Below are positions 1-64,000 of a stretch of DNA of 64,000 bases, in pieces (the stretch's first letter is position 1; the number at the start of each line of letters is the position of its first letter). The notes under the pieces are model-generated. The model was given only the letters and a program-made list of their open reading frames with translations, had not been told where the DNA came from and ran no database searches. The DNA comes from Bacillota bacterium. Its GTDB lineage: Bacteria > Bacillota > Limnochordia > DTU087 > JAAYGB01. A program made the translations under genes and the position numbers. The stretch spans positions 1 to 64,000 of the forward strand of contig JAAYGB010000066.1 of assembly GCA_012727955.1 (NCBI GenBank), written 5' to 3'.

Positions 1-1168
1 CCAGCAATTAGGAAGCGAAGAGTCGGCCTCCCTGCCGGACCAAGCTTTCCTGAATGAGCTCCCACTTCGAATGCGGCAAGCCTTTGCAGCACTACCGCCC
101 CTGAAGGATTGGGCCCGGGTTGCCCTGGGAATGAAAACTTCAGACAATAAGAGATTTCTGCGATATTGGTGGCAAGCAGATCCCGGCGGTGATTGGGTTC
201 CCTATGAAAAACAAACCAGCGGATTTCCCTTTTATCGCCGGGCTCGGTTTGTTGTGGACTGGTCGCCCGAGGCTCAAGAACACTATCGGACTCATTATTC
301 GGCACAGCTGCCCAACAAGTCCCTGTGGTTTCAAGAGGGGATTACCTTTGGGATGTTAAGCAGTCGAGGCTTTTCGGCCAAGTACCTGCCACCGGGACAC
401 ATGGCAGACATGGCGGCGAATCTGGTGATTCCCAATCGGCCGAGGGATCTGTGGTTTCTTCTCGGGGTATTGAACAGCCGCTTAGCTGGGTATTTCCTAG
501 AGGCGATAAACCCCTCGGTGAACTTCCAGGTGCGAGATGTGCAGCGATTACCGCTGCCATCGCCAACTCCCGAGGAGCATCGTCTGATCTCCTTGGTGAC
601 GCGGTTGTTGGTCGCCGTGGAAAGGATCCGGGATCAATGGGATCCCACCAGTCCAGACTATCGCCAACCGCCCTTAACGGAAAGTGGGAAACAGGACTTG
701 GCGGCAATTTGCCAACAACTGGACACCATCATCGCCGGCTTTTATCGGGGGGTACTGATCCTGATTGAGATCCTAGACCTTTGTGTCTATCGGTTGTATG
801 GGCTGTCTGAGACAGACCGGAGCCTGTTGGATAACTATGCAAACGCCGGGGTATGTCGCCTGGCAGAATCCTGGCAGAAAGCGGTACTGCAGTGGCGGAG
901 GGACTTCGGCCATGATCTGGTGAACTACGCCTTCACTGAACTGACGAGCTCAGGCCAAGGGGCAGGGTATGGGGATCTGTGCCGTTGGCTGAGCAGCACC
1001 TTCGGACCAGAAGGGATTAAGACCATGGAAGAACTGGTCCAGTCCAACTTAGCCGAGTATCTGCAGAAGAAGTTTTATCCCCAGCATGAACGCCGATGGG
1101 GTAGGGCGCCAAGACTTCGCCCTTGTTTGCTGGAAGATGGTACGATGGGTTTTGCTTTATTGGCTTAA
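1..1168 (+). CDS. PglX/Eco57I-type adenine-specific DNA methyltransferase, C-terminal part (5' end outside window)
   Basis: The reading frame is open from base 2, so only the last 388 or so residues of a larger protein are seen. They cover the target-recognition and C-terminal region, not the methylase core. The segment FLLGVLNSRLAGYFLEAINP followed by NFQVRDVQRLPLP matches the C-terminal specificity domain of BREX PglX and Eco57I-type class I methyltransferases. The end (KKFYPQHERRW...RAP) matches the usual C-terminal motif of these proteins. PglX methylates host DNA for self/non-self discrimination in BREX phage defence; type IIG enzymes combine methylation with restriction. Which of the two this is depends on the unseen N-terminus and neighbours. 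It ends 23 bases before an ECF transporter gene on the same strand. Family assignment is fairly sure, BREX membership is not. Confidence 0.72.
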   Translation, partial: QQLGSEESASLPDQAFLNELPLRMRQAFAALPPLKDWARVALGMKTSDNKRFLRYWWQADPGGDWVPYEKQTSGFPFYRRARFVVDWSPEAQEHYRTHYSAQLPNKSLWFQEGITFGMLSSRGFSAKYLPPGHMADMAANLVIPNRPRDLWFLLGVLNSRLAGYFLEAINPSVNFQVRDVQRLPLPSPTPEEHRLISLVTRLLVAVERIRDQWDPTSPDYRQPPLTESGKQDLAAICQQLDTIIAGFYRGVLILIEILDLCVYRLYGLSETDRSLLDNYANAGVCRLAESWQKAVLQWRRDFGHDLVNYAFTELTSSGQGAGYGDLCRWLSSTFGPEGIKTMEELVQSNLAEYLQKKFYPQHERRWGRAPRLRPCLLEDGTMGFALLA

Positions 1169-1191
1169 TTTGAGAATAGGGATGGTTATTG

Positions 1192-1701
1192 ATGCATGTT
1201 CAAGGGATTAGAAGTTTGGTAATCACTGCAGTATTGGTGGCTCTCGTAGCCGTAGCGACGATGGTAATCCAGGTTCCGATGCCAGGAACCAAGGGATTTG
1301 TCAACATCGGTGATACGATTATCTTTGTCGGAGGCGGGTTGTTTGGTGGAACCGTCGGTCTGGTAGCCGGAGGACTGGGTTCAGCCCTGGCGGACCTTTT
1401 GGCGGGTTATCCTCACTGGGCACCCTGGACACTGCTCATCAAGGGAATTGAGGGCTTGATTGTTGGGTTGATGGTCTACCCTGGGGTACGAAAGGGATTG
1501 GGAGTGAGAAGAACCCTAGCTGGATTGGCAGTTGCTGGACTCTGGATGGTCTTTGGCTATTTTCTCGCCGCGACCATCATCTATGGCAGCCCCGTGGTGG
1601 CTGCAACCAGTATTGGTGGCAATGTCGGGCAGGCGGTGGCCAGCATTGCCTTGGCAATCCCGCTGATTCAAATCCTGCGACATCGAGTAGATCCTCTATA
1701 A
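1192..1701 (+). CDS. ECF transporter substrate-binding (S) component
   Basis: A 169-residue, very hydrophobic protein with about five or six membrane segments and glycine-rich turns (VGGGLFGGTVGLVAGGLGSA, then ALADLLAGYPHW). This is the pattern of the ECF-type riboflavin/HMP-like S-component family. S components bind a vitamin or related cofactor precursor in the membrane and work with a shared EcfA/A'/T energizing module, which is not in this window. The substrate cannot be told from sequence. The ATG at 1192 is preferred over the TTG at 1189 because of the AGGGA upstream. It follows the methyltransferase by only 23 bases, so it may share its transcript, and a strong terminator follows it. 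Confidence 0.8.
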   Translation: MHVQGIRSLVITAVLVALVAVATMVIQVPMPGTKGFVNIGDTIIFVGGGLFGGTVGLVAGGLGSALADLLAGYPHWAPWTLLIKGIEGLIVGLMVYPGVRKGLGVRRTLAGLAVAGLWMVFGYFLAATIIYGSPVVAATSIGGNVGQAVASIALAIPLIQILRHRVDPL

Positions 1702-1713
1702 AGGCAAGAAATC

Positions 1714-1750
1714 GGCGCAGATTCCTGTGGTCAGGAGCCTGCGCCTTTTT
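1714..1750 (+). terminator. Rho-independent terminator after the ECF S gene
   Basis: GGCGCAG pairs with CTGCGCC, with an inner stem TCCTG/CAGGA, and is followed directly by five T residues. It lies 12 bases after the stop codon of the ECF gene. Confidence 0.9.
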
Positions 1751-1796
1751 GGTTTGTCACTTTATTCTCTGCCAAGGCCCTTTATCAGGCCCAGCT

Positions 1797-2165
1797 TTAT
1801 TTGGCGTTGCGGGCTGCAATCACTGGTACTCCGGTACCCAACAGATCGGCAATGATTACGTCACCGACTTTGACGGGAGCCTGGACTTTTACCTTCTCCA
1901 GCTCCTTCATTGCGGCAAAAATCAAGTCCTTAGGGATTGCTTCCTTGGTGCGGACCGGTAATAGGCGCAGCTCCTTGCTGTCGATGGCTACGGTGGTAGT
2001 GATTACCCGTTGGGGGTTGTTGATTTCATTGACAGCATAGTCCTCGCCTCGACGACACTGATTGCCGCTAACACTGACAAATTCATTATTCTCGTCGATG
2101 GTGATCGATAACTCGCAGCCGATGGGACAGACAATACAGGTTTTAGTGAGAACTTTGTTTGTCAT
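1797..2165 (-). CDS. DUF1667 family cysteine-motif protein
   Basis: A 122-residue protein with an N-terminal CIVCPIGC motif (CxxCxxxC) and a following CRRGEDYA, as in DUF1667. The cysteines probably hold an iron-sulfur cluster; this is inferred, not shown. DUF1667 genes usually travel with a GlpA-like and a second FAD-dependent oxidoreductase, as here. The start ATG overlaps the stop of the upstream FAD gene by four bases (ATGA) and is served by AAAGGAGG inside that gene, so translation is coupled. Likely the third component of the oxidoreductase complex encoded by this operon. It is the last gene of the operon. Confidence 0.85.
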   Translation of the reverse strand: MTNKVLTKTCIVCPIGCELSITIDENNEFVSVSGNQCRRGEDYAVNEINNPQRVITTTVAIDSKELRLLPVRTKEAIPKDLIFAAMKELEKVKVQAPVKVGDVIIADLLGTGVPVIAARNAK

Positions 2166-3445
2166 TGTGAGGCGGCCTCCTTTTTCTGCGAGGTGGCAGC
2201 GGTCATTTCCACGGTAATCTCTGTCTGACCCTGCCAGGCCTGAAGGTCATTTTCCCGGATCGGAATCTTCAGCATCTCACTGGGTTTAACGGTACGGCGG
2301 CGTACCTGCTTGTCGCCGATGTGAAGCACCACGTTCTCCTTAGGTTCTGTGACCCGAAGGTAAAGATCGAAGGGCTCTCCGTACTTCACACTCTGGGGGA
2401 GAACATAGCGAACCCCGTTTCCGGCCTTGAGAGTAACGGTGGTCTCCTGGGCTTCAGGCAGCTGTCCCAGAGCGTAAAGGGCGGCAGCTCTACCGGCAAT
2501 TTCTGCTTCCTCGCTGACATAGTCCACCAGGTCGTGGACATGGAGGACGTTTCCGCAGGCGAAGATGCCGGAAGTTTGGGTCTCCCGCAATTCATTGACT
2601 ACGGGCCCTGAGGTGGCGGAGTCCAAGGCAACTTCGGCATCCAGCGATAGTTCGTTTTCTGGAATCAGACCCACCGACAGCAGCAGGGTATCACACTTGA
2701 TCACCTGCTCGGTGCCGGGAATGGGGCGCCTTTGATCGTCGACCTTGGCGATAGTTACCGACTCTACCCGCTCTCGCCCTTGGATGTTAATCACCGTTGA
2801 CTGCAAGTGCAGTGGGATGGCAAAGTCCTCAAGGCACTGGGCCACGTTCCGGGCCAATCCGGCGGCGTAGGGCAGTATCTCCACTACTGCGTGAACCTTA
2901 GCTCCCTCCAAGGTAAAGCGACGTGCCATAATCAAGCCGATGTCACCGGAACCGAGAATAACTACATCTTTTCCAGGCATATAGCCGTCGATGTTAATAA
3001 AGCGTTGGGCCGCTCCTGCGGTGAACACTCCCGCGGGACGAAAACCAGGAATGTTAATCGCACCTCGCGTCCTTTCCCGACAGCCCATCGCCAGCACAAC
3101 GGCTTTGGCATCGCACTCTATTAATCCATGCTCGGAGGAAACCGCGGTTACCCGACGCTCCTTGGTCAAGGAGATCACCATAGTGTTGAGGTAGACGTCG
3201 ATATCTTTGGCCTCAACTTCCTCCATGAAACGAGCAGCGTACTCCGGTCCTGTCAACTCCTCCTTGAACCGATGGAGTCCAAAACCGTTATGGATACATT
3301 GCTGCAGAATACCACCGAGTTCATTACTGCGCTCAAAGATGGCAACTTTCTCAGCACCCTGCTCCTTGGCGGCCAGGGCAGCTGCCAAGCCCGCCGGACC
3401 ACCGCCGATAATCAACACATCGAAGGTTAACTGTGATTGGTTCAC
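2162..3445 (-). CDS. NAD(P)/FAD-dependent oxidoreductase, partner of GlpA-like protein
   Basis: A 427-residue flavoprotein. The N-terminal GGGPAGLAAALAA motif (residues 12-24) is an FAD-binding Rossmann fold. A second GSGDIGL motif near residue 165 binds NAD(P)H, and a GIFACGNVL segment near residue 293 is the usual second FAD contact. The arrangement is that of the pyridine-nucleotide-disulfide oxidoreductase superfamily. It begins with GTG, whose G is shared with the TAG stop of the upstream GlpA-like gene (TAGTG). With the GlpA-like and DUF1667 proteins it most likely forms an electron-transfer complex oxidising glycerol 3-phosphate or a similar 2-hydroxy substrate. The exact substrate is inferred only from the neighbours. 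Confidence 0.85.
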   Translation of the reverse strand: MNQSQLTFDVLIIGGGPAGLAAALAAKEQGAEKVAIFERSNELGGILQQCIHNGFGLHRFKEELTGPEYAARFMEEVEAKDIDVYLNTMVISLTKERRVTAVSSEHGLIECDAKAVVLAMGCRERTRGAINIPGFRPAGVFTAGAAQRFINIDGYMPGKDVVILGSGDIGLIMARRFTLEGAKVHAVVEILPYAAGLARNVAQCLEDFAIPLHLQSTVINIQGRERVESVTIAKVDDQRRPIPGTEQVIKCDTLLLSVGLIPENELSLDAEVALDSATSGPVVNELRETQTSGIFACGNVLHVHDLVDYVSEEAEIAGRAAALYALGQLPEAQETTVTLKAGNGVRYVLPQSVKYGEPFDLYLRVTEPKENVVLHIGDKQVRRRTVKPSEMLKIPIRENDLQAWQGQTEITVEMTAATSQKKEAASQ

Positions 3446-4944
3446 TATACGAGCTCCTCCTTCTGGGAAGATACGTTGTCATCGCTGGCTAACCCTTTCC
3501 TCACCGGCTCCAACAAAATCTCACTACCGGGACCCCGCTTGGTAATCTCTGTGGGATCAACTCCCAGCTCCCTAGCAAGAATTGCAATTACCAAGGGTTG
3601 GCAGAATCCTCCTTGGCAACGGCCCATACCGGCTCTCGTGCGGAACTTAATGCCGTCGACGGTGCGGGCACCACGCTTGATGGCCTCGACAATCTCACCT
3701 TCCGTGATGGTTTCACAGCGGCAGATGATATGCCCAAAGCTGGGGTCTGAGGCAATGAGTTTAGCCCGTTCCTCATTGTCCATGGCGTGAAAGCGAGGGA
3801 AGGGACGACGACTGTCTACCGCTTCCGGATTTTCCTCTAGCTCTAACCCTGCTTCAACCAACAGCTCCGTCAATACTTCGGCGATGGCCGGTGCGGCAGT
3901 CAATCCCGGTGACTCTATGCCTGCTGCATGGATCAGTCGCGGTGTTTTCGACGAGGGCTCGAGGATAAAGTCCCCTCGATCCGAGGCAGCGCGCAGTCCG
4001 ACAAAGCTGGTAATAATGTCTCGGCTGTTGATCCTGGGAACAATTCGCCTGACTGAAGTGACAATCTCTTCAAATCCACTGGCTGTGGTGTCCAGGGCTT
4101 CCTTGTCCGGCAATTCCAGAGCGGTGGGCCCAATCATCAGGTTTCCTTCCGCGGTGGGAATGACCAGGATCCCCTTGCTCTTGGGACTGGGAGTGGGGAA
4201 GATGGTGCGATGGACTAGATCTCCCACCCGCTTGTCCATGAGGTACTCTTCACCTTTGCGGGGGGTGATAGTAAAGGAGGTATCGCCGACAAAACGAGCT
4301 ACCTCATCGGCATACAAGCCTGCAGCGTTAATGACATACCGAGCATAGATAACTCCCTTGTCTGTGACTATGCGAATTCTGTCTGATTCGTCCTCCAAAC
4401 CGATGACGGTGGTATCGGTAAAGAGGGCAGCTCCATTGGCTTGGGCAACCTCTGAGAAGGCAATAGCCATTTCAAAGGGATTGACTATCCCACCTTCTGG
4501 TGCGTAAAGGGCAGCGATTACGTCCTCACTGAGATTGGGTTCAAGGGCCAAGGCTTCTTCTCGAGAAATGATTCTAATACCCGGTACCTGATTGAGCTTG
4601 CCTCGCTCCAGGTGTTGCTCTAAGACCGGTAAATCCTCCTCCGAGAAGGCCACCATCAGAATCCCATTCTGCCGAAAACCGACATCAAGCTTCTTGGCCA
4701 GTTCTGGGAACTTCTGGTTACCTCGAATACACAGCTTGCCCTTCCAGGTGTTTGGGTCATCGTGAAAACCACCGTGGACAATTCCACTGTTGGCCTTGGT
4801 TGCTCCCCAGCCGACTTCAGCGTTTTTCTCAATAAGGGCTAGACGTAGCCGATATTGCGACAATTCATACAGGACGGCTGTACCGACGATACCGCCGCCG
4901 ATGATTGCAACATCGGCTGAGTAAAGCTCTGGTGCCTTAGTCAA
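3445..4944 (-). CDS. GlpA-like FAD-dependent glycerol-3-phosphate dehydrogenase with C-terminal [2Fe-2S] domain
   Basis: A 499-residue protein. VAIIGGGIVGTAVLYELS (residues about 12-29) is the FAD-binding DAO-family N-terminus, and WGATKANSGIVHGGFH is the conserved flavin-site segment of the GlpA/L-2-hydroxyglutarate-oxidase group. The C-terminus carries CRC, a 32-residue gap, then CQGGFC, the cluster pattern of a BFD-like [2Fe-2S] domain. Family knowledge suggests oxidation of glycerol 3-phosphate to dihydroxyacetone phosphate with electrons passed to the partner flavoprotein. The start TTG is preceded by AGGAGG. It is the first gene of a three-gene operon behind a leader attenuator and a promoter that overlaps the spoIIA promoter. 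Other 2-hydroxyacid substrates are possible. Confidence 0.85.
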   Translation of the reverse strand: MTKAPELYSADVAIIGGGIVGTAVLYELSQYRLRLALIEKNAEVGWGATKANSGIVHGGFHDDPNTWKGKLCIRGNQKFPELAKKLDVGFRQNGILMVAFSEEDLPVLEQHLERGKLNQVPGIRIISREEALALEPNLSEDVIAALYAPEGGIVNPFEMAIAFSEVAQANGAALFTDTTVIGLEDESDRIRIVTDKGVIYARYVINAAGLYADEVARFVGDTSFTITPRKGEEYLMDKRVGDLVHRTIFPTPSPKSKGILVIPTAEGNLMIGPTALELPDKEALDTTASGFEEIVTSVRRIVPRINSRDIITSFVGLRAASDRGDFILEPSSKTPRLIHAAGIESPGLTAAPAIAEVLTELLVEAGLELEENPEAVDSRRPFPRFHAMDNEERAKLIASDPSFGHIICRCETITEGEIVEAIKRGARTVDGIKFRTRAGMGRCQGGFCQPLVIAILARELGVDPTEITKRGPGSEILLEPVRKGLASDDNVSSQKEELV

Positions 4945-5025
4945 TTGCTCCGCCTCCTAATATTGATAATGGGGTAAGTAAATCTATTGTTACCAGTGCA
5001 AAACTAGCAATGCCTACAAACACGC

Positions 5026-5106
5026 AAAAAAGTCCTGCTTCCAGGGTAAGGGATATCCACCCTGTCAGAAGGACTTCTCTCCTTGGTCTCCAGTCAATGC
5101 TGACAG
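5026..5106 (-). promoter_or_regulatory. Leader attenuator (terminator with alternative antiterminator) of the glp-like operon
   Basis: On the minus strand, AAGTCCT (5076-5070) pairs with AGGACTT (5036-5030), with a second stem at 5064-5059/5047-5042. A run of six T follows (5031-5026), so this is an intrinsic terminator about 80 bases before the GlpA-like start codon and downstream of the operon promoter. Further upstream CTGTCAG (5106-5100) can pair with CTGACAG (5068-5062). That pairing invades the upper terminator stem and would act as an antiterminator. No gene lies between promoter and hairpin, so read-through control of the operon is the simplest explanation. The controlling ligand or protein is not visible. 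Confidence 0.7.
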
Positions 5107-5139
5107 AACTATTTGCGTGACTATGTTGTTGGTATATCT

Positions 5140-5168
5140 ATTATACCTGACATGGTCAGTAACGGCAA
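5140..5168 (-). promoter_or_regulatory. SigA-type promoter of the glp-like operon
   Basis: On the minus strand TTGCCG (5168-5163), a 17-base spacer and a consensus TATAAT (5145-5140). The spacer holds an interrupted palindrome CTGAC-ATG-GTCAG (5147-5159, plus-strand reading) that could be an operator. Predicted transcription starts near 5133 and gives a leader of about 190 bases containing the attenuator. Confidence 0.7.
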
Positions 5169-5193
5169 GGAAACATTTGGCCCGGTGGAATTA
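5166..5193 (+). promoter_or_regulatory. SigH-like promoter of the spoIIA operon
   Basis: CAAGGAAAC (5166-5174) resembles the SigH -35 element RNAGGAWWW. GTGGAATTA (5185-5193) fits the SigH -10 element RNNGAATWW in full. The spacer is 10 bases, one short of the usual 11-12. In Bacillus subtilis the spoIIA operon is transcribed by SigH, and sigH itself lies at 35062-35706 of this window. The element overlaps the -35 region of the divergent glp-like promoter. Confidence 0.6.
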
Positions 5194-5284
5194 GATTCCC
5201 TGGGGTGGAAACAAATGGAGGGATCCCGCTGGACAAAGAGAACCTTTGGATCATTGCAGACGGGGTGGTCAAGGAGGGGTAGAT

Positions 5285-5626
5285 GTGGCGGTAGTAGAGA
5301 AGGAGACAGTTGGACGAGCCCTTGTGGTCAAGCTGTCCGGTGAACTGGATCTGGTAACCTCGGATTCAGTGAAGGAAGCGATCGATCCCGTACTTGAAGG
5401 TTCTTCCCGGATCACTGATCTGGTGATTGACCTAACCCAGGTGAGATTTATCGATAGTTCCGGTTTGGGGATGCTCTTGGGTAGATATAAGAAAGTGAGT
5501 GACCGGGGAGGAAAGGTGATTGTCTTTGGCCTACAGCCGGCAGTGGAGAGGGTCTTGGCCATGGCCGGTATCACCAAGATTGTAGAGGTTGCCGCATCGC
5601 GGGATGCTGCACTAGCCCACTACTAG
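5285..5626 (+). CDS. spoIIAA: Anti-sigma F factor antagonist SpoIIAA
   Basis: A 113-residue STAS-domain protein. The segment VVKLSGELDLVTSDSVKEA is the usual STAS start, and FIDSSGLGMLLGRYK contains the serine that SpoIIAB phosphorylates. Dephosphorylated SpoIIAA binds SpoIIAB and frees SigF in the forespore. The frame extends upstream to an ATG at 5246, but the GTG at 5285 is chosen. It is preceded by AAGGAGGGG at five bases and gives the normal SpoIIAA length. First gene of the spoIIAA-spoIIAB-sigF operon, behind a SigH-like promoter. Confidence 0.95.
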   Translation: MAVVEKETVGRALVVKLSGELDLVTSDSVKEAIDPVLEGSSRITDLVIDLTQVRFIDSSGLGMLLGRYKKVSDRGGKVIVFGLQPAVERVLAMAGITKIVEVAASRDAALAHY

Positions 5627-5641
5627 GGAGGTTACTAGAGC

Positions 5642-6094
5642 ATGGATGTAATGTTGGAACCCAATAACGTAAGAATGGAATTTCCCAGTAGACCGGAGAA
5701 TGTGGCCTTTGCCCGTACTGCTGTGGCCATGTTTGCCGCGCAGATGGATTTCACCTTAGATGAAATCGATGAGATTAAGATAGCAACCTCAGAAGCGGTC
5801 TCCAATGCGGTGATCCATGGTTACAAGGATCGGGTGGGTATCGTCAAGGTAACGGTAGCCCTTTATGACGATTACCTGGAAATTCGGGTGGAGGATGAAG
5901 GCGTCGGTATCGAAGACATTCAGCGGGCGATGGAGCCGGCCTTTACCACGGATCCAACTCAGCGTATGGGGTTGGGAATGGTGTTCATGAAGGAATATAT
6001 GGACAAACTAGATATCCGTTCGGAGGTCAACAAGGGCACCGAAGTTATCATGCAGAAATCGCCTAGCGCCGGCAACAGAGAAACGGCGGAATGA
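5642..6094 (+). CDS. spoIIAB: Anti-sigma F factor SpoIIAB (serine kinase)
   Basis: A 150-residue GHKL-type ATPase/kinase. The N box reads EAVSNAVIHGY, the G1 box VEDEGVGI and the G2 region MGLGMVFMKEYMDKL, in the right order and spacing. SpoIIAB holds SigF inactive and phosphorylates SpoIIAA. It starts 15 bases after spoIIAA behind AGGGAGGT and ends ten bases before sigF. Length and neighbours are as in other endospore formers. Confidence 0.95.
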   Translation: MDVMLEPNNVRMEFPSRPENVAFARTAVAMFAAQMDFTLDEIDEIKIATSEAVSNAVIHGYKDRVGIVKVTVALYDDYLEIRVEDEGVGIEDIQRAMEPAFTTDPTQRMGLGMVFMKEYMDKLDIRSEVNKGTEVIMQKSPSAGNRETAE

Positions 6095-6104
6095 GGGTAT
6101 TACT

Positions 6105-6866
6105 ATGGAATGGTCCTTATCCCATATAGAACTGCCGCCGTATAAACCGCTGAGTGATTGTGAAACCAAGGAGCTATTGCACCGGGCCCAGTCGGGAGAT
6201 GCCCAGGCCAAACAAGAGTTAGTTGAGGCCAACCTTCGCTTGGTGATGAGTGTTGTCCAACGCTTCGCGGGACGGGGTGAACCGGAGGATCTTTTCCAAA
6301 TCGGCTGTATTGGCTTGACTCGAGCAGTGGAGCGCTTTGATCTTGACTATGATGTCAGATTTTCCACCTATGCTGTGCCCATGATCATTGGCGAGATCCG
6401 GCGTCATCTCCGGGAGGATCAGACGATTCGGGTCAGCCGCTCCTTAAAGGAATTGGCCCATCGGGCGGCTCAAGTCAGCGCGACCCTAGAACAAGCCCTA
6501 GAACGAACTCCAACCCTGCGGGAACTGGCGGAAGCCCTGGAGGTATCGCCGGAGGATTTAGTGGCTTCCTTGGAGGCCCATCAGGAGCTGGCATCACTCC
6601 AAGCAGTAATTTATGAAGACGAGGGACAACCAGTCTTGCTCCAGGACCAAATCGGTGTGCCAGCCAACACTGATGCTGCCATTGAGAATATGGCCCTACG
6701 CCAAGTTTTTGAGAGTCTATCTGCCCAAGAGCAGAGTTTCATTAAGTTACGCTTCTTCGAAGAGAAAACCCAATCAGAGATCGCCTCCCTTTTGGGAGTG
6801 TCCCAAGCCCATGTATCCCGGATGGAGAAGAATATCCTGCTTACCTTAAGATCGAGACTAGATTGA
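6105..6866 (+). CDS. sigF: RNA polymerase sporulation sigma factor SigF
   Basis: A 253-residue sigma-70 family factor. Region 2 is seen as DLFQIGCIGLTRAVERFD followed by VRFSTYAVPMIIGEIRRHLR. Region 3 follows, and region 4 ends in SEIASLLGVSQAHVSRME, a helix-turn-helix. Last gene of the spoIIA operon, which identifies it as SigF, the first forespore-specific sigma factor, rather than the similar SigG or SigB. GAGGGT precedes the ATG. A bidirectional terminator follows. Confidence 0.95.
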   Translation: MEWSLSHIELPPYKPLSDCETKELLHRAQSGDAQAKQELVEANLRLVMSVVQRFAGRGEPEDLFQIGCIGLTRAVERFDLDYDVRFSTYAVPMIIGEIRRHLREDQTIRVSRSLKELAHRAAQVSATLEQALERTPTLRELAEALEVSPEDLVASLEAHQELASLQAVIYEDEGQPVLLQDQIGVPANTDAAIENMALRQVFESLSAQEQSFIKLRFFEEKTQSEIASLLGVSQAHVSRMEKNILLTLRSRLD

Positions 6867-6896
6867 CGGCAGGGATACCCACAGGGAAGACTAAAG

Positions 6897-6950
6897 CAAA
6901 AAAGGGACTGCCCTGTGTTATGCAACACCATAGGGACAGTCCCTTTTCGT
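6897..6950. terminator. Bidirectional terminator between sigF and the Gfo/Idh gene
   Basis: Arms 6900-6910 and 6937-6947 (AAAAGGGACTG / CAGTCCCTTTT) pair perfectly, with inner pairs CCCT/AGGG and GTGTT/AACAC. On the minus strand the stem runs into six or more T, on the plus strand into TTTT. The two flanking genes converge here, so it probably serves both. Confidence 0.88.
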
Positions 6951-6979
6951 GGCTTTATCTTACAGTGAAGTAATCACCC

Positions 6980-8014
6980 TCAGACCTTGGCGATTTGCTT
7001 GCTCTCCGTTGATTTGAGGCAAGCCAAGATAATCTTCAAGGCTTCATAGCCCTCTTCACCGGAAATCTCGGGAGCCTTCTCGTTGACGATGGAGTTAACG
7101 AAGGCCTCACTGACGCCACTGGTGACCTGTCTTTCGTTGGTAGCGATAGCACCTACGTTGTAGCACTCTTCGGTGCCGTCTCGGTAGGTAACGGTGACCT
7201 GGAAGTTGGGATCATAACCAATCTTCATCACACCGTTCTCACAGTAGAGAATCGTACCGTTATCTTCACCGCCTCGATAGGTCCAGCTGGCGATGAGGGT
7301 ACCGATGATGCCGCTTTCGGTACGCAGGATACAAGTAGCATTGTCATCGACGTTAATCAAGCTGCCGTCCTCATAGCGCTTGTCTAGGGTACCAACAAAG
7401 GCACCGACCTCAACGACCTCTTCACCCAGAAGCCAGCGGATCAAGTCGGCCTTGTGAACGCCCAGGTCACCCATGGCTCCGATGAAGGCCTTGTCCTTCT
7501 GGAAGAACCAAGTCTTGACGGACTTATCAACACACCATCCCTCGGGACCGGCGTGACCAAAGGTGGTCCGGAAGGTGAGCACCTTGCCGAGCTTACCGCT
7601 GTCAAGAATCTCCTTTGCCTTGACATGAGGAGGCATGAGGCGTTGGTTGTGACCGATCATCAAATACTTCCCGCTGTCCTTGGCAGCCTGGATCATCTCC
7701 TCGGCCTCTTCGGCGGAGGTAGCCATCGGTTTTTCGCACAATACGTGTTTGCCTGCCTTCAGGGCTGCAATGGTTACAGGAGCATGCAGGTAGTTGGGGA
7801 GGCAGACAACGATGGCGTCGATCTTCGGATCTGCCACCACGTCCTTCCAATCGGTATAGGCCTTCCCGCCGTAGAGCTCTACCATAGCATCGGCCCGCTC
7901 AGGCACGATGTCACAGAAAGCTAGAATCTCGGCCTGAGGATTGGCGGCCAGTTCCGGAGCATGGCGATGCCGACAGATAGATCCACAGCCGATGATACCA
8001 AACTTGACTGTCAC
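6980..8014 (-). CDS. Gfo/Idh/MocA family NAD(P)-dependent oxidoreductase
   Basis: A 344-residue two-domain dehydrogenase. FGIIGCGSICRHRHAPEL at the N-terminus is the dinucleotide-binding loop. GKHVLCEKPMATSAEEAE carries the EKP motif with the catalytic-site lysine. MGDLGVHKADLIRWLLG (residues about 183-199) is the conserved C-domain segment with the histidine. Members oxidise or epimerise sugars and inositols or reduce related substrates; the substrate is not clear here. The start is GTG with GGAGG at seven bases. It stands alone on the minus strand, convergent with sigF. Confidence 0.88.
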   Translation of the reverse strand: MTVKFGIIGCGSICRHRHAPELAANPQAEILAFCDIVPERADAMVELYGGKAYTDWKDVVADPKIDAIVVCLPNYLHAPVTIAALKAGKHVLCEKPMATSAEEAEEMIQAAKDSGKYLMIGHNQRLMPPHVKAKEILDSGKLGKVLTFRTTFGHAGPEGWCVDKSVKTWFFQKDKAFIGAMGDLGVHKADLIRWLLGEEVVEVGAFVGTLDKRYEDGSLINVDDNATCILRTESGIIGTLIASWTYRGGEDNGTILYCENGVMKIGYDPNFQVTVTYRDGTEECYNVGAIATNERQVTSGVSEAFVNSIVNEKAPEISGEEGYEALKIILACLKSTESKQIAKV

Positions 8015-8139
8015 TGCTATTCCTCCCTTATACGCATTATATTAAGAATTTGTGTTACGGGGTATATACTTCGTGTTTTGGTTGATACTTCCTGCCTAAA
8101 GCCGCAATGCTCGATCCTTGCCGTAAGGAGGACTTCTTG

Positions 8140-8967
8140 ATGAAAAAAAGGCTGGTTGACTTGCACGTACATTCCAATTATTCCGATGGTACATGGTCAG
8201 TGGAAGAAATGGTAGGTGCGGCCAAAGAGAAGGGACTGTCGGCCGTCGCTCTCACGGACCACGACACGGTAGAGGGTATCGATTTGGCAACGGCTGCTGG
8301 AAATTCTGTGGGGATTGACGTAATTCCCGGGGTGGAATTGAGTACGGAAGTGGGCGAGGCGGAGGTTCACATTCTGGGATACTTCGTCGATCACATGAAC
8401 GCCGAATTCAACGGGTTACTAAACAGGATGCGGCAGGGTCGCAGTCATCGGATGGTGGAAATGGTGAACCGGCTCAACTCTCTAGGCTACGAAATCACCT
8501 TGGAAGAAGTTGAGGCAAAGGCTGAATCCGGGACAATTGGCCGACCCCATCTTGCCCGGGTACTGGTGGACAAAGGCTATCTCTCGTCGGTGGAAGCGGC
8601 CTTTGACCGCTTGTTGGGTAGAGGCAAACCCGGATATGTACCAAGGACGAAACTGACACCACCCCAGGCCATTGCCGCCATCAAGGGGGCCCATGGAGTG
8701 GCTGTCTTAGCTCATCCCGGGCTCATTGAGGCCCAATTATCCATCTCCGATTTGGTGGATGCTGGGCTTGGGGGAATCGAGGTGTACTATCCGGCCCATG
8801 ACTGTAATGCTGTCAATCTATGGCTGCAGGTAGCTCAGCACTATCGGCTAATTGCTACCGGAGGCTCAGACTATCATGGTCCTGGAGCCAAGGCCCATGG
8901 GACACTGGGATATCCCGAAGTTAGGTATGAGGTGGTTGAACAATTGCAGGCTGCCATACATGGTTAG
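8140..8967 (+). CDS. PHP-domain phosphoesterase (TrpH/YciV-like)
   Basis: A 275-residue PHP protein. Metal-ligand motifs appear in order: DLHVHSNYSDG, ALTDHDTVEG, a glutamate in PGVELST, AVLAHPG near residue 198 and ATGGSDYHG near residue 245. Relatives remove phosphate from 3',5'-nucleoside bisphosphates or act as 5'-3' exonucleases on short RNA; which applies here is not known. The ATG at 8140 is chosen over the ATG at 8107 because TAAGGAGG stands eight bases before it and the conserved domain begins at once. Probably monocistronic. Confidence 0.88.
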   Translation: MKKRLVDLHVHSNYSDGTWSVEEMVGAAKEKGLSAVALTDHDTVEGIDLATAAGNSVGIDVIPGVELSTEVGEAEVHILGYFVDHMNAEFNGLLNRMRQGRSHRMVEMVNRLNSLGYEITLEEVEAKAESGTIGRPHLARVLVDKGYLSSVEAAFDRLLGRGKPGYVPRTKLTPPQAIAAIKGAHGVAVLAHPGLIEAQLSISDLVDAGLGGIEVYYPAHDCNAVNLWLQVAQHYRLIATGGSDYHGPGAKAHGTLGYPEVRYEVVEQLQAAIHG

Positions 8968-9088
8968 ATTTGCAGGCAGGTAAATGTCTGAAAAAAACGA
9001 AAACAAACAAAGGGCTAGTCCCTAGAGTCTTAGTACTAGATGCAGCAGCAATCTTCAAATCTAATCGAATAAGGAGTGGCAGTACACA

Positions 9089-9649
9089 ATGATTTTGAGT
9101 GGGGAAAGGGTGGTACTGCGGCCCGTTCAACCTGCGGATTTTCCCTATGTTGTGGAGTGGACCAAGAACGAGCAGGTAGGCCACTTCGCCGCCGACGACG
9201 GGTATCCTGAAAGTATCGCAGAATGTGAGCAGTGGTACAAGAAGTTACTGGCAAATCGCCACAATCAGGTGTTTATTATCCAGGCTGAAGATGGTCATCC
9301 CATTGGAGATGTAGAGTTTGATCAGATCACGTGGCGCAGCGGAGACGCCGAACTGCGGATCCGGATCGGTGATCCTCGCTATTGGAACCGGGGATATGGC
9401 ACTGAAACAGTCAGAGCCATGGTCAAATATGGGTTCGAGGAACTGAACTTGCAGCGGATTTATCTTAGGGTCTCCAAAAACAACCCCAGGGCCCTGCGCT
9501 GCTATGAAAAGGCCCATTTCCGCAAAGAGGGCAAGGTGATGCGCAGGGTAGGAAACTCTACCTCGGAGGAAGTAGTTTATTTGATGCGAATTCTCAAGGG
9601 CGAATATCTTCAGGCCCAAAACAAGGGCCATCTAGGACAAGTGAGCTAG
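9089..9649 (+). CDS. GNAT family N-acetyltransferase (RimJ/RimL-like)
   Basis: A 186-residue acetyltransferase. It opens with LSGERVVLRPVQPADFPYVV, the standard RimJ/RimL-type start. IRIGDPRYWNRGYGTETVRA contains the acetyl-CoA pyrophosphate loop, and LRVSKNNPRALRCYEKAHFR is the conserved C-terminal motif B region. Such enzymes acetylate ribosomal-protein N-termini, amino acids, polyamines or antibiotics; the acceptor is unknown. AAGGAG lies 12 bases before the ATG, a rather long spacing. A terminator follows the gene. Confidence 0.85.
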   Translation: MILSGERVVLRPVQPADFPYVVEWTKNEQVGHFAADDGYPESIAECEQWYKKLLANRHNQVFIIQAEDGHPIGDVEFDQITWRSGDAELRIRIGDPRYWNRGYGTETVRAMVKYGFEELNLQRIYLRVSKNNPRALRCYEKAHFRKEGKVMRRVGNSTSEEVVYLMRILKGEYLQAQNKGHLGQVS

Positions 9650-9658
9650 CTGGTCCGG

Positions 9659-9716
9659 TACCGGGATGCATCCTCACGGCGGCAAAGAGCCAAATGAGGA
9701 AACGTCCCGGTATTTT
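9659..9716 (+). terminator. Rho-independent terminator after the GNAT gene
   Basis: TACCGGGA (9659-9666) pairs with TCCCGGTA (9705-9712), and TCCTCA (9671-9676) with TGAGGA (9695-9700). ATTTTGTTT follows. It may also stop transcripts of the convergent SASP gene. Confidence 0.8.
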
Positions 9717-9729
9717 GTTTGCACTGAAG

Positions 9730-9990
9730 CTAATCCTTGGCACCTTCCTCGCGCTGAAGCTCAATTTCTGCCCGAGCCGCTTCAATGATTTTCCGCCGCA
9801 AGTTGGCTCCAACTGCGGTGTTCAGTTTCCCGCCTACCTGTCCACACTCTGCAGCGGTTAGGGAATCCCACCCCACCTGGGCAATCTTCTCCGCCAATCC
9901 CAGTTTTGCAGCCACTTGGTCCCGATACTTTTTCCAAGCAATCTCCTCTAGCTGTTTTTCTTCTATGAATTGCTCATGCTTGTCAACCAT
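9730..9990 (-). CDS. Alpha/beta-type small acid-soluble spore protein (SASP)
   Basis: An 86-residue protein. The core reads YRDQVAAKLGLAEKIAQVGW, then LTAAECGQVGGKL, then RRKIIEAAR. This matches the SASP pattern of a (K)YEVA-ELG helix, a GW..LT..E.G.VGG turn and a second DNA-binding helix. These proteins coat and protect forespore DNA and are degraded at germination. It is longer than typical 60-70-residue members because of an acidic N-terminal stretch (about 20 residues). GGGAGG precedes the ATG. Expression from a SigG promoter is expected, but I could not point to a convincing one. Confidence 0.82.
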   Translation of the reverse strand: MVDKHEQFIEEKQLEEIAWKKYRDQVAAKLGLAEKIAQVGWDSLTAAECGQVGGKLNTAVGANLRRKIIEAARAEIELQREEGAKD

Positions 9991-10203
9991 TTCAGGCCTC
10001 CCAATTCGCTACTAACATAATCCTGTAGAAATCCCTGTAATCCTATTTAGTGTTTGAAGGAGAGATGAAAGGCTATTCGAAAAAACACGACGATATTTGA
10101 AAGGGGGATCGGCAGGGCAGGACATAATTACCAGGTGTCGAAATACCAACTAGGTGTAACAGTTGCAGGCATTTGATATGGAATGATTTGGGAGGTATGT
10201 GCG

Positions 10204-10818
10204 GTGGTAGAGATTATCCTTAGGGGCGGCCCACTGATGATTCCGCTGCTTTTGTGCTCCGTTTTCGCAGTAGCGATATCCCTGGAGCGGCTGTGGTATC
10301 TGTGGCGCAGTCGTATTGACACGGAAGATTTGATGGATGATGTTAAGTTGGCATTACAGTCGGGCAAAGTACTGGAAGCTATGCAGATCGCCAAGAAAAG
10401 CCGCGGTCCAGTGGCTGCTGTAATCGCCGCGGGAATTGCTTATTATGATCGACCGGTTCCAGAGATTCGTCAACATATGGAAGAAGTGGGTAACCTTGAG
10501 GTGTACAAGCTGGAGCGACGCTTGCCGATTCTAGAGGTATTGGTGGGAGTAGCGCCCCTCTTGGGATTGCTGGGCACGGTAACTGGAATTATTCGGATTT
10601 TTAACGTAATGGCTGGCTTGCGTGGACTGGGCGATCCCGCAGCGATGAGTGGGGGAATTGCAGAGGCGCTGATCACTACAGCAGCGGGCTTGGCCATTGC
10701 CATACCCACCATGTTGATATACTCTTACTTCTCCGGTCTCATCGATAAGTTTGTCACCGACATGAACAAGCGCATCTCAGAGTTGCTAAATGTCCTTGAG
10801 TCAAGGGGTGAGTACTGA
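10204..10818 (+). CDS. exbB: ExbB/TolQ/MotA-type proton channel subunit
   Basis: A 204-residue membrane protein. One TM segment stands near the N-terminus (GGPLMIPLLLCSVFAVAISL), and two more follow around LPILEVLVGVAPLLGLLGTV and IAEALITTAAGLAIAIPTML, the ExbB layout. The GLLGTVTGIIRIF motif is diagnostic. With ExbD it forms the pmf-driven stator that powers TonB. The GTG at 10204 is chosen because GGGAGG lies ten bases upstream; an ATG at 10183 lacks a ribosome site. The stop overlaps the exbD start (TGATG). First gene of a five-gene envelope operon. Confidence 0.92.
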   Translation: MVEIILRGGPLMIPLLLCSVFAVAISLERLWYLWRSRIDTEDLMDDVKLALQSGKVLEAMQIAKKSRGPVAAVIAAGIAYYDRPVPEIRQHMEEVGNLEVYKLERRLPILEVLVGVAPLLGLLGTVTGIIRIFNVMAGLRGLGDPAAMSGGIAEALITTAAGLAIAIPTMLIYSYFSGLIDKFVTDMNKRISELLNVLESRGEY

Positions 10819-11225
10819 TGGCTATTAAGCGCCGTCCACGTAAGCGCTTTCAGCCGGACATTGTGCCACTGATCGACGTTATCTTTTTCCTGTTGGTCTT
10901 TTTTATTGTTTTTACAACTTTTCGGACTACGCCAACGGGATTGAATATTGAGTTGCCGCGGGCCGCTACGGCACAGAACCAGGCCCCGACAGAGTTGACC
11001 ATTAATGTCGCTGCCGATGGAACCTTCTATGTCTCCGGAGAACGGGTGACCGGTCAGCGAATTCAATCCCTTGTTAAACAGCGCTTGGAGAGAAATTCCG
11101 ATTTGTTTGTGATCATCAACGCCGATAAGCAAACACGCTATGACAACGTCATTACCGCTATGGACCACGTTCGGACCGCTGGTGCTTACCGGATTGGTCT
11201 TGCCGTTCAGCCTCGGGATGACTGA
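10818..11225 (+). CDS. exbD: ExbD/TolR biopolymer transport protein
   Basis: A 135-residue protein. It has a basic N-terminus (AIKRRPRKRF), then DIVPLIDVIFFLLVFFIVF: one TM helix with the conserved aspartate in PLIDVIF that takes part in proton transfer. The periplasmic domain follows, with the usual end VITAMDHVRTAGAYRIGLA. Translation is coupled to exbB by a one-base overlap. Works with ExbB to energise TonB. Confidence 0.93.
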   Translation: MAIKRRPRKRFQPDIVPLIDVIFFLLVFFIVFTTFRTTPTGLNIELPRAATAQNQAPTELTINVAADGTFYVSGERVTGQRIQSLVKQRLERNSDLFVIINADKQTRYDNVITAMDHVRTAGAYRIGLAVQPRDD

Positions 11226-11251
11226 CCTTTTTCTTTTAGGGGGTGAAGAGC

Positions 11252-12238
11252 ATGGATACCTTTAGCGCCAGTGAACGCCGATTTGGAATCTTTCTCATTC
11301 TTTCAGTGATACTTCACGGGGTGCTGCTCTATGTTTTCCCCGATCTGGCCGGTCAGCTGTCTTTGGGTTCCCCCTGGGGTGTCGAGGGTGGAGTAATTCA
11401 GGTTGTTCGGGTAGATGGGACATGGGAAGGAACTCGAGATGGGACTGGAGATAAAGCAACAGCAACCACTGTTGCCGAACCAAAGCCCACACCACCACAA
11501 CCCAAGCCCGAACCCCAGCCAGAGCCGAAGCCACAACCCAAGCCTGAACCGCAACCGCCACCACCCCCGAAGCCAAAGCCAGAACCCAAGCCTGCGCCCA
11601 AGCCGGAGCCGAAACCGGAGCCGGCGGCCAGCGTCATGGAGTCTTCGCCCAAGCCCCAGCCAGAACCAAGGCAGCCTGATCCGGTGCCACCGGAACCAGT
11701 GCAGAGTCAGCCTGGAGCTAGGGAGTCGGAGGGCAGTTCCAAGGTGATGACCAGTGAGCAGGGCCGAGAGGTAGTGACCTCCCAGGAGGGTACAGGTGGA
11801 GGTAACGGGACGATGGGAGAAGGGACTGGGGTGTCTGAAGCGGTCGAGGAACCAGAGATAGAGGATGTTGAGCCCGTTGAACCGGAAACGCCTCCGGCTC
11901 CGCCGCCGCCACCACCGCCACCGCCGTTACCTTCTGCCAATGGTATCTTCCCGCTATCTCGGCTTACCTATCCGAAGGACGCGCAGGATTCCGGTGCTGC
12001 CGGTGAATGGGTGGGACAGGTCCGGTTCTCCGCTGGAGGAGGTACCCCCCAAGTCTTGAACGTGATGCAAGCCACGGGCAACAGGTCCTTGGATGATTAC
12101 GCTGAACGAGTTATGCAGAGGGGCTTGCGTTACCCCACGGGCACCGTGGATTACGTCGCCAAGGTGACGGTAAGATTCAGCGGAGCGCCAGACTATGAGG
12201 TGGACATCATTGTTTCCGATATCGACTACGCCGAATAA
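11252..12238 (+). CDS. tonB: TonB-family energy transducer
   Basis: A 328-residue protein with TonB layout. An N-terminal TM anchor (FGIFLILSVILHGVLLYVF) is followed by a long Pro/Lys/Glu-rich spacer, a second acidic/proline stretch (EIEDVEPVEPETP then PPPPPPPPP), and a C-terminal TonB domain from about residue 235 (LTYPKDAQDSGAAGEWVGQV and RGLRYPTGTVDYVAKVTVRF). TonB domains contact outer-membrane receptors across the periplasm, so the gene argues for an outer membrane. AGGGGGTG stands before the ATG at 11252; a GTG three codons upstream overlaps that site. Lies directly after exbD. Confidence 0.88.
   Translation: MDTFSASERRFGIFLILSVILHGVLLYVFPDLAGQLSLGSPWGVEGGVIQVVRVDGTWEGTRDGTGDKATATTVAEPKPTPPQPKPEPQPEPKPQPKPEPQPPPPPKPKPEPKPAPKPEPKPEPAASVMESSPKPQPEPRQPDPVPPEPVQSQPGARESEGSSKVMTSEQGREVVTSQEGTGGGNGTMGEGTGVSEAVEEPEIEDVEPVEPETPPAPPPPPPPPPLPSANGIFPLSRLTYPKDAQDSGAAGEWVGQVRFSAGGGTPQVLNVMQATGNRSLDDYAERVMQRGLRYPTGTVDYVAKVTVRFSGAPDYEVDIIVSDIDYAE
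11477..11629 (+). repeat. Pro-Lys-Glu/Gln low-complexity spacer in tonB
   Basis: About 50 residues built of KPEP, QPEP and KPKP units, encoded by a quasi-repetitive DNA stretch. Such spacers are rigid and let TonB span the periplasm. The repeated codons make the stretch prone to length variation. Confidence 0.85.
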
Positions 12239-12290
12239 GTAGCTTGGTCGTTGTTCTTTGGAAAGATGACTTAAAAAGGGAGTGCCGGGA

Positions 12291-14306
12291 TTGAAAACAC
12301 TAAAGCGAACACTGCTGGGCCTAATGGCTCTGTGCCTTCTGATGTTGCCGGTTTCCGGTACCACTATGGCTGCAGGCGGGGATGACTTTATCTTAGCCAA
12401 CGAGTATATTGCCATCACCGTCAATGGTAGCGGCGAGAACACCGGCAGGTTTTCAGTAAATACCACCGGAGGAGATCCCTTGCGCCAAAATGATGACGAC
12501 AAGCCGCTGATCTACGGCCGGGCCAATCCTTGGACTTCCTACACCACTGTCCGGGTTGATCAACGGGACTACGTCTTTGGAGGCCCAACGAATAAAAGGG
12601 CGGGGCAAGGCGTTCCGACGGGAACCTGGATCTCGGGACCGGAATTGGTCGATGACTCAATCGTAACTACCTATGTCATCGCCGGTATCGAGGTCAGCCA
12701 GAGGCTTGGGTTTACCCGAAGCTTGACCACTGGCCTAATGGATACTGCTCGGATTGAATATGAGCTTGTCAACAAGGATGTGGTGGAACACAGCGTGGGC
12801 CTGCGAGTCGTCCTGGACACGATGCTCGGTGCCAACGACGGTGCACCCTTCCGGGTGAGGGAGCAGTCAATTCTGACAGACACGCGATTTGCCGGATCGG
12901 AAGTACCTCAATTCTGGCAAGCCTTTGATTCTGTGAGCAATCCTCAGGTGATGGCTCAGGGTACCCTGCGAGGCAGCGACTTAACAGCTCCCGACGAAAT
13001 CTACTTCACTAACTGGGGTAGTGTCGCCGATGCTCCTTGGCAGTTCCAATTCCAACCGGGCCGAGACTTCGTTCGCATAGGCGAGTTTGAGCTCGATAGT
13101 GCAATGGCCCTGTTTTGGAATCCCGTCACCCTTCAACCTGGGCAAGCTCTGCGCTATGCGACCAGCTATGGAATGGGTGGAATCACCATTGCTCCTGGTC
13201 GCTTGTCCCTCGGGGTGACGGCGCCGGCGCAGGTAGTGGCCGATCCCAGCTCTCCGGAAGAGTTTCCTATCATCGCTTACATAGAAAACTCCGGTGAAGG
13301 GGAGGCCCTAGATGTTACTGCTATCCTCCGACTGCCTGAAGGCTTTGAGGTTGTTAGCGGATCTACTTTGCGTAGACTGGGCAACATCGATACCGGATCG
13401 TCAGCTCAGGTTCGCTGGCAAGTCAGGGCCAGACAGCCACAGGTAGGCACTGCTCAAATCAGTGTTCAAGTCGAGGCCAAGAACAGCGAAACCAACCGAG
13501 TCTACCGTAACATCGAGATACTGGCACCGGCTAGGCTTGAGGTGACCGTAAGATCTGAGGAAGTTTCCATCAACGATCGCACTTGGGCACCGGGGGCCTT
13601 CGTAGTCGAGGCCAGATTGACCAATACCGGTGGGTCCGTCGCCCATCGTGTTACCGCCTCCTTCCAGGCTCCCTTGGGAATGGCCTTAGCCAAGGGTGAG
13701 TCAGAGTTGAAATTTGCCGGTGACATTGGCCCCGGTCAAACGCAAAGGCTTCGCTGGCGCTTAATACCCACGGGGGTAACCGGGGAAGCTATACCCTATT
13801 CCATTCGCACAACCTCCAGGGAGACGGGCTCCCGGGTTGTCAATGGCAGTGTCGCCATCCCTCCGGCTCGATCTGCTGTCTGGTGGCAGTGGACAGAGCA
13901 GGAGAACGCTCTTGAGGTGGGAGAGGTCCTAGTGGGACACTTGCGGGTGGTCAACCTAAAGGACTTTGCTGGGGGAGCGGGAATCCTACGCTTTGATCCC
14001 ACGAAACTGCAGGTAACCGGTGGACGGTTGGGGGTAGCCAAGGGTACCTTGATGCGCTTTGGTCCCGATGGACGCCGGCAAGACAGTGATTGGCAGCAGT
14101 TGCTGGTAGACAACCAGCGGGGAGAAATTCGCTTCAACGTCGAGCTGGAGAAAACCTATCCCGAAGCCAGTGGTGATTGGCTGGAAATTGGATTTCGGAC
14201 GGTAGGAACTGGCTCTAGCGCCCTTGAGATTCACGATCTCGTCCTGTCGGCTTCCGAGCAGGAGAGGATTTTGGTTCGGGGCAGAAATCCTTATCAAGTT
14301 GAGTAG
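12291..14306 (+). CDS. Exported multidomain protein with CARDB/DUF11-like repeats and a C-terminal cohesin-like domain
   Basis: A 671-residue protein of unknown function. It begins with a signal peptide (TLLGLMALCLLMLPVSGTTM then AA). Residues about 30-310 form a domain I do not recognise. Two beta-sandwich repeats follow (starts near IIAYIENSGEGEALDVTAIL and VVEARLTNTGGSVAHRVTAS), typical of CARDB/DUF11-type adhesion modules. The last 130 residues resemble a cohesin fold (LEVGEVLVGHLRVVNLKDFA and ILRFDPTKLQVTGG). TTG at 12291 is preferred over GTG at 12282 because the latter sits on the GGGAG ribosome site. Placed between tonB and the SLH-rod gene, it is probably a periplasmic or surface partner of that system. 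Confidence 0.65.
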   Translation: MKTLKRTLLGLMALCLLMLPVSGTTMAAGGDDFILANEYIAITVNGSGENTGRFSVNTTGGDPLRQNDDDKPLIYGRANPWTSYTTVRVDQRDYVFGGPTNKRAGQGVPTGTWISGPELVDDSIVTTYVIAGIEVSQRLGFTRSLTTGLMDTARIEYELVNKDVVEHSVGLRVVLDTMLGANDGAPFRVREQSILTDTRFAGSEVPQFWQAFDSVSNPQVMAQGTLRGSDLTAPDEIYFTNWGSVADAPWQFQFQPGRDFVRIGEFELDSAMALFWNPVTLQPGQALRYATSYGMGGITIAPGRLSLGVTAPAQVVADPSSPEEFPIIAYIENSGEGEALDVTAILRLPEGFEVVSGSTLRRLGNIDTGSSAQVRWQVRARQPQVGTAQISVQVEAKNSETNRVYRNIEILAPARLEVTVRSEEVSINDRTWAPGAFVVEARLTNTGGSVAHRVTASFQAPLGMALAKGESELKFAGDIGPGQTQRLRWRLIPTGVTGEAIPYSIRTTSRETGSRVVNGSVAIPPARSAVWWQWTEQENALEVGEVLVGHLRVVNLKDFAGGAGILRFDPTKLQVTGGRLGVAKGTLMRFGPDGRRQDSDWQQLLVDNQRGEIRFNVELEKTYPEASGDWLEIGFRTVGTGSSALEIHDLVLSASEQERILVRGRNPYQVE

Positions 14307-14328
14307 GTACGGCTTAGGGAGGTAGACT

Positions 14329-15648
14329 GTGGTGAAACTGACAAGCAATAGGTTTGTGGTTCCGGCGATATTGGTTGCTTTATTGGTTATGGCTTTGGCG
14401 GGCACGGTGTGGGCGGCGCCGAATATCAGCGACGTAGCCCCTAGCCATTGGGCCTATCAGGCCGTTGTCAAGTTGGTGGAGGAAGGTTACCTAGAACTTT
14501 CCACCGGTAACGCCTTTAATGGCGAGGATTATGTCGATCGGTACACCTTGGCCAGCGTAGTGGCTGAAGTTCTCCATGAGATGGAGAAGGGACGCCTGGA
14601 CATTTCCCAGGAGGACGTTGCATTACTGCGAAGGCTGACCACGGAATTTAGCAGTGAGTTGGTTTCCTTGTACGAGGAAAACGATGAGTTGTTTGCCCGG
14701 GTAGAGCAATTGGAGAAAACTTCTGAGGCTGTCAAACAACAGGTATATGACAGTGTCGACTTTTTGACACAGACCGATGCACAGCTGACGGAAGAAGTGG
14801 ATCTGCTGAAGCGGGAACTTCAGGCCAGTGAGGCCAATAGTTTGGCGGCCCTGAGCCAGGTGGATGGAAAGATCGAGGCCTTGTCTGCTTCCGTTTTTGA
14901 GATCTCCGGAGCCGTAGACAACCTGCAATCTTCCGTAGCAGAGCACAGCCGCATCCTGGATGCAAACTCCGCGGTGCTGGCAGAAGCCATCGAGGCAATT
15001 GTCGCTTTGGAAGAGATCTTAGACGTCAACGTTGAGAGCCGATTCCAGGAACGGGAGATGGCCCTGGCAATGGTCCGAGATGAGTTGGCTGCTGCCGACA
15101 GCGAGCTCCTACAGACTCTGCAGTCCCAGGGGGTCTCCTTACAGGAGCTAACCCAGCAGGTGCTGGCGCTGGAGGATGGTTTTGGTACTGTCATAGCTGA
15201 ACAGGAGACGGAAATCACTGAGCTTGAGGCACAGCTTCAGCAGGCCCAGGAGATGTTGGCGGCGTTGGAGCAACGGGATGAAGCTCAAGCTGAAACCATT
15301 GCTGCTTTGCAGAAGCAAATTACAGGGTATCAAGGGCGAATCGAGGAACTCAAGGCCGAGGTAGACCTGTTGCGGCAGCGGTTCATCGCGGTAGAGGATA
15401 CCGTCGTTAGAATCGGTAAAGTTGTCACTACCCTGGATGAGGAATTGGGGAAAGACCTGGATACCAATATTTCCATGGCTCTGCAGCGTTACCGAGTCTT
15501 GGAGCAGGATGTCAACAGCCTCCGCCAGGAGCTTAACGAGCAGAAGGCTAGAAGTCTTGAGGAAATTGAGCAGCTGAAGCGCACCAACAGCTTCCTCATG
15601 CTCGGCGGCGGGCTGGCCATTATTCTCCTCTTCGTGATGGGTTCATAG
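14329..15648 (+). CDS. SLH-domain, long coiled-coil, C-terminally anchored envelope protein (Omp-alpha-like)
   Basis: A 439-residue protein in four parts. Residues 1-30 are a signal peptide ending TVWAAP. Residues about 33-88 are one SLH domain (ISDVAPSHWAYQAVVKLVEE). Residues about 90-415 are almost uninterrupted heptad-type coiled coil rich in Glu, Leu, Gln and Ala. Residues about 420-438 are one hydrophobic helix (SFLMLGGGLAIILLFVMGS). SLH domains bind peptidoglycan-linked polymers. The layout SLH, rod, C-terminal anchor is that of Thermotoga Omp-alpha, which ties the outer membrane to the wall. That role here is inference. Last gene of the exbB operon, with a terminator behind it. Confidence 0.8.
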   Translation: MVKLTSNRFVVPAILVALLVMALAGTVWAAPNISDVAPSHWAYQAVVKLVEEGYLELSTGNAFNGEDYVDRYTLASVVAEVLHEMEKGRLDISQEDVALLRRLTTEFSSELVSLYEENDELFARVEQLEKTSEAVKQQVYDSVDFLTQTDAQLTEEVDLLKRELQASEANSLAALSQVDGKIEALSASVFEISGAVDNLQSSVAEHSRILDANSAVLAEAIEAIVALEEILDVNVESRFQEREMALAMVRDELAAADSELLQTLQSQGVSLQELTQQVLALEDGFGTVIAEQETEITELEAQLQQAQEMLAALEQRDEAQAETIAALQKQITGYQGRIEELKAEVDLLRQRFIAVEDTVVRIGKVVTTLDEELGKDLDTNISMALQRYRVLEQDVNSLRQELNEQKARSLEEIEQLKRTNSFLMLGGGLAIILLFVMGS

Positions 15649-15674
15649 TTGTATATTACGGAATTTGCCAAAGA

Positions 15675-15705
15675 AACGCTGGCTGGACCACAGCCGGCGT
15701 TTTTT
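15675..15705 (+). terminator. Terminator of the exbB-exbD-tonB-SLH operon
   Basis: AACGCTGGCT (15675-15684) pairs with AGCCGGCGTT (15692-15701), with one G-T pair, and runs into six T. Confidence 0.9.
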
Positions 15706-15762
15706 GTTTGCCGAAGATGGGAACAATTGGTTATGTCAAGGTAATTAGAAAGGGTGTGTCCG

Positions 15763-17280
15763 ATGAAGCCACTCATCGGTGATAGCTTAGAGCCGTGTGT
15801 CTTAGTTATTTTCGGAGCCACCGGAGATCTAACTCATCGCAAATTGTATCCTGCTATTTACAACCTGTACCGAGACCAACTATTGCCGGATACCTTCACC
15901 GTGGTATCTATCGGCCGGCGTGATAAATCGACGGAGTCGGTCCGCCAAGACGTGGCCGACAGCATTGCCAAGTACTCCCGAGAGAAGTTCTCTGCTGCCG
16001 ATGAGCGGGACAAATTCCTGTCGATGTTTCACTATCGGCGCTTTGATTTCTATGATGACGAGGGATACCGAAGCCTAGCCCAATTCTTGCAGGAAATTGA
16101 TCAGCGCCACAACACTCAAGGCCGTTACCTCTTCTATCTGGCAGTGGCACCGGAACACTTTGGCCAGATTGCCACCAAACTACGGGATCACGGACTGACC
16201 AGTTCCCAAGATGGCTGGCGCCGGGTGATCATTGAAAAGCCCTTCGGATACGACTTGGCATCGGCCCAACAACTCAATGAGCAACTAAGGGAGGCCTTTT
16301 CGGAAAGGGAGATTTATCGCATCGATCACTACCTCGGCAAGGAAATGCTGCAGAATCTCATGGTAATTCGCTTTGCCAATTCTTTGTTTGAACCCCTGTG
16401 GAACAACCGCTACATCGATCATGTTCAAATCAACCTCAGCGAGATCGAAGGAATTGAAGGGCGCGGTCCCTACTATGAGTCTGCCGGGGCCCTGCGGGAC
16501 ATGGTGCAAAACCACATGCTTCAGCTGCTCACCTTGACAGCCATGGAGCCTCCCGTCAGTCTTGAGCCCGATGCCATTAGGGACGAGAAGGTCAAGGTGC
16601 TGAGAGCCCTGGAACCAATCAATGGCAAAAATATAATCAGCCACACGGTCCGGGGCCAGTACGGAGCTGGAGTCAGTCGAGGCAGGAAGGTGGCGGGATA
16701 TCGGGAGGAGGAGCGGGTCGATCCCAATTCGCAGACGGAGACCTTCGTTGCTTTGCGCACAGAAATCAATAATTTCCGCTGGGCCGGTGTGCCCTTTTAT
16801 CTGCGAACGGGAAAGCGGTTGCCCATCAAGTCCAGTGAAATTATTATTCTCTTTAAGGAGCTGCCGGGTATCCTGTATTTTAAGGACTTCTCCGGGCCCC
16901 AGGCCAACATGCTGGTAATTCGTGTGCAGCCCCAAGAGGGAGTTTTCCTCCAATTCAATGCCAAGCGTCCCGGGACCAAGCCGGAGATCATCCCGGTCCA
17001 GATGGACTTTTGTCAAAACTGTCGCGAGGGAATCAACTCCCCCGAGGCCTATGAACGACTGCTCTATGACGCGATGCGGGGAGACTCCACTTTGTTTACA
17101 CGCTGGGACGAGGTAGAACATGCTTGGCGGTTCATTGATTCCATCAACGCCGCGTGGAAGGAACAAAAAGTGCCGGTGGAGACCTATCCCGCGGGTTCCT
17201 GGGGCCCGAAGGCAGCCCAAGGGCTTATCGCTCGGGATGGTCGACAATGGGTGGATCCAGAAAGGATTGAGTCCCCTTGA
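15763..17280 (+). CDS. zwf: Glucose-6-phosphate 1-dehydrogenase
   Basis: A 505-residue enzyme making 6-phosphogluconolactone and NAD(P)H at the start of the oxidative pentose-phosphate pathway. FGATGDLTHRKLYPAIYNL is the coenzyme-binding N-terminus, IIEKPFGYDLASA carries the conserved EKP, and YRIDHYLGKEMLQNL is the active-site signature with the catalytic histidine. Length is normal. The ATG at 15763 follows AAAGGG; the GTG at 15754 overlaps that site. The stop overlaps the next gene (TTGA). Confidence 0.96.
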   Translation: MKPLIGDSLEPCVLVIFGATGDLTHRKLYPAIYNLYRDQLLPDTFTVVSIGRRDKSTESVRQDVADSIAKYSREKFSAADERDKFLSMFHYRRFDFYDDEGYRSLAQFLQEIDQRHNTQGRYLFYLAVAPEHFGQIATKLRDHGLTSSQDGWRRVIIEKPFGYDLASAQQLNEQLREAFSEREIYRIDHYLGKEMLQNLMVIRFANSLFEPLWNNRYIDHVQINLSEIEGIEGRGPYYESAGALRDMVQNHMLQLLTLTAMEPPVSLEPDAIRDEKVKVLRALEPINGKNIISHTVRGQYGAGVSRGRKVAGYREEERVDPNSQTETFVALRTEINNFRWAGVPFYLRTGKRLPIKSSEIIILFKELPGILYFKDFSGPQANMLVIRVQPQEGVFLQFNAKRPGTKPEIIPVQMDFCQNCREGINSPEAYERLLYDAMRGDSTLFTRWDEVEHAWRFIDSINAAWKEQKVPVETYPAGSWGPKAAQGLIARDGRQWVDPERIESP

Positions 17281-17900
17281 AACTCTATGATGTCAGCATG
17301 CCGATTGAGGAAAGTATGGTAGTTTACAAGAATAACCCCAACAAGCGCCCTCAGTTGACAATCACTCGGGATTTTGATCAAGGAGCAAGGGAAACCCGGC
17401 TGTCCCTTGACATGCATACGGGAACCCACGTTGACGCACCTTTGCACTTCGTCCCGGAAGGTAAGACCATTGATCAAATTCCCCTAGACAGATTACTGCG
17501 GTCCTGTCGGGTGCTGGATCTGACCTCAGTACGGGGTGGCATCGAGGTTCAGGACCTTCAGCCGTGGGGTATCAAAGGGGGAGAGTTCATTATCCTCAAG
17601 ACCCGAAACTCCCTACAGACTCGCCGAGAGTTCGATCCTGAGTTTGTCTATGTTACCGGCGAGGCGGCAGAGTACCTTGTGAATGTGGGGATCGATGGCG
17701 TTGGAATCGATGCGCTGGGCATCGAAAGATCGCAACCGGATCACCGCACCCATAGGCTGTTGTTGTCCCATGGGATCTTGATTATCGAAGGCCTACAGCT
17801 GGCAGAGGTTCCTCCGGGAGAGTATATGATGAGTGCCTTGCCCCTAGCGGTACCGGGGGCCGAGGCAGCCCCAGCTCGGGTGGTGCTGTGGACTGACTGA
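17277..17900 (+). CDS. Cyclase / kynurenine-formamidase-like metal-dependent hydrolase
   Basis: A 207-residue protein of the cyclase family. The metal-binding signature is DMHTGTHVDAPLHFVPEGKT (HxGTHxDxPxHF), and VGIDALGIERSQPDHRTHRL holds the second set of conserved residues. Members hydrolyse formylkynurenine, isatin or other cyclic/amide substrates; none is indicated here. It starts with TTG inside the last codons of zwf, so the two are translationally coupled, although a shared pathway is not obvious. No terminator with a T-run is evident after it. Confidence 0.85.
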   Translation: MKLYDVSMPIEESMVVYKNNPNKRPQLTITRDFDQGARETRLSLDMHTGTHVDAPLHFVPEGKTIDQIPLDRLLRSCRVLDLTSVRGGIEVQDLQPWGIKGGEFIILKTRNSLQTRREFDPEFVYVTGEAAEYLVNVGIDGVGIDALGIERSQPDHRTHRLLLSHGILIIEGLQLAEVPPGEYMMSALPLAVPGAEAAPARVVLWTD

Positions 17901-18059
17901 TGGTTATCCCAGAATATACAGAAAGGTTTTAGTGGGAATAGCAAGAAAATAGAATATAGACACTTTATGTACCTTCTGCTTGAAAACACAGGATAAGCAG
18001 GAAAGCAAGTTTAGTTTAGCGAGGGGATGGTTGGCGAGCCAGAAAGGCGGTAAGAATAG

Positions 18060-18698
18060 GTGCAACCAAAGACAGCATTAGTCACAGTCATAGTCACAGC
18101 AATCATGGCATTAGCCCTTACAGTCTTTGCCGTCTACGCCTCTGCACAAGAACCATCTTGGCAGCAAATTCTCGGTGTTGGGCAGAGCAGACTGTTTCAA
18201 ACCGATACCGGCAGGACGCGAACTTTGGCGATTAAGCTGCTGCAGTCGGGAACCAGTGCAAAGCTGGAGTGGAAAAGTGGAGATACCTTGCTGAGCAGGG
18301 AGCTGCTGCAGTTAAGCGCTGATGAAGTTCGCCGCTTCTCCTACTATGATGGTAGGGATTCCTGGGTGCTGACACCGGCGGAACCCATCTTGAGGCTGCC
18401 CATTGAACCGGGAGCTACCTGGGAATGGTTCGGTGAAGTCTCCAATGGTAAGCAGTCATTGCCGGGTCAAATGTACTATCGAGTGGGAAACCAGCAACCA
18501 GTGACCATCGCTGGGAAGTCCCACTTGGCAACGGAGATAATTGGGTACGGACGAATCGGCGACCTATCGATTATTAAACAGCAGCTGTTTGTCCCTGGGC
18601 TTGGCCTAATCCAGGAGGAACAGGTAGTGCATCGGGAGGGACAGCCCGACAGCCTGTCTACCCGGCTCTTGGGGCTCGAGGGAAAGATTCGCAGCTGA
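18060..18698 (+). CDS. Exported protein of unknown function
   Basis: A 212-residue protein I do not recognise. A signal peptide is clear (ALVTVIVTAIMALALTVFAV, cleavage probably after ASA). The remainder is predicted beta-rich, with segments such as DSWVLTPAEPILRLPIEPGA followed by TWEWFGEV and a C-terminal VPGLGLIQEEQVVHREG. The latter resembles the tail of small secreted beta-barrel-like proteins, but I would not assign one. The start is GTG with AAAGGCGG ten bases upstream. Alone on its strand; a terminator follows about 100 bases later. Confidence 0.7.
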   Translation: MQPKTALVTVIVTAIMALALTVFAVYASAQEPSWQQILGVGQSRLFQTDTGRTRTLAIKLLQSGTSAKLEWKSGDTLLSRELLQLSADEVRRFSYYDGRDSWVLTPAEPILRLPIEPGATWEWFGEVSNGKQSLPGQMYYRVGNQQPVTIAGKSHLATEIIGYGRIGDLSIIKQQLFVPGLGLIQEEQVVHREGQPDSLSTRLLGLEGKIRS

Positions 18699-18800
18699 CG
18701 GACAATTGTTAACTAGAGTTTACACTGAATTTACGGGATAGAAACAAGGAAGTGGTAGAATAATCGTGCTTGAAATTGCTCACTAACCAACCTCTCATGC

Positions 18801-18829
18801 GGCAGCCTCTACTGGCTGCCTATTTTTTT
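18801..18829 (+). terminator. Rho-independent terminator
   Basis: GGCAGCC (18801-18807) pairs with GGCTGCC (18814-18820), with TA and seven T after it. It lies just before the 3' end of the convergent DUF3189 gene. Confidence 0.88.
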
Positions 18830-18833
18830 AACC

Positions 18834-19355
18834 TCAGTCACTATCCAGGGGGCTTTGCTGGTCCATTGGCGGCGCCTGAGACCTTGCCGATTGGATCTTT
18901 GCGACTCTAGCCTTGGTTTGAGCCACCAGATCACGAATGAGAGGGAAGGCCTTTCTCGTACCAAAGGTGACGATAGGACGCCCCAACCAGATCATCCCCT
19001 GCCGGCGGGACAGATACCCACCGATCCGCATCCAGGTATTGACCGTGGGCAGTGTATCGACGAAAATCCACTCATCGACGTCACCTTCCATCGCAGCAAT
19101 CGTCGACTTCACTGCGTTGAGTACCATCTGACTTTGGTTTCGCCGAGGAAGGACATAAACATCATGATCACTATCGTCTTTCCCTAAATAAAATAGGGTA
19201 CCGTGATCGGAAGCAGTCAAGGCATCAAAGAGGGGCACTGCGGTATTGAGAATTTTTGCCGTTGGAACCTGGCTGGCAGAGATCAACCCAAGGTGAATGG
19301 CAGCCGCGGTGGCGGTGGAGTGGGAACCTCCGTAGTCATGGTAGACGATCTTCAT
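18834..19355 (-). CDS. DUF3189 family protein
   Basis: A 173-residue protein. MKIVYHDYGGSHSTATAAAI followed by HLGLI is the DUF3189 start, with the HDYGGSHS loop conserved. The family is common in spore-forming Firmicutes, and its function is not known to me. The C-terminal 25 residues are Ser/Gln/Pro-rich and look disordered. The ATG at 19355 is chosen over an upstream TTG-like start because GGAGGGGGG stands nine bases before it and the conserved domain starts there. Divergent from the MATE gene. Confidence 0.82.
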   Translation of the reverse strand: MKIVYHDYGGSHSTATAAAIHLGLISASQVPTAKILNTAVPLFDALTASDHGTLFYLGKDDSDHDVYVLPRRNQSQMVLNAVKSTIAAMEGDVDEWIFVDTLPTVNTWMRIGGYLSRRQGMIWLGRPIVTFGTRKAFPLIRDLVAQTKARVAKIQSARSQAPPMDQQSPLDSD

Positions 19356-19547
19356 TGTGCCCAACCCCCCTCCGATAGTGATCACTGTTGTAGTGTGTCC
19401 TCAGGTCAAGGGAGGATATACAGAGCGGGATTTCACTCTTCTCAAAGCCCTTGCAATTGCAGGGTATCGGGTATCTAACTGAGAATATGAACTAGGTGTA
19501 GGTGTTTTTTCTGCCGGTAGAATCAGGATAGAGAGAGGGAAGACACG

Positions 19548-20927
19548 ATGCCGAAATCAACTAGCAATGGCTTGTACCGACGGGTGTTTCTCTTGGCCAT
19601 ACCCATCGCTCTGCAAAACGTGATCACGTTATCTGTTGGACTAGCGGACAACCTGATGGTGGGCTCCTTGGGAGAAATGGCCCTGTCGGGCGTGTACGTG
19701 GCCAACCAATTGCAAAGTCTTCTGCAGATGTTAATCGTTGGGTTAGGTGCGGCGATGACCATTCTTGTTACCCAATATTGGGGAAAGCGAGATGCCAAGA
19801 GTGTCAAGAGCATCATTGGAATCGCACTAAAGTTCAGCATTGCCGCGGGTTTAGCCTTGACCTTGGCAACACTGTTGTATCCTGTCCAGGTGCTGCGGCT
19901 GTTTACCAACGATCCAGCGGTAGTTGCCACGGGTCTTGAGTATCTGAGCATCGTGCGGTTCTCCTACATTTTCTTCTGTGTTACCCAGGTAATGATCGCA
20001 GCGATGCGAAGCGTGGAAAGAGTTAGGATCGGCATGTACCTGTCGATAGTCACCTTCTTTGTCAACGTCTCCCTCAACTGGGTCCTGATTTTCGGTCATC
20101 TGGGTTTTCCTGCCCTCGGGGTGAAGGGTGCTGCCATCGCCACTCTAATTGCCCGGATCCTAGAGACACCGATAATCTTGTACTACGTACGGGTAATCGA
20201 TGATCAGCTGCGGATCAAGTTTAGTGAGCTGATTCGGACCAATTGGGTCCTGGTAAAGGACTTCTTCCGCTATGGATTCCCGGTGATTATGGGCGACATC
20301 TTCTGGGGAATCAACATCGCCGTACAGGGGGCCATCATCGGTCGACTCGGTGCTACAGCCCTAGCTTCCGTTAGTATTGCTAATATCGTCTTCAACATCG
20401 TTGGTGTAGCGATGCGGGGAGTGTCAGGGGCAACCGCGGTGATTATCGGGCAGACTGTGGGGGCCGGTGATTATGACCGGGTGAAGGACTATGCTAAGCG
20501 CCTTCAGGTCCTGTTTCTCATCGTCGGGGTGATTTCTGGAACGGTCCTATACTTCGTCAAGGACTATGTCATCTTGTTATATAACGTCGGTCCGGAAACG
20601 ATAACTTTGACTAGACAAGTTCTCACTGTCTTATCGGTGACCATCGTCGGAACTGCTTATCAGGCCTCGGCCCTAACCGGTATTGTTCGGGCAGGAGGGT
20701 CCATCTACTTTGTCCTGATCAATGACCTGATCTGGGTCTGGTTGGTGGTGATTCCCTCGGCCCTGTTGGCAGCCTTCGTGTTCAATGCATCGCCGGTGGT
20801 GGTCTTTGCCTGCCTCAAGTGCGACCAGGTGTTAAAGTGCGCCGTGGCTGTCGTCAAGGTCAATCGCTTCAAATGGATCAAGAATCTGACCCGGGATACC
20901 GACGCACTAGAGCAAGCAAGTGCCTAA
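19548..20927 (+). CDS. MATE family efflux transporter
   Basis: A 459-residue membrane protein with twelve predicted TM segments in two halves. The family start LLAIPIALQNVITLSVGLAD followed by NLMVGSLGEMAL is clear, as is the second-half repeat FPVIMGDIFWGINIAVQGAI. MATE proteins export cationic drugs or metabolites in exchange for Na+ or H+; the substrate is not predictable. The ATG has AGAGGGAAG upstream. A 10-bp palindrome TGCAATTGCA (19452-19461) in the divergent upstream region could be an operator but is not otherwise supported. Confidence 0.9.
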   Translation: MPKSTSNGLYRRVFLLAIPIALQNVITLSVGLADNLMVGSLGEMALSGVYVANQLQSLLQMLIVGLGAAMTILVTQYWGKRDAKSVKSIIGIALKFSIAAGLALTLATLLYPVQVLRLFTNDPAVVATGLEYLSIVRFSYIFFCVTQVMIAAMRSVERVRIGMYLSIVTFFVNVSLNWVLIFGHLGFPALGVKGAAIATLIARILETPIILYYVRVIDDQLRIKFSELIRTNWVLVKDFFRYGFPVIMGDIFWGINIAVQGAIIGRLGATALASVSIANIVFNIVGVAMRGVSGATAVIIGQTVGAGDYDRVKDYAKRLQVLFLIVGVISGTVLYFVKDYVILLYNVGPETITLTRQVLTVLSVTIVGTAYQASALTGIVRAGGSIYFVLINDLIWVWLVVIPSALLAAFVFNASPVVVFACLKCDQVLKCAVAVVKVNRFKWIKNLTRDTDALEQASA

Positions 20928-20964
20928 GAAGTTGCTGCTATCGGAAGACTTGTTCTCATTTGCC

Positions 20965-21028
20965 CGGAAACTCCGCAGGGAACCCAATAAGAAGGCCTCG
21001 CAAGCTCCTTGTTCTGTGGAGTTTTCCG
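20965..21028 (+). other. Long hairpin in the miaB leader
   Basis: CGGAAACTCCGCAG (20965-20978) pairs with CTGTGGAGTTTTCCG (21014-21028), with one bulged base and one G-T pair. The loop has AAGG/CCTT as a further short stem. No T-run follows. It ends 29 bases before the miaB start codon and lies 37 bases after the MATE stop. Confidence 0.55.
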
Positions 21029-21057
21029 ATTAATATCTAGATAGAAGGGGTCTGAAA

Positions 21058-22416
21058 TTGGATCGGATACAGGTTGAAACTAAGTGCAAGAAGGCATTTT
21101 TTGTCACCTTTGGCTGTCAGATGAACGAAAGGGATACCGAAACGATGAAGGGTCTTTTGGCCCAGGACGGATATACCTTCACCGATTCCCCTGAGGATGC
21201 TGACCTCATCGTATACAACACCTGTTGTGTCAGGGAAAATCCCGAGCGGAAGGTGTATGGTCAGGTGGGCAGTTTGAAGGAGCTCAAGGAGAAGCATCCC
21301 GATCTAATAATTGCCATTACCGGCTGTATGCCACAACAACCTGAGGAATTGGAGCAGTTGCGGCAGCGTTTGACCCATGTGGACCTGATCATCGGAACCC
21401 ACAACACCCATCGCTTGCCGGAGCTTTTGCATAGAATTGAAGAAACTGGGGAAAGAATCATTGAGGTTTGGGATGAGCCCGAGGGCATCGTCGAGGGGCT
21501 TCCTGCACAGCGGGAGGGAAGGTTCAAGGCCTTTGTCAACATTATGTATGGGTGCACCAACTTCTGCACCTATTGTATTGTGCCCTATACCCGTGGCCCC
21601 GAAAGAAGTCGCCACCCGGAGGAAATCCTCAAGGAAATCACCGACTTGACGGAAAAGGGGTTCGTCGAGTTCACCCTGTTGGGGCAAAATGTGAACTCCT
21701 ACGGTAAGGATCTGGGGCTGGACATGGATTTTGCTGCTCTGCTGCGCCAGGTAGATGCCATTCCCGGAGTGCGCCGCATTCGCTTTATGACGTCGCACCC
21801 CAAGGATATTACTCCGGCACTAATTGATGCTATGGCAGAACTACCGAAGGTCTGTGAACATCTGCACCTTCCCGTCCAGGCGGGCAGCAACAAAGTCTTG
21901 CAGCAGATGAATCGCAAATATACCGTTGAAAGGTATCTAGAGATCGTGGACCGGCTGCGGGAGCGGATTCCTAACATCCACTTGACCACTGACTTAATCG
22001 TAGGATTCCCCGGTGAAACAGAGGAGGACTTCCAGGATACCCTGGATCTGGTGCGGCGAGTGGAGTACGACTCGGCCTTTACCTTTATATACTCACCTCG
22101 CACCGGGACGCCCGCGGCAAAAAGATCGGATCAGGTACCAGAGGAAATCAAGAAGGATCGTATCCATCGCCTCATCGAGCTGCAGAACAGCATTAGTGCT
22201 GAGAAGAACCAACGGATGGTGGGCAAGGAAGAAGAAGTCTTGGTGGAGGGAAGGAGCCAAGGCGGCAACAACACTTGGGTGGGCCGGACCCGAGGTAACA
22301 AGCTCATCTCCTTTATCGTAGAAGAAGGGGATTTCATTCAACCTGGGGACTTTGCAACGGTAAGAATCACAACGGCCCAGACCTTTAGTTTGCAGGGAGA
22401 ACTTGTCAAAGACTAG
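21058..22416 (+). CDS. miaB: tRNA-2-methylthio-N6-dimethylallyladenosine synthase MiaB
   Basis: A 452-residue radical-SAM methylthiotransferase. The N-terminal UPF0004 domain has its cysteines in FGCQMNERD, NTCCVRENPE and ITGCMPQQ. The radical-SAM CxxxCxxC is in YGCTNFCTYCIVPYTRG. A TRAM domain closes the protein. It converts i6A37 to ms2i6A37 in tRNA; MiaA, which makes i6A, is in the same cluster. The start is TTG with AAGGGG upstream. Confidence 0.96.
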   Translation: MDRIQVETKCKKAFFVTFGCQMNERDTETMKGLLAQDGYTFTDSPEDADLIVYNTCCVRENPERKVYGQVGSLKELKEKHPDLIIAITGCMPQQPEELEQLRQRLTHVDLIIGTHNTHRLPELLHRIEETGERIIEVWDEPEGIVEGLPAQREGRFKAFVNIMYGCTNFCTYCIVPYTRGPERSRHPEEILKEITDLTEKGFVEFTLLGQNVNSYGKDLGLDMDFAALLRQVDAIPGVRRIRFMTSHPKDITPALIDAMAELPKVCEHLHLPVQAGSNKVLQQMNRKYTVERYLEIVDRLRERIPNIHLTTDLIVGFPGETEEDFQDTLDLVRRVEYDSAFTFIYSPRTGTPAAKRSDQVPEEIKKDRIHRLIELQNSISAEKNQRMVGKEEEVLVEGRSQGGNNTWVGRTRGNKLISFIVEEGDFIQPGDFATVRITTAQTFSLQGELVKD

Positions 22417-22433
22417 AGGGGGATGTCTAGCTT

Positions 22434-22847
22434 ATGCGGGAAACCAAGGGCAGGAAAACAGTCATCGCACTGGATGAAGACCAGAGTCTCTTTGAAGTTG
22501 GCTCCAGGGAAGTGTGGCAGCTGCCGCTGATCAGTAGTGATGGTGACGTGGTCGGCGTTGTCGTCAGACAGGTGATTGAAGCCCGCATGTATACAGTTCG
22601 CTACTTGATAGTGTTTTCCCCGCAAAGGGATAGACAGTTTGTGATTCCTGCCAATGCTCTGGCCGATATCACTGCCGATGGGGTGGTGTGTAATTTGACC
22701 AGTCAGCAGTTAGAGAGTCTGCCTACCTTTTCTCAGTCTTTGACCAAAGCGGAGGAGGAAGAGATCTATTCTTATGTGCCGCAGACGCCTTATTGGATCG
22801 AGGAGCAATGGGTGAGGAACCAAGGGCCACCGCAAAAGGATAACTAA
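22434..22847 (+). CDS. PRC-barrel domain protein
   Basis: A 137-residue protein. The middle (DVVGVVVRQVIEARMYTVRY, LIVFSP, FVIPANALADI) and the following VVCNLTSQQLESLPTFS match a PRC-barrel: a strand pair, a conserved R-Y-L-V strand, an IP step, and the closing LT..Q+..SP helix. Such small barrels bind partners, often at the membrane or RNA-processing complexes. No function can be assigned. It lies between miaB and mutS, 17 bases after miaB, so it is likely in the same transcript. Confidence 0.65.
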   Translation: MRETKGRKTVIALDEDQSLFEVGSREVWQLPLISSDGDVVGVVVRQVIEARMYTVRYLIVFSPQRDRQFVIPANALADITADGVVCNLTSQQLESLPTFSQSLTKAEEEEIYSYVPQTPYWIEEQWVRNQGPPQKDN

Positions 22848-22858
22848 GCAAGTTTACG

Positions 22859-22886
22859 GGAGCCGGGTGATGAAAAATCCGGCTCC
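22859..22886 (+). other. Hairpin between the PRC-barrel gene and mutS
   Basis: GGAGCCGG (22859-22866) pairs with CCGGCTCC (22879-22886) around a 12-base loop. TTCGG follows, not a T-run, so termination would be weak. It lies 12 bases after the stop and 38 bases before mutS. Confidence 0.55.
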
Positions 22887-22924
22887 TTCGGTAGAGAGCA
22901 TAGGAAGAAGCGGGTGATGTTCCG

Positions 22925-25552
22925 GTGTCACAGACCAAACTAACTCCAATGATGCAACAGTATTTCTCCATCAAGAACCAATACAAAGACTGCTTGCTCT
23001 TGTACCGCCTGGGGGATTTCTACGAGCTCTTTGCTGAGGACGCCAAGGTCGCCTCAAAGGTATTAGATATTACTCTAACCGGGCGGGATGCTGGATTAGA
23101 TGAGCGAATTCCCATGTGCGGCGTACCCCATCATGCCGCGGATTCATACATCGCTACTTTGGTGAAAAAGGGGTATAAGGTTGCCATTTGTGAACAGGTA
23201 GAAGACCCCAAGGAGGCCAAAGGGGTGGTGAAGCGGGAAGTAGTCCGGGTGATTACTCCCGGGACCGTGATTGACCAAGATATTCTGCCCCACAAAGCCA
23301 ATAACTACCTTGCGGTTTTATCCTGGCATCAGAAAACCGTGGGAGTGGCCAGCGTCGATGTCTCCACGGGAGAGTTCAGGGTGACGGAGTTTTCTGGCAG
23401 CAATGGGCAGCAGTCCCTGCTGACGGAGCTGGAAAGGTTGCGCCCAGCTGAGTGCTTGGCCGATCCTCAGCTCCTGGAGCAAAGGGGAATCCGCGACGAG
23501 ATTGCAAAAGCCCTAGGTGCCGCCCCAGCAGCCTACGACTCCCGGGCCTTTCATCGCGATGCTGCTTACCGGAGCCTAACCCAGCAGTTTAGAGTTTCCT
23601 CCTTGATGGGCTTTAACCTTGAGGACAAACCGGCGGCAATCAAGGCCGCGGGCGCACTGCTGAGCTACCTGGGAGAAACCCAGATGCGCAGCCTATCACA
23701 CATCTCATCGGTACAATACTACCTGCCCGATGGTTTTATGGCCATTGATAGTTCCACCCGTCGCAATCTGGAGCTAACGGAAACCCTGCGTCAAGGCTCC
23801 TTTCACGGCTCTTTGCTGTGGGTGTTGGACGATACCCAAACGGCAATGGGCGGCCGAAGACTACGCCAATGGGTGGAAATGCCTCTGATCGACATCGAAG
23901 CCATCAAATCCCGCCAAGAACTGGTACAAGCTCTCTACGAGGACACTATGCTTCGGGCCACCCTGCGGGAGAGTCTCAGTCAAATCTCTGACATTGAGCG
24001 CTTGTGCAGCAAAGCCGTCTATGGTTCGGCTAACGCCAGAGAACTGGTGTTACTTCGTCACTCCCTGCAGCAGCTGCCAGCCATCTATCAAGTGCTAAAG
24101 GATAGCTCATCTTCGCCTTTGCGCCAGGTTGCAGACCAATTGGATCTACTGACGGATCTCACCACGCTGTTGGAGGCGGCCCTAGTGGACGAGCCTCCCA
24201 TTTCTGTGCGAGAGGGAGGACTGATTCGTCCCGGGTATCACGCTGAGCTTGATAAATTGCGGGAGCTGAGTATCGACGGTAGGCGGTGGGTAGCTCGCCT
24301 GGAACAATCGGAACGAGAACGAACGGGAATCAAATCCCTGAAGGTGGGCTTTAACAAGGTCTTTGGCTATTACATTGAGGTTACAAAAGCGAACCTTGAC
24401 CTGGTGCCCGAGAATTACCATCGCAAGCAAACCCTGGCCAACTCCGAACGGTACATTACCCAGGAGCTGAAGGAATGGGAGAGTCAAATCCTGGGTGCAC
24501 AGGAGCGCTCCGTCGAGCTGGAATACGAACTTTTTGTTGAGGTACGAGAAAAGGTATCTCAGGCTGCCACCAGGCTGCTGGGTACCGCTTCAGTGATTGC
24601 CGCCCTCGATGCCCTCTGTAGTTTAGCTCAGGTGGCTGTGGACCGCAATTATGTCCGTCCGGTGCTCTCACCACCAGGAAGAATTGAAATCGTCGGTGGC
24701 AGGCATCCCGTGGTTGAGGCGATGTTGACGGGAACAAGATTTGTTCCCAACGATGTTTTGCTCGATCGCTCCCACACTCAGATCATGATTTTGACAGGAC
24801 CCAACATGGCGGGAAAAAGTACCTACCTGCGAATGGTGGCCTGCATCGCCTTATTGGCACAAATCGGCAGTTTTGTTCCGGCGGAATCGGCGAATATCGG
24901 TTTAGTAGACCGGATCTTCACCCGAGTGGGGGCTTCCGATGACCTGGGCACCGGGCAAAGTACCTTTATGGTGGAGATGAACGAAGTCATGTTGGCCCTT
25001 TCCCAGGGAACCTCTCGCTCCCTGGTGATTATCGACGAGTTGGGGCGAGGAACCTCCACCTATGATGGCATGGCTCTAGCCCGGGCTATTGCCGAATACA
25101 TTCACGACCACTTGGGAGCTCTAACCATCTTTTCTACCCACTACCACGAGTTGGCGGATCTAGAGCTGAGTCATCATCGGGTAAAGAACTACCGTCTAGA
25201 GGTGTTGGAACGGGGCTCCGACGTGATTTTCCTGTACAAGGTAGCCAGAGGCAGAGCTGACAAGAGCTACGGAATCCATGTCGCTAAACTAGCGGGATTG
25301 CCCCGGGATGTAATCCATAGGGCACAGGCGATCCTTGAGGAGTTGGAGACGACCCAAAGTTTCAAACAGATGGATCTGGGATTATTAGCCGAGGAAGCGG
25401 CCGCCACCCAGGAACAAGAATCCCTGGGCTGTAGTTTGACGGCGGCCAAACGAATTGTCGAGGAGTTGACGGCCCTGGATCTCAACCGACTGACGCCCTT
25501 GGAAGCCATTAACTTGCTGGCGGTTTGGCAGGCACTGGTCAATCAGGAGTGA
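22925..25552 (+). CDS. mutS: DNA mismatch repair protein MutS
   Basis: An 875-residue protein. The mismatch-binding motif is in YRLGDFYELF near residue 37. The ATPase has Walker A GPNMAGKSTY, the signature TGQSTFMVEM, Walker B SLVIIDELGRGTST and the STHYHEL switch. Full length for MutS1. It finds mispairs and recruits MutL, which is the next gene 11 bases later. The start is GTG without a strong ribosome site (GCGGGTGA). Confidence 0.97.
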   Translation: MSQTKLTPMMQQYFSIKNQYKDCLLLYRLGDFYELFAEDAKVASKVLDITLTGRDAGLDERIPMCGVPHHAADSYIATLVKKGYKVAICEQVEDPKEAKGVVKREVVRVITPGTVIDQDILPHKANNYLAVLSWHQKTVGVASVDVSTGEFRVTEFSGSNGQQSLLTELERLRPAECLADPQLLEQRGIRDEIAKALGAAPAAYDSRAFHRDAAYRSLTQQFRVSSLMGFNLEDKPAAIKAAGALLSYLGETQMRSLSHISSVQYYLPDGFMAIDSSTRRNLELTETLRQGSFHGSLLWVLDDTQTAMGGRRLRQWVEMPLIDIEAIKSRQELVQALYEDTMLRATLRESLSQISDIERLCSKAVYGSANARELVLLRHSLQQLPAIYQVLKDSSSSPLRQVADQLDLLTDLTTLLEAALVDEPPISVREGGLIRPGYHAELDKLRELSIDGRRWVARLEQSERERTGIKSLKVGFNKVFGYYIEVTKANLDLVPENYHRKQTLANSERYITQELKEWESQILGAQERSVELEYELFVEVREKVSQAATRLLGTASVIAALDALCSLAQVAVDRNYVRPVLSPPGRIEIVGGRHPVVEAMLTGTRFVPNDVLLDRSHTQIMILTGPNMAGKSTYLRMVACIALLAQIGSFVPAESANIGLVDRIFTRVGASDDLGTGQSTFMVEMNEVMLALSQGTSRSLVIIDELGRGTSTYDGMALARAIAEYIHDHLGALTIFSTHYHELADLELSHHRVKNYRLEVLERGSDVIFLYKVARGRADKSYGIHVAKLAGLPRDVIHRAQAILEELETTQSFKQMDLGLLAEEAAATQEQESLGCSLTAAKRIVEELTALDLNRLTPLEAINLLAVWQALVNQE

Positions 25553-25563
25553 GGTGAACCCCA

Positions 25564-27438
25564 ATGAAGCGAATTAGGGTACTAGGCGATGGGTTAGCAA
25601 ACAAAATCGCTGCCGGCGAGGTGGTGGAGCGGCCGGCTTCAGTGGTTAAGGAGCTGGTGGAAAACTCCCTTGACGCGGGGGCTACAATCATCCAGATCAC
25701 CATCGCCCAGGGGGGCAAGGAACTGATCCAAGTTGAAGACAACGGTGCTGGGATCCCCAGCGACGATGTTCCGTTGGCCTTTGAACGCCATGCCACCAGC
25801 AAGCTGCAATCCTCAGATGATTTGTTTGCCATCTCAACCCTGGGATTTCGGGGTGAAGCGCTGCCTAGTATCGCCGCGGTGAGTCAGATGACACTGATTA
25901 CCAAGACCACCGATGAACCGGCAGGCTCCCTGGTGGAAGTCCACGGTGGCCAACTGATTAAGCATCAGCCCATTGGAGCCAGCAACGGTACCAGCATTAC
26001 GGTGCGACAGCTCTTTTACAACACCCCGGTACGCTACAAGTTTCTGAAACAGGATGCGACGGAACGCCGCTACATCCTAGATACCGTAACCCAAATTGCC
26101 ATGGCGCATCCCGAGGTGCGTTTCACCTTAATCGCGGATGGAACGGAGCTCTTTAAAACCGCCGGGGACGGCGATACCCTATCGGTGATCCTAGCGGCCT
26201 ATGGCCGCAAGGTCGCCGAGGCCATGATCCCCGTCGATCGAACCAAGGATCTGGTGCGAGTGGTGGGCTATGTCTCTAAACCCCACCTCCACCGAGGCAC
26301 CCGAAAGGACGAAACATTTCTCGTGAATGGCAGGGTAATTGCCTCCCGGATGTTATCCAGTGCCCTGGAAAGGGGATACCAATCCCTACTGCCGGCACGG
26401 CGCTTTCCCATCGGGGTCCTGGGCCTGGAACTAGATCCCAGCTTAGTGGATGTCAACGTGCATCCAGCTAAGGCCGAGGTCCGATTTCAGGAGGAGCGGG
26501 AGATTTTCCAAAGGGTGATGTTTGCTGTCAAAGAGGCTTTGTTGTCCCAGGACTTGTCCAGCTCCTATGCCCTGGAGAGCAAGGCTCCCCCTCAAAGTCA
26601 AAGGATGGATTATCGGGAGTATCGCCAAAAACTTGCCAGCCCCTCACCCTCCCAGAGTTATTCGGACCACAAGCCCCTCCTGTGGGGAAGGGATGAGGTG
26701 GCGGCCTCGGGCCCGGTGGTTTCCAGGCCGATAACACAGCCCAGGGAACAGAGTTCCCTTTCCACCTTTATCAGAGAGCGGGACCAAGACCTATGGGCCA
26801 GGAAAAAGGTAGTTGATGTCGTTGCGAACAGCAATCCGGCGGAAGGGCGACTCCACTCCCATCCGATGTGGTCGGGATTGGTACCAATGGGTCAATGGAT
26901 CAATACCTATATAGTATTGGGGCATCGGGATGCTCTGTGGTTAATCGATCAACACATAGCCCATGAGCGGGTATTGTATGAAAAGCTGCGGTCTTCCTAC
27001 CGGCGCAACATCGGCAGCCAACCCCTGCTGTTACCCCTGCATCTGGAACTTCCCCCCAGTCAGGCGGCGGTTCTAGCCGATCATCTCGAAATGCTTACGG
27101 AACTCTCCTTTGGCATTGAAGAGTTTGGCGGAGGGGGCTTTCTGGTGAGGAGTGTTCCCTTGATTTTGGGCCAGCGCTTGGAGCAGGCTAGTATCGAAGA
27201 GATGATTGTAGAACTGATTGAACATTGGGAGAAGGGTGGCGACAAACTAGATGCCACTATTACGACTATGGCCTGTAGAGCTGCGATCAAGGCTGGGGAT
27301 TCCGTGTCCTGGTCAGAGATAGAGGACATTCTCTTAGACTTGGCGGAAACGGAGAATCCCTATACCTGTCCCCATGGACGGCCAATTATCGTCAAGTTGG
27401 GGTTGCCTGAGGTGGAAAGGCGCTTTGGTCGTCGCTAA
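25564..27438 (+). CDS. mutL: DNA mismatch repair protein MutL
   Basis: A 624-residue GHKL ATPase. Motifs: NKIAAGEVVERPASVVKELV followed by ENSLDAGA, then VEDNGAGI and GFRGEALPSI. After a proline/serine linker the C-terminal endonuclease region has LIDQHIAHERVLYEKL, a form of the DQHAx2Ex4E metal motif, then ACRAAIKAG and CPHGRP. MutL with this motif nicks the daughter strand in bacteria that lack MutH. AGGAGTGAGG precedes the ATG. Confidence 0.97.
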   Translation: MKRIRVLGDGLANKIAAGEVVERPASVVKELVENSLDAGATIIQITIAQGGKELIQVEDNGAGIPSDDVPLAFERHATSKLQSSDDLFAISTLGFRGEALPSIAAVSQMTLITKTTDEPAGSLVEVHGGQLIKHQPIGASNGTSITVRQLFYNTPVRYKFLKQDATERRYILDTVTQIAMAHPEVRFTLIADGTELFKTAGDGDTLSVILAAYGRKVAEAMIPVDRTKDLVRVVGYVSKPHLHRGTRKDETFLVNGRVIASRMLSSALERGYQSLLPARRFPIGVLGLELDPSLVDVNVHPAKAEVRFQEEREIFQRVMFAVKEALLSQDLSSSYALESKAPPQSQRMDYREYRQKLASPSPSQSYSDHKPLLWGRDEVAASGPVVSRPITQPREQSSLSTFIRERDQDLWARKKVVDVVANSNPAEGRLHSHPMWSGLVPMGQWINTYIVLGHRDALWLIDQHIAHERVLYEKLRSSYRRNIGSQPLLLPLHLELPPSQAAVLADHLEMLTELSFGIEEFGGGGFLVRSVPLILGQRLEQASIEEMIVELIEHWEKGGDKLDATITTMACRAAIKAGDSVSWSEIEDILLDLAETENPYTCPHGRPIIVKLGLPEVERRFGRR

Positions 27439-27487
27439 CAGCGGGTATTTGACGGGAGAACACAAGAAGTAGAGGCGGTGCAAGGTA

Positions 27488-28441
27488 GTGAGCAGGGATC
27501 CGATTTTGGTGATTGTGGGGCCCACGGCCGTTGGCAAAACAGAATTGGCTGTCAAAGTGGCGCAGAGACTAAATGCGGAAATTATCAGCGCCGATTCGAT
27601 GCAGATCTATCGAGGAATGGATGTGGGGACCGCCAAGCCAACTCCCGAGGAGCAAGGAGGAATTGTTCACCACATGATTGATGTGGTGGATCCCGATCAG
27701 GATTTCACCGTAGCCCAATACCAGGAGATGGTCGAGGAAATACTGGCCTCCATCTCGGCTCGGGGCAAACGGGCTTTGCTGACCGGCGGCACAGGGCTTT
27801 ATGTCAAAGCGGTGATCGACGGATTCGACTTTCCGGCCCAACCAGAGGATTTTCAACTGCGTCGTCAACTGCAGCAGATAGCACAGACCCAGGGGCCCAA
27901 GGCATTACACGACAAACTGCAGCGGGTTGACCCGGTCAGTGCCAGGCGCCTACATCCCAACGATGTGCGGCGGGTTATTCGGGCCTGGGAGGTGTATGAA
28001 GTTACCGGGACCCCCCTCAGTGAGCTCCTTGAGCGGCAGGAGCATCGCCCCCCGAGACACGAAGCCCTGTTCTTTGGCCTGACCAGACCCCGGGAGGAAC
28101 TCTATCTTCGGTGTGATCAGCGAGTAGACCTGATGCTCGAACAGGGCCTACTTGACGAGGTAAAGCAGCTGTTGGAGCGGGGATTTGACCAAAGGGGTAC
28201 TGCGCTGCAGGCCATCGGCTACAAGGAGCTTATCGGGTATTTGCAGGGACAATACGACTGGGAAGAAGGAATTCGCTTACTCAAGAGAAACACCCGGCGC
28301 TATGCAAAAAGACAATATACCTGGTTTCTGCGGGATCGCCGCATTCAGTGGATTGATGTCAGTACTGTGGGCCCTGAGCAGGCAGTCGAAGAGATCGTCA
28401 GTGAGTATCAAAGGAGAGCTGCCAAAGACAGCGAAAGTTAA
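27488..28441 (+). CDS. miaA: tRNA dimethylallyltransferase MiaA
   Basis: A 317-residue enzyme adding dimethylallyl to A37 of tRNAs reading UNN codons. VGPTAVGKTELAV is the P-loop, SADSMQIYRGMDVGTAKP the substrate-site motif, and LTGGTGLYVKAV the conserved diphosphate loop. The start is GTG with AGGCGGTG seven bases before. Its product is the substrate of MiaB encoded upstream. Confidence 0.96.
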   Translation: MSRDPILVIVGPTAVGKTELAVKVAQRLNAEIISADSMQIYRGMDVGTAKPTPEEQGGIVHHMIDVVDPDQDFTVAQYQEMVEEILASISARGKRALLTGGTGLYVKAVIDGFDFPAQPEDFQLRRQLQQIAQTQGPKALHDKLQRVDPVSARRLHPNDVRRVIRAWEVYEVTGTPLSELLERQEHRPPRHEALFFGLTRPREELYLRCDQRVDLMLEQGLLDEVKQLLERGFDQRGTALQAIGYKELIGYLQGQYDWEEGIRLLKRNTRRYAKRQYTWFLRDRRIQWIDVSTVGPEQAVEEIVSEYQRRAAKDSES

Positions 28442-28503
28442 CCACAGAGGAACTGGTAGCTGGCACTTGAGTTGGTCACCGGGATCAGAGAGGGGGAATT
28501 GCC

Positions 28504-28749
28504 ATGAAACAATCGCCCAGTCTTCAGGACTTCTACTTGAACCAAGTGATGAAAGAGAAGGTCCCTGTGGTGATTTATCTGGTCAATGGCGTCCAATTGC
28601 GGGGCGTCGTGAGTGGTTTCGACAACTTTACCGTCTTGTTTGAAACCGATGGCAAGAGTGAACTGATTTATAAACACGCAGTGTCCACGATATCACCGCA
28701 GAGCAATATGAATATTGGGTGGCAGGCGAGAAGCCAGCCAGAGATCTAA
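28504..28749 (+). CDS. hfq: RNA chaperone Hfq
   Basis: An 81-residue Sm-like protein. Sm1 covers [20 protein letters not shown], and Sm2 the YKHAVSTI segment, the usual YKHAIST form. Hfq hexamers bind A- and U-rich RNA and help small RNAs pair. It follows miaA, as in many Firmicutes and Proteobacteria, behind GAGGGGG, and is closed by a strong terminator. Confidence 0.96.
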
Positions 28750-28769
28750 TCAAGCATTGATTATTCGTT

Positions 28770-28800
28770 ATCCCCCGGACTTTTGCAGCCGGGGGATTTT
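28770..28800 (+). terminator. Terminator after hfq
   Basis: ATCCCCCGG (28770-28778) pairs with CCGGGGGAT (28789-28797), followed by TTTT. It ends the miaB-to-hfq run of genes. Confidence 0.88.
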
Positions 28801-28883
28801 GCCGTTTCTGGACAAGTCACCGATTCCTAAACACCGGCGTATAGATAAAGTACCGAGTTTAGACAAATTTTGATACAAAGTCG

Positions 28884-29870
28884 GTGATTCCAGTGAAGAC
28901 CTTGATTCATCATCCAACCACAGACTCAGAGATCTTGGATTTGATCATTCAGGGCAAGATCACACCCTTAGAGGCCTTTGCGCTCTTTCAGGAGCTAGAC
29001 CAAGGCCGATACAGCCCACGAATTGGTGGCCATAAGCCGAAGGAAGGATTGTCCAACCAAGAGCAACTGGCGGCGGCGATGGAGGAATTAGACCAGCTGA
29101 TCGGATTGGACAACGTGAAAGCCGCAATCAAGGAAATCCAGGCCTTTGTACAGATCCAACAACTGCGACGGGAAATGGGCCTGGCAGCCGAGCCCGTAGT
29201 GCTACATGCCGTCTTTTCGGGAAACCCCGGCACCGGTAAGACCACCGTAGCTCGCATCTTGGGCCGGATTTATCGCGCCATGGGAATCCTGCCACAGGGG
29301 CATCTGGTGGAGGTGGAAAGGGCTGACTTGGTCGGCGAATACATCGGTCACACTGCCACCAAGACTAGGGAACAGATCAAGAAGGCGATGGGTGGGGTAT
29401 TGTTTGTCGACGAGGCATATTCTTTAGCACGGGGAGGAGCTAAGGACTTTGGTAAAGAGGCCATCGACACCCTTGTCAAAGCGATGGAGGATTACAAGAA
29501 CGAGTTTATCCTGATTCTGGCGGGCTACCGGGATGAAATGGAGACCTTCCTCCAGGTGAACCCAGGCCTCAAGTCGCGATTTCCGCTGCATCTTAAGTTC
29601 AGGGACTACTCGGAAAGGGAATTGATCTCCATTGCAGAACAGATGTTCTCTCAGAGACAGTATCATCTGACCCCCCGAGCGAAAATCAAACTGATTTACC
29701 TCATCGAAGAGGCCAAGCGCAACTCCCAGGGTAATTTCGGTAATGCCCGTACCGTTCGAAACCTGGTGGAGAAGGCAATTAGGCGACAGGCTGTGCGATT
29801 AGTGGCGCAACAGCGCCCCGGCAAGGAGGAATTGATGTCCATCGAAACCGTAGACATCACAAGGGGGTAG
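28884..29870 (+). CDS. spoVK: SpoVK-like AAA ATPase (CbbX/CfxQ family)
   Basis: A 328-residue AAA protein. Walker A is FSGNPGTGKTTVARIL, Walker B GVLFVDEAYSLARGG, and the FGNARTVRNLVEKAIRRQA sensor/arginine region is as in SpoVK and CbbX. In Bacillus SpoVK is needed for spore maturation, and the gene is common in spore formers near hfq. The exact start is uncertain: GTG at 28884 and GTG at 28893 are both possible, neither with a good ribosome site. Followed six bases later by the GTPase gene. Confidence 0.88.
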   Translation: MIPVKTLIHHPTTDSEILDLIIQGKITPLEAFALFQELDQGRYSPRIGGHKPKEGLSNQEQLAAAMEELDQLIGLDNVKAAIKEIQAFVQIQQLRREMGLAAEPVVLHAVFSGNPGTGKTTVARILGRIYRAMGILPQGHLVEVERADLVGEYIGHTATKTREQIKKAMGGVLFVDEAYSLARGGAKDFGKEAIDTLVKAMEDYKNEFILILAGYRDEMETFLQVNPGLKSRFPLHLKFRDYSERELISIAEQMFSQRQYHLTPRAKIKLIYLIEEAKRNSQGNFGNARTVRNLVEKAIRRQAVRLVAQQRPGKEELMSIETVDITRG

Positions 29871-29875
29871 CTGTA

Positions 29876-30484
29876 TTGAAGCAGTGTGTGGTGGTCGGAA
29901 AGACAAACGTGGGCAAGACCCTATTTGCCTTGAGATTTGCCGCGATGCTGGGCCAGCAGGAGGCAGTGGTCACCTTTCGTCCCGCTAATGGTCCTGACGT
30001 GAATCAGAGAATTCCCCTGGCCAAGGGAGAGACAACTTTGACCGGGGAAACTCCCCATTTGACTCGCTGTCTGCAATCCTTGGAGCTTACTTTGCCCAAG
30101 GGTAAAGGACGTAGGAGTTTGACCTTGGTGGATACCTGCGGTTTGATTGAGGGAATTCATCCCAACGAGGAGATTCGACAGGCCATGGCCCAGACCTTGG
30201 CCGCCATCAGGCAGGCAGAGGTTGTGCTCCACATGGTGGACATTACTCAAACCTGCCAACCGGGTTCTGCCAGTTGTCTGGGACCGGTGGACTACCAAGT
30301 GGCGCAATTTGCTGGACTTCGCCCCGGTTATGCCCTATTGGCCAACAAGATGGATCTGCCCGGGGCCCAGGAGAAACTAAAAAAGCTTCGCACTGAGTTT
30401 ACCGACTATGTCATCATTGCCCTATCGGTACTGCGGGGCCAGGGGATGAAGGAGGTGAAGCAATTTGTTTGGCGTCATCTCTAG
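29876..30484 (+). CDS. Small GTPase-domain protein
   Basis: A 202-residue P-loop protein of the Era/TrmE class. G1 is VVGKTNVGKTLFA, G3 is LVDTCGLIEG, G4 is LLANKMDLPG, and G5 is probably LSVLRGQGM. It consists of the G domain only, without an added RNA- or membrane-binding domain. Its function is unknown; the position directly behind spoVK suggests a sporulation-related or membrane-linked role. It starts with TTG behind GGGGG. Its last 20 bases overlap the next gene. Confidence 0.75.
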   Translation: MKQCVVVGKTNVGKTLFALRFAAMLGQQEAVVTFRPANGPDVNQRIPLAKGETTLTGETPHLTRCLQSLELTLPKGKGRRSLTLVDTCGLIEGIHPNEEIRQAMAQTLAAIRQAEVVLHMVDITQTCQPGSASCLGPVDYQVAQFAGLRPGYALLANKMDLPGAQEKLKKLRTEFTDYVIIALSVLRGQGMKEVKQFVWRHL

Positions 30485-31088
30485 ATGGCAGGTGCCTAGC
30501 TGGAAAGTGGTACTTAGTATCGTCGTTACCGCTTTTGTGGTGCGTCTGATGGATGATTTCCTCGATCGTCACTATGATCAAGACGGGGGCCGACTCACCT
30601 TGGCTGGGGTGCTGCAGGAGGGAACTTTGCCCTATGCTCTCATCGCAATGGGAGTTGCCACCTATTTATCTCCTCCTTGGGCACTATCGTTGTTTGCCGC
30701 GGCGTATTCTATAGGGATGACCGGTGAGCTGGGCAGGCAATATCCCTCGGGGCTTCCGGGATATGTGGAATCAGCGCTAATCCTGTCGGGGGTTCTGCTT
30801 TGTTTTGGTTGGCGCCAAACAGTATTTGCACTGCTGTTGATCGGTGGGATTCAGGGGTGGGATGATGTGATGGACTACTGGCAGGACCGGAGCCGAGGTA
30901 GCAGGAATTGGGCGGTGCGTTGGGGAATCAACCCGGTGCGCTTTTTCTCCCTAGGAAGCCTCCTGTTGGCTTTAGCGATGAGTCCATGGCAGGCGCTTGT
31001 GGGACTAATCAGCGTTCCGTCTATCAACTGGATGTCCCAGCGGCTGGCCGAAAGGGGAGGGAACAATGATGCTCCACCCAAGGGTTGA
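30465..31088 (+). CDS. UbiA-like membrane protein with two Asp-rich motifs
   Basis: A 207-residue protein with about seven hydrophobic segments. Two acidic motifs of identical spacing occur: MDDFLDRHYD (D30, D31, D34, D38) and WDDVMDYWQD (D133, D134, D137, D141). The second is followed by RSRGSRNWAVRWG, close to the D..xR..G..T.AV..G of UbiA prenyltransferases. UbiA enzymes use two such motifs to bind Mg-diphosphate. This protein is shorter than the usual 280-300 residues, so it may be a minimal or divergent member; the prenyltransferase role is inference. It starts at TTG with an excellent AAGGAGGTG and overlaps the GTPase gene by 20 bases. Confidence 0.55.
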   Translation: MFGVISRWQVPSWKVVLSIVVTAFVVRLMDDFLDRHYDQDGGRLTLAGVLQEGTLPYALIAMGVATYLSPPWALSLFAAAYSIGMTGELGRQYPSGLPGYVESALILSGVLLCFGWRQTVFALLLIGGIQGWDDVMDYWQDRSRGSRNWAVRWGINPVRFFSLGSLLLALAMSPWQALVGLISVPSINWMSQRLAERGGNNDAPPKG

Positions 31089-31320
31089 GGTCATCGCTAT
31101 CATAGGCTTTGCCTGTTTGGTGGTCGGATACCTCTTTGGCCATCACATCGGCAAACGCTTTGGAATTAAGCTGGGGGCCGCCCTGGCCGCGATTAGTCTT
31201 CGCCAGGAGACCTTACTCTTGGGACGCTGTCAAATTTGTGGAGCTGACAGTGATATTAACGCCGTGGAAGCAGAGGAAGAACTCCGGATTGGCGAAAAAC
31301 AGCCATGTATACAGGATTGA
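31066..31320 (+). CDS. Small membrane-anchored protein of unknown function
   Basis: An 84-residue protein. Residues about 7-26 form one TM helix (VIAIIGFACLVVGYLFGHHI); an acidic soluble tail holds GRCQICGAD and a late cysteine. Not recognised. It overlaps the UbiA-like gene by 23 bases and has GGGAGGG before the ATG, so it is likely translated with it. It is the fourth gene of the spoVK-GTPase-UbiA-like set. Confidence 0.6.
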   Translation: MMLHPRVEVIAIIGFACLVVGYLFGHHIGKRFGIKLGAALAAISLRQETLLLGRCQICGADSDINAVEAEEELRIGEKQPCIQD

Positions 31321-31426
31321 AGGGCGCATTAGCCCCTAGCAGCGGCAGGTTTCCCGGGAGCGCCTGAGGAAAACAATAACAGCAGGCGCGAGGGCACAAG
31401 TTTTACCTGCAAGATGGAGGATTGCT

Positions 31427-32599
31427 ATGTATACGGCTAAGCGAATTCAGAAGTTACCACCATATCTATTTGCCAGTATTGACCAAGAGATTGCCGAAGC
31501 TAAGGCCAAGGGCGTGGATATTATCAACTTGGGTATGGGGGATCCCGATCGACCTACACCCGACAACATCGTCGCCAAGCTCGTGGAGCAGGCGCAAAAC
31601 CCGGCAACCCATCGTTATCCTTCCTACTCGGGAATGCGGGAGTTTCGCCAGGCTGTTGCCGACTGGTACCGGGATAGATTTGCGGTGGGGCTAGACCCTG
31701 ATACCGAGGTTGTGGCATTGATTGGGTCCAAGGAAGGCATTGCCCACATTTCCCTGTGTTTTGTCGACCCCGGTGATATCAACTTGGTTCCTGATCCTGG
31801 ATACCCTGTATACGCTACAGGAACGATGTTTGCCGGCGGCGAAAGTTACAAAATGCCACTACTGGAGGAAAATGGCTTTCTCCCCGACCTGAATCAGATT
31901 CCAGAGGAGGTCGCCAAGAAGGCCCGGCTGATGTTTCTCAACTACCCAAACAACCCCACGGGCGCCATCGCCGATGAGAAATTTTTCCGTGAAGTCATTG
32001 CCTTTGCCAAGGCCTATGACATTATTGTTTGTCATGACGCTGCCTACACTGAGGTGGCCTTTGATGGGTATCAGCCCATCAGCTTTCTCCAGGTACCGGG
32101 AGCCAAAGAGGTGGGGATTGAGTTCCACTCTCTGTCTAAGTCCTTTAACATGACAGGATGGCGGTTGGGTTGGGCAGTGGGCAATTCCCAGGTAATCGAA
32201 GCCTTGGGCCGGCTCAAGAGTAATATTGACTCCGGTGTATGGGAAGCTGTACAATATGCCGGGATCGAAGCCCTTAGAGGACCCAAGGAGAGCATAGAGG
32301 CCATGCAGCAGCTGTATGCTCGACGAAGGGATGTGGCCGTTGCAGGCTTGGAGAAATTGGGCTGGCAGCTGAAGAAACCCCAAGCCACCATTTATCTTTG
32401 GCCCCGGGTTCCCAAGGGGTACACCGCCACCGAGTTTGCTCAGATGCTGCTTGAAAAGACTGGTGTAGTGGTGACTCCGGGGATAGGGTACGGTGAATAC
32501 GGTGAAGGCTATTTTCGTATCTCCCTATGTGTGGAGGAGTCCCGCTTAGCGGAAGCCATCGAAAGGATGGAGTCGGCTGGGATTAGATTCCAACCATAG
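31427..32599 (+). CDS. dapL: LL-diaminopimelate aminotransferase
   Basis: A 390-residue class I/II PLP aminotransferase. [17 protein letters not shown] is the typical DapL start, NYPNNPTGA the conserved turn, and [16 protein letters not shown] holds the PLP lysine. DapL converts tetrahydrodipicolinate to LL-diaminopimelate in lysine and peptidoglycan synthesis. Related aminotransferases are hard to exclude without alignment. ATGGAGG precedes the ATG. A 7-bp hairpin (31360-31366/31383-31389) lies in the leader. Confidence 0.87.
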
Positions 32600-32618
32600 A
32601 CTAGAGGATGAGGCGACA

Positions 32619-32840
32619 ATGATTAAGTCATTTTCCTTGGAATTTAATAATAAGGAAGAGTTGGACAAAGTTGTTGACAAGTTGTGGTTTGAAAAACAGG
32701 TTACTGGAGAAGTCGAGAAACTGCCACTGAAGGATGGGAAGTGGCGCCTAAACGTCCACTCGGAAAAAGCTCTCAGGCAGTCCACCATCGACGCCTTAGC
32801 AGGCAAATCCGTCACCGGGGATTTCGACGAGGAGGACTAA
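32619..32840 (+). CDS. Small acidic protein of unknown function
   Basis: A 73-residue protein. It starts IKSFSLEFNNKEELDKVVDK and ends TGDFDEED; a mixed alpha/beta fold seems likely. Not recognised. It starts 20 bases after dapL behind ATGAGG and has normal codon use for the region, so I take it as a real gene probably read with dapL. Confidence 0.6.
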   Translation: MIKSFSLEFNNKEELDKVVDKLWFEKQVTGEVEKLPLKDGKWRLNVHSEKALRQSTIDALAGKSVTGDFDEED

Positions 32841-32934
32841 GGGTAATAGAGGCAATTACCGCCCCAAAGCAATGGACGTAGCAACCAAACTTGCCCACTA
32901 CTAGTTTTTCGTTGAGGAAGGAGTCGCTAGCGCT

Positions 32935-34203
32935 GTGCAATCAAGGGTATCGTCAGAGAACATTGTGGAACTGGTTAGTTCGTTACGGAAACAAGTGGCC
33001 CCCCAGTGGGAAGAAGTCGACCAAATCGCCTTAGCTAACCAAAGGCGAGTCCTGAAAGCCTTTCACACCCACAGGGTTTCCGATTATCACTTTGCTGCCG
33101 GAACTGGTTACGGGTATAATGACTCCGGGCGGGATGTGCTGGAGGCTATCTACGCCGAAGTTTTCGGGGGGGAAGCAGCCTTTGTCAGACCGCAGCTGGC
33201 CTCGGGGACCCACGCCATCAGTGCCTGTCTCTTTGGGTTGTTGCGCCCAGGCGATGAACTGCTTTATGCCAGTGGTGCTCCCTATGATACCCTTCAGCAC
33301 GTAATCGGCGGAGACGATGCACCCCCTTCTTCCCTGAAAGCCTGGGGAATCGGCTACCGGCACGTTGAGCTTAACCCCGACGATACCCTGGATATTACTG
33401 GGATTATCAACAGCATATCGCCCCAAACCAAGGTGGTGGCGCTACAGCGTTCTCGGGGATACTCCTGGCGTCGGGCCCTGTCCGTGAGGGAAATCGGTGA
33501 GGCCACCCAAGCAATCAAAGCAGCCCATCCCCACGTGGCGGTGTTTGTCGATAACTGTTACGGCGAGTTTGTTGAATCCCTGGAACCGGGGCATGTTGGG
33601 GTCGATCTGCTGGCGGGGTCATTGATCAAGAACCCCGGTGCCGGCATCGCCCCTGCCGGTGGCTATATTGTCGGGAGGGAAGATCTGGTGGCTCTAGCCG
33701 CGGATGCTGCAGTCGCCCCGGGGATTGGCCAGGAAGTGGGTGCCATGTTTGACCTGACTAGGACGCTGCTGCAGGGGATTTTCCTCGCCCCCCACGTTAC
33801 CGCTCAGGCCGTTAAGGGCGCAATATTGATGGCGGCCGCTATGGAAAAGCTGGGATTTGCCGTGTCCCCGACTTGGGATGAAGCGCGTTCCGATATTGTG
33901 CAAGCAATTCGCTTCGAGTCTCCAGAGCCTCTAATTGCCTTCTGTCAGGGAATACAGCAGGCCGGTCCTGTGGATCATTTTGTTAGTCCAGTGCCGGCGC
34001 CGATGCCTGGTTACGCCGATAAGGTTGTAATGGCAGCGGGGACCTTCATTCAAGGTTCCTCCATTGAGCTAAGTGCCGACGGACCAATTCGCCCTCCATA
34101 TATTGCCTATTTGCAGGGGGGCTTGACGGTAGAACACTGTCAAATAGCTGTTGAAGGGGCAATAGCTGCCGTCCAGGCCGCGATGAAGGAAAGGGAGGAC
34201 TGA
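32935..34203 (+). CDS. Methionine gamma-lyase family PLP protein (YnbB-like)
   Basis: A 422-residue PLP-dependent protein of the family once called aluminium-resistance proteins. YGYNDSGRDVLEAIYAEVFG and FVRPQLASGTHAI are characteristic, and LAGSLIKNPGAGIAP contains the PLP lysine. In Bacillus the homologue (ynbB) lies near hfq and miaA, as here. The true reaction is not settled; C-S lyase activity is assumed. The start is GTG with AAGGAG about 14 bases upstream. Confidence 0.88.
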   Translation: MQSRVSSENIVELVSSLRKQVAPQWEEVDQIALANQRRVLKAFHTHRVSDYHFAAGTGYGYNDSGRDVLEAIYAEVFGGEAAFVRPQLASGTHAISACLFGLLRPGDELLYASGAPYDTLQHVIGGDDAPPSSLKAWGIGYRHVELNPDDTLDITGIINSISPQTKVVALQRSRGYSWRRALSVREIGEATQAIKAAHPHVAVFVDNCYGEFVESLEPGHVGVDLLAGSLIKNPGAGIAPAGGYIVGREDLVALAADAAVAPGIGQEVGAMFDLTRTLLQGIFLAPHVTAQAVKGAILMAAAMEKLGFAVSPTWDEARSDIVQAIRFESPEPLIAFCQGIQQAGPVDHFVSPVPAPMPGYADKVVMAAGTFIQGSSIELSADGPIRPPYIAYLQGGLTVEHCQIAVEGAIAAVQAAMKERED

Positions 34204-34241
34204 ACGGCGTCAGGGGCTGCGAAAAAGCGGAACAAAATATC

Positions 34242-34269
34242 TTGACTTTGGGATGCGATCTGCTAAAAT
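34242..34269 (+). promoter_or_regulatory. SigA-type promoter of speD
   Basis: TTGACT (34242-34247), a 16-base spacer and TAAAAT (34264-34269). The start codon of speD is 77 bases downstream of the -10 element. Confidence 0.72.
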
Positions 34270-34345
34270 TAATCTGTTCTTTTTTGCATGAAAGGATGAT
34301 TTCCAGCCATGCAAATTACTAGGAATAAAGGGGGAACTAGATGGA

Positions 34346-34723
34346 ATGAACCATGCTTTGGGGCGTCATGTTCTTTGTGAAGCATACGGATGTGACCCTG
34401 AGGTACTCAACGACAGAAAAGCCATCGAACAGATCATGACTGATGCCGCGTTGGCGGCCGGTGCTGAGGTACGGGAAGTTGCTTTTCACAAGTTTAGCCC
34501 ACAGGGAGTTAGCGGAGTAGTTGTCATTTCCGAGTCGCACCTCGCGATTCATACGTGGCCAGAATTAGGATACGCTGCGGTAGATGTCTTTACTTGTGGA
34601 GAGCGAGTAGACCCTTGGGATGCAGTTAACATCCTGCGGGAAAAGCTGCAAGCGCAGAACGTTACTACTTCCGAGGTAAAAAGGGGAATCTTTCAGCACA
34701 AGGTGTCAGTGAAGATATCTTGA
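34346..34723 (+). CDS. speD: S-adenosylmethionine decarboxylase proenzyme (SpeH type)
   Basis: A 125-residue pyruvoyl enzyme precursor. [20 protein letters not shown] carries the serine at which the chain cleaves itself to form the pyruvoyl group, and [10 protein letters not shown] the catalytic cysteine. It supplies decarboxylated SAM for spermidine synthesis; a spermidine synthase is not in this window. The length is that of the bacterial class 1B enzyme. Own promoter upstream, terminator 60 bases downstream. Confidence 0.94.
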
Positions 34724-34782
34724 CAAGGGGAGATGAACTACCGTTTGTATGTGTGCTAAAATTGGTTGGGAAGTAGGTTAAC

Positions 34783-34826
34783 AGCCGTTAGGTTCCACCG
34801 AAGAGGGGAACTTGACGGCTATTTTT
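34783..34826 (+). terminator. Terminator after speD
   Basis: AGCCGT (34783-34788) pairs with ACGGCT (34815-34820), and GTTCC (34792-34796) with GGAAC (34807-34811). ATTTTT follows. Confidence 0.8.
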
Positions 34827-34853
34827 GTCTGCAATGACAGGAGCCGGCTAAAG

Positions 34854-34876
34854 GACAATGTCCCAAAGACATTGTC
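34854..34876. repeat. Perfect 9-bp inverted repeat upstream of sigH
   Basis: GACAATGTC (34854-34862), spacer CCAAA, GACATTGTC (34868-34876). No T-run follows. A further GACAAT stands nearby (34881-34886). It may be an operator or an RNA hairpin. Confidence 0.6.
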
Positions 34877-35061
34877 TTGCGACAATAAAGGAATGTTACA
34901 CCTTCTCTGTAAATATTAAGGTAGACGCGGGATATTTCACAAAATAGGCAATTTATGCTTGTTACAAGAAGGTAAATGACATTTATTCCTAGAAATTAAC
35001 GTTATAGAAACATATTATCTTCTATTAGCTCAACTTCATTTGCTGAAGGAGTGGACCATTC

Positions 35062-35706
35062 ATGGGTCGTGCTATGCCGGTGCAAAGCGTTGCAGAAGGT
35101 AATGATCAAACACACTACTTACAACTTACCGATGAGGAGGTGGTCCAGCGCGCTCAGAACGGTGACAGAGATGCAATGGACTTTCTACTCCATAAGTATC
35201 AGAAGTTAGTGTACATTTGGACTCGGCCCTACTTTCTGCAGGGAGCCGAGGACGATGATCTGCTGCAGGAAGGAATGATCGGCCTGTTCAAGGCTATTCG
35301 AGACTTCTCGCCCGGGGCCTCTTCCTTCTGGTCCTTTGCGAAACTATGCATTACCCGCAACATTATCAGTGCCATCAAGGGAACCACCAGACAGAAGCAC
35401 ATTCCACTAAACTCCTACACATCCTTGCACAAACCAATTTACGACAACGAAGGAGATCGAACTCTCATCGAGGTCATCAGCAGCAATAAGATGGATGATC
35501 CCGAATCAGTGGTCATCGATCGCGAGCGCATTGACTATACACAGAAACATATCGCTGAAGTGCTCAGTGACTTTGAATATCGGGTGTTTCGATTATACAT
35601 TAACGGATTGTCCTATCGTGAGATGGCCGAAGAGCTAAATACTCACACTAAATCCATCGACAACGCCCTTTGTCGGATCAAAAGTAAAATTTCTACCCAG
35701 TTCTAA
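35062..35706 (+). CDS. sigH: RNA polymerase sporulation sigma factor SigH (Spo0H)
   Basis: A 214-residue sigma factor. DDDLLQEGMIGLFKAIRDF is region 2.2 and SFWSFAKLCITRNIISAIKG region 2.4, with the FAKLCITRNII wording typical of SigH. Region 4 ends YREMAEELNTHTKSIDNALC. SigH drives early sporulation genes such as spoIIA, which carries a fitting promoter in this window. AAGGAG precedes the ATG at 12 bases. Confidence 0.94.
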   Translation: MGRAMPVQSVAEGNDQTHYLQLTDEEVVQRAQNGDRDAMDFLLHKYQKLVYIWTRPYFLQGAEDDDLLQEGMIGLFKAIRDFSPGASSFWSFAKLCITRNIISAIKGTTRQKHIPLNSYTSLHKPIYDNEGDRTLIEVISSNKMDDPESVVIDRERIDYTQKHIAEVLSDFEYRVFRLYINGLSYREMAEELNTHTKSIDNALCRIKSKISTQF

Positions 35707-35733
35707 TAGGCGTCATGCTCATGGCGATACGGT

Positions 35734-35762
35734 ACCGCCTCAATCCTCGAGGCGGTTTTTGT
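35734..35762 (+). terminator. Terminator after sigH
   Basis: ACCGCCTC (35734-35741) pairs perfectly with GAGGCGGT (35749-35756), and a T-run follows. Confidence 0.92.
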
Positions 35763-35838
35763 TTCTAGAGGGTTTCTGCAAATCGGTGTAGAATTCGGTG
35801 ATAACAAAAGGCAGTGATATCGGCTTGGAGGTGGGGAT

Positions 35839-36198
35839 TTGGAGCTTGCCTATGTCGCAATCAAGCTGGCAACTTTGGCCTTAGTTGGATATTGGATGTA
35901 CTCCGACGCCAAGAGCCGGGACTATCATCCTGTGATTTGGACGGCATCGGCATTGTTGTTGGGCTTCTTTGGTATCGGAGTATTGGGTCCTATTCTCCTG
36001 GGACTAACGATGCTTGTCTACACTCTGAAACGTCCCAAGGGACCCTTTCGACAGTGCCCCCATTGTAGAAAACCAGCCCTGGATTCCCTAGCCAATTGTC
36101 CCCGGTGCAATGGGATTTTGAAGCAAGACTGCTACCGGTGTTTCACCGTAGTGGATGTCACCATGGAACGCTGCCCTAGCTGTAATGCGAAGCTGTAG
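35839..36198 (+). CDS. Membrane protein with C-terminal zinc ribbons
   Basis: A 119-residue protein. Two TM helices (residues about 3-20 and 35-62) are followed by FRQCPHCRKPALDSLANCPR and then DCYRCFTVVD with CPSCNAKL, making two CxxC pairs twice over: probably a double zinc ribbon. The family is not recognised; similar small zinc-ribbon membrane proteins are common and mostly uncharacterised. It starts at TTG behind TGGAGGTGGGG. Thirty bases before the DUF554 gene, so probably in one operon with it. Confidence 0.7.
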   Translation: MELAYVAIKLATLALVGYWMYSDAKSRDYHPVIWTASALLLGFFGIGVLGPILLGLTMLVYTLKRPKGPFRQCPHCRKPALDSLANCPRCNGILKQDCYRCFTVVDVTMERCPSCNAKL

Positions 36199-36227
36199 CA
36201 TTTTCTGCAGACACGGAGGACCTTGGA

Positions 36228-36920
36228 ATGACCGGAACAATTGTTAACACCCTAGCGATCATTGTGGGAGCGACATTAGGTCTCTTGCTCCGCTCACGGC
36301 TACCGTCCCGAGTCAGCAAAACAATAGTTCACGGAGTCGGTACCGTGACGGTGGTGTTAGGTATCGATATGGGCTTAAAAAGCCAGAACATACTCATCCC
36401 TCTACTTAGCCTGGTAGTCGGCGGAGCCATCGGCGAAGCCATCGATATCCAGAATTGGCTGGAAAGTATCAGCAGCCGAGTGGAAAGCAGATTCAAGGGA
36501 GAGAAGAATCAGTTTTCTCAAGGGTTGATTACCGCCAGTTTGGTATATCTCGTAGGGCCCATGGCCATTCTCGGGGCGATTAACGACGGCCTCAGTGGCG
36601 ACTATCAGATCCTGCTGACTAAATCGATGCTCGATGGGATTACTTCCATTGCCCTTGGATCGACTCTAGGAGTTGGAGTAGCCTTTTCAGCGATACCGGT
36701 CCTTATCTACCAAGGAACCCTGAGTCTGGCTGCGGACATGGCTAGAACCCTTTTTACCGAACCTGTCGTTCTAGAGATGACCGCGACCGGTGGATTCATG
36801 GTTTTGGCAATCGGGTTAAATATCCTTGAGGTGACCAAAATCAGGGTAGGAAATCTACTACCGGGCATCGTAATCTGTATTTTATTGGTCCAGGTACTCA
36901 TGGCTTTGAATCTGCTATAG
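36228..36920 (+). CDS. DUF554 family membrane protein
   Basis: A 230-residue protein with six or seven TM segments. It begins TGTIVNTLAIIVGATLGLLL, the typical DUF554 (YdfK/YqgA-type) start, and has GPMAILGAINDGLSGDYQIL, the conserved re-entrant-like segment. Function unknown; a transporter or channel is often supposed. CGGAGG lies before the ATG. Confidence 0.87.
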   Translation: MTGTIVNTLAIIVGATLGLLLRSRLPSRVSKTIVHGVGTVTVVLGIDMGLKSQNILIPLLSLVVGGAIGEAIDIQNWLESISSRVESRFKGEKNQFSQGLITASLVYLVGPMAILGAINDGLSGDYQILLTKSMLDGITSIALGSTLGVGVAFSAIPVLIYQGTLSLAADMARTLFTEPVVLEMTATGGFMVLAIGLNILEVTKIRVGNLLPGIVICILLVQVLMALNLL

Positions 36921-36945
36921 GCAAGTTGTTTGTAAGGAGCAACAA

Positions 36946-37617
36946 TTGCTGAAGGGGGACTGCGGCTTGACTCCACTAGTCGTTTTGACCCGGATAGGGC
37001 TTGCGATTGTCTTGGGCGGAATCGTCGGCATGGAGAGGGAGATGCACGGGCGAGACGCCGGGTTTCGCACTCATATTCTTGTCTGTATCGGCTCGGCCTT
37101 AATTATGTTAGTATCCATGTACGGCTTTCCCGATAGCTTCGGCTTTGACCCTGGCCGGTTAGCGGCACAGGTTGTCAGTGGTATCGGTTTCTTGGGTGCG
37201 GGTACTATTATGAGAGAAGGTTCTTCCGTACGAGGTCTGACCACTGCTGCCTGCCTGTGGGTAGTAGCAGGGGTTGGCCTGGCCGTCGGAGCAGGGTACT
37301 ATGTTGGAGCGATTGCCGGCGCACTGGCTGCGGTATTGACCCTGGAGGTGTTGGATCGGGTTGAACACCGTTTCCTGACGGGAGGACCATGGAGGATTCG
37401 GGTAACGGCCTTAGATCGACCGGGCTTGTTGGCGACAATTTCCAGCGTCCTCAGTCACCATCACGCCGACATCAGAACCGTAAGTATCACGGAAGGCGAT
37501 AAAGAAAACTACGTGACAATCCATTTTACCCTCGAGGGAATCCAACAGACGCACCTAACCGCTGTCTTTGGTGCTTTGCAGGCCATCGAAGGAGTTAGTA
37601 CTGTCGAATCAAGATAG
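36946..37617 (+). CDS. MgtC/SapB family membrane protein with C-terminal ACT-like domain
   Basis: A 223-residue protein. Residues about 10-145 are the MgtC/SapB domain: LGGIVGMEREMHGRDAGFRT, GIGFLGAGTIMREGSSVRGL and TTAACLW. Residues about 150-223 (WRIRVTALDRPGLLATISSV) look like an ACT regulatory domain. MgtC-like proteins modulate membrane potential or ATP synthase and help with low Mg2+; which applies here is unknown. The start is TTG at 36946 with AAGGAG seven bases away; TTG at 36967 behind AAGGGGG is an alternative. Confidence 0.86.
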   Translation: MLKGDCGLTPLVVLTRIGLAIVLGGIVGMEREMHGRDAGFRTHILVCIGSALIMLVSMYGFPDSFGFDPGRLAAQVVSGIGFLGAGTIMREGSSVRGLTTAACLWVVAGVGLAVGAGYYVGAIAGALAAVLTLEVLDRVEHRFLTGGPWRIRVTALDRPGLLATISSVLSHHHADIRTVSITEGDKENYVTIHFTLEGIQQTHLTAVFGALQAIEGVSTVESR

Positions 37618-37642
37618 CTTCCTAACTGGAGGAGTACCAACG

Positions 37643-38413
37643 GTGCACATTTTGATTACCAACGACGACGGAATTCATTCCTTTGGGTTACGAGTGTTAG
37701 CACAACGATTAGGCAAGATCGGAAGGGTCTCAGTAATTGCTCCTGATCGGGAACGCAGTGCCACCGGCCATGCCATTACGGTACACCATCCTCTGCGGTT
37801 AACACCCTATCCCAATTTCGCCGAGAATGTAGAATCGGCTATGAGTCTCGATGGAACCCCTTCAGACTGCGTTAAAATTGGGGTGGAGGCGGTTTTGGCT
37901 ACCTCTGTAGACCTTGTTGTCTCGGGCTTGAATCCGGGACCAAACCTAGGAACTGACCTTCTGTATTCAGGGACCGTTGCAGGGGCGGTAGAAGCGGTGT
38001 TGTCGGGGATCCCGGCCATTGCGGCCTCGACAATGAGCCTGACCGTCCCGACAGAAGACCTTGAGCAGATGGCCGATTGGCTGGGGTACTTAGTAAGGAA
38101 GGTTCATCAGCAAGGGCTACCCCGAGAAACCCTACTGAATGTAAATTTCCCGGATTGTCCCTGGGAGAAAATCAAAGGGGTAAGGCTAACCCGACCAGGG
38201 GTTAGGCGTTATCAGAACGTCTTTGACAAGCGGGTGGACCCCAGAGGAAGAATCTACTACTGGATGGCCGGTGATCCTGTGGACTTAGACGAAGGTGAAG
38301 ATACCGACGCAGCAGCGGTCCGCGCTGGCTACATTTCCATCTCACCGGTACGATTTAACTTAAGCGATCCCGCGATCATGGAGGAGATGACAACCTGGCA
38401 GTTGCAGGTTTAG
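37643..38413 (+). CDS. surE: 5'/3'-nucleotidase SurE
   Basis: A 256-residue survival protein. HILITNDDGIHSFGLRVLAQ has the metal-binding Asp pair, and GTPSDCVKIGVEAVL, then VSGLNPGPNLGTDLLYSGTV, are the family core. It removes phosphate from nucleoside monophosphates and polyphosphate. The GTG at 37643 follows GGAGG and starts exactly at the conserved N-terminus; the open frame reaches upstream into mgtC. Confidence 0.95.
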   Translation: MHILITNDDGIHSFGLRVLAQRLGKIGRVSVIAPDRERSATGHAITVHHPLRLTPYPNFAENVESAMSLDGTPSDCVKIGVEAVLATSVDLVVSGLNPGPNLGTDLLYSGTVAGAVEAVLSGIPAIAASTMSLTVPTEDLEQMADWLGYLVRKVHQQGLPRETLLNVNFPDCPWEKIKGVRLTRPGVRRYQNVFDKRVDPRGRIYYWMAGDPVDLDEGEDTDAAAVRAGYISISPVRFNLSDPAIMEEMTTWQLQV

Positions 38414-38452
38414 TTCTTGACGGAAAAGGATAGTAAGAAAGGGAGGGGAGTT

Positions 38453-39079
38453 ATGAGCAAAAAGCTCGAGACAGCTGCCCTAACGGGGCTGATGGTGATG
38501 ATTTTGTTCACTCCCTTGGTCCTTGGGGTTGACACCGCACAGGCCGCGTCAATCTATGATTGGCAGTCATTACTGGAATCCACCTCCGGAGAAACTACCA
38601 CTGAGAAGCTCTTGGTGGGAATCGCCAACGCCAACCTTGGGCAGCTAGCGGAAGCCTTTGAGGTCTTCTCTTCCTTCTCAAGGCAGGAACAGGGGCCAAT
38701 CGGTGAATTCATGGAGAGTCAAAGCAAGGTATTGGAAGATAGCCCCGATGACCTGGTAGCTCTCAATGTTCTTGCCTACGGAGCCTATGTTACCGGCAAC
38801 ACGGCAAGGTCCATTGCGCTGCTGGAACAGATTATCGCCAGGGATCCCGAGAATGTCTGGCCGAGAAACTTCGTTGCTCTTCTCTATGGTCGCCAGGGAG
38901 ATTTTCCCACGGGGATGACGCACTTACGGCAAGCCCTAAAAATAGAACCAGGGAATCAATATACCCATTTGCTGTTGGCCTGGGGCTACAAGGAGCAAAA
39001 GCAGATGGTTAGCGCCCTTTACCACTACTTGCGTTCTCCAGACGCGATCAAGGAGCTAAAACGCCACGATGTCTTCTAA
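38453..39079 (+). CDS. Exported TPR-repeat protein
   Basis: A 208-residue protein. The signal peptide is LETAALTGLMVMILFTPLVL followed by GVDTAQAAS. Behind it come three or four TPR-like helix pairs (ALNVLAYGAYVTGNTARSIA, then LLEQIIARDPENVWPRNFVA and LRQALKIEPGNQYTHLLLAW). Such repeats bind proteins; the partner is unknown. The ATG at 38453 stands behind GGGAGGGGAG. It could be in one operon with surE. Confidence 0.72.
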   Translation: MSKKLETAALTGLMVMILFTPLVLGVDTAQAASIYDWQSLLESTSGETTTEKLLVGIANANLGQLAEAFEVFSSFSRQEQGPIGEFMESQSKVLEDSPDDLVALNVLAYGAYVTGNTARSIALLEQIIARDPENVWPRNFVALLYGRQGDFPTGMTHLRQALKIEPGNQYTHLLLAWGYKEQKQMVSALYHYLRSPDAIKELKRHDVF

Positions 39080-39116
39080 GAAACGGGCTAGAATTTGGAA
39101 AGAGAGGACGATTACA

Positions 39117-39308
39117 ATGGAGAACAGTAAGGTTCAAACCAACGAACAAGATCAACTACGGGTTATCGGCCATGAAGTGCTGGACATCAGCGGAGAGTAT
39201 GGCAAAATGATTACCTTTTTCAACCAGACCCTCAAGGACAAAGGATTGATTTTTGGCCTTTCCAAGAGCGGCGACAAGTTTGCCATCACTATTTACGAAG
39301 TACCCTAA
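39117..39308 (+). CDS. YpmA-like small protein (DUF4264)
   Basis: A 63-residue protein. FFNQTLKDKGLIFGLSKSGD followed by KFAITIYEV matches the C-terminal signature of Bacillus YpmA (NRTLKDKGLMFGL ... ITIYRT). No function is known to me. The ATG at 39117 follows GAGAGG; an earlier in-frame start would lie inside the preceding gene. Confidence 0.7.
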   Translation: MENSKVQTNEQDQLRVIGHEVLDISGEYGKMITFFNQTLKDKGLIFGLSKSGDKFAITIYEVP

Positions 39309-39444
39309 TAGATACAGAAGATCATCTGCGTCACGCATGATTTGGGACCGACGGCTAATAATAAGGGTAAGCATTGTAGTCGGTAATGCATAATATGCGG
39401 CAAAGGCGACTCATGCCGTTGCTTGCAGAAAGGGAGTTATGCCA

Positions 39445-39654
39445 ATGTCCAAATTACCTCCTGATGCACCGATTCGAAGGATATTGAGAAGCCGTAGGTA
39501 TGATGGTCTGATGCGAGAAGAAGCCCTTCAGGAAGCAATGCTGCTGGAAAACAAGAGTTACGTCGGCAGTCTAGAGCGGCGGGGGGAAATGGTAGACTAC
39601 TATCGATTGGAGGAAGATGGGCACGTCACCTTTGTCTACAATGTTCGAGAGTAG
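39445..39654 (+). CDS. Small protein of unknown function
   Basis: A 69-residue protein beginning SKLPPDAPIRRILRSRRYDG and ending VTFVYNVRE. Not recognised. The ATG at 39445 is chosen because GGGAG lies nine bases before it; the ATG at 39439 would be only two bases from it. Probably real, given the ribosome site and the surrounding density of small genes. Confidence 0.55.
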   Translation: MSKLPPDAPIRRILRSRRYDGLMREEALQEAMLLENKSYVGSLERRGEMVDYYRLEEDGHVTFVYNVRE

Positions 39655-39805
39655 GTTTTTTCGGCCCAGCTGTCGGTCTGAGTGTTTTCTTGGGTGATAA
39701 TGTCGAACAGGGTCGATTCCGGGAAAGGATTTCTAATCCACCGGGCGAAGATATATATTATAACAATGGGGAATTTCCTAGCCACCAACTAAGGGGGAAT
39801 GTGTC

Positions 39806-40183
39806 ATGTTTGAGGTAGGCAAGGAAGAGGTTTTGAGAGGGCTGAAGCGTTTTAAGAGACTGGCCAAGCAAGATCTGCTTGCTAGCTCAATGACGTCTAA
39901 TCCGAAGTTTTGGAGTCGGCAAGCTGAGGCCCGACGGAGCATGTACACATCACTAATGCGCATCATCGAAGAAAAAGGGGTTGAACTGGCATACGAAGCA
40001 GCCCGTAGGGAGTATGCCAGTCTGCCCCGTTTTGCTTTTGATGGGGAAGAAACGAACCCACAGGACAAGGGTAGGGCGCAGGCCCTGGAGATGTTCTTCA
40101 CCTTGCTTGGTGCTGACTCCTTAGGAACTATGCAGTCAGACGAGGCAACGGAAGATGAACTAGGCGTAGCTAACCTAAGCTAG
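39806..40183 (+). CDS. Helical protein of unknown function
   Basis: A 125-residue charged, mainly helical protein (FEVGKEEVLRGLKRFKRLAK at the start). Not recognised; no TM helix or cysteine motif. AGGGGGAA precedes the ATG. A TATATTATAAC stretch (39751-39761) some 45 bases upstream may be its -10 region. Confidence 0.55.
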   Translation: MFEVGKEEVLRGLKRFKRLAKQDLLASSMTSNPKFWSRQAEARRSMYTSLMRIIEEKGVELAYEAARREYASLPRFAFDGEETNPQDKGRAQALEMFFTLLGADSLGTMQSDEATEDELGVANLS

Positions 40184-40245
40184 AGGGTGTAGATAAGACT
40201 GAAGTTATCAGAAGTCCGCTAGGTTGGTTGGGAGCTGTTAGATAG

Positions 40246-40608
40246 ATGAATTTCCTCAAGAGGTTGTTGGGTCTAGGTGGAAAGCCAAGGGCCGATTCCA
40301 CCGGGGTGGTCGTCGAACCTGACGCGGTTTGGGTGTATGTTAAGTGTGACCGCTGCGGCGAACCGATTGAAGTTCGGTTGAGTCGAACTTCGGTATTCCA
40401 ACAGGCTGAACCCGGCGAGGCATATGAGTGGTTCGTAAACAAGACGGTGGTTGGAAACAGTAGTCGTTGTTTTAATCGTATGGACCTGCGAATTGAGCTG
40501 GACAGACGATATCGACCAGTACACCAGTCGGTGGTTGGTGGCACATTCATCAGTAAGGCGGAGTACGAAGGGAAAGCTGCCGGTAGGAAAGAGGAACGAG
40601 TTTCCTGA
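40246..40608 (+). CDS. Small protein with a CxxC motif, unknown function
   Basis: A 120-residue protein. The core reads VWVYVKCDRCGEPIEVRLSR and later FVNKTVVGNSSRCFNRMDLR; the two early cysteines look like half of a zinc site. I do not recognise the family. GGGAG lies 11 bases before the ATG. Last plus-strand gene before lexA, followed by a terminator. Confidence 0.6.
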   Translation: MNFLKRLLGLGGKPRADSTGVVVEPDAVWVYVKCDRCGEPIEVRLSRTSVFQQAEPGEAYEWFVNKTVVGNSSRCFNRMDLRIELDRRYRPVHQSVVGGTFISKAEYEGKAAGRKEERVS

Positions 40609-40633
40609 GATTAAGAAACAAGCTATCGCAAAG

Positions 40634-40682
40634 AAAAAGGATGAGGGTGAGCCCAGCAAGGGAGCTTACCCTCATCTTTTTT
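40634..40682. terminator. Bidirectional terminator before the lexA 3' end
   Basis: GATGAGGGT (40640-40648) pairs with ACCCTCATC (40668-40676). The plus strand continues with TTTTTT, and the 5' flank AAAAA gives a T-run on the minus strand. It separates the convergent small gene and lexA. Confidence 0.88.
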
Positions 40683-40701
40683 GGTCAAGGAGTTGTAGTT
40701 A

Positions 40702-41313
40702 CTAGTGAAGTCTTCGAAATACGCCCACGACTTTCCCTAAGATCTCTACTTCCTGCACAATAATTGGTTCCATCGCAGGGTTTTCCGGCTGTAATCGGTA
40801 GTAGCCGTCCTCTTTAAAAAACCGCTTCACGGTAGAGTCTTCACCGATCAGCGCAACGACAATATCTCCGTTGTCGGCACTAGGCTGGCGCCTTACCAGG
40901 ACATAGTCGCCATCCAAAATACCTGCTTCAATCATGCTGTCACCTTGGATGTGAAGCATGAAAAGCTCTTCCTCCGAGGAAACAAAATCCGCAGGAATGG
41001 GGAAATAATCTTCGATGTTCTCGTGGGCCAAGATAGGCTCACCGGCCGTAACGTTGCCTACGATGGGAACGTTAATGGTCTCCTTGCGGACAAGCTTGTT
41101 CATTCCCAAGATTTCGATAGCCCTAGGTTTGGTGGGATCGCGACGGATCAAGCCCTTCTCCTCAAGCCGACTTAGGTGACCGTGCACGGTAGACGAGGAC
41201 TTTAGGCCCACCGCCTTGCCGATCTCCCGGACGGAAGGAGGATATCCCTTCTCCCGAACCTCTTCGACAATAAAGTCAAATATTTCTTGTTGGCGCTTTG
41301 TAAGTTTGCTCAA
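40702..41313 (-). CDS. lexA: SOS repressor LexA
   Basis: A 203-residue repressor. The winged helix is [20 protein letters not shown] at residues about 24-43. The Ala-Gly self-cleavage site is in [11 protein letters not shown], the catalytic serine in [10 protein letters not shown] and the lysine in [13 protein letters not shown]. It represses SOS genes until RecA filaments trigger cleavage. It starts at TTG behind GGGAAGGG. Its promoter carries a good LexA box, so it is probably self-regulated. Confidence 0.96.
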
Positions 41314-41354
41314 ATCGGTCTCACCCTTCCCAGGACCTCGAAGGTCTTTCCTTG

Positions 41355-41394
41355 ATTATACCATATTGACCCATGGGCGGCAAACCTTCGTTCG
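41355..41394 (-). promoter_or_regulatory. lexA promoter with overlapping LexA box
   Basis: On the minus strand TTGCCG (41383-41378), a 17-base spacer and TATAAT (41360-41355) with extended -10 TGGTATAAT. The box CGAACGAAGGTTTG (41394-41381) fits the Gram-positive SOS consensus CGAACRNRYGTTYC except at positions 9 and 14, and covers the -35 element. Confidence 0.75.
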
Positions 41395-41422
41395 GTAGAG
41401 ATGGGAATGTTCCGTATTTTCC

Positions 41423-41492
41423 TTGATCAAAACGTGTGTTCGTGCTAGAATATATGCAGATACAAACACTTGTTCCTGCAAAAGTATGTTCC
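41423..41492 (+). promoter_or_regulatory. yneA-like promoter with three LexA-box-like sites
   Basis: TTGATC (41423-41428), a 17-base spacer and TAGAAT (41446-41451) with TGC before it (extended -10). Box-like sites: AAAACGTGTGTTCG (41429-41442), exactly in the spacer; CAAACACTTGTTCC (41463-41476); CAAAAGTATGTTCC (41479-41492). Each has an intact GTTC half and one or two mismatches in the other half. Confidence 0.65.
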
Positions 41493-41526
41493 CGTTTGAA
41501 ATCGAGCGAAGGAGGAGCAACAGGCA

Positions 41527-41814
41527 ATGGCTATTTCTAGCACCAGGTTGCGTCGGTTTGCGTTACAGATGGGCTTGATCGGGTTTGTATTGGCCGGAGC
41601 GCTATTTGGGTTGGTTTCCATGACCAACAGTATGCAGCCGGATAACTTTATTGAAGTGACCGTAGCTCCCGGAGACACGCTGTGGAAGATTGCCACCCAA
41701 GTGACCAGCGGCAAAGATCCCCGAAGCGTGATCTACGACATCAAAAAGTACAATGGTCTAGAATCGGGCTTTCTCAAGGTCGGACAGGTGCTTCAGGTGC
41801 CGCTATATGAGTAG
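41527..41814 (+). CDS. YneA-like SOS cell-division inhibitor (TM + LysM)
   Basis: A 95-residue protein. A basic N-terminus leads into one TM helix (LIGFVLAGALFGLVSMT), followed by a LysM domain (VTVAPGDTLWKIATQVTSGK ... GFLKVGQVLQVPLYE). This layout and the position divergent from lexA are those of Bacillus YneA, which delays division during the SOS response. The name is inferred from context and layout. GGAGGAG stands before the ATG. Regulated by the boxes described upstream. Confidence 0.8.
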   Translation: MAISSTRLRRFALQMGLIGFVLAGALFGLVSMTNSMQPDNFIEVTVAPGDTLWKIATQVTSGKDPRSVIYDIKKYNGLESGFLKVGQVLQVPLYE

Positions 41815-41871
41815 TCGTAACAGATTAGTCATGGACGTTGCTCGTAGGTTTCTTGCAAATAGACAAACAGA

Positions 41872-41899
41872 AAGCCCCGCAAAAGTCCCTGCGGGGCTT
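41872..41899 (-). terminator. Strong hairpin, likely minus-strand terminator
   Basis: AAGCCCCGCA (41872-41881) pairs perfectly with TGCGGGGCTT (41890-41899). On the minus strand the stem is followed by TCTGTTTGTC, a moderate T-rich tail; on the plus strand by GAATTC. It may stop minus-strand transcripts coming from 42.2-42.6 kb, or lie behind the yneA-like gene. Confidence 0.5.
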
Positions 41900-42050
41900 G
41901 AATTCGAAGCATCATCGGCGCAAGCCGGTGGCAAACCGTTTGGACTGCACGAAAGCCGACCGTGATTATACCGGGATTTACTAGGCGCTGCGTTCTAGGA
42001 TGATTTTGCCGCCGATTTACCGTTGCGCTATATATTTCTTGCTAGAATCC

Positions 42051-42078
42051 ACTTCGCATAATATGGATTCTGCGAAGT
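42051..42078. other. dif: Candidate dif site (Xer recombination site)
   Basis: A 28-bp element of 11-6-11 form: left arm ACTTCGCATAA, centre TATGGA, right arm TTCTGCGAAGT. The right arm reverse-complemented is ACTTCGCAGAA, so the two arms agree at 10 of 11 bases. Known Firmicutes dif sites are 28 bp, have the same 11-6-11 form and begin with ACTTC (family knowledge). It lies 620 bases from a Xer-type recombinase gene and at the point where the dominant coding strand changes from plus to minus. All three together make a terminus dif site likely, but it is not proven. Confidence 0.65.
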
Positions 42079-42093
42079 GCACTGATCGGTAGA

Positions 42094-42177
42094 CAGGGGT
42101 TAAGCCGATTCGGTGCTAGATGCTTTGGGAGCTCTGTCCTTCATCAGGCTCCTTCGGCCTTCTTGGCCGTTCCCCTG
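42094..42177. ncRNA. Putative structured RNA element (multibranched fold)
   Basis: A closing stem CAGGGG/CCCCTG (42094-42099/42172-42177) encloses CCG-ATT-CGG (42105-42113), GGAGC/GCTCC (42128-42132/42148-42152) and CGGCC-TTCTT-GGCCG (42155-42169). The strand is not certain; on the minus strand it would follow the small membrane-protein gene. I could not match it to any RNA family I know. Confidence 0.4.
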
Positions 42178-42240
42178 CCTAAAATGTCTTCTCTCAACAC
42201 TTATTCAATCAGGGGTCTTGGCCTTGCTGAACCTGCTGGG

Positions 42241-42561
42241 CTAGATGTTGGGTTGCTCCACATCTGCCTCGGGATTGGTGAAGGGCAAAATGGCCGTAAG
42301 AATGATGGGCGCAAACCACGCGATAAATATGTGAACCCAGCCGGCCAGCCAGATGTCGAACTCCTGCCAGACAAACAGAGCTACCGTAGCAGCAATCCAG
42401 TACCAGATTATGGTGGCAATGGCTACAGCCACCACTCCCCTTTGATAATGATACAAGAAAACAGCCAAAATGTAGGCCGCCCCCAATAAGGGCAACCACT
42501 TTGACTGCAAAGCGATTACCAAAATCCAGGACGCTAGAAACCATATCTTCGGACTCACCAT
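42241..42561 (-). CDS. Small multi-TM membrane protein of unknown function
   Basis: A 106-residue protein with about four hydrophobic segments (WFLASWILVIALQSKWLPLL, AVAIATIIWYWIAATVALFV and WVHIFIAWFAPIILTAILPF among them). Not recognised. ATG at 42561 is chosen because GGGGTGA lies eight bases before it; an in-frame GTG at 42573 is an alternative. The only gene between the dif-like site and the recombinase gene, and divergent from the latter. Confidence 0.62.
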   Translation of the reverse strand: MVSPKIWFLASWILVIALQSKWLPLLGAAYILAVFLYHYQRGVVAVAIATIIWYWIAATVALFVWQEFDIWLAGWVHIFIAWFAPIILTAILPFTNPEADVEQPNI

Positions 42562-42698
42562 GGAGACTTTCACCCCAGATTTAGTGTATGTAAAGACTCA
42601 CTGATTATGTGTCAGAGTATACTGGGGCAGGAATCTTCTGGATCATCGTAGAAGCCCATGGTGTCAACGTGGGTCAAAACCTAGGAAGAAACGGTGTG

Positions 42699-43718
42699 AT
42701 GTTCATGCTCGATTACGATCAATACCTCAAGGAATTTAGTGATACCATGGCCCTCAACAAGAGTCCTCGGACAGCAGAAGCTTATTATTCCGACCTCCGT
42801 TTGCTCAAGCTTCACTTGGTACTGTCCCGGGCTGAATGTGTAGTTAATCTCGACAACAAGCGGGCCCATGAACTAGAGGCAGATTTAAAGGCCCAGGGAC
42901 GTCTCAGCAGCCTGGGCGAAGACCTTTTGAGTCAGTTCACAGTGGATATCAAGGAGATTACCTCGGGGGATCTCGTCGGGTATTTTCTTTTTCTCAAACA
43001 GACCATGGGATATGCGCAAAGTACCATTAACCGCAAGATCGTTTCGGTAAGACAGTTTTTCAAGTATTTAGCGCAGCATAAGCTGATTGACGACACCTCA
43101 GCCGTTGTCGACTTGCAGACCAGGACTATTCGCCACAATGAGGCTCCCGTTCATCTGAAGGCCGAGGAGGCTCTGGCCTTTCTCGAAACGGTGAAACAAG
43201 CCAAGAATCCCCGGGACTACGCGATTTTCCTGATTATGTTGGCTATGGGCCTTCGCATCAGCGAAGTGGTGGCGATGAATATCGACGATATCTCTGAGGA
43301 CACCTCGGTGTTTCGGGTCGTAGGCGGCAAGGGTGACAAGAATCGCTTGGTTCCTGTTCCCCCCAGCGTCAAGGAGGCGGTGGCAGAATACCTCAAGGTT
43401 CGACCAGGGGACAAAGCTAAGGGCAAAGACCGTCTTGCCTTGTTCCTGGGCAACCGGTATACCCGCATCACCCCTCGAGCGATTCAGGCAAGACTCAAGG
43501 AGTATGCCCAAGCTGCTCCGCTGCCGGAAGCGAAGAAGGAGCTGTTGACTCCCCATAAATTGCGGCACAGCTTTGCCACCTCGTTGTACATCAACGGTGA
43601 AGATCTGCGAACCCTGCAGCGACTGCTGGGACATGAGGACATCTCCACCACCACTATCTACACCCATGTCGATGATGAGAAGCTGGTGGCCTCTTTAGAA
43701 AGGAACCCCTTTGCTTGA
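42699..43718 (+). CDS. Xer-type tyrosine recombinase
   Basis: A 339-residue site-specific recombinase. The N-terminal SAM-like domain has SPRTAEAYYSDLRLL and STINRKIVSVRQFFKYL. The catalytic set is visible: R in MGLRISEVV, K in VGGKGDKNR, HKLRHSFAT (H-x-x-R), GHEDISTTTIYTHV (H and the nucleophile Y). XerC and XerD are about 300 residues, so this one carries extra N-terminal sequence, nearer in length to the single-recombinase XerS. The ATG at 42699 follows AGGAAG. A dif-like site lies 620 bases away. Phage-type integrase is less likely, as no prophage genes are near. Confidence 0.85.
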   Translation: MFMLDYDQYLKEFSDTMALNKSPRTAEAYYSDLRLLKLHLVLSRAECVVNLDNKRAHELEADLKAQGRLSSLGEDLLSQFTVDIKEITSGDLVGYFLFLKQTMGYAQSTINRKIVSVRQFFKYLAQHKLIDDTSAVVDLQTRTIRHNEAPVHLKAEEALAFLETVKQAKNPRDYAIFLIMLAMGLRISEVVAMNIDDISEDTSVFRVVGGKGDKNRLVPVPPSVKEAVAEYLKVRPGDKAKGKDRLALFLGNRYTRITPRAIQARLKEYAQAAPLPEAKKELLTPHKLRHSFATSLYINGEDLRTLQRLLGHEDISTTTIYTHVDDEKLVASLERNPFA

Positions 43719-43763
43719 CGTTGACAAAAGGGGCCATTGTCCATAGACTATAGATACAGCATA

Positions 43764-43806
43764 CCACTTCCCTGCCCTTCGGGAGCAGAAGCGAGGTGGC
43801 TTTTTT
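43764..43806 (+). terminator. Terminator after the recombinase gene
   Basis: CCACTTC (43764-43770) pairs with GAGGTGG (43793-43799), with an inner CC-TTCG-GG hairpin flanked by CTGC/GCAG. C and six T follow. It overlaps the possible start region of the next gene. Confidence 0.8.
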
Positions 43807-43807
43807 G

Positions 43808-44845
43808 TTGTCTAGCAAGGTAAAGCAATATCGCTGGCTGCGCTGGGTTACCATCTGGCTGATGATCGCCGGGTTAGCTTTCTTGGCGTTGGGATGCTCA
43901 GGCAGGACCACGCCAGTTTCTCGAAGCGGAACCATTGATCCCAATGCTCCCGCGGGCGCAGTTCGCACCATGGCAACGCTGCAGGGAGAACCAAGGGAAG
44001 TTGAAGGTTGGAAGGTTGAGATTAGCTATGTGCGAGGTAAGATGGTCGTTAAGCAAGAGACCGTGGTCAAAGACGGAGGGATCAGCATTGAGTCTCCCCG
44101 TCTGTTTGTCGGTGACTGGCAAATTGTCCTCCACGTCTTTGGCCCCAGCGGCAATGCCCTCTACACCGGTAGAGCGGAAGTTACCGTCCAGGAGGATACC
44201 ACCACTCCCCTGCGGATCACCTTGGGCCCCGCGGACGGGAAATTGGTGGTTACCCTGGATTTAAGCGAGTTTAGCAACATTGGAGGACTAATCAAAGGTC
44301 GGTTAATGACCAATGAGGACGCCTATGTCAACTTTGACATCCCCGAGCCCAGGAAGCCGGTGGAAGTATCCATGGATCTTCCGCCCCGACAATACGATAT
44401 CGCTGTCGCCATCTACAAGGACACCTACCATGCCTACCAGCGGGTATACCTGAGTCCCTATCAGACTCTGGAGATCAACTCCGGTACCACCACCAGGGTG
44501 GCGTGGCGTCCCCAGGTGGGTTTAGTGGACATCGACCTAGACATCAGGGAGCAACCCAAGCCCCCAAGCAATGTGACACTGAGCTATCAAGGGGGATGGG
44601 CGGTACTAAGCTGGGATCCCAGTCCGACAACACCCCTGACGGGGTATCGGATTTACACCCGCACCGACGAACAGTTCCTGGGGTATCAGCTGTGGCAGGA
44701 AGTCGACGCCTTGACGAAGCAGTGGTCCTTTAGTCTCGGGGAGTTTGCCGGTGCAGATCGAGTCAGCTTTGTGATCACTGCCGTCGACCCCTTGGGACAC
44801 GAAAGCACTCGATCCAACTCCGTCCTATTAACCCTTGATCAATAG
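43808..44845 (+). CDS. Probable lipoprotein with C-terminal fibronectin type III domain
   Basis: A 345-residue exported protein. Basic residues and the segment WVTIWLMIAGLAFLALGCSG look like a lipoprotein signal with a non-standard lipobox (ALGC). The middle 200 residues are beta-rich and not recognised. The last 95 residues (PPSNVTLSYQGGWAVLSWDP, GYRIYTRT, ITAVDPLGHES) form an FN3 domain. The start is uncertain: a GTG at 43796 lies inside the terminator stem, so TTG at 43808 with GAGGTGG eight bases upstream is preferred. Role unknown, probably surface or periplasmic. Confidence 0.68.
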   Translation: MSSKVKQYRWLRWVTIWLMIAGLAFLALGCSGRTTPVSRSGTIDPNAPAGAVRTMATLQGEPREVEGWKVEISYVRGKMVVKQETVVKDGGISIESPRLFVGDWQIVLHVFGPSGNALYTGRAEVTVQEDTTTPLRITLGPADGKLVVTLDLSEFSNIGGLIKGRLMTNEDAYVNFDIPEPRKPVEVSMDLPPRQYDIAVAIYKDTYHAYQRVYLSPYQTLEINSGTTTRVAWRPQVGLVDIDLDIREQPKPPSNVTLSYQGGWAVLSWDPSPTTPLTGYRIYTRTDEQFLGYQLWQEVDALTKQWSFSLGEFAGADRVSFVITAVDPLGHESTRSNSVLLTLDQ

Positions 44846-44857
44846 TCAAAGCCGTGC

Positions 44858-44914
44858 CCGGCACGAGTTGCAGTCCGGCCCTAGGAGAGCTGAGCCAACT
44901 GCAGCTCGTGTCGG
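44858..44914. terminator. 17-bp hairpin between convergent genes
   Basis: CCGGCACGAGTTGCAGT (44858-44874) pairs with ACTGCAGCTCGTGTCGG (44898-44914), including two G-T pairs, around a 23-base loop. No clear T-run on either side, so it may act as a transcript-end stabiliser or a weak bidirectional terminator. Confidence 0.6.
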
Positions 44915-44927
44915 TACCTAGCCAATT

Positions 44928-45665
44928 TTAGGATAGGAGTTCATCCAAACGAGTGAGGGTTTCTCCGGCTTTGCCATGAATCACCCAATCGGCGTACCGG
45001 TCATAGGGAGTCGGATCCAGGTTAATGATGACAAGTTTGCCCCGAGGATTGCGATAGTCAACAAGATAGTTGGCGGGAGACACGGTTAAGGATGTTCCGA
45101 CAACAATCAGCACTTCCGCCGCCTGGGCAGCAGCAAAGGCCTCGCCCAAAACGTCCTGTGGTAAGGGCTCTTCAAAGAGGACTACTCTGGGTTTCAAGGG
45201 CTTGTCACATTCCGGGCAGCGCGGATAGGTCTCCGAGTCGATGACAAAGTCCGACATGGGAAACTCCCGGTCACAGCTGAGGCAAACCACTGAACGGGTA
45301 TGACCATGTAACTCCAATACCCTTGGGCTGCCGGCAGCTTGATGCAAACCATCGACGTTCTGGGTAACTAGAGTCGTCAGCCGGCCCTCCCGCTGCCATT
45401 TGGCAAGAACCTTGTGGGCCGCATTGGGCTGGGCATCTCCGTATCGGAGAAAGCTATCCTTGAAGAATTGATAAAACTCCTTAGGCCGCGCATGAAAGGT
45501 GGTAAGAGACAGCAATTCCATCGCATTATCGGTCTGAGTATAGATACCGGTGCTGGATCGAAAGTCAGGGATCCCCGATTCCGTGCTGACTCCCGCGCCG
45601 GTAAAGGCAACGGCGTTAGTTGTGTTTCTCAGAACCTCAGCCACCTGTCTCAACATCTGTTCCAA
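44928..45665 (-). CDS. cobB: NAD-dependent protein deacylase, Sir2 family
   Basis: A 245-residue sirtuin. AFTGAGVSTESGIPDFRS is the NAD-binding start, TLVTQNVDGLHQ and ELHGHTRS hold the catalytic histidine, CLSCDREF and CPECDKPL the zinc cysteines, and VVGTSLTVSPANYL the second NAD contact. It removes acetyl or other acyl groups from lysines. It lacks the Tyr/Arg pair marking strict desuccinylases as far as I can see, so a deacetylase is likely. Single gene. Confidence 0.94.
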   Translation of the reverse strand: MEQMLRQVAEVLRNTTNAVAFTGAGVSTESGIPDFRSSTGIYTQTDNAMELLSLTTFHARPKEFYQFFKDSFLRYGDAQPNAAHKVLAKWQREGRLTTLVTQNVDGLHQAAGSPRVLELHGHTRSVVCLSCDREFPMSDFVIDSETYPRCPECDKPLKPRVVLFEEPLPQDVLGEAFAAAQAAEVLIVVGTSLTVSPANYLVDYRNPRGKLVIINLDPTPYDRYADWVIHGKAGETLTRLDELLS

Positions 45666-45818
45666 GCTAACTCCCTCCTTGACTCAGCCTGACTTAACAG
45701 AAGACATGAATTAGGACCAGATCCAATGACCTAGTCCCAGTCAGCATGGTTGGCAATCCTCCCTTGGTTTCCACCCCGGTGGACCGAGGGTGCAGAGCAT
45801 TGCCCTTCTATCTTGTCC

Positions 45819-46238
45819 TTACCTCCGGAACATTCTCAGTCCCTTGCGCAGGTTTCTGCGATACCGTTCCCCTGTCATCGGACCACTGAGCAGTACCAGT
45901 AGGATGCGACCTAGATAGCCAATACCCACTTTGAGGTCCAGCATACCGAGCCATGACAACTCCGGATCACAGAGCCATAGAGCCCCAGCGTCAAGGATCA
46001 GAAACAGGAACATCCACTGCAACCCTAATTTCCAGCCCACCGCCGCCGGATCCAGGGGACGCCTTGCCGTCACACATTTGGTTCCAAGAGGTACCAACAG
46101 GAAGGCCGGTAGAATCATCACCGGTATCAGCCAATAGGCCATCGTCTCAGTAGCCAGCTGCCACAGAGTATAGGATACTGCAAACAAGATTGCATAAACA
46201 AACAGTCCAGTTTTTAGCGCTATCGCGAAGGTGCCCAA
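45819..46238 (-). CDS. Membrane protein of unknown function
   Basis: A 139-residue protein with about four TM segments (TGLFVYAILFAVSYTLWQLA and WLIPVMILPAFLLVPLGT are the first two) and a very basic C-terminus (RYRRNLRKGLRMFRR). Not recognised. The start is TTG with GGGGGTG before it. Confidence 0.62.
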   Translation of the reverse strand: MGTFAIALKTGLFVYAILFAVSYTLWQLATETMAYWLIPVMILPAFLLVPLGTKCVTARRPLDPAAVGWKLGLQWMFLFLILDAGALWLCDPELSWLGMLDLKVGIGYLGRILLVLLSGPMTGERYRRNLRKGLRMFRR

Positions 46239-46346
46239 GTCTTCACCCCCTGGGAATGATTGCCAATCAACTCAATAACTAATCAACCATTCCCTACCTA
46301 AGGACAATTTCCTTTGGAAAAGTGGACGGCATTCCGATTTTTGTAG

Positions 46347-47414
46347 CTATTTCTCGGTACGATTCAGATCCAATAGCCAGCCCGCGGCCTGCAACTCCGC
46401 CAAAATAGCTTGAGCCCTGACACGAATCGGCCGCTGTGCTCCGGCTTCAGTCCGCAGCTGGAGATAATGGCGCCAATTGGCTAAGGTGCGAGTGATGACA
46501 ATAGTCGTTCCCATCGCATTGGGCAATATCCCCCGGGCTACCTCAGGCACAAATCCTGCTGCCCGCAGCGCCCGATAGAAACGATGGGTCACTTGCATCA
46601 TCTCATCAAAGGTCAAGTGCACCTCAGATCCCAGCATGCTGTCCATCCCCGAAAAATCCACGGTGATTCGCTGGTCCTGAGGGATCTCCTCGGGGTGGAC
46701 ATACTGCAGTTGATTCTGCAGATCCACATATCTTTGGGATTCTTGGCTATAGGCTGCGGGACGGTGTCTTACTTCTTGATGGGTACTATCCCGGGAGGTA
46801 GTCACCCGCAGGGTACAGCTGACCAGGCCCTCCTGAGTTGTTGTCGGCAGTCCCTCAAGTTCCGGGAACCGGGTATCGAGGTTCAGAAGCTCCACCGTCT
46901 GCCCCTTCTGGGAAAAGATCATCCGGGGCACAATGGTAGGCGTCCCTTCCTCGGTCTGCTCTTCCGTGAATCTGTGGGCATCCATCCAGCCATGGTTGAC
47001 AAAATCGACGAAAAACGCCTGGGGTAAACTGTAGAGCTGCTCAAGGAGTTGGTCAATCAGCTCTGCAAACCGGGGATCGTCGGTGCTGGCCAGGTATTCC
47101 TTTCCGGCCCGCACTAGATCCTTAAACATCCTGGCGTTTCCCGCCAAATACAAACCATCTTCCCCAGTGGGATAGGCAGTGATGTATCGATTAAGTCGCA
47201 ACGCCGTTAGCAAGGTTTCGGCTGGAGCACCGACAACCTCAATGACGATTTGAGAGTGTTCGATTACCGATTCATGGCCTCGAGAAACGATGCGGGAAAC
47301 AAACCCCGCAGCTGAGGAATCGGTAATCTTTGCCTCAGAACGATAGCATGTCCTTCCCGCTAGTTCCACTAATTGCAGCATTCCAGGTGTACGATATATT
47401 AGTTTTGCATTCAT
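46347..47414 (-). CDS. thyX: Flavin-dependent thymidylate synthase ThyX (long form)
   Basis: A 355-residue protein. The ThyX signature RHRX7S is present as RHRPAAYSQES (216-226), with SQRYV after it, and GHESVIEHSQIVIEV (46-60) is the conserved first motif with its catalytic-site histidine. ThyX makes dTMP from dUMP with methylene-tetrahydrofolate and FAD. Usual members have 220-260 residues; here about 130 residues lie between the two motifs (60-200) where normally only a short stretch is found. GGAGG stands 12 bases before the ATG. Confidence 0.85.
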   Translation of the reverse strand: MNAKLIYRTPGMLQLVELAGRTCYRSEAKITDSSAAGFVSRIVSRGHESVIEHSQIVIEVVGAPAETLLTALRLNRYITAYPTGEDGLYLAGNARMFKDLVRAGKEYLASTDDPRFAELIDQLLEQLYSLPQAFFVDFVNHGWMDAHRFTEEQTEEGTPTIVPRMIFSQKGQTVELLNLDTRFPELEGLPTTTQEGLVSCTLRVTTSRDSTHQEVRHRPAAYSQESQRYVDLQNQLQYVHPEEIPQDQRITVDFSGMDSMLGSEVHLTFDEMMQVTHRFYRALRAAGFVPEVARGILPNAMGTTIVITRTLANWRHYLQLRTEAGAQRPIRVRAQAILAELQAAGWLLDLNRTEK

Positions 47415-47502
47415 GACTTAGACGGCCTCCACCAAAGATTAGGCCTTCCCTCCCTCGTTGGTCACTAGATGAACAAAAAAGCGGCCCGGTGAAGACCGCA
47501 GG

Positions 47503-48267
47503 TTAAGAAATTGTCCGATAGTCCCTGGCCCTAAGCTGCACTCCTTGGGACATCCCGCGAATCCGCGACACAATCCTCTGCCCCAACCTCTTGGTCAGAA
47601 CATCAGCCTGACAGTTGCTGGTGAAAATAATCGGCGCCTCCCGTTCCAGGCGGGAGTTAATCACTTCATAGAGGCGAGATTCTACCCAATCCGTCGGTTT
47701 TTCGCTACCGATATCATCCAAGACCAAAAGGCCCGCTCGAATATGGGAATCCATCACCGTCGCTTCGTTAACTCCCGTATCAAAACTGCGTTTGAGCTTG
47801 GTGATAAACTCCGGGGTGTTGGTCCAGACTACGTCAAAACCCCGATCGATGAGTGCATTGCAGATAGAAGCTGCCAGATGGGTCTTGCCCGCGCCCACGG
47901 GTCCATACAGCAACAGTCCCTTGCCTCCGGCAGCCGATTGGGGATAGTTATGGGCATATTCCCAGGCGGCTTCATAGGCTAACCGCAGCTGTGGACTCAC
48001 CTGGAAGGTCTCAAAACGCATTTTCCGGATCTTTGCCGGCAAAGGATTTAGGCTGGGCTTCGGCCTCCCGTAAACATCCACCTTTCCCGCCACAAAATCC
48101 TGGTAATGGGGCCGCATGGCTGCGAGTTCCCCTTCCCCGCTGCAATAGGGACAGACCTTCATCTCCAAGATATCACCAAACTTCTTGCGGGCATCAATAG
48201 CCCAGGTCGGAAGGGGCAACTGTCTGATCTGGAGTTTTTTCCCGCAAGACGGACATATTTCCGCCAT
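47503..48267 (-). CDS. DnaI/DnaC-like helicase-loader ATPase with N-terminal zinc ribbon
   Basis: A 254-residue AAA+ protein. EICPSCGKKL and KVCPYCSGEG form a zinc ribbon. Walker A is LYGPVGAGKTHLAAS, Walker B GLLVLDDIGSEK, sensor 1 IIFTSNCQ and the arginine-finger region RIVSRIRGMSQ. Such proteins load the replicative helicase DnaB/DnaC. The ATG at 48267 follows GGGAGGT. It starts just behind the DnaD-like gene, which supports a joint role in primosome assembly. Confidence 0.82.
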   Translation of the reverse strand: MAEICPSCGKKLQIRQLPLPTWAIDARKKFGDILEMKVCPYCSGEGELAAMRPHYQDFVAGKVDVYGRPKPSLNPLPAKIRKMRFETFQVSPQLRLAYEAAWEYAHNYPQSAAGGKGLLLYGPVGAGKTHLAASICNALIDRGFDVVWTNTPEFITKLKRSFDTGVNEATVMDSHIRAGLLVLDDIGSEKPTDWVESRLYEVINSRLEREAPIIFTSNCQADVLTKRLGQRIVSRIRGMSQGVQLRARDYRTIS

Positions 48268-48269
48268 TT

Positions 48270-48689
48270 CTAAACCTCCCAACCCCATTCCTCCTTGGTG
48301 GTTTCATAGGAACCGATGGAGCGATCTCCATCGCCTCCCGATGAGCTACCCCTCTGCAGGGCCATTTGTACCTGCTCGTCCTCCCTGGCATCCCAATCCC
48401 GATAGGTACGCAGACCGTCGTTATACCAGTTACGCAGGATCCCCTCCAGATAGCTAATCCGGCGAATTTGATGGGCACCGGGTTCATTGGCTTGCACCCG
48501 GCGCTGGTGTTCGTTTTCCACGGAGAGAATCGCCTGGGCAAGAAGGGCCGGTTCCATTCCCTTCTCCCGCCAGTGATTCAGTTTATCGTAATGGGAAGGA
48601 GACATCAGCCCAATCACTCGATGATACTCATCAAACACCTGCTGCATGGTAAATTCCACAGAACCCGTTGTTTCGTAGTTAAAAGCCAT
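48270..48689 (-). CDS. DnaD-domain protein
   Basis: A 139-residue protein. VEFTMQQVFDEYHRVIGLMS and MEPALLAQAILSVENEHQRR, then RRISYLEGILRNWYNDGLRT, match the DnaD/DnaB_2 C-terminal domain (the Y..I.GL.. start and the Y+..IL.NW...G+.T end). DnaD proteins remodel DNA and help load the helicase. This one has only the C-terminal type of domain. The ATG at 48689 has GAGGAGGGG upstream; the frame is open further but without support. Stop and next start are almost joined. Confidence 0.72.
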   Translation of the reverse strand: MAFNYETTGSVEFTMQQVFDEYHRVIGLMSPSHYDKLNHWREKGMEPALLAQAILSVENEHQRRVQANEPGAHQIRRISYLEGILRNWYNDGLRTYRDWDAREDEQVQMALQRGSSSGGDGDRSIGSYETTKEEWGWEV

Positions 48690-48738
48690 AAGGCAGTCCC
48701 CTCCTCTCACTTCCCCAGACTCGCTGGGCAGTATCCCT

Positions 48739-49368
48739 TCACCGGTGTCGTCGATCGATTTCGCTGACACCCTGTTCGTAATCGAGAATGAAATATCCGT
48801 ATCCGTTAATAATTGTGGTTTCTCCCAGCGTGGTAATTCGCTTTTGGTTATGGCCATAGTTAAGATGGGTATGACCATGAATAAAGTATTTAGGCTGATA
48901 CTTGTTGATCAGATTCACATAGGTCAAAAAGCCCATATGGGTGGGATCGTCGGCGTCGTGGATGCCAAAGGGAGGCGAATGGGTAACGATAATGTCTAAT
49001 CCCCGATGCCGCAGGGCGGCGCACTGCACCTTCCAACTCATCCGTCGCATCTGTCGCTCCGTGTATTGCAAGGAGTCAGGAGAGCCGCAAAATCTCGACC
49101 CTTCAAAGCCCGCCATCCGAATCTTCTTATGGGTGATCACGCGGCCGGCGAGATTCTCGCCCCCATCGGTATCTTGATCCGGAATCCAGGTATCGTGATT
49201 GCCCCGGACATAAAACAAGGGGGCATTAAAGCAGGACATCAAATAGGACAAGTACCAGGGCTGTAGATCACCACAGGAGATGATGAAATCGATGGGCGGA
49301 AAGAGATCCGGGTTGTAGTGTTCATACAGGCGAGGGTGAATATCATCGGCTACGATCAGAATCTTCAC
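48739..49368 (-). CDS. Metallophosphoesterase
   Basis: A 209-residue calcineurin-like phosphoesterase. Metal motifs: ILIVADDIHPRLYEHY (D of the first motif), IISCGDLQPWYLSYL (GD), FYVRGNHDTW (GNHD), IVTHSPPFGIHD and FIHGHTHLNYG (GHxH). The first motif reads DDIH instead of the common DxH, a small departure. Substrate unknown. The start is GTG with GGGAGGG seven bases away. Just upstream of the DnaD/DnaI pair, so perhaps one transcript. Confidence 0.85.
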   Translation of the reverse strand: MKILIVADDIHPRLYEHYNPDLFPPIDFIISCGDLQPWYLSYLMSCFNAPLFYVRGNHDTWIPDQDTDGGENLAGRVITHKKIRMAGFEGSRFCGSPDSLQYTERQMRRMSWKVQCAALRHRGLDIIVTHSPPFGIHDADDPTHMGFLTYVNLINKYQPKYFIHGHTHLNYGHNQKRITTLGETTIINGYGYFILDYEQGVSEIDRRHR

Positions 49369-49503
49369 GGATATACCCTCCCACCTAACCAAATTCCCCG
49401 AGAACCAGTTGAGTGCCTACTGTTGATTTCTGGAGTTAGTGTCAAATTCCTGCCGCAGCATCTGCCGTATAGCCCCTTCACCTTCGGTTAGGCTAACCTA
49501 GAG

Positions 49504-51801
49504 GTGATATGCTTGGGTCAGACAGGATGTAGAATTCATGCAAGACAATGGGCACTTCCTTTGCTGCTTCTCCTTTTCATCCTAGTAGTGGCAACGCCAT
49601 CATCTCAGGCACAGGGCAAGCTGTATGTGCTAATCGTTGATGAATTAACTTGGGACCAGCTCACCGATCAGCGTTATCCCACTCTGGCCGCTCTGGCCAA
49701 GCGCAGTTACGTGGCCTCAATGGTCACCAGAACGGCAGGGGCGACGACAACCCTTAACAGTGTAGCCACCATCGGAGCCAGCGGTCGCTCCTTTGGTACC
49801 GGCAGCATCCAGCTGGCCTTTAACAAAGATACGCCGTTGCAGACCCAAGCGGCGTCGGCAACGGGAACGGAGCTAGTTACCTCAGCCACCGATTCGCCCA
49901 ATCGGGAACAGCAGCCGGCGTTAACGGCTGCCCAAATCTACGAGCGGCGCACCGGGAGATGGCCCCAGGGAGAAATCGTTAACTTGGGGATCGAGGATCT
50001 GCAGCGCCGCAATCAAGGTACGGAGTTTGGGGCGACCCCGGCGGCCTTGGGGACTGTACTGAGGGACAATGATGTAGTGGTGGCGTATCTGGGCAACGGT
50101 GATACCCATCACCCCAACCGTGCCCGATCGGCTCTTTTCATGGACGAGGATGGACAAATCCCACTGGGCAATGTGGAAGTGCCACCCGCCCAGGATCCAG
50201 TCTTTCCCTTTAGTTTGCGGACGGATTTTCTCTCATTGCGGGAGGAAATTGAAGAAGTCAAGGGGCAAGCCGACCTAATAGCCATTGAAATAACAGACCT
50301 AGCTAGAATTAACGGTACAGCCTCACAATACAGCGCCGCCCAGATCGAACTGCTCCGACATCTGGCCCTCACCCATCTGGACTACTTTGTCAATGAAATC
50401 ACTGCACAGCTAGAAGGCAAGGATCAGCTGTTGGTGCTGGTACCCACTCCGCCCGCCTATCGGCTCAATGTCGGAGACACCCTAGTTCCCTTTCTGATCC
50501 ATCGCCCCAATGGGACCGCTGGTCTGGTGGTATCTCCCAGCACCCGGCGATCGGGAGTGATCACCAATCTCGATGTGGGACCAACGATCCTAGCCTGGTT
50601 TGACATACCTGCCCCGGAACGCATGTACGGTCGCCGGGTCAATTTTGTTGATCACCCCAGGGCTTTAGAGCAAACCATCGAGATGCGGGATCGGATTGTT
50701 GCCGTTGCGGCCCAGCGTAACCACTTCTTGCGGGAACTGGTTTATATCAACATTGGGCTCTACATTGCCGCCACTTTATTCATTCTACTACCGGAGATGC
50801 CCCCGTGGTTCGGATATCTCCTGAGGTTAACGTTGCCCATTGCTATGTCTACGCCCTTAGCGTTATTACTGCTGCCTTTGGTGCAGCCAGCAACACCCAC
50901 CCTAGCCTTGGTCTGGGCATTGGGCATCGCTGCCGCCCTTGCCCTTCTCATCCGGTTGTTGACCCGGCGGACCATCGGCGGAATCACCCTGTTGGCCGCC
51001 TTGACCTGTGCGGTAATCCTTTTGGACACGGTGACAGGCGCTAGACTGATGCAAAACTCTGTCCTCGGTTACGATCCTATGGGGGGTGCCCGGTTCTATG
51101 GAATTGGAAATGAATACATGGGCGTGCTGGTGGGGATGGCCATCATCGCCATTGCTCCCCTCGGGGACTGGTTGCCCCGCCTGCAGCGCCGAATACCACT
51201 GCTGGCAGCGGTGTGGTTCGCCCTAGTGGCGGTGGTAATTTCCGTTCCTGTCTTGGGAGCCAATGTCGGTGGCGGCATTGCTGCTGCCGTGGGGTTTGGA
51301 GCCACCTTTCTGCTACTGAAGGGAACTCGCTTTAGCTCCAAATTCCTCCTGGGGATTGCCCTGCTGCCCCTGGCGATGATCCTGATCAATGCTATCGTTG
51401 ATACCGGGCTCATACCAACGGAGACCAGTCACCTTGGTCACACCCTGGGTTTGATCGGGCGGAAGGGTTTCAGTGAAGCCTTTACCATCATCAAGCGGAA
51501 GGTGGGAATGAATCTTAAGCTCTTCCGCTACAGCATCTGGACCAAAGCCCTCTTGGGAGCCCTGGCGGTCATCGCTTGGTTTTCCTACCGTCCCTCTCAT
51601 TTGATGCTGCGCATCAAGGAAAGATATCCCAACTTGGTTCAGGGCTTTGCCGGAACCACGGTGGCAGCGACAACGGCCCTAATTTTCAATGATTCCGGTG
51701 TTGTTGCCGCTGCTTTGGCCCTAAATTACACCGCTTCGGTGATCCTGTTCTTCGGAGTCCAGATTGCTCTTCAGAACCGCTCACTGCAGGAACCCTCCTA
51801 G
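49504..51801 (+). CDS. Large exported/membrane protein: alkaline-phosphatase-like ectodomain plus multi-TM domain
   Basis: About 765 residues. After a signal-like helix (WALPLLLLLFILVVATPSSQ) comes an outer domain of about 360 residues. Its features KLYVLIVDELTWDQL and GVITNLDVGPTILAWFDIPA are typical of the alkaline-phosphatase/sulfatase-like fold, although no full metal set is evident. The second half has about ten TM segments, with the motif ARFYGIGNEYMGVLVGMAII. Such proteins occur widely in Firmicutes without known function. The start may be GTG at 49504 or, better placed behind AGAGGTGAT, TTG at 49513. Plus-strand gene in a minus-strand region; its end overlaps the patatin gene by 21 bases. 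Confidence 0.7.
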   Translation: MICLGQTGCRIHARQWALPLLLLLFILVVATPSSQAQGKLYVLIVDELTWDQLTDQRYPTLAALAKRSYVASMVTRTAGATTTLNSVATIGASGRSFGTGSIQLAFNKDTPLQTQAASATGTELVTSATDSPNREQQPALTAAQIYERRTGRWPQGEIVNLGIEDLQRRNQGTEFGATPAALGTVLRDNDVVVAYLGNGDTHHPNRARSALFMDEDGQIPLGNVEVPPAQDPVFPFSLRTDFLSLREEIEEVKGQADLIAIEITDLARINGTASQYSAAQIELLRHLALTHLDYFVNEITAQLEGKDQLLVLVPTPPAYRLNVGDTLVPFLIHRPNGTAGLVVSPSTRRSGVITNLDVGPTILAWFDIPAPERMYGRRVNFVDHPRALEQTIEMRDRIVAVAAQRNHFLRELVYINIGLYIAATLFILLPEMPPWFGYLLRLTLPIAMSTPLALLLLPLVQPATPTLALVWALGIAAALALLIRLLTRRTIGGITLLAALTCAVILLDTVTGARLMQNSVLGYDPMGGARFYGIGNEYMGVLVGMAIIAIAPLGDWLPRLQRRIPLLAAVWFALVAVVISVPVLGANVGGGIAAAVGFGATFLLLKGTRFSSKFLLGIALLPLAMILINAIVDTGLIPTETSHLGHTLGLIGRKGFSEAFTIIKRKVGMNLKLFRYSIWTKALLGALAVIAWFSYRPSHLMLRIKERYPNLVQGFAGTTVAATTALIFNDSGVVAAALALNYTASVILFFGVQIALQNRSLQEPS

Positions 51802-52665
51802 CAGGTCAGCAAGCTCAGAAACCCGATGGGCAACGCCCAGGAAGCCTGCCCAGATGAGGGCTTCTGCCCCTTCGAAGTTGACCAAGGTGTGCTGAGACAA
51901 ATCCGGCTCAATGACAAAATCCGCCTGAGCGATCTCCCGGCGCTCGTTAGCCCTTTGTAACAGCAGGATAGATTGTGATACCACCTCGGAAAAGCTTTCC
52001 AGTGGACCGGTACTGAGCCGGCAGTTCAGGTCCACAGCAATTACAATATCCGCGCCCATCTCCCGCACCACCGACACCGGCACGTTACATACCAAACCGC
52101 CATCGGCCAGAATCCGGCCCTCATCAACCACAGGAGTATACAACCCAGGAACGGTAGAACTGATCCGCACCGCCCTGGCCACGGAACCCTCACGCAGGGA
52201 CACCGCCTCACCGGTCCGCAGGTCTGTGGCCATTGCCGTCAGAGGGATAGTCAGCTGCTCAAAGGTCAGGTCTCCCAACCAACCCAATACCCAGCGTTCA
52301 ATCCCTGCGGAACTGAGAAGCCCACCCCAGCGCCGCCAGCCCCCTGGTTGAAGCATGAAGAGCCAATTGGTGTCAAAGGCAATCTCCAGCAGTCGATCCA
52401 AGGGAATTCTAGCTGCTGCGGCAGCTCCGGCGATGGACCCGGCACTAGTGCCGGCAATGTAATCAAGGGGCAAGCCCAGAGCTTCGAGGGCTAAGAGGAC
52501 ACCGACATGGGCCAGTCCCCTGGCGCCGCCTCCAGCTAGGGCCAACCCGATCTTCGGCCGAGATGGAAGGCCTTTGAAGCGCTGGATTTGCTCCCTGGTT
52601 TCGAGGGAAATATCCAGAGGATATTGTTCAGGTCTTCTTCGCTCCGTCTCTAGGTGTCTGGGCAC
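51781..52665 (-). CDS. Patatin-like phospholipase (RssA type)
   Basis: A 294-residue serine esterase. The oxyanion loop is LALAGGGARGLAHVGVL, the nucleophile motif IAGTSAGSIAGA (G-T-S-A-G), and the catalytic aspartate in ILADGGLVCNVPV (DGG). It presumably hydrolyses acyl lipids at the membrane; the substrate is unknown. The start is GTG with GGGAGGG before it. Convergent and overlapping by 21 bases with the large membrane-protein gene. Confidence 0.9.
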   Translation of the reverse strand: MPRHLETERRRPEQYPLDISLETREQIQRFKGLPSRPKIGLALAGGGARGLAHVGVLLALEALGLPLDYIAGTSAGSIAGAAAAARIPLDRLLEIAFDTNWLFMLQPGGWRRWGGLLSSAGIERWVLGWLGDLTFEQLTIPLTAMATDLRTGEAVSLREGSVARAVRISSTVPGLYTPVVDEGRILADGGLVCNVPVSVVREMGADIVIAVDLNCRLSTGPLESFSEVVSQSILLLQRANERREIAQADFVIEPDLSQHTLVNFEGAEALIWAGFLGVAHRVSELADLLGGFLQ

Positions 52666-52752
52666 AGGTCGTCCCTCCCGAATTGGTCCTCAAGTTCCCT
52701 TTGTGGTATAATGACCCAAGGTGTCAGTCGCTTTTTCTAGGGGGAGTTCACC

Positions 52753-53322
52753 ATGGATAATCACTTCTTTTCCGCTGAGATCATCGATCGGGCTTACCAG
52801 ATTCTAGCTACAACCACTCCGCTCTCCTTTGACTGCGGCCGGCTATGCGGCAGCATTTGCTGCAGCTCCCAGGCTCCCGGTACCGGAATGATCCTCTTTC
52901 CCGGCGAAGAACGCCGCTACCCCAAAACCTTGCCCTGGGCGGAAATCGAAAAGTACCGTCACATTAGGGTTAATTCTCCTGAGCTGCCACCAGATGTAAC
53001 CGATTTCGATCTTTACCTGCTGCGCTGCCATGGAGTCTGCTCCCGGGAACAACGACCCCTGGCCTGTCGTGTCTTTCCCCTAGCCCCCCTCATCACCGAG
53101 AATGGTGTGATCCGGCTGGTTCTTGATACCGATGGCATGGAAATATGTCCCTTGGTTCACCAGGGGCAAATTAATCGCCTTCGTACCGGCTTTGTCCGGC
53201 AGGTCAGACGAGCCTTTCAGCTGTTGGCAGAGGATCCCCGGATTCGGTTCTGGATGGAAATGGAATCAACCCGACGAGCCCGGCAGATGCAAGAGCCATG
53301 GCATCGACTGGTAGAACTGTAG
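52753..53322 (+). CDS. YkgJ family cysteine-cluster protein
   Basis: A 189-residue protein. The cysteines are in FDCGRLCGSICCSS, LLRCHGVCSREQRPLACRVF and MEICPL, the pattern of the YkgJ family, thought to bind zinc or an Fe-S cluster. RPLACRVFPL is the family signature. Function unknown. Plus-strand gene inside a mainly minus-strand region, divergent from patatin, with GGGGGAG before the ATG. Confidence 0.82.
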   Translation: MDNHFFSAEIIDRAYQILATTTPLSFDCGRLCGSICCSSQAPGTGMILFPGEERRYPKTLPWAEIEKYRHIRVNSPELPPDVTDFDLYLLRCHGVCSREQRPLACRVFPLAPLITENGVIRLVLDTDGMEICPLVHQGQINRLRTGFVRQVRRAFQLLAEDPRIRFWMEMESTRRARQMQEPWHRLVEL

Positions 53323-53340
53323 AATACAAACCTTGTAATT

Positions 53341-53374
53341 AAGGGCCTGCAGCTTTCCCAAGCGGCAGGCCCTT
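53341..53374. terminator. Hairpin between convergent ykgJ-like and pfkB-like genes
   Basis: AAGGGCCTGC (53341-53350) pairs perfectly with GCAGGCCCTT (53365-53374). A small second hairpin ATTGCC/GGCAAT with five T in its loop lies at 53379-53397. Probably serves as terminator for the plus strand, perhaps both. Confidence 0.7.
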
Positions 53375-53406
53375 GTTGATTGCCTATTTTTGGCAATTAG
53401 TGTCCA

Positions 53407-54552
53407 TTAGAAATCTTCGCCGGCATTTTCTGCCCACAGATCCAAGAAGTTCTTCAGATCGGTGAAGCTGGGACTGTGCATGTTACGCACATAGAAGCCG
53501 GAGGTACCCGTTCCCATCACCAAGGCGGACTGGGGATCGAGACCCAGGGCCAATCCCAGGCTGAATCCAGCATTGAAGTTGTCTCCAGCACCGGTGGTGA
53601 GCCTCGGCTTGGAAGTATAGGGTCCATCGGTGGAATAGACCTGCCCGCCGATATAGCAAGCCGCGGAGTTGGTGGGATGGACAACAACGCCGTAAATACC
53701 CATGGCCTTGCCAACGGCCTCGGTGATCTCCTCGAGGGAGACATTCTCCGGAGCGTCGCTGAGTTCAACACCCAGTACTTCGGCAATTGCCGATGCCTCT
53801 CTGCGGTTCAAGCCCAGTACAGCGCGGCCAAAGTTGTTGAACTTCTTAATGGCTTCCATCGCCTGACGAATGTCCTCATTGCTGCGCTTTGCCGGGTCGG
53901 CCAGGTCGAAGAAGATAATCGGATTCTCCTCCAGCTTAGTGTTGGGCAGAACCTCGGTCAACATCTTTTCCCACAGCTCTGTCATGTAAGGAAGCATCGT
54001 CCAGTTGACAAAGGCGATGAGATGCTGGTTGCGCAATAGATCCTTGAACCGGTCCAAACCAATATGTTTGAGGATATTATCCCAATTGACATCATTCATG
54101 GAAATGGTCTTGCCAAGCATCAGCTTTCCGTCCGCGAATTCCAGGGCATCAGTGTGACCGGGTTCGCAAATGGAGATAGCTTCTACCGCCTTGTCAGCCA
54201 TATCCTTGAATACCGGATGGATATCGGGATAACCAATGGCACCGATATATGTAACCTTGGTATCATAGGCAAGCAGGGCATTGGCCATGATGGGACCGTT
54301 GCCACCTAGCTTAACCTGGCGAGGAACCAACTCAACGTTGGCGGACAAACCCGCGGCCTTACCTAGGCGTTCTGCGAAATCTGAGATGGTCTCAACTCTG
54401 GTGTACTCCTCGGGGCTTTGACGTTTGTCGACAACGTCGATAATCTCATCAACAAAACCATCAAAACCAAGGAACATATTCAGTTGGTCCGGTGTCTTAT
54501 CCACCTGATCCAAGGCCTGTCTGGCGGTTTGGATTCTAGTCTTTAGGTCCAT
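53407..54552 (-). CDS. PfkB-family carbohydrate kinase
   Basis: A 381-residue kinase. FLGFDGFVDEIIDVV and VKLGGNGPIMANALLAYDTK are the substrate-side motifs of the ribokinase/PfkB fold, and RLTTGAGDNFNAGFSLGLAL is the GAGD motif with the catalytic aspartate. It is somewhat longer than most PfkB kinases (300-340). Substrate unknown; a sugar is likely. The ATG has GGAGGC upstream at about seven bases. Single gene. Confidence 0.85.
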   Translation of the reverse strand: MDLKTRIQTARQALDQVDKTPDQLNMFLGFDGFVDEIIDVVDKRQSPEEYTRVETISDFAERLGKAAGLSANVELVPRQVKLGGNGPIMANALLAYDTKVTYIGAIGYPDIHPVFKDMADKAVEAISICEPGHTDALEFADGKLMLGKTISMNDVNWDNILKHIGLDRFKDLLRNQHLIAFVNWTMLPYMTELWEKMLTEVLPNTKLEENPIIFFDLADPAKRSNEDIRQAMEAIKKFNNFGRAVLGLNRREASAIAEVLGVELSDAPENVSLEEITEAVGKAMGIYGVVVHPTNSAACYIGGQVYSTDGPYTSKPRLTTGAGDNFNAGFSLGLALGLDPQSALVMGTGTSGFYVRNMHSPSFTDLKNFLDLWAENAGEDF

Positions 54553-54657
54553 GTTACAAGTGCCTCCTTCGTACTGTTTAGCCTTCGCTGATGAACTCGT
54601 CCAAGAGTACTCTATTCATCTTGTGGCGCCCTTTTACCTTCCTAGCCAAGGGAAAAC

Positions 54658-56337
54658 TCAGGAAAAAGCCGAGTTGCCGAGAAACTCCTGAAGAATCGAC
54701 GTTTTCGGCACATCGTCCGGGGCCAAGGGCAAAAAGTAGCTGAGGAACTTCAGCAACCGCTGCGCCTCAGAATACTGCTCACTGGTGGGGGGAATTTCCC
54801 TAAGCAGCGGCTCAACCAAGGGCTTGAGAACCGCTAGTTCATAGGGCAAAGCGGAATTGAACATTACATCGGCATTCTCCTGGAAGGGAAAGATATTCCG
54901 CTCTTCACCTCGGCGAATCCGAGTCCACATGTTCAAGGTTGCCTCCGCACTGTGATTGCGGAACTGGTAATCTCGAAAGATTCTCCTAATCTTGCGCACA
55001 TCGGTGGTGGGAATTCGGTTGTGGGCATCGAGATTTAACTGAGTTAAGCAGCTGATGTAGATTTTGAACTTATGGGCCGCGGGAATGCTTTCCGTCAACC
55101 GGTCATTCAGCCCATGAATTCCTTCTAATATGATGGGCTGGTCGCTGCTAATCTGCAGGGTTCTCCCTTCATACCGGCGACGACCCTCCCGGAAATCAAA
55201 GGTGGGCAGATTAATCGGCTCACCTTGAATCAACTTTGCCAGATCGGAGTTGAACAGTTCCAGGTCGATGGCCTCAATGGATTCAAAGTCATAGTGCCCC
55301 TCTTCGTCTCGGGGTGTTTTCTCTCGGTCCACAAAATAGTCATCCAGGGAAATTGCCACCGGTCGCAGGCCGTTGACTCGCAGATGTAAGCGAAGCCGTT
55401 GGGCAAAGGTTGTCTTCCCCGATGATGATGGCCCGGCAATGAGAATCACTCGGGTTTCGCCATTCTTGACGATGAGATCGGCGATCTCCATTGTCTTCTT
55501 TTCATGGAGCGCTTCCGAGACAAGAATCAGTTCCTTGATGTTGCCGGTTTTGATTATCTTGTTCAAGGAACCGACATATTCTACCCCCTCTACCTGACCC
55601 CAGCGCTCTGCTTCCCGAAAGATTGCCGCCAATTTCGGCTGTTCCTTGTAGGGTGGAATCATCTGGGGACTGTGGCGAGCAGGAATCTGCAGGATAAAGC
55701 CTGGTAAATAGAAGTGCAAACGAAAGCTAGAGATATAACCGGTACTGGGAACTACGTAACTGTAGTAATAGTCCTTGAAATCCAGCAGCGAATACATGGT
55801 ACAGGTTTGGGCCTCGCTGCTGTTGGACTGGCGTCCCTTGAGAAGTTCCACCTTATCCCATTGCTCTAAAGAAGCAAAGTAGTCCAGAGCCTGTTCTAAA
55901 CTCACCGTCTCCTTGCTGATAGGCAGATCTGCCTCTACTAACTCACGCATTCTCCCGGCAATCAGCTTAATCTCCTCGGGACCAATGGGAGAACTCCAAT
56001 GAATTTCTCCATACAGACCGTTGCTTAAGGAGTGCTCGATGGATACCTGTGCTCCCGGGAGGACATCCTGGGTGGCCTTGAGGAGAATCATCACCGCGCT
56101 CCGCTGATAAATCCGTTGACCCGCGGTGCTCCGCAGATCAACGAACTCCACGGTACAGTCGGAGTCAAGGGTGGTATGCAAATCCAGCAACCGATTATCC
56201 ACCATAGCCGCCACGATAACCCCGGTTTCCGGAGTGACAAATTCCTTTGCCAAATCCTCAAGCCGGGTTCCAGCGGGAACTGTCAGAGACTGATTACCCG
56301 GTTTGACAATGACATTGACTGTTGCCTCTTGGACCAT
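54658..56337 (-). CDS. Uridine-kinase-like nucleoside kinase with TGS and tRNA-synthetase-like domains
   Basis: A 559-residue protein. Residues about 5-70 form a TGS domain. A region like the second additional domain of threonyl-tRNA synthetase follows to about 190. From about 290 on there is a phosphoribulokinase/uridine-kinase domain with P-loop LIAGPSSSGKTTFAQRL and the segment ISLDDYFVDREKTPRDEEGH. This fused form is common in Firmicutes and Thermotogae; the natural substrate is uncertain. The start is ATG at 56337 with AGGTGG upstream; in-frame GTG codons at 56346 and 56349 are alternatives. Confidence 0.85.
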   Translation of the reverse strand: MVQEATVNVIVKPGNQSLTVPAGTRLEDLAKEFVTPETGVIVAAMVDNRLLDLHTTLDSDCTVEFVDLRSTAGQRIYQRSAVMILLKATQDVLPGAQVSIEHSLSNGLYGEIHWSSPIGPEEIKLIAGRMRELVEADLPISKETVSLEQALDYFASLEQWDKVELLKGRQSNSSEAQTCTMYSLLDFKDYYYSYVVPSTGYISSFRLHFYLPGFILQIPARHSPQMIPPYKEQPKLAAIFREAERWGQVEGVEYVGSLNKIIKTGNIKELILVSEALHEKKTMEIADLIVKNGETRVILIAGPSSSGKTTFAQRLRLHLRVNGLRPVAISLDDYFVDREKTPRDEEGHYDFESIEAIDLELFNSDLAKLIQGEPINLPTFDFREGRRRYEGRTLQISSDQPIILEGIHGLNDRLTESIPAAHKFKIYISCLTQLNLDAHNRIPTTDVRKIRRIFRDYQFRNHSAEATLNMWTRIRRGEERNIFPFQENADVMFNSALPYELAVLKPLVEPLLREIPPTSEQYSEAQRLLKFLSYFLPLAPDDVPKTSILQEFLGNSAFS

Positions 56338-56434
56338 AGCCACCACCACCTGTTAGGGGATTGGTACAAAGAAACAAGGAGCGAGTCCTTAGGATTAGGT
56401 TTTGCCTTAGCCTTGGCAATATCCTGCCAGTTTG

Positions 56435-57499
56435 TTAGAATACCGGGATCGCCATCGCCGGCGCTGCCAGGGGTTTCAGACTATCGGAGACGGCAGCCAC
56501 AGCTTCATAGGACCAAAGGACCTTGCCCTTGCGGTCTACTAAAAGCACGTCCTCCAGGGCAGCATCGGTGATCAGCGTCAGCTCCGACCCAAGCCTCGTG
56601 GCGTGAACGGGCCGCTGTAACGGCATCCTTTCATCGGCCACGGTAACAGTATCGAGCTTCCAGACAATTTTCCCGCTACCATCGATTTCAAGGACTTGCC
56701 CTTGACCAGGATCGCAAACCAAGTATTCCCCCGTTGCTAACCACTCCACACAAACAGGCTCAATCAAGATTACTTCCGATTCCGTCAGGCCCTCGGCCCC
56801 ATGCTGACGGACAATGTTACCCTGCCTATCGGTCTCTAACACTCTACCATTGAGGGAATCGGCGATGAGGATATTCCCGTTGGCCAGGGGTTGGGCCCAA
56901 GTAGGTCCATAGAGGAGAGTTTGTCGGCCGGGAAAATCCCTCTGACCAAAGCTCCAAATTACCTGCAGACGGTCCCCCGGGGTTGAGATGCCCCCCTGAC
57001 CATCGGCCAAGGCCGGCGCCGTGCCCCCTTGCGACGCTATCTCCGCCACCCAGTGTTGACCGCCATCGGCGTAGAGATAATTGCCGGAATCCAGCTTGAA
57101 AGCCGAGCGAATCACCGGCAACTGTCCCCTGCCTTGATCTTCCGGCAAAACTCGGGTGACCCTAGCAACTTGGAGAGGAGTGTACTCCACTATCAGACCC
57201 TGAGAGGCATCGGCCACAACAACCCGATCGTCCTGACAGTGCTGGACAAAAAGCGGTTGGGACAGAAGCCCCTCGGATATTTCTCCAAGTTGTCCCCTTT
57301 CACCGGCTGACCAGACTAGAGTTCCCTGCAGAGTACAGCCAAAGACCCAGTGATTACCGGCATCGGCGATAAGGATTATCTCCGGCAGGTGAAGGGCAGT
57401 ATCCTCGTTGGCAAAGGCCACAAAGGAGCCGGCAACGCCCATTATTACCAAGAAGATTAATGATAGCTGACATACCGAGCAATGTGAGCAAAAACCCAT
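56435..57499 (-). CDS. Exported beta-propeller-like protein
   Basis: A 354-residue protein. The N-terminus LSLIFLVIMGVAGSFVAFAN is a signal peptide. The rest has five to six repeats of an NHL/PQQ-type blade (IILIADAGNHWVFGC, VVVADASQGLIVEYT, NILIADSLNGRVLETDRQGN, EYLVCDPGQGQVLEIDGSGK). Probably a periplasmic or surface binding propeller without enzyme motifs. Function unknown. Single gene on the minus strand. Confidence 0.7.
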   Translation of the reverse strand: MGFCSHCSVCQLSLIFLVIMGVAGSFVAFANEDTALHLPEIILIADAGNHWVFGCTLQGTLVWSAGERGQLGEISEGLLSQPLFVQHCQDDRVVVADASQGLIVEYTPLQVARVTRVLPEDQGRGQLPVIRSAFKLDSGNYLYADGGQHWVAEIASQGGTAPALADGQGGISTPGDRLQVIWSFGQRDFPGRQTLLYGPTWAQPLANGNILIADSLNGRVLETDRQGNIVRQHGAEGLTESEVILIEPVCVEWLATGEYLVCDPGQGQVLEIDGSGKIVWKLDTVTVADERMPLQRPVHATRLGSELTLITDAALEDVLLVDRKGKVLWSYEAVAAVSDSLKPLAAPAMAIPVF

Positions 57500-57612
57500 G
57501 AAGGATCATCCTCAACCAGTCGCAGCTTGCAGCTGGGACGTGGGATTCTCCTTCATGGCTATTCCAAATTACCGGAAGATATACCACGGGAATTGGTCTT
57601 GGTTAACACAAC

Positions 57613-58065
57613 CTAGAGCAAAGGCCGACGATTAGTTCTCAGGTTAACTCCGATCCGAAAAACAGAACCCGTCAAGACAACTCCGGCAGCAATTGCTCCG
57701 GCTAAGAACAGGGTCGTAGTGGCGCTGGTGATGCCCCGTTCCCATTGGGACTCCAGAAAATATAACATCGTCAAGTAGGCGTCGGCTCCCGGGACCAGGG
57801 TAATCAGCCCCGGTACCAAGAAGGCTGTCACGGGAGCTCGAAATCTCCGGGCGCAAATCTCACTGCCCAAACCCACCGCAATCCCACCAAAAAAAGCACC
57901 GACGATTCGATTGCCGGGAAAAAGAGCCATTCCCACCAGATAACCGCCCCAGGTTCCCGCTCCCACGAAGCCCCCAGCCAGGAGATAACGACGGGGAACC
58001 TGAGCGACAACGCCGTAGGAGTATCCGACGACAAAGCTTGCCAACAATTGGAGGAGCGCTTTCAT
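57613..58065 (-). CDS. Threonine/serine exporter, small (ThrE_2/DUF3815-type) subunit
   Basis: A 150-residue membrane protein with four or five TM segments (LLQLLASFVVGYSYGVVAQV, FVGAGTWGGYLVGMAL, FLVPGLITLVPGADAY). PGLITLVPGADAYLTM matches the second half of ThrE-type exporters. It starts two bases after the stop of the larger ThrE part, which fits a split two-gene exporter. Confidence 0.85.
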   Translation of the reverse strand: MKALLQLLASFVVGYSYGVVAQVPRRYLLAGGFVGAGTWGGYLVGMALFPGNRIVGAFFGGIAVGLGSEICARRFRAPVTAFLVPGLITLVPGADAYLTMLYFLESQWERGITSATTTLFLAGAIAAGVVLTGSVFRIGVNLRTNRRPLL

Positions 58066-58067
58066 GA

Positions 58068-58859
58068 CTATACCACTCCCCCTAGGCCAAAGACTGCAGC
58101 CACACCAACGGCGATGGCTAGAGCCACCATGAGAGCTTCAGCGGCGCGACTTACCCCTGAAACCAGTTCTCCAGACATCACGTCACGCACAGCACCGGTG
58201 ATAACCGCTCCCGGCACCAATACCATAAGCCCACCCAGGATTACTGCATCCCGACTGCAGGTCGCCGAAACCGTGGTGGCAATTAATCCCCAGATGGCGG
58301 CAATCACCCCACCCAGGGACGAGCGGAGAAACATATTAACTCCCCAACGCCGAAGAAAATAAGAGCTAGTAGAAAGTGAATAACCACACAAGAGAGCAAA
58401 GAGCATATCAAGGGCTTTACCTTGGAAGAGGTGGGCAAAGGCGCCACTGAAGATTCCCGCCGCTATCGCCACCACGGCCGGAGTGTAGGCTAACCGATTC
58501 CTTTTTACGGCGCACAGCTTGTCCCAGGCCTGAAAGACATCGCTTTTTCCTTCGGCCAGGTCCCGAGACATACTGTTGATCGCGGTAATCACCGCGATAT
58601 TGTTCTCTATGTAGCGAATTCGGCGCACCGTTGTGAAGGAGGCACCATCGGCATCCTCCATCGCGGCAAAAAGACCCGTGGGAGTAACAAAGGCATCAAT
58701 CTTCTTCGCTCCTACGGCCCGGCCAATTCGCTCAACGGTATCCTCCACCCGGGCTGTCTCCGCCCCTGCCCCCAACAATTCCACACCGGCCTCAACGGCT
58801 AGCCTCCAACCCAGACAAATAACGTCGGTGCTCGGTGCAGCTGCAACCTGTTGTTTCAT
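58068..58859 (-). CDS. Threonine/serine exporter, large (ThrE/DUF1212-type) subunit
   Basis: A 263-residue protein. The soluble start (VEAGVELLGAGAETARVEDT followed by VERIGRAVG) is the ThrE DUF1212 signature, thought to be a hydrolase-like cytosolic part. Five TM segments follow. It works with the small subunit encoded next. The ATG at 58859 is taken because GGAGA lies seven bases before it. Confidence 0.88.
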   Translation of the reverse strand: MKQQVAAAPSTDVICLGWRLAVEAGVELLGAGAETARVEDTVERIGRAVGAKKIDAFVTPTGLFAAMEDADGASFTTVRRIRYIENNIAVITAINSMSRDLAEGKSDVFQAWDKLCAVKRNRLAYTPAVVAIAAGIFSGAFAHLFQGKALDMLFALLCGYSLSTSSYFLRRWGVNMFLRSSLGGVIAAIWGLIATTVSATCSRDAVILGGLMVLVPGAVITGAVRDVMSGELVSGVSRAAEALMVALAIAVGVAAVFGLGGVV

Positions 58860-59065
58860 TATAGTATCTCCGTTTCTTTCCATGATCCTTCCCATCCTAT
58901 TATCGGGCTTTCGCCACCCAGGGTCAATATCTCACCGCTGTCAGCGGAAAAACAAGGGTCTTTGCCAGTTTCCGCCGAAACATCCTAGGGATCCCTGGTG
59001 CATTGTTGCTGATGGTTTCGGGTATAGAGACACATGGAGAGTTTCCAGGAAGAGGTGCTGCATTA

Positions 59066-60022
59066 ATGACCGATAAGTTTCACGTGCTGTTGCTTTTTGA
59101 CCTAGATGATGAACAGATCGGGGAAATTGAGGCTGTGGATAGTAACATCGTGGTGCACAAAGTTACCGCCGATGAGGAGCCAACGGAACTATTAAGCAAA
59201 GCCAAAGCGATTTTCGGCTGGCCGCCTGTGGAGTGGCTAAGTCAAGCCAAGGAGCTGCAGTTGCTGCACTTGCCCAGTGCTGGAGCCGATCGCTACACTG
59301 ATCCAGCGATCTTTGCCAACCCCAATGTGGTGGTCACTAACTCCTCGGGCGTCTTTGGAATTCCCATCGCCGAGCATGTCCTAGGCATGTGCTTGGATTT
59401 TGCCCGGAAACTGTCAACCTTCGCTATTGCCCAAAGACAGCGCCGTTGGCAGAAGCTGGAACTAGGCGAGCTGTATGGCAAGACCATGGGAATCGTTGGC
59501 CTGGGAGATATTGGCCTGGAAACCGCCGCCCGGGCTAAGGCCTTTGGCATGCGAATTGTCGCCAGCAAGCGCACCCCTGCCCCCTGTCCCGATGTAGTGG
59601 ATGAATTGTATCACGGCCCCACGGCCATCCAGCGGGTGATGGAACAAAGCGATTATATCGTCCTTGCCCTGCCGGGAACTAGACACACCGAGGGGATCAT
59701 CTCCCGGGAACTGTTGTCGGCGTGCAAGCCTGGGGCCTTTATCGTCAATGTCGGGAGGGGTAAGATTATCGATGAGGAGGCTTTAATCGAGTTCTTGCAG
59801 TCAGGAAGACTGGGAGGGGCTGGACTAGACGTTTTCCATACAGAACCCTTGCCTGCTGACAGTCCCCTCTGGGATCTGGACAATGTCCTGATCACTCCCC
59901 ACAACGCCGGAAGTACGCCAGAACACGGCCGGCGAACCACTGCGATCTTCACCGAGAATCTCAGGAGGCTCTTTACCGGCGAAGAGCTGCGAAACGTCGT
60001 TGACCTCCAGCTTGGCTACTAG
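59066..60022 (+). CDS. D-2-hydroxyacid dehydrogenase
   Basis: A 318-residue NAD-dependent enzyme. TMGIVGLGDIGLETAARAKA is the NAD loop. The catalytic set is R in VNVGRGKIIDEEAL, E in GLDVFHTEPLP and H in LITPHNAGSTPEHG. Substrate not known (glyoxylate/hydroxypyruvate, phosphoglycerate or other 2-keto acids are possible). The ATG at 59066 follows GAGGTG; an open frame extends upstream without support. Plus strand, convergent with dnaE. Confidence 0.88.
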   Translation: MTDKFHVLLLFDLDDEQIGEIEAVDSNIVVHKVTADEEPTELLSKAKAIFGWPPVEWLSQAKELQLLHLPSAGADRYTDPAIFANPNVVVTNSSGVFGIPIAEHVLGMCLDFARKLSTFAIAQRQRRWQKLELGELYGKTMGIVGLGDIGLETAARAKAFGMRIVASKRTPAPCPDVVDELYHGPTAIQRVMEQSDYIVLALPGTRHTEGIISRELLSACKPGAFIVNVGRGKIIDEEALIEFLQSGRLGGAGLDVFHTEPLPADSPLWDLDNVLITPHNAGSTPEHGRRTTAIFTENLRRLFTGEELRNVVDLQLGY

Positions 60023-60041
60023 ACAAAGGACCACCTAAGTT

Positions 60042-60075
60042 TAAGCGACCTTGCCCTATAGGCTAAGGTCGCTTA
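60042..60075. terminator. Hairpin at the convergent dehydrogenase/dnaE junction
   Basis: TAAGCGACCTT (60042-60052) pairs perfectly with AAGGTCGCTTA (60065-60075). The right arm lies within the last codons of dnaE. T-runs are short on both sides. Confidence 0.6.
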
Positions 60076-63000
60076 GTACTTTGGACCACCACGGTACCCA
60101 CGCCGGTAACGGCCTCGATGGCAGCGGGCAGCTGACTCACGGAAGCATCAACCCAATGCTTCTCATCAACGATGCATGCCACATTCTGTTCCTTAAAGAC
60201 CAGATACACTGGATGTTCCCCGCGATGGTTGACCAGCACTTCTCGTAGGGTATACAGCTGCTCAGGATCGGAACCAGAGACTTTGATCCACAGCTCCAAG
60301 GTGTTTGGTTCAGCGGGCTTGCCATTGGAGCTCAAGGGCTGAGCTTCCTTCAGCAGTTGAATCCCGTTGACAATCAGACGAGCCTGGAAGACCTCCTCGG
60401 TTTCCTCCTCTTCGGTCTCCCCCGCTGCCCCCGAATCCGTTGTCTGCGCTGGTTCATCGATTATGGAGTCATTTCTCCCCTCTACTAGGAGGGGTTCATG
60501 GCTGTCCAAGAGGTCCTTATACCTTTGCCAGGTTCTGGGAAAAATCGTCAAGTCGATGGGTCCGCTGCGGTCTTCTAAGGTGGCAAAGGCCATCTCATCG
60601 CCCTTCTTGGTGGTTATCCGCCGCAGCTCGGTAATGACACCGGCCACCTGGACCTTGGCTTCGTCGGGTTGTTTACTCAGACTGCGGGAATCGACTATGT
60701 CGAGGTTCGCCAACAGGTCCTGATACTGATCCAAGGGATGTCCCGAGAGGTAGAAGCCCACCAACTCCCTTTCATCCTGCAACCGGACGGAGACCGGCAG
60801 TTCTTCGATCTCGGGCAAGGGCAGTTCCGTATCTAGTTCGGAAAACCCTGTGGCAGCAACATCAAAGAAACTAATTTGATCTTCGTGGGAGCTAGCTTTG
60901 TTCCCCAACTTGAGGGCGTCATCGACTATGGCGAGCAGTTGTGAGCGCTTTGCCCCTAGACTGTCGAAGGCACCTACCTTAATCAAACTAATCAGTACCT
61001 CTCGTCCCACGGAAACTCGGCTGCAGAAATCATATAAGGAGGAAAAGATTCGCTTGCTCCGCTCCTTGACTATGGCTTCCACCACGGATTCACCGACGTT
61101 TTTCACTGCCGTCAGTCCAAAGACGATGCTTCCATCGGACCTGGGCACGAAAACCTTCTCACTGGTGTTCACGTCCGGCGGCAAGACGGTGATCCCCATT
61201 TCCTGGCATTCCTGTAGGTATTCACCGAGCTTGATGTTCTTGTTCTTGGCCATCACCGAAGTCAGTAGGGTAGCCATATACTCCGATGGGTAATGCACCT
61301 TCAGGTAAGCAGTCTGATAGGCCACAAGGGCGTAGGCACAGGAATGGCTCTTGGGAAATCCGTAATTGGCGAATTTCTCAATATCAGCATAGATATCGGC
61401 CGCCAGTTTGGCGTCATACCCCTGCTCCACCGCTCCATCGATAAACCGCTGCCGCTGCTCCTCTATAATTCTGGCAACCTTCTTCCCTATCGCTCGCCGT
61501 AACAGGTCTGCCTCTCCAAGACTCATACCGGCAAAGCGGTGAGCCACAGCCATAATCTGCTCCTGATAGGCCATGATCCCGTAGGTTTCCTCGAGGATCG
61601 ACTGCAGATCAGGATGGGGCCATTCCACCCTCTCCTGTCCATGGCGGCGTCGAATCACCGTGGGGATATACTGCGCGGGTCCGGGCCGATACATGGCATT
61701 GAGCAGGGTGAGATGCTCCAAACTCTCGGGCTGAAAGTCCCGCAGCATCTGACGCATCCCTTCAGACTCAAACTGAAAGACCCCGGCGGTCTGCCCCTGG
61801 CTAAAGAGTTGAAACACCTTTGGGTCAGACAGATCTATCTCATCGATGTCCAGGGTAATCCCCCGGAGCTTTTCAATCCACTCCAGGGTCCCTTGGATGA
61901 CCGATAGATTCCGCAGCGCCAGAAAATCCATCTTCAGGAAGTTCATATCCTCTAACACGCCCATGGGATATTGAGTGGCGTACTTTGTTACCACCTTCTG
62001 TCCCTCGGGCTTGTACAAGGGGATGTCTTCCCTTAAGGGGCGGGGGGCAATTACCACGCCCGCGGCATGGGTAGAAGGATGACGGGGAAAACCCGCCATA
62101 AAGTCGGCAATCTCGATGACCTCTTTCGTCTCCTCGTCGGTGTCAAAGACACTCTTCAGCTCCGGTGATTTCTCCAAGGCATCGGGCAGTGATTTGGCAT
62201 CAAAGGGGATAGATTTGGCAATCCTATCTGCCTTGCGCAAGGGTACCCCCAAGGCCCTGGCTACGTCTCGGACGGCAGCCCGAGGTTTCAAGGTCCCGAA
62301 GGTGATGATCTGGGCCACTCGATCAGGCCCATACTTATCGATGACATACCGAATTACTTCATTACGGCGGTGGTAACAAAAGTCGATATCGATGTCCGGC
62401 AAGGTTACCCGCTCGGGATTGAGGAAGCGTTCAAACAACAGACCATAGCGCAAGGGATCGACATTAGTTATCTCCAAGGAATAGGCTACCAAAGAGCCCG
62501 CGGAACTCCCCCTCCCTGGACCCACCGCGATATTTTGGCTGCGGGCAAAGCGAACAAAGTCCCAAACAATAAGGAAATAGTCGGCATACCCCATCTGGCT
62601 AATGACGCCCAGCTCATATTCTAACCGCCGAACCACCGGATCGCTCAGCTCTCCGTAACGCCGCATCGCCCCCTCCCGGGCCAGATGCTCCAGGTATTCA
62701 TCGGCGCTTTTAAACCCGGGAGGAATGTCAAATTCCGGAAGATGGATGGTATCAAAGTCCATCTCTACGTTGCTGCGTTCAGCAATCACCAGAGTATTGT
62801 AGAGAGCTTCGGGATAATCGCCAAAGAGCCGATACATTTCCTCGGCAGACTTGAAATAGGCCTGGTCCGTGGCCATCCGCATCCTGTTGGGGTCGTCTAC
62901 GGTCTTACCCGTTTGAATACAAAGCAGAACATCATGATAGTAGGCATGTTCAGGGCGAAAGTAATGATAATCATTGCTGGCCACCAGGGGAAGCTGGTTC

Positions 63001-63623
63001 TCTCTGGAGATCTGCACCAAGCCGGTGTTGACAATTTGCTGTTCCTGCAGTCCATGATCCTGGAGCTCCAAGAAAAAGTTGCCCTTACCCAAAATCTCCT
63101 GGTACCCAAGGGCAGCCCCCTTGGCGGCAGAGTAATCCTGGCTCAGCAACAACTGCCCAACTTCCGAGCCGATACAGGCAGTTGATCCCGCCAAATGGCC
63201 CTGACCATAGGTTTCAATCAGTTCAGCCAGGAGTATTTTATCAATGCGGGGCTTGTAATACATCTCGCTGGAAGATACCAGCTGGTAGAGCATCGACAGG
63301 CCGATGTTGTCTAGAGCCCAGAGCACCAGATGCCAATTGGCATCGTCGCCCTGGTCCTTTTCCTTATCGAACCGGGAGCGGGGGGCGACATACACCTCTA
63401 CTCCGGGAATGAATTTGAAGGGTTTGCCTAATTTCTCACTGAAACTTTGCGCCAAGCGATAAGCCTGAGCCGTCCCATACATGGCTCCGTGATCCGTTAC
63501 CGAGAGTGCAGGCATGCCCCACTCGATGGCTTGGGGAATAATCTCCTCCAGCCTCGCTGCCCCATCTAGCAATGACCAAGGGGAATGACCATGAAGGTGT
63601 ACGAAGTTACCACCCGCAACCAC
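60063..63623 (-). CDS. dnaE: DNA polymerase III alpha subunit DnaE
   Basis: An 1186-residue C-family polymerase. The N-terminal PHP domain begins FVHLHGHSPWSLLDGAARLE. The catalytic region has GPGRGSSAGSLVAYSLEIT and the metal aspartates in LPDIDIDFCYHRRNEVI. The palm and fingers follow (YQEQIMAVAHRFAG), then an OB domain (VQVAGVITELRRITTKKGDE). An acidic insert lies near residues 1070-1090 (GETEEEETEE). Length and layout are DnaE, not PolC. The start is GTG behind AAAGGAGG. In Firmicutes with PolC this enzyme extends primers; whether PolC exists here cannot be seen. Confidence 0.96.
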   Translation of the reverse strand: MVAGGNFVHLHGHSPWSLLDGAARLEEIIPQAIEWGMPALSVTDHGAMYGTAQAYRLAQSFSEKLGKPFKFIPGVEVYVAPRSRFDKEKDQGDDANWHLVLWALDNIGLSMLYQLVSSSEMYYKPRIDKILLAELIETYGQGHLAGSTACIGSEVGQLLLSQDYSAAKGAALGYQEILGKGNFFLELQDHGLQEQQIVNTGLVQISRENQLPLVASNDYHYFRPEHAYYHDVLLCIQTGKTVDDPNRMRMATDQAYFKSAEEMYRLFGDYPEALYNTLVIAERSNVEMDFDTIHLPEFDIPPGFKSADEYLEHLAREGAMRRYGELSDPVVRRLEYELGVISQMGYADYFLIVWDFVRFARSQNIAVGPGRGSSAGSLVAYSLEITNVDPLRYGLLFERFLNPERVTLPDIDIDFCYHRRNEVIRYVIDKYGPDRVAQIITFGTLKPRAAVRDVARALGVPLRKADRIAKSIPFDAKSLPDALEKSPELKSVFDTDEETKEVIEIADFMAGFPRHPSTHAAGVVIAPRPLREDIPLYKPEGQKVVTKYATQYPMGVLEDMNFLKMDFLALRNLSVIQGTLEWIEKLRGITLDIDEIDLSDPKVFQLFSQGQTAGVFQFESEGMRQMLRDFQPESLEHLTLLNAMYRPGPAQYIPTVIRRRHGQERVEWPHPDLQSILEETYGIMAYQEQIMAVAHRFAGMSLGEADLLRRAIGKKVARIIEEQRQRFIDGAVEQGYDAKLAADIYADIEKFANYGFPKSHSCAYALVAYQTAYLKVHYPSEYMATLLTSVMAKNKNIKLGEYLQECQEMGITVLPPDVNTSEKVFVPRSDGSIVFGLTAVKNVGESVVEAIVKERSKRIFSSLYDFCSRVSVGREVLISLIKVGAFDSLGAKRSQLLAIVDDALKLGNKASSHEDQISFFDVAATGFSELDTELPLPEIEELPVSVRLQDERELVGFYLSGHPLDQYQDLLANLDIVDSRSLSKQPDEAKVQVAGVITELRRITTKKGDEMAFATLEDRSGPIDLTIFPRTWQRYKDLLDSHEPLLVEGRNDSIIDEPAQTTDSGAAGETEEEETEEVFQARLIVNGIQLLKEAQPLSSNGKPAEPNTLELWIKVSGSDPEQLYTLREVLVNHRGEHPVYLVFKEQNVACIVDEKHWVDASVSQLPAAIEAVTGVGTVVVQSTKRP

Positions 63624-63670
63624 GCCGGTATCCTCCTTTCAGAAAAGGTCAAATGATGTAGTTACACACT

Positions 63671-64000
63671 CTAATCCACCGAGAAGCCAGATATTGCTGT
63701 CACTGCCGCCCGTCCCGTAATGGGATCCTGCTGATCATAGTCAAAGAGATACCAAGGCCCCTCTCCAAGGATTGCCTCTGGTCCAGTCTTGTCCAGTCTA
63801 ATCTGTACAATGCGAAGGTGCCGATCAATCTGCCGATTCGGCAGGCCCTTGAGCGCAGGGATAAATTTCTCCTGCCAACGGGGATCTCCAATGAGCCTGT
63901 GGTAAGTGTCGCGGTTTCTCAATTTTAGATCCCGAGGTTTTGACCCCAGCACCGGCAAATCTCGCCGGGGCTCCTTGGCAGCGTAGTCATAAAGCATCGC
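63671..64000 (-). CDS. Protein of unknown function, C-terminal part (start outside window or at 63997)
   Basis: A frame of at least 108 residues, open to the window edge on the minus strand. It reads LGSKPRDLKLRNRDTYHRLI, then GDPRWQEKFIPALKGLP and ends TAISGFSVD. I do not recognise it. An ATG stands at 63997, but without visible upstream sequence I cannot say whether it is the start. Upstream of dnaE on the same strand, 47 bases apart. Confidence 0.5.
   Translation of the reverse strand, partial: AMLYDYAAKEPRRDLPVLGSKPRDLKLRNRDTYHRLIGDPRWQEKFIPALKGLPNRQIDRHLRIVQIRLDKTGPEAILGEGPWYLFDYDQQDPITGRAAVTAISGFSVD

Follow-up and report, generated by a model that had tools for sequence, protein, structure and literature searches.

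The window analysed here, a stretch of 64,000 nucleotides from a Bacillota bacterium of the class Limnochordia, contains five closely spaced genes that run in the same direction, with intergenic spacings of -1, 17, 43 and 22 nt. They encode the two subunits of an ExbB-ExbD-type motor, a TonB-like transducer, a secreted protein of 674 residues and, in last position, a protein of 439 residues in which an SLH domain is followed by a long coiled coil and a C-terminal hydrophobic helix, referred to below as the rod (Table 1). A terminator-like hairpin was detected just 3' of the operon, but such sites were no commoner in the region than expected by chance and only its position is suggestive. No Rfam match was found in the window. 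The operon is immediately preceded by a gene on the other strand for a small alpha/beta-type spore protein (SASP), the score of which fell just under the Pfam cut-off; this gene also occupies the same place in several relatives of the same order.

Table 1. Features of the operon and sporulation genes (positions in the window).
Feature	Position	Strand	Basis or remark
spoIIAA-spoIIAB-sigF	5246-6866
SASP gene	9730-9990	-	Score just under Pfam cut-off
Gene 1, ExbB/TolQ-family proton channel subunit, 211 aa	10183-10818	+	Pfam MotA_ExbB, 106.9 bits
Gene 2, ExbD/TolR-family subunit, 135 aa	10818-11225	+	Pfam ExbD, 109.9 bits; one-base overlap with gene 1
Gene 3, TonB-like force transducer, 331 aa	11243-12238	+	N-terminal membrane helix, proline-rich stretch, TonB_C
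Gene 4, secreted multi-domain beta-sandwich protein, 674 aa (TolB position)	12282-14306	+
Gene 5, rod (SLH, coiled coil, C-terminal hydrophobic helix), 439 aa (Pal position)	14329-15648	+	GTG start codon
Signal peptide, rod residues about 1-30	14329-14418	+	Hydrophobic stretch, then VWAAP-type cleavage region
SLH domain, rod residues about 33-86	14425-14586	+	Profile matches to SlpA/OmpM1 SLH; invariant residues
Coiled-coil rod, residues about 94-420	14608-15588	+	Proline-free, 3.55-residue periodicity, AlphaFold2 helices
C-terminal hydrophobic helix, rod residues 421-439	15589-15645	+	Composition; tail conserved in relatives
Terminator-like hairpin and T-run	15682-15706	+	Just 3' of the operon
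sigH	35062-35706

Among NCBIfam models, the first product scored better with TolQ than with ExbB (91.7 vs 53.2 bits) and the second better with TolR than with ExbD (76.2 vs 57 bits). An identity as TolQ and TolR drawn from these scores was dropped, because the exbB-exbD copy linked to a receptor elsewhere in the same genome prefers the TolQ and TolR models too. In the transducer, TonB_C was matched at 20.3 bits, below the cut-off, and the same domain exceeded the cut-off at the same place in most orthologues; no TolA match was found in the transducer with Pfam. TonB_C and TolA share a fold. The 674-aa protein carries a signal peptide, NEW3/CARDB-like domains and a cohesin-like C-terminus. Its AlphaFold2 model (pLDDT 83) was all-beta, with beta-sandwiches in series, and a fold search with this model placed only generic integrin/Ig-type arrays on top, with TM-scores near 0.2. 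Compared with its orthologues (34-46% identity, 62 invariant columns), it was the best-conserved part of the operon apart from the motor. A first-pass annotation of this DNA had placed the rod gene beside exbB-exbD-tonB; these genes do lie upstream, but the gene of the 674-aa protein, which stands between tonB and the rod gene, had gone unmentioned.

The same annotation had described the rod open reading frame as encoding a signal peptide, one SLH domain, about 325 residues of coiled coil and a single C-terminal hydrophobic helix, and each of these features was recovered. The Pfam SLH model scored 14.5 bits on the rod sequence alone, against a cut-off of 20.8. A profile built from 21 rod relatives matched Deinococcus radiodurans SlpA (E 2e-22) and Veillonella parvula OmpM1 (E 2e-17), with alignments covering the signal peptide, the SLH domain and the first turns of the stalk. 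Because the family profile matches both proteins, the single SLH copy is genuine despite its sub-threshold Pfam score, and the N-terminus of the rod is homologous to those of SlpA and OmpM1. Residues D35, V36, H40, W41, A42, Y43, G53, G65 and R71 of the SLH domain were invariant in the rod family. Proline was absent beyond residue 38, and the hydrophobic periodicity of 3.55 residues had a power of 6.96, compared with a maximum of 2.37 in 1000 shuffled sequences. AlphaFold2 (monomer, mean pLDDT 74) predicted three long helices at residues 94-230, 237-316 and 321-438. At 0.1485 nm per residue, about 332 residues would give a rod of about 49 nm, so that the label of a 45-nm class suits the protein of the window but not its family, in which lengths range from about 15 to 205 nm. 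Searching for similar folds with the rod model, a monomer of moderate confidence, yielded nothing informative, and profile matches to myosin and other coils in the PDB were set aside as compositional. Residues 421-439 were uncharged and hydrophobic, and this tail was kept in every complete relative of the same type that was examined.

The rod resembles OmpM/SlpA proteins (Veillonella OmpM1, Deinococcus SlpA) in having a homologous signal peptide, SLH domain and stalk start in the same orientation, but these proteins end in a beta-barrel, whereas the rod runs straight into a short hydrophobic helix. The rod is thus not an OmpM. As the first-pass annotation had pointed out, its layout equals that of Omp-alpha (OmpA1, TM0477-type) of the Thermotogales, which begins with a signal peptide and an N-terminal SLH domain and for which a coil roughly 316 aa (about 45-50 nm) long and about 20 hydrophobic C-terminal residues have been described (PMC3387000, PMC9388160). 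This likeness was drawn from the published layout, and no Thermotoga sequence was among the best 80 matches when genome contigs were scanned with the rod. In some Thermotoga species, Omp-alpha is paired with a gene for the Omp-beta barrel, whereas the neighbours of the rod gene are the gene of the 674-aa protein and zwf, and no adjacent Omp-beta barrel gene was found at this locus. Omp-alpha has already been published from Thermotogae, and OmpM from diderm Firmicutes.

Limnochordia have been reported to be diderm, with electron microscopy of cultured members showing an outer membrane (PMC11456536). The proposal that the rod is an outer-membrane tether in a diderm sporulating bacterium was examined against the host genome (2.27 Mb, 97% complete), where BamA, LPS genes and OmpM were all found. 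A single contig (C5) carries an outer-membrane cluster with BamA, TamB, LpxD, LptD_N, LpxC and LpxA, the last five of which exceeded their Pfam cut-offs, as well as genes resembling Skp, LptB/F/G, LpxB and LpxI as judged by position and size. The host OmpM is encoded on this contig separately from the rod; it is a protein of 586 aa with an SLH domain, a long stalk and a barrel-like end, and its locus has no adjacent motor genes. Since BamA, TamB, LpxACD, LptD_N and a true OmpM are present, and the window also carries the spoIIA operon that had been noticed in the first pass as well as sigH, the host is a diderm bearing sporulation genes. Two further proteins of the outer-membrane cluster on contig C5 have a degenerate SLH-like N-terminus, namely a 498-aa porin-like protein with F as its last residue (L038:735-2231) and a 270-aa protein without a Pfam match (L037:15276-16088).

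The relatives found for the rod fell into two clean types. The helix-ended (TM) type, to which the rod belongs, was found in Limnochordia, Halanaerobiales and some other Bacillota MAGs, and the barrel type, with F as the last residue, comprised the OmpM of Negativicutes and others. The rod family is conserved at both ends, with an SLH domain containing VDRYTLA and a tail with a hydrophobic C-terminus, while its middle varies from about 98 to 1378 residues. We examined about 51 TM-type rod loci from about 44 genomes of Limnochordia, Halanaerobiales and other MAGs. The gene of the 674-aa protein was directly upstream of the rod gene at all 51 loci, preceded by ExbD and ExbB wherever the contig extends that far; the TonB-like gene in between diverges fast and was missed by tblastn at some loci. 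The five-gene block was absent from the loci of beta-barrel OmpM.

Within the class, the rod and the 674-aa protein were each present in 59 of 61 relatives and missing from the same two genomes. These two (G025 and G054) carry BamA, and either the module is dispensable or it was missed in those assemblies. The 674-aa protein was also found in 36 of 38 genomes of the order Halanaerobiales, and its full-length gene in none of 81 Negativicutes. In a mixed set of 120 Bacillota genomes, a full-length gene was present in 27 of the 30 that carry BamA, the other three being Negativicutes, and in none of the 90 that lack it; BamA was likewise found in 17 of 18 additional carriers of the operon that were identified by way of their loci. 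As the distribution of this gene follows BamA except in Negativicutes, the operon tracks the outer membrane outside that group. Some BamA-negative Bacillota encode giant surface proteins (L233:2571-9308, L234:2162-8209, L235:2-3598) in which the N-terminal 300-400 residues or so resemble the start of the 674-aa protein, its first domain of about 390 residues. In one BamA-negative genome, this type of N-terminal domain was fused to three C-terminal SLH repeats in a protein of 2245 aa, and the recurrence of the domain next to SLH repeats hints at a cell-wall-related function of the 674-aa protein.

The length of the rod was then compared with that of the OmpM stalk, which spans the distance from the peptidoglycan to the outer membrane. 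With the end of the stalk set at a compositional change-point, rod and stalk lengths from the same genome were correlated with a rho of 0.88 (n = 26 genomes), and the means of 13 families, by which alone kinship was taken into account, gave a rho of 0.97 with a slope of 1.08 and an intercept of 30 aa. In a control, rod length and barrel length were not significantly correlated (rho 0.34, p 0.26, family means). The host values were 333 residues for the rod and 271 for the stalk, and the extremes reached 1317/1149 in G028, 725/653 in G014 and 160/93 in one Halanaerobiales genome. A first run, which included two wrong paralogues of the 498-aa porin type, had given a rho of 0.43; the values of 0.88-0.97 were obtained in a later run, for which a canonical SLH motif (GYPDG) was required and the OmpM of G014, G029, G026 and the G028 pair were added. 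Because its length tracks that of the OmpM stalk, the rod most likely spans the gap between the peptidoglycan and the outer membrane.

The order of the five genes recalls Tol-Pal, in which a channel, a regulator and a transducer are likewise followed by a secreted beta protein and a membrane-anchored protein that binds peptidoglycan, and both systems use a motor of the ExbB/TolQ and ExbD/TolR superfamily. The parts differ: the transducer belongs to the TonB_C family and not to TolA, a beta-sandwich/cohesin-like protein stands in the place of the TolB beta-propeller, and where Tol-Pal has Pal, an outer-membrane lipoprotein with an OmpA domain, there is an SLH coiled-coil protein that ends in a helix. 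By membership, the operon is therefore not Tol-Pal. Curated Tol-Pal systems have been reported only in Gracilicutes (PMC12204202), and atypical diderms were found to lack pal and tolB (PMC8871954). In agreement with the latter report, Pal was not found in the host, the sole protein with an OmpA domain (PF00691) being MotB, located beside MotA and FliL. PF00691 matches in 54 of the 61 genomes were not accepted as Pal, as those inspected were MotB in the host and several others. OmpA-domain proteins other than MotB were seen at L143 and L144 (G054) and L147 (G060). A replacement of the rod by Pal in G054 is suggestive at best, since G060 has OmpA-domain proteins yet keeps the operon.

We consider it fairly likely that the operon encodes a motor-coupled tether between peptidoglycan and outer membrane, similar to Tol-Pal in its working but with non-homologous parts in the places of TolB and Pal. 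The SLH head of the rod would bind the cell wall, its coiled coil would bridge the gap that is also bridged by the OmpM stalks, and a bundle of C-terminal helices would anchor the rods in the outer membrane. The ExbB-ExbD proton channel would move the TonB-like transducer, which would act on the rod via the secreted 674-aa protein, so that tethers may be loaded, released or dragged and the outer membrane would follow the wall as the cell grows, divides or carries out engulfment. Co-occurrence and operon order point to a shared process and not to a mechanism, and a physical coupling of the motor, the 674-aa protein and the rod is, in our judgement, somewhat more probable than not. The first-pass annotation had taken the motor genes merely as evidence of an outer membrane; its idea of a tether in a diderm is supported by the outer-membrane genes, the layout of the rod, the length scaling and the charges described below, and neither of the two outcomes that it had named as refuting was encountered.

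A simpler explanation is that the rod is a passive tether of the Omp-alpha kind and that exbB-exbD-tonB lie next to it through co-regulation of envelope genes, with no coupling to the motor. Neither the layout nor the length scaling requires a motor, and OmpM, the main tether, is located elsewhere with no motor beside it. However, Limnochordia and Halanaerobiales have the five genes in the same order and the relatives that carry the 674-aa protein are exactly those that carry the rod, a stronger association than ordinary clustering, and the motor would otherwise be left with no receptor in most carriers. A purely passive tether thus seems unlikely to us.

The motor might also serve in Ton-type import or export through an unrecognised outer-membrane channel, with the 674-aa protein binding the substrate and the rod holding the assembly on the wall. 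The third gene encodes a TonB_C protein and not TolA, the 674-aa protein has modules known from carbohydrate-related proteins (NEW3, cohesin-like), and the host does have one TonB-dependent receptor, all of which fit such a role. This BtuB-like receptor, the only one of the host, is however followed by its own, second exbB-exbD-tonB set (L141, G000:C47:62000-75000, positions 6199-10603). The operon shares its three motor genes with the ExbB-ExbD-TonB systems that serve receptors, but neither a TonB-dependent receptor gene nor a beta-barrel gene was found within it, and a receptor Plug domain was detected in 9 of the 61 relatives, leaving 52 without a receptor. Read from this survey, the operon motor is not an energiser of TonB-dependent receptors. 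Similarly, the authors who described the Halothermothrix orenii genome in 2009 pointed out that ExbB, ExbD and TonB occur together there although receptors are missing, and proposed a different function (PMC2626281), and a 2025 survey reported Ton systems among diderm Firmicutes only for Negativicutes (PMC12204202). The near-universal conservation of the operon whatever the lifestyle suggests a housekeeping role, and we regard transport as improbable. The more specific proposal of a Tol-Pal-like role rather than import is offered tentatively and falls somewhat short of an even chance.

Alternatively, the C-terminal helix could stop in the inner membrane, the rod then linking this membrane to the peptidoglycan. 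A cleaved signal peptide together with one C-terminal hydrophobic helix is the usual layout of exported proteins anchored in this way, and in many relatives the helix is hydrophobic enough for insertion by Sec (summed Hessa value about 0 or negative). Against this, the charges flanking the helix are reversed, with a mean of 3.0 K/R in the 15 residues before it and 0.34 after it among the rod relatives; these charges run against the positive-inside rule and thus disfavour a helix that crosses the inner membrane and ends in the cytoplasm. In addition, rod length tracks the stalk of OmpM, a protein that ends in the outer membrane, full-length genes of the 674-aa partner were confined to BamA-positive genomes, and Thermotoga proteins built in the same way have been located with the outer membrane or toga (PMC3387000). 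An inner-membrane anchor is accordingly as improbable, in our view, as the transport role, and the C-terminus of the rod probably sits in the outer membrane. Finally, SLH domains commonly anchor S-layer proteins and the coil lengths vary widely, but a surface filament of the S-layer type is highly improbable for a protein that carries a single SLH domain on a membrane-anchored coil, as OmpM/SlpA do, instead of the usual three repeats, and that is conserved with a trans-envelope motor in a diderm host.

How Gram-positive bacteria lost the outer membrane is a question to which diderm Bacillota are central, and as reports describe them as lacking both Pal and TolB, the attachment and constriction of their outer membrane need explaining. 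A near-universal operon combining a motor and a tether is a concrete candidate for this attachment that can be tested by knock-out, and it offers an answer to the remark made in 2009 about H. orenii. Since rod and OmpM stalk scale roughly 1:1, the gap between peptidoglycan and outer membrane could moreover be estimated from sequences. No description of the operon or of the length scaling was found in the open-access papers that were searched. More broadly, and with slightly less confidence than for a Tol-Pal-like role as such, the diderm Bacillota other than Negativicutes may have inherited an ancestral powered machine for tethering the outer membrane, equivalent to Tol-Pal in function and made of ExbB-ExbD-TonB, a cohesin-like beta-sandwich protein and an SLH coiled-coil rod with a length adjusted to periplasmic width.

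Some envelope rods were extraordinarily long (L188 in G028:C99, L209 in G028:C15, and L069). Among these loci, an OmpM stalk reached about 1149 residues and SLH-TM rods reached 1317-1378 residues, or about 200 nm if straight. It is difficult to see rods of this length acting as straight spacers, although the OmpM of G028 is equally stretched. In one family (f6; L224, G015:C1:2696000-2714500, positions 10548-15410, and also L191, L196 and L225), an SLH-coil-TM protein replaces the canonical OmpM in the outer-membrane cluster and adjoins further SLH genes, one of which has a barrel-like end. This arrangement corresponds to a split OmpM and recalls the Omp-alpha/Omp-beta pair of Thermotoga.
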